Virus record (IMG/VR): IMGVR_UViG_3300013109_000378
Span: 1 to 20,014 of that record
Origin: a virus
Direction: 5' to 3' (one strand)
Length of the DNA stretch: 20,014 bases
This document shows positions 1 to 20,014 of this stretch, in pieces. Position 1 is the stretch's first letter. Every line of letters begins with the position of its first letter. The translations under genes and the position numbers were made by a program. Below the pieces are notes generated by a model, which did not search any database, was not told where the DNA came from, and saw nothing but the letters and a program-made list of their open reading frames with translations.

Positions 1-2598
1 TTCTAGAAGTTTATTTTCTACCAAATTAAAGTTTATGGACTTCATCAATCCAGAACTTCCCCCAACAAAGAAGTGGGGGATGCCGGTTTTGGAATCCTTC
101 ACAAAGTCCATCAAGTGTTCTGGTGGTAGGGATCTGGTTGCGGAATGTAAAATAAGATAATTCGTGACATCACTATTCCCAACGGTTCCTCTCAACTTTG
201 CTTCTCTAAGAGATTTGCCATTCGAACCTGCGTCTTGCGTCATCTGATCTTTTGTGGAAGATTGTTTGTTCTTGCCTCGTCTCAACTCATCAAAGAGTAC
301 CCTATGTTCGGTGGGTGATCCTGTCGCATTATTAAATTTGAAATAATCCACACCACTCGTTGGTTCTCTCGGAATGGAAAAGAGGGTCTTTTGGATCATG
401 GTATCCTGCTTGGGCAAAAGAGCGTACTCATCACCGATGGCAGACAAGGACTTGATTGCCATTTTCATCACTCCGTTAATAAAGGCAGTTAATGGCATCT
501 TCACTTTGTTCTTGCTAATGTATTCTTTGTCAAACCAACTCAAGAACGTGTTTAGTGAGATTGGTATGTCTGCCAAGTTTCTGTAATATCTCTTTGCGGT
601 TCTAGAAAATTGTGCATAGTCTTTATTCGTTATCGAGGCCATGGCAGCAACAGTGTCGTCTCCGGCTGTGGTTCTTGTAACCTCAACGACACCATTCTTT
701 AAATTAGTTTCATAAAATCCCTCTGATTGTCCTTCAGTAGAGTATGTTGTGAACTCAGAAGATCCAACGACAACTCTAATATTTTTCCACGACTCTTTAT
801 TTGTTTCTCTTAGTCTACCAACAGCTATTTCCAACAAGTCACCAAGGAAGAAGTATTTTATACTGTATTTTCCAGTTGATGAATCAAACTCTGGGTTTGA
901 AATTTCTTTCAAGACTTCAGAAAGATTATCCATATCTTCCTCTCCCCGATCTTTGTGCGTGGCCTGGACCACCTTCTTGGATGCCTTGTTTATCTCTTCT
1001 TGAGACATGTTCTGTGTTGCAATTTTGGAACAAGCAGATGACTTCTCCTCTGCATTGGCAACTTCACTGTCTATCTCTTCTCCAAAGGCACTGAACGCTC
1101 TTTCTTGAAATGGTTCTCCGGAGAAGCCCAGAAGGAGGGCATGTTCTTTCATCTTTTGATGTGAAAACAATCCGTTTGATAATTGCCCGTCGATGAAACC
1201 CTTGAGCGCTGGTGAGGAGTCAAACTCATGATATGTATAGAATTTCTTCGAGGGGTCTTTATCCTCCAAGTAAACCTTCAGGTGAGGAGATCCGAACTTT
1301 GCACTACCCTCTTCTATAGTTGACGGTATCTCTACTGCCCCAGCAAAAGTGAACCCACTAATGGGAGTTGCGGAATTTATTATACTACAAGTTTGTTTAA
1401 AACTATCCATGTCATCAAATAGTGGATTCTGATAACGGTGGAGTATGTTTTTTTCGTCAACCTTGTAGATCCTAACCCTTTTTGACTTCAAGAGATCGTC
1501 GATGATGCCGGAGTACACCAAGGCTTTGTTGCTCTCCTCCTCAGAAAGCTTTTGTTTTTCGGCATCTATAATCTCATCAGTGGTTGGTGGGTCTTTCGAA
1601 GATCCCTCTTCCTCCAATTTGTCCTTCTCTTCTTTTTGTTTCTTCTCCAGCTCTTTGATTCTTTTTCTTATTTTTCTCTGACTCTCCAGGTTTTCCTTAG
1701 AGAACAAGATATTACTGTGATACGGACTGTTAAACATCGACTCAAGATAGGACTTATATGTGAGATTAACCACGACAGAACCCTCTTGAGCAAAGTCAAA
1801 ATCGAAATGCACCAGAGACAAGTCCATAAGGGTCTTTTGCTCTTTCAGTAACTTCAGTGCCTCTTGTGCTTCTGGCCCGTATGAACTTGCAAGTTTGTCT
1901 GCAATGCTCCAACCTACTTGAAGTTTCAGGGTAAAGTGATCTGGATTTAGTCTCTTCTTTTCTTCGTCTGAGTCTGCGGAAAGTTGATATTTGGAGGAGA
2001 GTGTAAAGAGATCTGAGTATTTCAGATCTGGATCTGGTTGTCCAACCACAGTGGTGAACAAATCTGCAATTCTTTCTGCGTACAATTGAACCTTCAATAT
2101 CAAACTTGACTTTTCCATGTGTGCGGTGGCACCTTGAAATGTCCAGTCCATGCTTTTTACGCCCATATTGGGGGTCATGCTGATTAGGGAACTAAAAGAC
2201 TCATGCAAAGATGTCCTATATCTCTCTCCCTGATCCACTCCTGCGTGAGTCGGGAATACGATTTCTGACAATTTTATCTTGTCATCTCCAGCAGCAGTGG
2301 ACTGTTGTGCAGTCTTTTTAAAAAACCTCATCTCCGGAACAAGTGAGGAAAAGTGTTGAGACTTCAATTTCGAGAGATTAAGCATGTTCACTCCCAACAT
2401 CCTCGTCATCATTACCGAAGGCTGATCGTCTTCCAGACAGACGAATTCCCTATAAGGCACTCCACCATTGTCTGGGTTTGAGTACACCTCCCTGTTTATG
2501 TAAGAGAGATCATAGAGACTCATAAGCAAAAGAGCTTGTTCCGTGAGTCTCCTCCTGTTATCCAGTTCTTCTTTGCTGATTTCTTCTTCGACAGCCAT
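1..2598 (-). CDS. Large virion (probably baseplate) protein, C-terminus cut by window edge
   Basis: An open frame starts at ATG 2598-2596 and reads without a stop for 866 codons to the left edge, so the C-terminus is missing. The protein begins MAVEEEISKEELDNRRR. Around residues 139-155 it has a stretch with SMTPNMGVKSMDW, followed by a beta-rich region. Residues ~300-360 are highly charged (KKQKEEKDKLEEE) and likely form a coiled coil or linker. I see no signal peptide, membrane segment or catalytic motif. I do not recognise the family with confidence. The 'MTPNMGVKSMDW' region reminds me of large structural proteins of marine T4-like phages, but that is recall, not a search. The gene starts one base after the stop of the LysM-like gene and is the last of the tail series here, which suggests a baseplate hub or wedge component. 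Enzymatic function is unlikely from what is visible. Confidence 0.75.
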   Translation of the reverse strand, partial: MAVEEEISKEELDNRRRLTEQALLLMSLYDLSYINREVYSNPDNGGVPYREFVCLEDDQPSVMMTRMLGVNMLNLSKLKSQHFSSLVPEMRFFKKTAQQSTAAGDDKIKLSEIVFPTHAGVDQGERYRTSLHESFSSLISMTPNMGVKSMDWTFQGATAHMEKSSLILKVQLYAERIADLFTTVVGQPDPDLKYSDLFTLSSKYQLSADSDEEKKRLNPDHFTLKLQVGWSIADKLASSYGPEAQEALKLLKEQKTLMDLSLVHFDFDFAQEGSVVVNLTYKSYLESMFNSPYHSNILFSKENLESQRKIRKRIKELEKKQKEEKDKLEEEGSSKDPPTTDEIIDAEKQKLSEEESNKALVYSGIIDDLLKSKRVRIYKVDEKNILHRYQNPLFDDMDSFKQTCSIINSATPISGFTFAGAVEIPSTIEEGSAKFGSPHLKVYLEDKDPSKKFYTYHEFDSSPALKGFIDGQLSNGLFSHQKMKEHALLLGFSGEPFQERAFSAFGEEIDSEVANAEEKSSACSKIATQNMSQEEINKASKKVVQATHKDRGEEDMDNLSEVLKEISNPEFDSSTGKYSIKYFFLGDLLEIAVGRLRETNKESWKNIRVVVGSSEFTTYSTEGQSEGFYETNLKNGVVEVTRTTAGDDTVAAMASITNKDYAQFSRTAKRYYRNLADIPISLNTFLSWFDKEYISKNKVKMPLTAFINGVMKMAIKSLSAIGDEYALLPKQDTMIQKTLFSIPREPTSGVDYFKFNNATGSPTEHRVLFDELRRGKNKQSSTKDQMTQDAGSNGKSLREAKLRGTVGNSDVTNYLILHSATRSLPPEHLMDFVKDSKTGIPHFFVGGSSGLMKSINFNLVENKLLE

Positions 2599-2599
2599 G

Positions 2600-2944
2600 C
2601 TACATCCCGTACAGTGACAGCACCCTTTCCAGTGGCAAAGGTATGTAAACCACATCACCGTTGGAAAAGTGTGAGTCTGTTGGTTTCTGATTGAAGAGGG
2701 CAATTACCCACCACAACTTAGAATCATTATAGTGCTCATGAGCAAGTTTGTAAAGCTTTGTGCCCACGGACCACTCAACACTTATAACATCCAGTGTAGA
2801 GATCTCTTCTGTTGTTAACTCCTTCAGGTCAGGGGTGCCATAGTGTCTGATGGCTTTTGATATGCCTCTTTGCTTACGCAAGTGTTCATATATCTTTTTA
2901 GAATTGTGATAAATCTTCCTATTTCCCATTCTATCTGACATCAT
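2600..2944 (-). CDS. LysM-like baseplate protein (T4 gp53-like)
   Basis: Small protein of 114 aa. Its C-terminal half (residues ~55-108) has the pattern of the LysM-like module found in contractile-tail baseplates: VEWSVGTKLYKLAHEHYND, then LWWVIALFNQKPTD, then GDVVYIPLPLERVL. In T4 gp53 and in the gpX/LysM proteins of simpler phages this module helps join tube and wedges, so a structural baseplate role is likely. It is shorter than T4 gp53 (about 196 aa as I recall) and may be only the LysM part. The gene overlaps the stop of the preceding gene, implying translational coupling. There are two adjacent ATG codons: the first (2944) lies 3 bases from a GGAGG (2948-2952), the second (2941) lies 6 bases from it. 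The second may be the true start, giving 113 aa. Alternative: a generic peptidoglycan-binding tail protein. Confidence 0.72.
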   Translation of the reverse strand: MMSDRMGNRKIYHNSKKIYEHLRKQRGISKAIRHYGTPDLKELTTEEISTLDVISVEWSVGTKLYKLAHEHYNDSKLWWVIALFNQKPTDSHFSNGDVVYIPLPLERVLSLYGM

Positions 2945-3717
2945 TTACCTCCAGCAATATTCTTAGTTGCCTTGTTGGCCGCCGCGGTTGAGACTTTTTT
3001 GTCGGTGGAGCTTTTGTTGCTCGTCTTTGGGGCATCTAGTGTGGTGGAATTGTTTGTGCTTCCCAGCCCATAAGGGTAGAATTTATTTGCTTGCTCTCCT
3101 GACTCGTCCCAACCTAAATCGTGAGTATGAATAACAGTGAACGTACATGACAGAGAAATTGTCTGAGGTATTACCGTGGGTTCTGATCCCATTCCGTTGT
3201 CATTTTCTATAAAGAATCCAGAGTCAAAATCCGGGGAGTATGAAAATCCACTAATGGTTCCGAATAATCCGTTTTGTTCAACTGATCCGACGGCAGTGCC
3301 GGTGGATGTGTTTGCTATTAAGTTAGCAAACTTCATCTTAAAAATTGGTGGTGCAGAAAGAACCTTTCCGTTGTCGTCTGCGGTTCCCTGACCTGCTTTT
3401 GCATAAACTGGATAAAGCATATTCATCAATGTTGAACACTTGGCCATGTGGGTCTTTCCCTCTACGAGAGTTGACGACGGAACATCCCAAGATAAATTTA
3501 TCTGTCTAGTTGTACCTCGGTAAGATTGGATCGAGTCCATTCTACCGAAGACTTGTTCGTTACTAAACTCTGTTTGATATTGATCATCAAACTGAGTTAT
3601 GAATGCTTTAAATTTCACAATTGTTTTGCTGGGGACGTGCATAATCTCCAAAACTAACTTTCGTTGGTTTGCTAACCAGTCGGAGGGGTCTGATATATAG
3701 TCTGATTTGAAATCCAT
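2941..3717 (-). CDS. Tail tube initiator / baseplate tube-cap-like protein
   Basis: Protein of 258 aa. The N-terminal part contains FKAFITQFDDQYQTEF, GRMDSIQSYRGTTRQI and NLSWDVPS, a pattern I associate with tube-fold proteins at the tail-tube/baseplate junction (role of T4 gp48/gp54). The last ~45 residues are rich in S, T, N and K and are probably disordered. Position supports the role: it follows the tape measure by 10 bases and precedes the LysM-like gene, the place where contractile phages encode the tube initiator. The start at 3717 has a good ribosome binding site (AGGAG, 7 bases upstream). The stop TGA overlaps the next ATG. I am confident it is a tail structural protein, less so of the exact role. 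Another tube-like or hub protein is possible. Confidence 0.6.
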   Translation of the reverse strand: MDFKSDYISDPSDWLANQRKLVLEIMHVPSKTIVKFKAFITQFDDQYQTEFSNEQVFGRMDSIQSYRGTTRQINLSWDVPSSTLVEGKTHMAKCSTLMNMLYPVYAKAGQGTADDNGKVLSAPPIFKMKFANLIANTSTGTAVGSVEQNGLFGTISGFSYSPDFDSGFFIENDNGMGSEPTVIPQTISLSCTFTVIHTHDLGWDESGEQANKFYPYGLGSTNNSTTLDAPKTSNKSSTDKKVSTAAANKATKNIAGGK

Positions 3718-3727
3718 TTTACTTCTC

Positions 3728-6640
3728 CTATGCTATTGAAGACCCGGCCTTGTTGCCCGTTATTACATCCTCTACGACGACTTCGAAAACTTCTGCCAAC
3801 TTTCTACTATTAACATTTATTGCGACATTGGTGTCTGATGCCGAAGATGTTCCTGATCCGGAAGACTGTGCTTGGGGTTGGGGTCGAACCGTTGATGATG
3901 CTGGCATATTCGGTGCCTGTTTTGGTCCCCCGCCCTTGATCGGGTTTCTGCCCACGTCGTATCTCTCGGACGGTATCTTCACTGAGTTCAGTGCCTCTAC
4001 TTTTGAAGCTTCTTCGGGGGTCAGAGGAACGGGGACGCCATTCTTCTCGACCACAATTCCTCCGATCATCGTTGCAGTCATTGCTGATGATTTTTTCGGT
4101 GCGGAGGCATTGGCCATGCCGCCGACAACCTGCGAAGCAGTAACTGGTTTTGGTTTTTTCTTTTCCTCTTCATCGTCACCGAACCAAGAACTAAAAAATG
4201 ATTCTGTGGCCGGTTTTGTTTTTGTTTGGGGTGCATCGTTGTCATCGTCTGGTCCTAGTCCTGGAATCCAAGAGACAAGTGCCAGTAGTTTTTCCTTTAT
4301 CCAGTCGATGCCGGACATGAGTCCGTCCTTTATGGCATTTGGAATTGTTTCTGCAAAAAACCCAACAATCAAATCTTTCAAGGCAATAAATGGAGACAAA
4401 ACCCTCTCAGTTATCCTCTTGCTTCCGGATGCCAACGCGTTGCCGAAAGAATCAACTCCAGTTTTGATGTATCCCAATAAATCCTTTACCAAATCAAAGG
4501 CAAGTTTAAACGGCATCTCTATAATGTCCCGAACCCCTATCCAGGTATCTCGAATAAATCCAGTAAGTCCTAAAATTGGAGCACCTATAGCCTGCACCAC
4601 ATCATAGGCAAGTTCTCCCACGATAGAGAAAACATCCGATATTAACTCCCCAACCATTGCCATTTTTTCAAAAGGCCACAGCAAGACATCCAGCACAGCT
4701 TCCGCGATGTCGAAAACCACTCCAGTGATTATTCTACCAAGTGCAATAACTGGTTTTGCAATGGACCATAAAACTTTAAGAGTAGAACCAAGAATACTAA
4801 CAAACGGGGTTGCTGCCTTGACCACCATCTTGAGTGCTCTTCTTATAAATCCAAATGTTGGTTCCATGAACTCAAAGACATTCTTCATCATGTCCATCAT
4901 TCCTCCAGAACCTCCACCAAATAAATCTGACATCATTTCTCCAAGTTGATCTAACCCCAGTGCCATTGCCAAGTTATCAGCAAATGCCATCACTGCCTTG
5001 CCGATGCCGGAGAAGAAATCCAAAGTTTGATTTGCTGTTTCTGCCAATCTCGTCATAGGATCAACCGCTTCTCCTAGTCCCTCAAGTTGAGATTCATCTA
5101 TCTCCCCTGTTAGGAACTTAGTCATAGTTGCCTCGTCCATACCAGCTGCCTCGGCCATGGCCATTCTTTGATGTCTGGACATGTCTTCTATGGATTTTCC
5201 AGTGGCATCGAATTGCTCCTTTATCTTAGCAGCAACTCCAGCTGGTCCTTCTTCGTTTTGGACGGACATCATCTCCATTGTATCCAGGAACTGTCCTCCC
5301 ATCAAATAATTCAAATCGGCAACAGAACTGGCAGCAGAATCAAAAGTATCAAACTTCTTGCCCAACTCAACCAAGTCTCCGATCTCCATACCGAGTTGTC
5401 GTGCTGTTCCTGCTGTCTTTAAAAATACCTTATCCGCATTTGCACCGAAGGAAGAGAAATCTTTTTGGGAAGATGCCATCATGGAAGATAATTCTCCAAA
5501 AGACATACCCAATTGATTAGAGGCAGTCTGTAATGTACCCATTGTCTCCTGAGCTTCTGGTCCTGTTTTTCCCATTACCGTCATTTGGTGACTTAGGATA
5601 GATGTATAGTCATCTGTCGAAACTCCCAATCTCTCCACTGCTAAACCAACTTCGGCAAATTGAGAAACCTGCCCTCTGGACATTCCCTGAAGTCCTGCTA
5701 GTGAGTTTTGAAGTTTTCCTGCTTGTTCGACGAGTTCTCCAGTGGAGGCAACGACCCCGCGGGTGCCAGCAGACATCTCTATTGTCGCAGCAAAATAGTC
5801 CCGGCCTTGGCCTGTTGTAGCAGCAAGTGATGCTGCCATTTTATCAAACTTTAGTGTTGCGAATACGACAAACTCTCCCAATTTCTGAACAGCAGAAATG
5901 GCAAGAGCTTGCCAGTTTAGGAAACGTCCTACTCCTGCGGTTAAACCGCTCATAACTGCTTCAGCAGCATCGCCGCCCTTGATCAGTCCACCGACTACAG
6001 AGGTGATGCCCCCCTCTTTGGGTTCCTGTATTCCCATCATGCCAGCAAAGCTGCCGACTAATTCTTCAGCGCCGTCTTTTGCATCTCGGATGGACAAAGT
6101 TTCTTTCCTTTGTTTCTCCATCTCCTTTGTTATCTGTTTGTGCTTATCTAGTGCCTTCTCTAACCAATCGTTCTCGTCCTCGGTTAATTGAATACCATCT
6201 CTCCTGCTTTTAGTCTGTAGGTCTAGGATTTTTTTCTTCTCTTTTTGGAAATCAATATCTTCCTGTAGGGCGACCAATCCTTCTTGGTGTTTCTTGAGGG
6301 CATCACCAGTGAGTCCCGTAACAGCTTGTTGGGCTCGCAGTTGTTTGTCAAGTTGTTCGACTAGATCATCCTGTTTCTTTTTCATCTCCTCCATGTCCTC
6401 TTTTCGGAGCAGAGCAATTTCAAGAATATCTTCCGACATCTCTTTTTCGATCATCAGTTGTTTTATTTTTTCCTTCTGTAATTCCATTGGGGATACATCG
6501 GTGGCAGACCCAACCCTGTCTCTCCCCAGTGAGGAATTAAACCCACTACTCTCAGAAGATCTCTGGTTTCTGTCTTTCTTGATTTCATCAACCAGATCTT
6601 TTAATGCTTTATTTAAATTTCTAATTTCGTCTGGAGACAT
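3728..6640 (-). CDS. Tail length tape measure protein
   Basis: Protein of 970 aa that should sit inside the tail tube during assembly and set tail length. Residues ~50-195 are charged and heptad-like (coiled coil). From ~245 to 545 comes an Ala/Gly/Met/Ser-rich helical region (AASLAATTGQGRDYFAATIEM, VEQAGKLQNSLAGLQGMSR) typical of tape measures. Residues ~595-790 carry several hydrophobic helical segments, for example around FIRRALKMVVKAATPFVSIL. The last ~165 residues are rich in P, K, S and T and likely disordered. With the usual rule of about 0.15 nm per residue, the tail would be near 145 nm. It is far longer than T4 gp29 (about 590 aa). It follows the chaperone-like genes and a small gene, as expected. 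The ribosome binding site AGGGGG (6648-6653) overlaps the stop of the upstream gene. Confidence 0.9.
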   Translation of the reverse strand: MSPDEIRNLNKALKDLVDEIKKDRNQRSSESSGFNSSLGRDRVGSATDVSPMELQKEKIKQLMIEKEMSEDILEIALLRKEDMEEMKKKQDDLVEQLDKQLRAQQAVTGLTGDALKKHQEGLVALQEDIDFQKEKKKILDLQTKSRRDGIQLTEDENDWLEKALDKHKQITKEMEKQRKETLSIRDAKDGAEELVGSFAGMMGIQEPKEGGITSVVGGLIKGGDAAEAVMSGLTAGVGRFLNWQALAISAVQKLGEFVVFATLKFDKMAASLAATTGQGRDYFAATIEMSAGTRGVVASTGELVEQAGKLQNSLAGLQGMSRGQVSQFAEVGLAVERLGVSTDDYTSILSHQMTVMGKTGPEAQETMGTLQTASNQLGMSFGELSSMMASSQKDFSSFGANADKVFLKTAGTARQLGMEIGDLVELGKKFDTFDSAASSVADLNYLMGGQFLDTMEMMSVQNEEGPAGVAAKIKEQFDATGKSIEDMSRHQRMAMAEAAGMDEATMTKFLTGEIDESQLEGLGEAVDPMTRLAETANQTLDFFSGIGKAVMAFADNLAMALGLDQLGEMMSDLFGGGSGGMMDMMKNVFEFMEPTFGFIRRALKMVVKAATPFVSILGSTLKVLWSIAKPVIALGRIITGVVFDIAEAVLDVLLWPFEKMAMVGELISDVFSIVGELAYDVVQAIGAPILGLTGFIRDTWIGVRDIIEMPFKLAFDLVKDLLGYIKTGVDSFGNALASGSKRITERVLSPFIALKDLIVGFFAETIPNAIKDGLMSGIDWIKEKLLALVSWIPGLGPDDDNDAPQTKTKPATESFFSSWFGDDEEEKKKPKPVTASQVVGGMANASAPKKSSAMTATMIGGIVVEKNGVPVPLTPEEASKVEALNSVKIPSERYDVGRNPIKGGGPKQAPNMPASSTVRPQPQAQSSGSGTSSASDTNVAINVNSRKLAEVFEVVVEDVITGNKAGSSIA

Positions 6641-6651
6641 TACTTATCCCC

Positions 6652-6978
6652 CTATTTGAAAGGCCACTTAATCTTTGTGCTTCTTTCAAAATTCTTGACG
6701 GCAGTATTTAGACCTGCTCTGTTGCGATGAGTGATGGGGTTATCAAGTCCGTATCTCTGGTATGCGGAAAGGTATCTCTTTTCTTTACCCAATACCTTGG
6801 CAAAGTCACCAATCTGCCTTTTGGTTCCCTTTACGTTCACCGGGATCGATACACTATCTCCGAAGACGTACCTCATTGCAACCTTAACGACATTGCCAAA
6901 CATTTTCAGAAAGCTCTCGTTAAGCTCTCCGTTTGCCGCGGCATTGAGATCAATTGTCATTTGTTCTTCTTGTTCCAT
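6652..6978 (-). CDS. Small conserved-looking tail protein of unknown function
   Basis: Protein of 108 aa, sequence beginning MEQEEQMTIDLNAAANGELNESFLKMFG. The middle holds VVKVAMRYVFGDSVSIPVNVKGT and the end is basic (YQRYGLDNPITHRNRAGLN, then KIKWPFK). No membrane segment stands out beyond a moderately hydrophobic helix near residues 27-40. I recall similar short proteins next to tape measures in other large T4-like phages but cannot name a function. It starts behind a good AGAGGA site 7 bases upstream of the ATG. It sits in the tail operon, directly before the tape measure, so a role in tape measure handling or tail assembly is plausible but unproven. Confidence 0.7.
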   Translation of the reverse strand: MEQEEQMTIDLNAAANGELNESFLKMFGNVVKVAMRYVFGDSVSIPVNVKGTKRQIGDFAKVLGKEKRYLSAYQRYGLDNPITHRNRAGLNTAVKNFERSTKIKWPFK

Positions 6979-7022
6979 AACCGATTCCTCTAACTAATAA
7001 ATAGTAGAAATTAAAGAAAGCA

Positions 7023-7250
7023 TCACCTGTTCTTTTTCTGTGCTTTCTCCATCTCTGACTTCTCATCTTCGAATTGTTTAATAAGTCTTTTCAGAAACCA
7101 TCTTCTAATTTGAATAGGTAAGTTGTAAACCTCTATGAAACTCCAACCACCATGATGCTTTAAGTTAAAGATCTCTTCGTAGACGGATTCAACATAATCA
7201 TTGGTCAGGCCAAAAAAACCGAGGAGTGATGGGCACCTCCACGGGCCCAC
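7023..7250 (-). CDS. ATG-less overlapping frame: probable frameshift extension of the gp26-like protein
   Basis: Open frame of 75 codons overlapping the end of the gp26-like gene by 53 bases. The only conventional start at its 5' end is GTG at 7250, without a Shine-Dalgarno sequence, and it contains no ATG until near its C-terminus. The part beyond the overlap encodes TNDYVESVYEEIFNLKHHGG, then WSFIEVYNLPIQIRRWFLKR and an acidic/basic helical end (EDEKSEMEKAQKKNR). This resembles small helical proteins that follow gp26-like genes in other phages and the 'T' part of G/GT tail chaperones. The simplest reading is that it is made as a fusion with the upstream product by a -2 or +1 slip at the T7 run (7212-7218), adding 62 residues. 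Alternative: inefficient independent initiation at GTG. Confidence 0.65.
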   Translation of the reverse strand: MGPWRCPSLLGFFGLTNDYVESVYEEIFNLKHHGGWSFIEVYNLPIQIRRWFLKRLIKQFEDEKSEMEKAQKKNR

Positions 7251-8055
7251 TGTGATCGCAACTTATACAGGTAAACTCCTGCTCCAGTTTCATGGTTGGG
7301 TTAATGATCTTATAAACCCCCCTGATATATCTGGAATCCATTGCTGACATTGTATCTACAAACTGGGAAATTACTTCCCTGTCTCTGTTTCCTGCTACGG
7401 AAAGCACCATCAACTTTAATATGTTTGTTAAAACCGATGATGGCATGTTGTGTTTCTTTAATTTCTCTTCTGTCTTTGTCATCTCTACCTCATCCTTGGA
7501 GGAGAGGAACCTCAATTCGACCTTGTAACCAGATCTTGGCATAGTCAGGAGGGGATACCCTTCGGAACTAACCTCAATGTCATCGAGCTTATCTACTCCA
7601 CCTTTTGTCGCACCGGAAAACTTACTTGCTTCCTCTAAATCCACTTCCACTTCATTTGGCTTATTGCAGGATGGGCAGTTTATTTTAATTGGGTACTCTG
7701 GTCCGTATCCGGAAATGCGAGATGACACAATGAGGGCATTCTTGTCTCCGATCAGTAAGTCGGGAACTTTTATGCTCTTGTCCAAAATGATGTTCTGTAG
7801 CATCCTATCAACAGCTGTGCCGTTTTTTAATAATGCGGGAGAATTCAATATATCCTCTTCTTTTGCTGTCATATATTTTATTTCAATTGTTTCTTGCTTG
7901 TACAGGGGGTGCCCTTCGGGGTAATACATTCCACCAGAAGGTAATTCTACAAATTCCGTTGGAACTGCAAAATTTAACTGATCCCCGGATACAGAAACAG
8001 GGGCAGAAGTATCAGCTTCTCCCCCGATTTTGTCGAGATTATTTCTTTTTGTCAT
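7198..8055 (-). CDS. T4 gp26-like baseplate/tail assembly protein with zinc-binding motifs
   Basis: Protein of 285 aa. Recognisable features are FVELPSGGMYYPEGHPLY (residues ~35-52), IEIKYMTAKEEDIL, then DKNALIVSSRISGYGPEYPI and two cysteine pairs, CPSC near residue 127 and CISC near residue 263, which could together bind zinc. This matches the T4 gp26-type (T4_baseplate) family as I know it. T4 gp26 is needed for hub assembly but is not a clear part of the finished tail, so an assembly-factor role is reasonable. The gene sits between tail tube and tape measure, where tail assembly chaperones are usual. It ends in PRFFWPDQ, in the overlap with the next frame. Upstream of the ATG is only a weak AGG. 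Family assignment is good; the chaperone role is an inference from position. Confidence 0.78.
   Translation of the reverse strand: MTKRNNLDKIGGEADTSAPVSVSGDQLNFAVPTEFVELPSGGMYYPEGHPLYKQETIEIKYMTAKEEDILNSPALLKNGTAVDRMLQNIILDKSIKVPDLLIGDKNALIVSSRISGYGPEYPIKINCPSCNKPNEVEVDLEEASKFSGATKGGVDKLDDIEVSSEGYPLLTMPRSGYKVELRFLSSKDEVEMTKTEEKLKKHNMPSSVLTNILKLMVLSVAGNRDREVISQFVDTMSAMDSRYIRGVYKIINPTMKLEQEFTCISCDHSGPVEVPITPRFFWPDQ
7210..7221 (-). promoter_or_regulatory. Candidate programmed frameshift site (seven-T run)
   Basis: On the coding strand the gp26-like frame reads CGG TTT TTT TGG, with the T run at 7212-7218. The overlapping downstream frame reads GGT TTT TTT GGC. A -1 shift would hit TGA within three codons, so only -2 or +1 joins the frames. 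Repeated Phe codons allow re-pairing for either shift. Upstream lies a possible 5-bp hairpin (TGGGC 7245-7249 with GCCCA 7230-7234) and a Shine-Dalgarno-like GGAGG (7236-7240), 17 bases before the run. Their role is speculative. Confidence 0.55.
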
Positions 8056-8069
8056 AAAAACCTAGCTTT

Positions 8070-8678
8070 CTATTCGGTTGGTGATAATTGACCTTCGGCA
8101 TCAGAAGAGAAGAAAGTATCAGTATCCTTGCCTTTTTGCCCAACAGCACCCATGCCACCACTTGTTCTAAGTGTGGCCCAATCATATCTTATCGTAAGTG
8201 TGATATTTGTTAAGTCATCCGACTCGTAACTCAATTCACCCCAATCGACATTGGTAATAAACGCACCGTTAAGAACCCACTCTTCGACCACGTTATTGTC
8301 ATTGGAATCAAATTGTTTAATTCTTACTTTGCCCAAGGCATTGGTTGCTGCTTGCTTGGTAATTGAATCCGTTACCGAATCATTTCCTGGAACAACATAT
8401 CCACTTTCTTTGAGCATGTTTGCCATTAAACCAGCAGCATTGGGAGAAACCGGATCAACGAGCGTGCAATTTACCGTATCCCACTCAACTCGACCAGGAT
8501 AATAGAAGGTGTGATTGAGATACTTGTGACTTACCTCTCCAACAGTTGCCGATGGTTTCTTTACTTGCGTCACTAACCACGACATCTCCCCACCACCTGC
8601 ACCCTCGATTGAGAGGAGGAATCTATAACTTCTTTTTGGTTGCGAAGCCTTACTTGTCCAAAATCTTTTTTCTGCCAT
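8070..8678 (-). CDS. Tail tube protein (T4 gp19-like)
   Basis: Protein of 202 aa expected to form the hexameric rings of the inner tube. Features of the T4 gp19 family are visible: a basic/aromatic N-terminus (MAEKRFWTSKASQPKRSYRF), MSWLVTQVKKPS, the segment YLNHTFYYPGRVEWDTVNCT, LKESGYVVPG, and a C-terminal beta region VNIT-type strand followed by IRYDWATL. It is somewhat longer than T4 gp19 (163 aa), with a Gly/Ser/Asp-rich tail of about 30 residues. It follows the sheath gene directly, the order found in nearly all contractile phages. The start has an AAGGGAG site (8688-8694), 9 bases upstream. Strong call from both sequence and context. Confidence 0.9.
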   Translation of the reverse strand: MAEKRFWTSKASQPKRSYRFLLSIEGAGGGEMSWLVTQVKKPSATVGEVSHKYLNHTFYYPGRVEWDTVNCTLVDPVSPNAAGLMANMLKESGYVVPGNDSVTDSITKQAATNALGKVRIKQFDSNDNNVVEEWVLNGAFITNVDWGELSYESDDLTNITLTIRYDWATLRTSGGMGAVGQKGKDTDTFFSSDAEGQLSPTE

Positions 8679-8697
8679 TTTCTATTTCTCCCTTATA

Positions 8698-8717
8698 AGA
8701 TAAGTATTTCCTTATCT
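8698..8717 (-). other. Intergenic inverted repeat between sheath and tube genes
   Basis: A perfect 7-base inverted repeat, AGATAAG - 6 bases - CTTATCT, lies between the sheath stop and the tube ribosome binding site. On the coding strand it is not followed by a T run, so it is not a standard terminator. It could be an mRNA processing or stabilising hairpin adjusting tube versus sheath expression. The stem is AT-rich and weak. Confidence 0.4.
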
Positions 8718-8722
8718 GATTT

Positions 8723-11581
8723 TTAATCGTCAAAAGATGCTCCACTGCGAAGAATTGTGAAATCAATCGCAATATACTCAGCAGTTCTAGTTGGTTTAAG
8801 CATTACCTTCGCATACATGATATTTCTATCAACTAAGTCTGCGGTTGTTGTGGTTTCATCAAGGACAACTCTGAAATCTGTGAGTCCGAATTGATTCTTG
8901 ATGTTATCCAAAAATGGTTCTGCTTGATTGGTGAAATTTTCCCAAGTTGTTTTAACATTGGGACTGAAAAGCATTGTCGATGCAATTCTTGAGATTCCCT
9001 TCTTGACGTGAATCATTAGTCTACGGACATTGATTCTATCAAGTGCCGAAGGTGTAGTCTGTAGAGTCTTTTGACCGAAGATTACAATTCCTTCTGCTGG
9101 AAATTTCGCAATTGGATTAACACTTCTTTCATAAAGTTTGTCCCTGTCTTTTCTCGAAAGTTGCTCACGGACACCGACGACTGGTATACCTGCGGCACCG
9201 TCAGTGAGTCCACCACGAGTGAATCCTGCTGGTGCGAACCAAGGTGCTGACTTCTTGTCAGTGCTTGAGAAAGTTCCCATAGCAGCAACAGAAGGTGGCA
9301 TCCAGATTAAGGAACCTGCTCCAGCTGTGTCCCTAACTTGGACCCAAGGATGGAAAGCACAAGCATAACTTGTATTCAATCCTCTGTTCTTTAGGTTGCT
9401 AAGAATTTTATCTGTGGAACCTTGTCTCGTTGCGGCAGTAGAGGTTGACTCATGAAGTGGTTCATATCCACCCGGAAGATCAATGACTGCCAGTGCATCT
9501 GCACGAGATTCACATGTCGTAATCAAATGATCAGTGATGCTAGTATTTGTGATTCCAGGAACACATGCTGCATTCATCTCCACAACCTCTGCATCAGAAA
9601 CCGAATCAATTGCTCTCTTCAGTGAATGAAACGCATAATTTGTCTCTTCGGTCGCAGTTGTGAGTCCGGAGTTTCTAAAAGGATCTCTTTCCTTAATGTC
9701 CAACCCATCTGCTCCACCAAATAGGGGCATCGTGAAACTATCAAACCCGGCATCTAACACAGAAGTGTAGGAACCAAAGTTTGTTGAATTGTCCGGTGCT
9801 AGAGTTGCACCACAAGAAGTGATTGAGTGACCGGACTTTCTACTTCCCTCTCTGTATGCGGCATGTTTTTGCACACCCGCGGAACCAGACGCATAGTGTA
9901 AGTCATCAAGGGAGAATGTAAATTGTAGTCCTACATTATCCTTTGTTCCATCAAAGGAGTCATATGATTTTGGTTTTGCTCTTAGCAAATCAAAATTACT
10001 CTTCTCCAACATGTTCGTAGTTCTCTCTGTGCTCTCAAAACCGAAACAGGCTAAGGCAGGGTCAGTGATTCCACCGTCGGAACTTGAAGTTCTTAACGCA
10101 AGCTTCGGGAATTCTGCTCTGAGCAAAAGTAATGGACCTGTCTCAGCTGAACCGGAGGTGGTGAGATCTTTGCCGGATTCTCTATTTAGCGTTGGTTCTA
10201 AACTATCTGCACCGATAACAGTGTTGCCCGTAATTGTGCCACCGGATACGGTTATCGCATCAAGTCTGGTTGGTCCTTCGAAACCAAAGGGCAACGAGAG
10301 TGGGTTCATCCCACCGTTAGCAACCATCTCTTTTACTTCTACACGAACAAACTTAGATTGATTATTATAATCTCCGTATACAGTGTACTTGTTCTTGTCG
10401 TTGTCCCACGTTCTATACTTGTCACCAACCTTGGTGGCAATATAGTTCGAGGAATTTGGATTCAAACTACAACCTGTGAAGGATTCTAGTACCCTCGTTT
10501 TCCCGTCATGGTCTGACAATTCTCTGACCTGCACAGTGAACGTGCCGTAGGGATCGTTATTGGGATCGAGTGATGCCTTAATGTCTGAAATTGTGATCTT
10601 GACACTTCTCTGTGCCTCTTCTCCTTCATCAAGTGCAACAAGTCTGAATAACTTGTCCATATTTGAAGCAGCATAATTCGCATTATCGCTTGTCAAATCT
10701 TGGGCAATGACCCAACCTGATTGTGCGGAAGTCACTGCCCTCTCATGGTTGTATCCATTGGCAATTGGTAATACAAATCCATATGCTTTTCCAGCAGCAG
10801 CATTGGGTGATGTAGACCCGCCACCGATGGTGTCATAAAGACTTCTTTCGAAAGTTTCTCCCAAAAAGTAATCTGATTGAGCAGTGTTCTTTGGACCCAA
10901 CATGGTTGGATCGGTGTTGAACACCTTTCTAATATAGAGATCGGAATTAGGATTAAAGTTGAACGAAGATGTAAGAGTAGCAGATGTACCCTTGCCGATG
11001 ACTGCCTTAAACTGAAAGTCTCCTCCGTTATTCTTAACAACAGTACCAACACCGTCTTGGCCGGCTGTGCCTTCTGGGGCATTGCCCAGTAACTTCACAT
11101 ATCCAGCATCGAGATACCAGACTGCTGCCAAAGATGCAGTAAGACTGTTGGAACCAGATGGCATAACGAACAATCCATAGGCACCACCATTCGCAGTTGC
11201 GTCAATTCCTTCGGATTTTACGGACCACCCTGCGGCACCGGCTGCGGTCGCTTGTGGGTGTTGGGCACCTAAAAGTCTAACAACCGTTAGGGCACTTGAA
11301 TTTCTCAACCATGCTTGAGCAGCATAGGTAGCATACATAGGAGAGGTCTTATTTCCATCTCTCCACACATCTCCTGCTTCACCTCCGGCCACGGGACTCC
11401 CGAATACTGCCTCAAACTCTGCCATCGAAGTTACTCTAACCGGTTTAAGACCTGGTCCTCGTCGAGTTCTTCCGATAACTACAGGACCAATATCCTGTGG
11501 TGTTTTTGGGAGTTGGGAGCTATCTATTTCATCGAGGAAAACTCCGGGGGATACAAATCTAAATTTTCTTGAATCTGCCAT
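8723..11581 (-). CDS. Contractile tail sheath protein (T4 gp18-like)
   Basis: Protein of 952 aa. The N-terminus has the sheath signature FVSPGVFLDEID, followed by GPVVIGRTRRGPGLKPVRV and a GSPV loop. The middle (~150-600) is a large, variable insertion. From ~620 the conserved sheath core appears: GADGLDIKERDPF, VIDLPGGYEP near 702, FHPWVQVRD, IWMPPSVAAMG, APWFAPAGFTRGG near 783, NPIAKFPAEGIVIFGQKTL, then NVRRLMIHVKK and the C-terminal DFTILRSGASF. It is much longer than T4 gp18 (659 aa), the excess being in the surface insertion. I place the start at ATG 11581, 10 bases from AAGGAG (11592-11597). An in-frame TTG at 11587, 4 bases from that site, is less likely. Confidence 0.95.
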   Translation of the reverse strand: MADSRKFRFVSPGVFLDEIDSSQLPKTPQDIGPVVIGRTRRGPGLKPVRVTSMAEFEAVFGSPVAGGEAGDVWRDGNKTSPMYATYAAQAWLRNSSALTVVRLLGAQHPQATAAGAAGWSVKSEGIDATANGGAYGLFVMPSGSNSLTASLAAVWYLDAGYVKLLGNAPEGTAGQDGVGTVVKNNGGDFQFKAVIGKGTSATLTSSFNFNPNSDLYIRKVFNTDPTMLGPKNTAQSDYFLGETFERSLYDTIGGGSTSPNAAAGKAYGFVLPIANGYNHERAVTSAQSGWVIAQDLTSDNANYAASNMDKLFRLVALDEGEEAQRSVKITISDIKASLDPNNDPYGTFTVQVRELSDHDGKTRVLESFTGCSLNPNSSNYIATKVGDKYRTWDNDKNKYTVYGDYNNQSKFVRVEVKEMVANGGMNPLSLPFGFEGPTRLDAITVSGGTITGNTVIGADSLEPTLNRESGKDLTTSGSAETGPLLLLRAEFPKLALRTSSSDGGITDPALACFGFESTERTTNMLEKSNFDLLRAKPKSYDSFDGTKDNVGLQFTFSLDDLHYASGSAGVQKHAAYREGSRKSGHSITSCGATLAPDNSTNFGSYTSVLDAGFDSFTMPLFGGADGLDIKERDPFRNSGLTTATEETNYAFHSLKRAIDSVSDAEVVEMNAACVPGITNTSITDHLITTCESRADALAVIDLPGGYEPLHESTSTAATRQGSTDKILSNLKNRGLNTSYACAFHPWVQVRDTAGAGSLIWMPPSVAAMGTFSSTDKKSAPWFAPAGFTRGGLTDGAAGIPVVGVREQLSRKDRDKLYERSVNPIAKFPAEGIVIFGQKTLQTTPSALDRINVRRLMIHVKKGISRIASTMLFSPNVKTTWENFTNQAEPFLDNIKNQFGLTDFRVVLDETTTTADLVDRNIMYAKVMLKPTRTAEYIAIDFTILRSGASFDD

Positions 11582-11670
11582 TTTCAACTATCTCCTTGTG
11601 TGTGCCTATTCGACAATTGCTTTACTGTCACTTACTAAATAGTGTTTTTCTTTTCCAAAGGCAAGGTTTA
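11582..11670 (-). promoter_or_regulatory. Longest intergenic gap, leader of the sheath gene
   Basis: The 89 bases between the gp15-like stop and the sheath start are AT-rich and contain the sheath ribosome binding site. On the coding strand they also contain ACTATTTA (11636-11643), an 8-mer repeated in the gap before the 108-aa gene (6998-7005). A late promoter for the abundant sheath and tube genes would be expected here, but I find no exact TATAAATA in this orientation. Confidence 0.25.
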
Positions 11671-12486
11671 TCACACTTTCTTTGTTGTCTTTTCCGATAA
11701 CATTTCCTTCTCTCCGGTAAATTTCACCCTTGCAACACCTTCTCTTTTCAGGATCTTTGGTTCATCATCATTGGTGTCTTGACCATATAAGTAACCTAAC
11801 ACATTGATAGTTATAGAAGTTTGATAGATCCTCTCCTCCTGTTCGATGGCCGATGAATTGTTGGCAAAAGAGTAGTCTGATTGGATGAATGCTTCGTATG
11901 TGTGTCCGTCTTTTTCGATGGAGAAGCTGTTTATATTCCCCGTCTTAGTAACAAAGGGGTGGAGGAGTTCATTCATTTGCTGTTGGTATTCTGTCCTCAG
12001 AGTTATGAGATATGACATGTCAACATAGGTCGGTGTCTTTATGTAGTAGGACTCCTCCACAATATTTTGATTTTTAAAACGAAAATTGTCCTGCTTGAAA
12101 GTTCTTTTCGAGTTTGTTGAGGCAAAATTTGCAGTCTTATCCTGCTTTATTGATCTGTGGGTATAGAGATTAAAATTATTGTACTTATTGATCGGTGGCA
12201 TGTATGTCTGCATAGATCCCCTCCTTGACGAATCCTTATTCATCGAGGTTCTTTCTACCGAAATAACTGGAAATATGAGGGAACCTTCCCTGTCTCTTAG
12301 TTCCTTTCTATTTTTTATTTGAAACGATCTTTCACCGCTTACCCAAATTACTGGGACTTTCTTGAATCCTTTGTTGGTGGTTGCGTGGAGATCCATACCC
12401 TTGTCTACCCACTCATATAGTGCGTAGTCAACTGTCTCTATTCTCGATGGTTCTAGTGCAAGAACACTCTCATTGTTTTTTGCCAT
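11671..12486 (-). CDS. Tail sheath terminator-like protein (T4 gp15-like)
   Basis: Protein of 271 aa, matching T4 gp15 in length (272 aa as I recall). Shared pattern by eye: a VPVIWVSGERSFQI segment near residue 42 (gp15 has VPITYASKEHFMM), an IFPVISVERTSMNKD strand, then YVDMSYLITLRTEYQQQMNE near 160 (gp15 KMIYELSIFTRYEDDM), and YQTSITINVLGYLYG near 225 (gp15 EWSLTFEVNGWMY). gp15 caps tube and sheath and joins tail to head. Position directly before the sheath gene fits the T4 order 15-16-17-18-19 with 16 and 17 absent from between. The start has only a weak TTAGG. Family match rests on remembered sequence, so I keep it moderate. Alternative: another neck or completion protein. Confidence 0.6.
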   Translation of the reverse strand: MAKNNESVLALEPSRIETVDYALYEWVDKGMDLHATTNKGFKKVPVIWVSGERSFQIKNRKELRDREGSLIFPVISVERTSMNKDSSRRGSMQTYMPPINKYNNFNLYTHRSIKQDKTANFASTNSKRTFKQDNFRFKNQNIVEESYYIKTPTYVDMSYLITLRTEYQQQMNELLHPFVTKTGNINSFSIEKDGHTYEAFIQSDYSFANNSSAIEQEERIYQTSITINVLGYLYGQDTNDDEPKILKREGVARVKFTGEKEMLSEKTTKKV

Positions 12487-12498
12487 AACCTAATTAGT

Positions 12499-13938
12499 TC
12501 AACCCGTTGTAAAGGGGCTCTTGAACCACACTCCATTTTCATTAAAGTAATATTTGTTCTCTTTATCAAATGGTCCGATAGCAGAAGATCCCGTACTAGA
12601 GACGTAAATAACCCTCCCAGAATATGAGGAAGAGTTGTTATAAAATCCTGTTAAAATGGCCCGGTCTTCGGAAGAGGAAGCATTGAGGTGTAGCACATCA
12701 TGCATATCTGGCATTTCAACGCTTGCTGTGGATGCAACATCGTGACCGTCGTTGAAGAATGGACTTGGGTGCCAAACTCCGTTTTCATTAAAGTAGAATT
12801 TTCTTGGAATCTTGAAAGAATCAACGGGACTCGAACCTGTTGCAGCAAGATATATGATCTTGCTCGCATAGCTACTCGCACTCAGATGATACTTGTTGAG
12901 AAGTGCCCTATAAGTCCCTCCTGGTCCGTCGTCAGCAATAGTCAGAACACCATTTCCAACTGAAACAATCGTGTCTCCTCCTCCACCACCGCCGGTGCCC
13001 AGAAGTGCCCATGATCCATTTTGATAAAACTGAAACGCATTGTCTGTCGTGTTGTAGATCATTGTCCCGTTTGTAGCAGTGATGGAATTTCTCTGCGTTG
13101 TCGTCATTCTGGGTATAACGACTCCTCCGGTGGTCGAGTTAACATTCAGAGTGCTGCCGTCGAAGGTGAGGTTTGCCTCACCCTGCATTGTGGTTCCATT
13201 AACTCCCGTCAAGATTCTGTTGTCTGCCGCATTGTTGAGAGTTAGTCCACCTCCTCCGCCCGATCCTGTCACATCAACTGTCATCTTTCCTACATAGAGA
13301 AATCCCCTAGCATAAGTGGGAACCCTAGTTGACTTGTAATCTTGTAAGAAAATTATACCACTATAGTAATCTATTTGCCAATCTGTTTCATCAAGTGAAG
13401 TGATCTCGTTTGCTGCATCGGTTGGATCACCCTTATAGAGCTTCAAGAAATAGGGATTTGCTCCTTGGTTAGAGAAGTTTGGGGGGACCAGCTGGACCTT
13501 CCCCAGTGTCTCGTAAACAACTTTGTCGTTGTCATAGTATCCGTTGCCCTTGTATGAGTTGCTTGACAATGATTCATAGTTTCCGGTCATCACGAGTTTA
13601 TATCCATGCGTACCAGCAGCAGTTTCTTCATCACCTCCACCAAAACCCACTTGGCCGAAGGAACCAGTGTTTGCATCGTATGATGTGCCACCGATAGGTT
13701 GAACAATGAAGTCAACATATTCAACAGTTGCAGCTGCACCGGCACTGGCACTTTGCATCAAGTATAGTGTCTGAGCAGGGTTGTCAGGAATGGATTGTCC
13801 AAAGATAGTCTGGGATGACACCTGTATGTTTGACGGAATTGCCTCTTGAGCATCAGACTTGAGGTTTGACGTGTGCGCCCTTCCTAATAATTTCTTTTGC
13901 GAAAAAAGAGTTGCTGTTAGATTAGATTTTCCTGCCAT
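12499..13938 (-). CDS. Fibre-like virion structural protein with duplicated C-terminal motif
   Basis: Protein of 479 aa. The N-terminal ~230 residues (MAGKSNLTATLFSQKKLLGR, then a region ending in YYSGIIFLQDYKS and RGFLYVGKM) look like a globular virion-anchoring domain. A glycine-rich linker leads to a shaft-like segment with FDGSTLNVNSTTGGVVIPRM, TTTQRNSITATNGTMIYNTT and FQFYQNGSWALLG, common in phage and bacterial fibres. After a second glycine linker come two copies of a ~50-aa unit containing YFNENGVW. These probably form the exposed tip. It lies 9 bases after the giant fibre gene and before the gp15-like gene. No clear Shine-Dalgarno is visible. A structural/adhesive role is likely; the receptor is unknown. 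Confidence 0.72.
   Translation of the reverse strand: MAGKSNLTATLFSQKKLLGRAHTSNLKSDAQEAIPSNIQVSSQTIFGQSIPDNPAQTLYLMQSASAGAAATVEYVDFIVQPIGGTSYDANTGSFGQVGFGGGDEETAAGTHGYKLVMTGNYESLSSNSYKGNGYYDNDKVVYETLGKVQLVPPNFSNQGANPYFLKLYKGDPTDAANEITSLDETDWQIDYYSGIIFLQDYKSTRVPTYARGFLYVGKMTVDVTGSGGGGGLTLNNAADNRILTGVNGTTMQGEANLTFDGSTLNVNSTTGGVVIPRMTTTQRNSITATNGTMIYNTTDNAFQFYQNGSWALLGTGGGGGGDTIVSVGNGVLTIADDGPGGTYRALLNKYHLSASSYASKIIYLAATGSSPVDSFKIPRKFYFNENGVWHPSPFFNDGHDVASTASVEMPDMHDVLHLNASSSEDRAILTGFYNNSSSYSGRVIYVSSTGSSAIGPFDKENKYYFNENGVWFKSPFTTG
12511..12660 (-). repeat. C-terminal 50-aa unit, copy 2 of the 479-aa fibre protein
   Basis: Encodes AILTGFYNNSSSYSGRVIYV through SSTGSSAIGPFDKENK to YYFNENGVWFKSPF, three residues before the stop codon. 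Paired with 12757-12906; the copies have diverged at many positions but keep length and the YFNENGVW core. Confidence 0.8.
12757..12906 (-). repeat. C-terminal 50-aa unit, copy 1 of the 479-aa fibre protein
   Basis: Encodes a unit running from ALLNKYHLSASSY through KIIYLAATGSSPVDSF to KFYFNENGVWHPSPF. It aligns without gaps to the second copy at 12511-12660; both are exactly 150 bases. The conserved core is ATGSS/STGSS and YFNENGVW. Confidence 0.8.
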
Positions 13939-13947
13939 ACTTTATAA

Positions 13948-16900
13948 CTATGATCCATATACAAAAGATATTCGAGACAAATATCCCGTCCAGTCTTTGT
14001 GTGCGGTTATCCTTACTACTAAGTAGTCTGCATTGCCTCCCGAAGTTCCGTTTAAGGTTGCAGTCCGGAAGTTTATGCCGTAAGAAGTGCCGTCGGCATC
14101 GACAGTTTGATTCACATCTCCACCACCACCGTTGAATCCACCAACATCGTTAGTTATGTTCTCTCCAACATTAGCAGGTCTTGCCATGTCTAACCACCCT
14201 GTGTCTCCCGGTATCTTAACTTCACAATGAATATTCTTATTTGCTCCCACTGCACCTGTGTTGAATGCCCCACCTTTTGCGACGAGGTTGGCATCGCCAT
14301 AGAGAGTGACAGTTGCAAGAGAAACATCACCAACTTGATTTGAACGGAAATATCGATAATATTCCCTTGTTGTGGTTGCCAGGGAGGAGTAATTGGGGTT
14401 GCCACCGGGAGATTGAAGAACTCCACCATTTACTACGGAACGGTAATCACCACTCAACCCCCCCTTTGATGGGGAGAGGAGTTTGCCTCCGTAAAGAGAA
14501 AGTCCATTCGAATATCTGATATAAGATCCAACATCGTTCTCACTAATAGAGGAGTCCCACTTGTTGCCTGCATTGGTGACACTGTTTTGAGTGGCATAGG
14601 AGCCCGACTGTAATCTATATTTCTCTCCATCCATAGGTTCATTCGTATTAATATTTCCTGACTCACTGCCACTGAATACTAGAAAACTGTGCTGATTAAC
14701 GGTTGATGTAGTCAAGTTTGATTTCAGTGGGTGTTTCACTCTGGAGTTGACTGAGGCAGTGTGGGAAACAGATGCATGTTCTCCCACTAAGGAGGTCGCA
14801 GGATCAAACGTGACTGTTCCCGTAACAAAGAGGATTTGATTTTGCGAATTTGCAGAAGTGGACAAAGGTGGAAGTGCCTTTGTTGCTCCGTTTGTTGTTC
14901 CTGGTGACGAGAGTCCACTGCCATTCGTGGTTATCTTCGAGACAGATGTGTTTGTCGTAGTTGGGAAACTAATGCCATCACTAAGTTCATAATACACATT
15001 TTTATACACATTTGAGACAGAGTATCGATATGAAGAAGAGCAAGTAGTAAAGTATTTTACACCAGAAAGAGAGAAAAACACACTTCCAGAAAAAGAATCC
15101 AAAACAACACCTGCTGATGCGAGTGCATTTGAGTCATTATCGTTCACCCACTCCACATAGTTTGTAGTTGTTTGACCTATTTCAGAACCGGTGTGGAACA
15201 CCCTTGCGTAGTTCCACCCATTCCTCTGATCGGCCGCAGTGACTTGATATTTTCCCGTCCTATACATCTTTGTGTAATCCGGAAGATTGTTTCCTGAGTA
15301 TTTTCCTGCGTCATAATTGCTCAAACTAACGAACCCGGAACCGTTCCCGTTGACCTCCGAGTCTGTCCCTGATCCTGGGTTTCCCGATCCTACACTAGCA
15401 CTGGCCAGATCAACCTCGTGTATAACTGCTCCATTTACTTCCAACTTCAAACTACCAGTGGCAGCATTGTTGAAAGAGTTTGCCACATAACTCGGACTGT
15501 TTGCTGAGACATCCTCATTTAACTCCCCATCGATCACTGCTGTGCCGTCAAAGATACCAGCTATATCGAGACTACTAACGTAGTTACCGTTTAGATCTAC
15601 GGCCGAATTACCAGTGGTTGTTGTTACGTTGGAGTATCCTCCGATGGATTTTGATGACCCAAAAGATAATTTAGCATCTTGGCCATTGTCATTAATATCG
15701 ATGTCATCAAGGACAGGCGCGTCCGAAGGGGATGCTCCGGTGCCTGCGCCAAAAGAAACAACTATATCGTCAACATATCCTGTCCAGGCCGTTGTTGCCT
15801 CTATCTTTAAAACAATGTCATCTCCGTTGGCAACACCTGTTGTTCCGAAAGACAATCGATTTTCTGCATCGACAGAATTATCAAAAGACAGAACATACGC
15901 ACCGGAGCCGTCGGATGTATCGTCAAAAGTGAAAGATTGGGCAACATCCATAAACCCAGTGGATCCTGGAATCTTTATAAATGCTCTGATTCTGCCGGAA
16001 TTTAGGGCACTGCTGCTTGGCACTATTGTAGTAGAAGAACCATTTATCGTTAGAACAATGTCCCTCTTGGTTGCTCCAGTGGAATTTCTAAAATATCTAA
16101 AGAATGACCTCAACCCGGATTCACTAGAATAATCTGGATTTCCGGGAGGTGCGACACCGAGGGGGCCACCTTCGGCATTGTCACGAAAATCACCATCGTT
16201 CAAGGTTGCAAGTGGTGAATAGAGTCGGGCATTATAAAACTGCAATCCGTCAGAGTGGTGTCCGGAGGCAGTCATGTGAGTTTGAGAATTCCAAGTCCCA
16301 CTATCGACATCCGATTGGTTATCGTATGATCCAGATGAAAGACGATAGGATTCTATTTTAAATCTTTCTCGGAGTGCGGTGGAGTTACCTGAAATGTTGT
16401 AAATGAGAAGACCTGTTAGGTTTGCTGTCCCTGCATTATTGAGATCTGATTTGAGTGGGTGAGCAACATTGACCTTGGAGGTGAGGGTGCCACTGAGGAA
16501 TGTGTTGCCCGATGATGTTGCACTCCCTGTGATTCTCAAGACTTTTGTCTCGTCCTCTCCGGCACCAGTGTTTAGTGGTGGAAATCCTTGCGATGAGATT
16601 GTGCAATTCGTATTTGTAAAGGAAATGTTTTGTGTCGTATACACATTCTTGTATGCATTGTTGACATCGACGAGGTAATCTGCCGTGATGGATGTGAAGT
16701 ACTTTACTCCTGAGAGGTATTTGCTTCCAGATCCTGCTGCATTTGTAAATCTTGCGTTTGTGGCAGTGAGGGCGGTGTTGTTGTTGTCGTTTACCCACTG
16801 GACATGGTTCGTTGTTTTTAATCCCCACGAACCAGAATGCTTTACTTCCGCATAGTTCCATCCATTTCGTTGATTGGCAGCTGCAATCTTATAATCTGCC

Positions 16901-19900
16901 GTTCTATGTTGAAAGATGCTGAACTGGTTTTGACTGCGATCTTGTGCAGACGAGGTTGTCGAGACGTTATAGAACCCTGAACCGGCACCGTTCAGGTGAC
17001 TGCCATTTCCACTTCCAGGATTCCCGGAACCAATAGAGTCTGAGGTCAGGTCGATGCTGTGAAGTTGTGCTCCATTTACAAACAACTGAAGTGATCCTGT
17101 TTCAGCATTACCAAATGAGTCTGCGGGATAGTTGACGACAGAGTTGTCGTATGTATCCGTAGCAACATGAAAATTTACCTCCCCATTAATTACGGTAGAT
17201 CCGTTGAATGTTGCTCTGCGGAGATTGTTACCAGATGACTGAACTTGGCTCGTATCATTAACATCTAATCCGGCAAAACTATCGAGAGTTGCCACGTTCG
17301 TGTATCCCGATATTGTGTTTGCTGCTCCGAATGATAGTTCGGCAGAAACACCCGTATCTGAGCAATTTATTTTCGATACATCAGGTGCTGGAGAGGGTGC
17401 TAGTATTTTTAGGATTTCGTTGAACCTGTCAACAGAAACACCGATGGAGGTATTGCTTGTAAAATCTGTGAAAAGACCATCCGTATAAGATCCGTCTTCG
17501 GCGTTACCAATTGTGGTGGTGCCGCCACCTCCACCTGTGGATGAAATAGTTATCTGACCATTGGAGCCTGTCACGAGAGTAACATTAGATCCTCCAATGA
17601 GGTAGGGATTGCCGTTTCGAAGTTTCGTTAAGGAGCCTGTCAGAGCAGTGGCAATGAGATCACCAACTGTTATATCGTTTGTTGTGGTGGCCCCGTTATC
17701 AGTTATTTGATCTAATGTTGATGCTGTTGAGATTCCGGTAAGCTTAGATCCGTCACCGTAGAATGCCGATGCAGACATGTTTATCGATGCAGACAAGTTT
17801 CCAATGATCGTGGCGTTGCCAGTGTGACTTCCATCCCACTCTGCTGTGACTCCGGTGAGGCTTGATCCATCACCGTAAAAACCTGATGCAGAAACATTTA
17901 CCGAGGCAGATAACCCTGCAACTGCAAGTGTTGAGGTTGTTGTGGCACCTCTTCCGGTGACACTCTGTAAAGTGTCTGTTTCCGCATAATAACTTGCAGT
18001 TTGTGCAGTGACGACATAGGATGCGGTTTGGGCAGTGACTGCATTAGTTGCGTTGGTTGCACTAGCAACTGTGCCGACGATATTCCCAGCAGTGATTGCC
18101 GTAAGATTTGCACCATTACCATAAAATGCCGATGAGGACATGCTTATTGATGCAGACAAGTTTCCGATGATGGTTGCATTGCCTGTGTGGGAACCATCCC
18201 ATTCTGCTGTGACTCCAGTGATATTGGAACCATCTCCATAAAATCCCGATGCTGAAATGTTGGTGGATGCAGATAAAGCTGCAACGGAAAGGGTGCCTGT
18301 CGAGGTTGCCCCACGAGCAGTTACCGATTGGAGAGTGTCTGTCTCTGCGTAGTAAGATGCAGTTTGGGCAGTAACTGCATTCGTTGCATTGGCAATTGCT
18401 CCAACGATGTTGCCAGCAGTGATGTTGGTAAGTGCCGAACCGTTACCTGTGAATGTGGACGCAAGAATGCCAGATGATGCACTCAACTGCCCATCTATGG
18501 TTGCATTGCCTGTGTGGGAACCATCCCATTCTGCTGTGACTCCCGTGATGTTTGATCCATCTCCATAAAATGCTGATGCAGACATGTTCATTGATGAAGA
18601 TAGATTTCCTATAATTGTGGCATCTCCATTATGTGATCCGTCCCACTCTGCTGTGACTCCAGTGATATTGGAACCATCACCATAAAAACCGGATGCTGAA
18701 ATGTTGATGGATGCAGATAACCCCGATACCGAAAGGGTGCCTGTGGTGGTTGACCCCCTGGAAGTGACACTCTGAAGGGTGTCTGTCTCTGCATAATAAC
18801 TTGCTGTTTGGGCAGTGACTGCGTTTGTCGCATTGGATACTGCCCCGTTTACAGCAGAACCAATTATATATGATGCTGTATGGGCCAAGGCAACGGCACC
18901 GTCTACATTCACCCCCAGAATATAGTCTGTCTGGGTTGAACGATCTGCAAGGGTTGAGTGCGATGCTGTTCCAAAGAGAGATCCCGTAAAAGACGTGGCG
19001 GTGATCGAAGCAGAGGTGGAGTTGCCGTTATTTGTAATGTATTGCAAAGTAAAATCTGTTGCACTTCTGCCACCAACAGTAGACGCATTTACTGCCTGCG
19101 ATGCGTAGGAAGCAGAATTTGCAATGGACGCAGTGAGGGCATTGGTTATCGATCCGGTCAATGTTGCTGAAGATCCAATTGTAATTTCACTCGTGGTCGT
19201 ATCAATATCTATATTGGGGCCGGCAAGCAATGACTTAAACTGCAATTCTCTGCCGACCTTCTGGCTAAACAGTCCGATCCCCGTACCAAGATTTTTAACA
19301 GTATTTATTTCACCATCGGCACCTGTTGTCAGTGTTGCGTTGTCGCACAACTCTGTTGATGTCATGTCGATAATTTTACCATCAACTTTTTGTTGAGAAA
19401 GTTTAAAAACACCCTCTCTTGACCTAATGCATGTCGCAACAATTTCAAATTTCTGATCTACCTGTCCGAAGAGTTGCCTCGGCTGTCCAACTGTTGTTAT
19501 TTCATAAAGGATCTTACCATATAAGACAAAATCACCCTCCCTCACAAAGAGGTTCTGATCTTCTGAGAGTCTCCTTTTGTGAAACCTGACAGTTATCTGA
19601 GATCTTCTGTCTATCCCTAGATTTGTGTTGGTTGTATCCGACCCCTCCCATGAGACTGCGGCAAAGACTCGCATTGGTGGAAGGAATGTCTTTTTTACGG
19701 CCTCTCCGTAGAGGTCATGAAAATTACTGTGCTTTACGCTGACCGGAAAATAGACGACTTGTTGCCCAATCACTCGTTCGAGCATCTCATCATTAACTTG
19801 CTTTACTAAGTCCGTTGATTTTTTCCCTGTGAAGAGTGGTGGGGGTGGATTTGAGGGTCTTTCGGATATTTCCTCACATGCTACCGGTGTTGTTCCGGAA

Positions 19901-20013
19901 CCTCCTGTGGAGGTGCCTGTGCCGTCCAGAACATTGAGTTCGTTTACAGGATCACATGGAGCAGCAGTTAGTCTAGGGTCGTCTTCGTCTGATACTTTTT
20001 TTTGCTCTGGAAA
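13948..20013 (-). CDS. Giant modular fibre/adhesin, N-terminus cut by window edge
   Basis: The frame stays open from the right edge to TAG at 13948, at least 2,021 codons. An internal ATG at 19785 lacks a ribosome binding site, and the upstream part (DPRLTAAPCDPVNELNVLDG, then NPPPPLFTGKK) looks coding, so the start is probably outside the window. Segments in order: a globular domain (~19400-19785: VVYFPVSVKHSNFHDLYGEA, FHKRRLSEDQNLFVREGDF, LFGQVDQKFEIVATCI) likely anchoring it to the virion; a shaft of Ser/Thr/Ala-rich repeats with FYGDGSNITGVTAEWDGSH (~17700-18990); a junction DRFNEILKILAPSPAPD; and two tandem ~550-590 aa C-terminal copies. No peptidase-S74 chaperone end is visible. A long receptor-binding fibre is the likely role. 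Placement beside the gp15-like gene raises a neck-attached fibre as an alternative. Confidence 0.85.
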   Translation of the reverse strand, partial: FPEQKKVSDEDDPRLTAAPCDPVNELNVLDGTGTSTGGSGTTPVACEEISERPSNPPPPLFTGKKSTDLVKQVNDEMLERVIGQQVVYFPVSVKHSNFHDLYGEAVKKTFLPPMRVFAAVSWEGSDTTNTNLGIDRRSQITVRFHKRRLSEDQNLFVREGDFVLYGKILYEITTVGQPRQLFGQVDQKFEIVATCIRSREGVFKLSQQKVDGKIIDMTSTELCDNATLTTGADGEINTVKNLGTGIGLFSQKVGRELQFKSLLAGPNIDIDTTTSEITIGSSATLTGSITNALTASIANSASYASQAVNASTVGGRSATDFTLQYITNNGNSTSASITATSFTGSLFGTASHSTLADRSTQTDYILGVNVDGAVALAHTASYIIGSAVNGAVSNATNAVTAQTASYYAETDTLQSVTSRGSTTTGTLSVSGLSASINISASGFYGDGSNITGVTAEWDGSHNGDATIIGNLSSSMNMSASAFYGDGSNITGVTAEWDGSHTGNATIDGQLSASSGILASTFTGNGSALTNITAGNIVGAIANATNAVTAQTASYYAETDTLQSVTARGATSTGTLSVAALSASTNISASGFYGDGSNITGVTAEWDGSHTGNATIIGNLSASISMSSSAFYGNGANLTAITAGNIVGTVASATNATNAVTAQTASYVVTAQTASYYAETDTLQSVTGRGATTTSTLAVAGLSASVNVSASGFYGDGSSLTGVTAEWDGSHTGNATIIGNLSASINMSASAFYGDGSKLTGISTASTLDQITDNGATTTNDITVGDLIATALTGSLTKLRNGNPYLIGGSNVTLVTGSNGQITISSTGGGGGTTTIGNAEDGSYTDGLFTDFTSNTSIGVSVDRFNEILKILAPSPAPDVSKINCSDTGVSAELSFGAANTISGYTNVATLDSFAGLDVNDTSQVQSSGNNLRRATFNGSTVINGEVNFHVATDTYDNSVVNYPADSFGNAETGSLQLFVNGAQLHSIDLTSDSIGSGNPGSGNGSHLNGAGSGFYNVSTTSSAQDRSQNQFSIFQHRTADYKIAAANQRNGWNYAEVKHSGSWGLKTTNHVQWVNDNNNTALTATNARFTNAAGSGSKYLSGVKYFTSITADYLVDVNNAYKNVYTTQNISFTNTNCTISSQGFPPLNTGAGEDETKVLRITGSATSSGNTFLSGTLTSKVNVAHPLKSDLNNAGTANLTGLLIYNISGNSTALRERFKIESYRLSSGSYDNQSDVDSGTWNSQTHMTASGHHSDGLQFYNARLYSPLATLNDGDFRDNAEGGPLGVAPPGNPDYSSESGLRSFFRYFRNSTGATKRDIVLTINGSSTTIVPSSSALNSGRIRAFIKIPGSTGFMDVAQSFTFDDTSDGSGAYVLSFDNSVDAENRLSFGTTGVANGDDIVLKIEATTAWTGYVDDIVVSFGAGTGASPSDAPVLDDIDINDNGQDAKLSFGSSKSIGGYSNVTTTTGNSAVDLNGNYVSSLDIAGIFDGTAVIDGELNEDVSANSPSYVANSFNNAATGSLKLEVNGAVIHEVDLASASVGSGNPGSGTDSEVNGNGSGFVSLSNYDAGKYSGNNLPDYTKMYRTGKYQVTAADQRNGWNYARVFHTGSEIGQTTTNYVEWVNDNDSNALASAGVVLDSFSGSVFFSLSGVKYFTTCSSSYRYSVSNVYKNVYYELSDGISFPTTTNTSVSKITTNGSGLSSPGTTNGATKALPPLSTSANSQNQILFVTGTVTFDPATSLVGEHASVSHTASVNSRVKHPLKSNLTTSTVNQHSFLVFSGSESGNINTNEPMDGEKYRLQSGSYATQNSVTNAGNKWDSSISENDVGSYIRYSNGLSLYGGKLLSPSKGGLSGDYRSVVNGGVLQSPGGNPNYSSLATTTREYYRYFRSNQVGDVSLATVTLYGDANLVAKGGAFNTGAVGANKNIHCEVKIPGDTGWLDMARPANVGENITNDVGGFNGGGGDVNQTVDADGTSYGINFRTATLNGTSGGNADYLVVRITAHKDWTGYLSRISFVYGS
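13951..15725 (-). repeat. Large C-terminal domain, copy B of the giant fibre
   Basis: Region of ~591 aa from DAPVLDD to the C-terminus. Landmarks matching copy A in the same order: AKLSFG, SVGSGNPGSG, NGWNYARV, WVNDN, LSGVKYFT, YKNVY, HPLKSNL, YRLQSGSY, GNPNYSS, YYRYFRS, IPGDTGWLDMA and WTGYLSRI. It is longer by inserted segments in its middle. Confidence 0.85.
15741..17400 (-). repeat. Large C-terminal domain, copy A of the giant fibre
   Basis: Region of ~553 aa from APSPAPD to VDDIVVSFGAG. Landmarks in order that recur in copy B: AELSFG, SIGSGNPGSG, NGWNYAEV, WVNDN, LSGVKYFT, YKNVY, HPLKSDL, YRLSSGSY, GNPDYSS, FFRYFRN, IPGSTGFMDVA and WTGYVDDI. Confidence 0.85.
17730..18840 (-). repeat. 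Shaft repeats of the giant fibre
   Basis: Three copies of a module beginning NAVTAQTASYYAETDTLQSV (around 18780, 18333 and 17970) and continuing through SASGFYGDGS to GVTAEWDGSH. Four copies of the nucleotide block encoding TGVTAEWDGSH lie near 18640, 18525, 18190 and 17830. Spacing between modules is irregular (~447 then ~362 bases) because one carries an extra EWDGSH unit. The third module also has a partial duplication (TAQTASYVVTAQTASYY). Confidence 0.8.
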
Positions 20014-20014
20014 A

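Follow-up and report, generated by a model that had tools for sequence, protein, structure and literature searches.

In a group of phages related to T4, ribosomes very probably skip one base at a run of Ts near the end of a gene resembling T4 gene 26, and one gene would thereby specify both a short and a long form of a protein used in building the tail, as judged from comparison of many related sequences. The locus considered here lies in a viral fragment of 20,014 bases (the window), with its features on the minus strand. We put at roughly 0.85 the probability that this is the tail assembly chaperone locus of a contractile-tailed phage related to T4, and that a +1 shift there gives, besides a short form of 285 aa, a long form of 343 aa. 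At the level of sequence, four things can be seen: a frame relation that is conserved, a site that is conserved, a change at the site in the frame in which conservation is concentrated, and a type of site that changes with the frame. That shifting occurs, how often it does so, that the tRNA re-pairs as described below and that the products act as chaperones is inferred.

The gp26-like gene and the frame that overlaps its end

In the window, genes for tail sheath and tail tube are followed by the gp26-like gene and a long tape-measure candidate (Table 1), an order that is the same, by annotation, in Listeria phage LIS04. The best PHROG match of the tape-measure candidate is to a family of unknown function (phrog_17020, E 0.0034); in Flavobacterium phage immuto and in LIS04, the annotation gives the name of tape measure to a long gene soon downstream of the gp26-like one. 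The gp26-like gene sits between a tail tube gene (by phrog_4542) and the tape-measure candidate (named by position and length), as chaperone pairs do. No PHROG match at E 0.1 was found for the 108-aa ORF that precedes the tape-measure candidate, and the window has no Rfam match at the gathering thresholds.

Two neighbouring genes deserve brief mention. The 954-aa sheath protein matches phrog_23 over residues 394-952 only, so that it has an extra N-terminal part; and a 1945-aa protein (13948-19785, minus strand), without a PHROG match at E 0.1, contains repeats of the type GDGSNITGVTAEWDGSHTGNATI and has the look of an adhesin or a long tail fibre.

Table 1. Features of the window (coordinates are those of the 20,014-base fragment) and, in the last row, related loci in jumbo phages
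Feature	Position	Strand	Remarks
Tail sheath gene	8723..11587	-	phrog_23 tail sheath, E 4.5e-71; PF17482
Tail tube gene	8070..8678	-	Upstream neighbour of gp26-like gene; phrog_4542 tail tube, E 3e-30
gp26-like gene	7198..8055	-	285 aa; T4_baseplate family; proposed short tail assembly chaperone form
Overlapping small frame	7262-7023 (open)	-	At the 3' end of gp26-like gene
SD-like GGAGGTG	7234..7240	-	18 nt before P-site codon; role doubtful
Putative shift site TTT_TTT_TGG	7218-7210	-	P-site UUU 7215-7213; A-site UGG 7212-7210; skipped base T 7212
+1-frame C-terminal extension	7026..7211	-	62 aa from GGC; predicted in long form only
Predicted long product P0001	7026..8055	-	343 aa; translation with one +1 step
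108-aa ORF	6652..6978	-	Between chaperone gene and tape-measure candidate
Tape-measure candidate	3728..6640	-	970 aa; named from position and length only
Jumbo-phage loci with -1 extension frame	L089, L091-L096, L207-L216		T_TTT_TTY after gp26-like gene

The last codons of the gp26-like ORF (8055..7198) are CGG TTT TTT TGG CCT GAC CAA TGA, with seven Ts at 7218-7212 and the stop at 7200-7198. A first-pass annotation had drawn attention to a 75-codon frame (7250..7023) that begins with GTG, has neither an ATG start nor a ribosome binding site and overlaps the gp26-like gene by 53 bases across the T run. All of this is borne out: the overlap with the GTG-initiated version is 7250-7198, the preceding CTGTATAAGTTGCGATCACA shows no Shine–Dalgarno sequence for the GTG, and the only other ATG, GTG or TTG in the second frame, which actually opens at 7262 and has its stop at 7025-7023, is an internal ATG at 7052. 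The same annotation excluded the common -1 shift, rightly: the -1 frame at the site reads GTT TTT TTG GCC TGA and closes immediately, so that the locus does not have the arrangement of a canonical -1 shift, in which an X_XXY_YYZ heptamer in the 0 frame goes with the -1 relation. The second frame continues the gp26-like gene by a +1 or -2 shift only, as had been proposed, and the predicted product of about 343-344 aa agrees with the 343 residues obtained by translation with a +1 step.

Distribution of the frame relation

Scans of viral contigs with four queries (the window protein, that of locus L032 from the odd marine group discussed below, and those of Escherichia phage 121Q and SP-15) gave 164 loci, to which 15 of the 62 phage records with a match were added, a total of 179. 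The window-protein scan kept 80 of at least 599 relatives in viral contigs and the L032 scan 80 of 451, so the locus set is a sample of near relatives. Two loci (L064 and L141) end before the gp26 stop and were dropped; of the 177 that reach it, 152 are distinct over 450 bases. The 100 representatives used below stand for clusters at 80% nucleotide identity. The loci are kin, so none of the counts that follow are counts of independent events.

When homologues are aligned, which had been suggested as a check on the fusion, the frame relation proves to be conserved: an iterated extension profile places the extension best in the +1/-2 relation in 135 of the 152 distinct loci, and in the -1 relation in 17. 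The profile match is strong for most loci and weak in distant ones (E 8.7 for BRock, L086; 3.3 for Cassandra, L096; 0.15 for XacN1, L089; 0.087 for Atu_ph07, L094), so that in these and other jumbo phages the assignment of frame depends on the open frame and on profile comparison. A small frame standing apart from the gp26-like gene, with an ATG and a Shine–Dalgarno site, would have refuted a fusion, but in none of the 100 representatives does it stand apart: it overlaps the gp26-like gene in all of them, opening at least 20 nt before the gp26 stop in every one and at most 40 nt before it in 37.

Such an overlap might in principle come from an error in sequencing, or from a mutation that has truly broken the frame of a gene in decay, but this can be practically dismissed when the relation is found in 135 of 152 distinct loci, including the complete genomes of the isolates immuto, Mel-JY01 and SP-15. 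Moreover, a close relative on a separate contig (L002), which shows 30 differences over 4951 bases, shares the T run, which is thus not the error of one assembly.

Bacterial genomes gave 15 matches, all in metagenome-assembled genomes and on contigs ranging from 3.1 kb to a 2.8-Mb chromosome (L182). A +1 frame of extension length, recognized as an open frame rather than by the profile, is present in 14 of the 14 that could be read, the remaining one (L195) being cut off. One of these contigs (NHDW01000006.1, 305838 bases, binned as Methylococcaceae) has a gp26-like gene near both ends, identical over the 4000 bases compared (L184 and L185); it is perhaps a mis-binned jumbo phage genome with a terminal repeat, lying in a species reference genome.

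Conservation of the site and of its surroundings

All 135 loci with the +1/-2 relation have, 2-8 codons before the stop, a UUU or CUU codon that is in frame and has a pyrimidine (U or C) next to it on the 3' side. This rule was picked after the data were seen; random 16-codon windows of the 100 representative genes contain such a site in 18.9 cases per 100 on average. The T run had been expected to be conserved if it mattered, and it is: the site reads TTT TTT TGG CCT in 107 of the 135 loci, the others being mostly TTT TTT TAC or TAT, TTT CTT TGG or TTC TTT TGG, with single cases that include TTT TTT CAC, TTC TTT CGT, CTG TTT CGC and AAC TTT CTA. The canonical site is present in 78 of the representatives, the remaining 22 being without TTTTTTTGG, a sequence found in frame nowhere else in the 100 representative genes. 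TTT TTT pairs occur only four times among 24950 other codons of the representatives; phenylalanine codons elsewhere in the 135 genes are TTT in 954 cases and TTC in 314.

The frame in which conservation is concentrated changes at the site. Among the 100 representatives, conservation upstream peaks at position 2 of the 0-frame (1.00 versus 0.57 and 0.18 bits), and downstream at position 2 of the +1 frame (1.07 versus 0.29 and 0.43 bits). Where TTTTTTTGG is lacking (22 representatives), the change of frame is clear downstream (0.76 versus 0.31 and 0.29) and weak upstream (0.71 versus 0.63 and 0.27).

The codon before the run is also constrained. Where it belongs to a two-fold set it ends in C in 56 of 56 loci (1774 of 6453 elsewhere), and where it belongs to a four-fold set it ends in T in none of 54 (5354 of 12958 elsewhere); the 24 remaining loci have other codons there, and overall the codon never ends in T if the nine-T run of L027 is counted from its start. 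A T in this position would create U_UUU_UUN, the -1 heptamer found in jumbo phages, which among the 135 +1 loci occurs in L027 only. On these sequence comparisons, the frame relation and the site in the gp26-like family are not due to chance.

Direction of the shift

The choice between +1 and -2 had been left open; the proposal of a fusion is supported, and the choice can now be sharpened, since +1 fits all representatives and -2 does not. Clean +1 re-pairing at the site, found in 100 of 100 representatives, is implied by the site rule itself. Under a symmetric test, in which one rule was applied to +1 and -2 alike across the final 12 codons that overlap, a clean +1 codon was again found in all 100, so that the hallmark of +1 P-site slippage (a P-site tRNA able to re-pair one base 3') is general, and a clean -2 codon in 88 (94 if a G-U pair is allowed at position 1). 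A stop or a rare CGN codon in the A site is not part of the arrangement: the window has UGG, and CGN is found in two of the 135 loci (CTG TTT CGC and TTC TTT CGT).

A -2 ribosomal shift at the T run would lead into the same frame, with the junction RFFFGLTND, and at TTT TTT TGG, as in the window and 78 of the 100 representatives, the P-site tRNA would re-pair equally well. It seems nonetheless improbable, because it involves mismatches at the site in eight representatives (TTC TTT TGG in three, and TTC TTT TAC, TTC TTT CGT, CTG TTT CGC, AAC TTT CTA and GAG TTT TTT), and because, within the 12 codons tested, a clean codon for -2 is missing altogether from 12 of the 100 (six under the looser rule), and one for +1 from none. 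The GAG TTT TTT mismatch is that of LIS04, which has other choices. Slightly less probable still is transcriptional slippage, by which the seven Ts, rightly placed for it, would give mRNAs one base shorter or two bases longer: loci in which the run is interrupted still have the frame relation (TTT CTT TGG in five representatives, TTC TTT TGG in three, and TTC TTT TAC, TTC TTT CGT, CTG TTT CGC and AAC TTT CTA), which speaks against slippage by the polymerase.

Starts and possible stimulators

Could the small frame instead be a separate gene, with the GTG at 7250 or a non-standard codon as its start, or with its translation coupled to the gp26 stop? Such a GTG is present, some ATG, GTG or TTG precedes the conserved core in 58 of the 100 representatives, so that separate translation is conceivable in individual loci, a separate CDS is annotated in Microcystis phage Mel-JY01 and several other records, and an ATG overlaps the stop in seven of 16 jumbo loci. 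Against this, 42 representatives have no ATG, GTG or TTG before the conserved core, and the frame opens within 40 nt of the stop in 37. An SD-like match of at least 5 precedes the start of the small frame in 11 of 100, compared with 43 of 92 gp26 starts and 28 of 91 starts of the gene that follows (with a match of at least 4, 23 of 100, 59 of 92 and 54 of 91), a comparison tempered by the fact that many real starts also lack an SD-like match. Separate translation would, moreover, explain neither the conserved T run nor the base upstream of it, and we consider it very unlikely.

The shift that we favour may receive little help from its surroundings. SD-like matches of at least 5 lie upstream of the site in 35 of 100 representatives (a mean of 18.2 per 100 in control windows), and one at 18-19 nt before the site is common to 26. 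In the well-known case of prfB, the gene for RF2, in which a +1 shift takes place at CUU_UGA, the SD element is 3 nt upstream, and 18-19 nt is too far for the same arrangement. Mean folding z was -0.96 downstream and -1.01 upstream of the site (-0.25 and -0.20 in control windows), so that the search for stimulators around the site revealed weak extra folding on both sides and no clear or strong element. Five representatives share with prfB both CUU_U and the +1 relation; unlike prfB, the present sites have no stop codon in the A site and no SD 3 nt upstream.

Relatives with the -1 relation

The 17 distinct loci with the -1 relation carry a canonical -1 heptamer instead, either A_AAU_UUC or U_UUU_UUY. 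The first is characteristic of a marine group (L030, L032, L101-L104, L106 and L107), whose eight distinct loci all have A_AAT_TTC together with the -1 relation, reading AAT TTC TTC TGG CCT TCC CGG TAG, and all lack UUU/CUU_Y near the stop; by its sequence, A_AAT_TTC is the obvious candidate for their shift site. The second, as T_TTT_TTY, was found with the -1 relation in 16 of 16 jumbo-phage loci tested (121Q, BF, Kaldavass, Atu_ph07, Vibrio 2.275, Cassandra, XacN1 and relatives), and also in the uncultured LR756511. In seven of the 16 an ATG of the extension frame overlaps the gp26 stop, so the extension could there be a separate, coupled protein; of seven annotated jumbo records, six show a separate small hypothetical protein and one (Cassandra) none.

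By profile comparison, the -1 extension of the jumbo phages is a homologue of the +1 extension (probability 94.7%, E 6.3e-08). A tree of 122 proteins, with the long branches of BRock, T4 gp26 and XacN1 unsurely placed, has the A_AAT_TTC group (seven rows) as a clade (100/100) that lies among rows of the +1 type; the jumbo phages form another clade (99/94), and T4 gp26 with the gp51s a third (100/97). Three label changes, the least possible, suffice. The type of putative shift site and the frame relation change together across relatives, and the simplest reading of the sequences is that there was one change from +1 to -1 inside the gp26-like family.

The protein products and their likely role

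The gp26-like product belongs to the T4_baseplate family (PF12322: E 3.3e-15, 56.8 bits against a cut-off of 24.5, residues 37-281), which is also matched by T4 gp26 (E 8.8e-64) and gp51 (E 3.9e-52), and it matches phrog_150 (baseplate hub, E 4.1e-20). The extension is less easily named. PF20546 (DUF6760) scored 17 bits against a cut-off of 27 (E 0.0063), and matched eight of 30 extensions at E up to 0.05 (best 4.9e-05); being below the cut-off, it was rejected as the family name. The baseplate hub assembly catalyst family phrog_634 matched four of 30 weakly (best E 0.0082).

An AlphaFold2 model of the long form had a mean pLDDT of 83.9, falling to 49-61 at residues 281-320. The FFWP ends of homologues fell in the extension region of the underlying alignment, which contained no true extension relatives, so the modelled extension depends on the query alone; modelled by itself, it consisted of helices (mean pLDDT 86.7). 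When 993 solved chains were re-aligned to the long-form model, the top matches were to YqbN (3klu, Z 5.7), which we take to be a chaperone relative, and to the HK97 tail assembly chaperone (2ob9, Z 5.6), both over residues 19-119 with rmsd 5.6-5.7 A. These values, below Z 8, are weak; 72 of the 993 chains reached Z 2 or more, and chains of Cren7, an unrelated protein, came within 1 of the top (Z up to 5.2) on another part of the model, residues 119-281. Foldseek against the PDB gave no match at E 0.001 or better (2ob9 had E 0.75), and against viral models gave 62 matches at E 0.001 or below; those with names among the 50 listed were mostly baseplate hub or baseplate proteins, adding no function.

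Taken with gene order, this weak and tied fold match favours a role in tail assembly as chaperone, and the membership of PF12322 is consistent with a short and long chaperone pair of the lambda G/GT kind; the link with tail chaperone frameshifts, made in the first-pass annotation, is supported. We envisage that most ribosomes would end at the TGA, releasing the short form, and that a minority would slip by +1 while UUU occupies the P site and UGG the A site. The phenylalanine tRNA would re-pair one base 3' on UUU, the skipped T would be lost to the reading, and translation would resume at GGC CTG ACC, to give the long form with its helical extension. If lambda G/GT is a guide, the tape measure protein may be coated by numerous short copies and a few long ones, the extension serving to recruit the tail tube protein.

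Relation to known systems

Vladimirov, Gautam and Davidson (2022; Virology 566:9-15) reportedly deal with the chaperones of T4-like phages. According to passages in two later papers, some T4-like phages have one short chaperone gene and a longer fused copy instead of frameshifting (PMC10885494, citing Vladimirov 2022), and poly-T sequences are known -1 signals in the TAC-N genes of T4-like phages (PMC12846349, citing Vladimirov 2022). These particular passages name neither gp26 nor gp51, and the link would lie in both of these matching PF12322; in a further passage, gp26 and gp51 are listed as hub assembly chaperones (PMC3004832). In the same sources, CUU before a stop was counted (PMC10885494), and the chaperones of Vandenendeviridae and Andersonviridae are described as using a -1 frameshift at GTTTTT, with the extension frame open in every Vandenendeviridae genome examined (PMC12846349). 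Of the classical G-T shift it is stated that it is widely conserved except in T4, and of that in HSTV-2 that it is 'very likely +1' (PMC5009743); in HF1-like haloviruses a +1 shift at TTT-CGC has been proposed between the tail tube and tape measure genes (PMC7230728). From these passages (PMC10885494, PMC12846349, PMC5009743, PMC7230728 and PMC3004832), the kind of system is known, and pairs of a short and a long chaperone have already been published for T4-like phages. The earlier suggestion that nothing of the kind was known is outdated, in view of the published chaperone pairs and poly-T -1 signals (PMC10885494, PMC12846349). Among the papers listed by a literature search, and in the passages cited above, there was no +1 site in gp26-type chaperones and no change of direction inside the family, although Vladimirov 2022 may contain such a site. 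What is apparently new, on present sequences, is a widespread +1 signal in the gp26-like family without a stop at the shift, together with a switch to -1 inside the family.

The lambda G/GT type (TAC-N/TAC-NC) is shifted by -1, whereas the present family belongs with T4 gp26, has the +1 relation and has Cys pairs of Zn-ribbon type, its products being predicted. Phage Mu uses a -2 ribosomal frameshift.

As in the Vandenendeviridae and Andersonviridae passages, the site is T-rich and at the end of the TAC-N gene, but the shift is -1 there and +1 here. The likeness to the HF1-like viruses and HSTV-2, so far as those passages go, lies in a +1 shift at a P-site TTT in myovirus chaperone genes, and BRock (CTG TTT CGC) and SagM-GXN1 (TTC TTT CGT) even have the same TTT-CGN; but the HF1-like viruses are archaeal and have UUU_CGC, against UUU_UUU_UGG in most of the present phages, and the likeness meant here is one of site.

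In T4 itself, gp26 and gp51 are members of the one PF12322 family encoded by two genes, in place of the single recoded gene described here. T4 gp51 has 249 residues, and its PF12322 match stops at residue 201, so that a C-terminal addition lies beyond; this tail of gp51 has, by eye, a motif like that of the extension. HHalign comparison of the gp51 tail with the extensions gave probabilities of 1.2% (+1), 20% (jumbo) and 17% (both), in the same register, and homology is not established. Visual inspection of the ends of both T4 genes (26 and 51) revealed no shift site.

Implications

Taking everything together, we think it on balance probable, though less so than the reading of the single locus, that UUU_UUU_UGG is a widespread bacterial +1 signal that needs no stop codon or nearby SD and serves the tail chaperone of very many T4-related phages; that +1 at UUU_Y, -1 at U_UUU_UUY, -1 at A_AAU_UUC and the gene duplication of T4 are four exchangeable routes to the same end; and that the direction switched at least once inside the +1 clade. 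For annotation, the consequence is that the extension, at present recorded as a separate small protein in immuto, Mel-JY01, SP-15 and BRock and unannotated in LIS04, would be part of a longer product. For the study of recoding, the gp26-like family would offer natural tests of how ribosomes slip, in that site and direction change together in relatives and the synonymous choice of codon before the site follows the direction of the shift. And if the reading of gp26 and gp51 given above is true, relatives in which a single gene would supply both forms may make the role of these two T4 proteins open to test.
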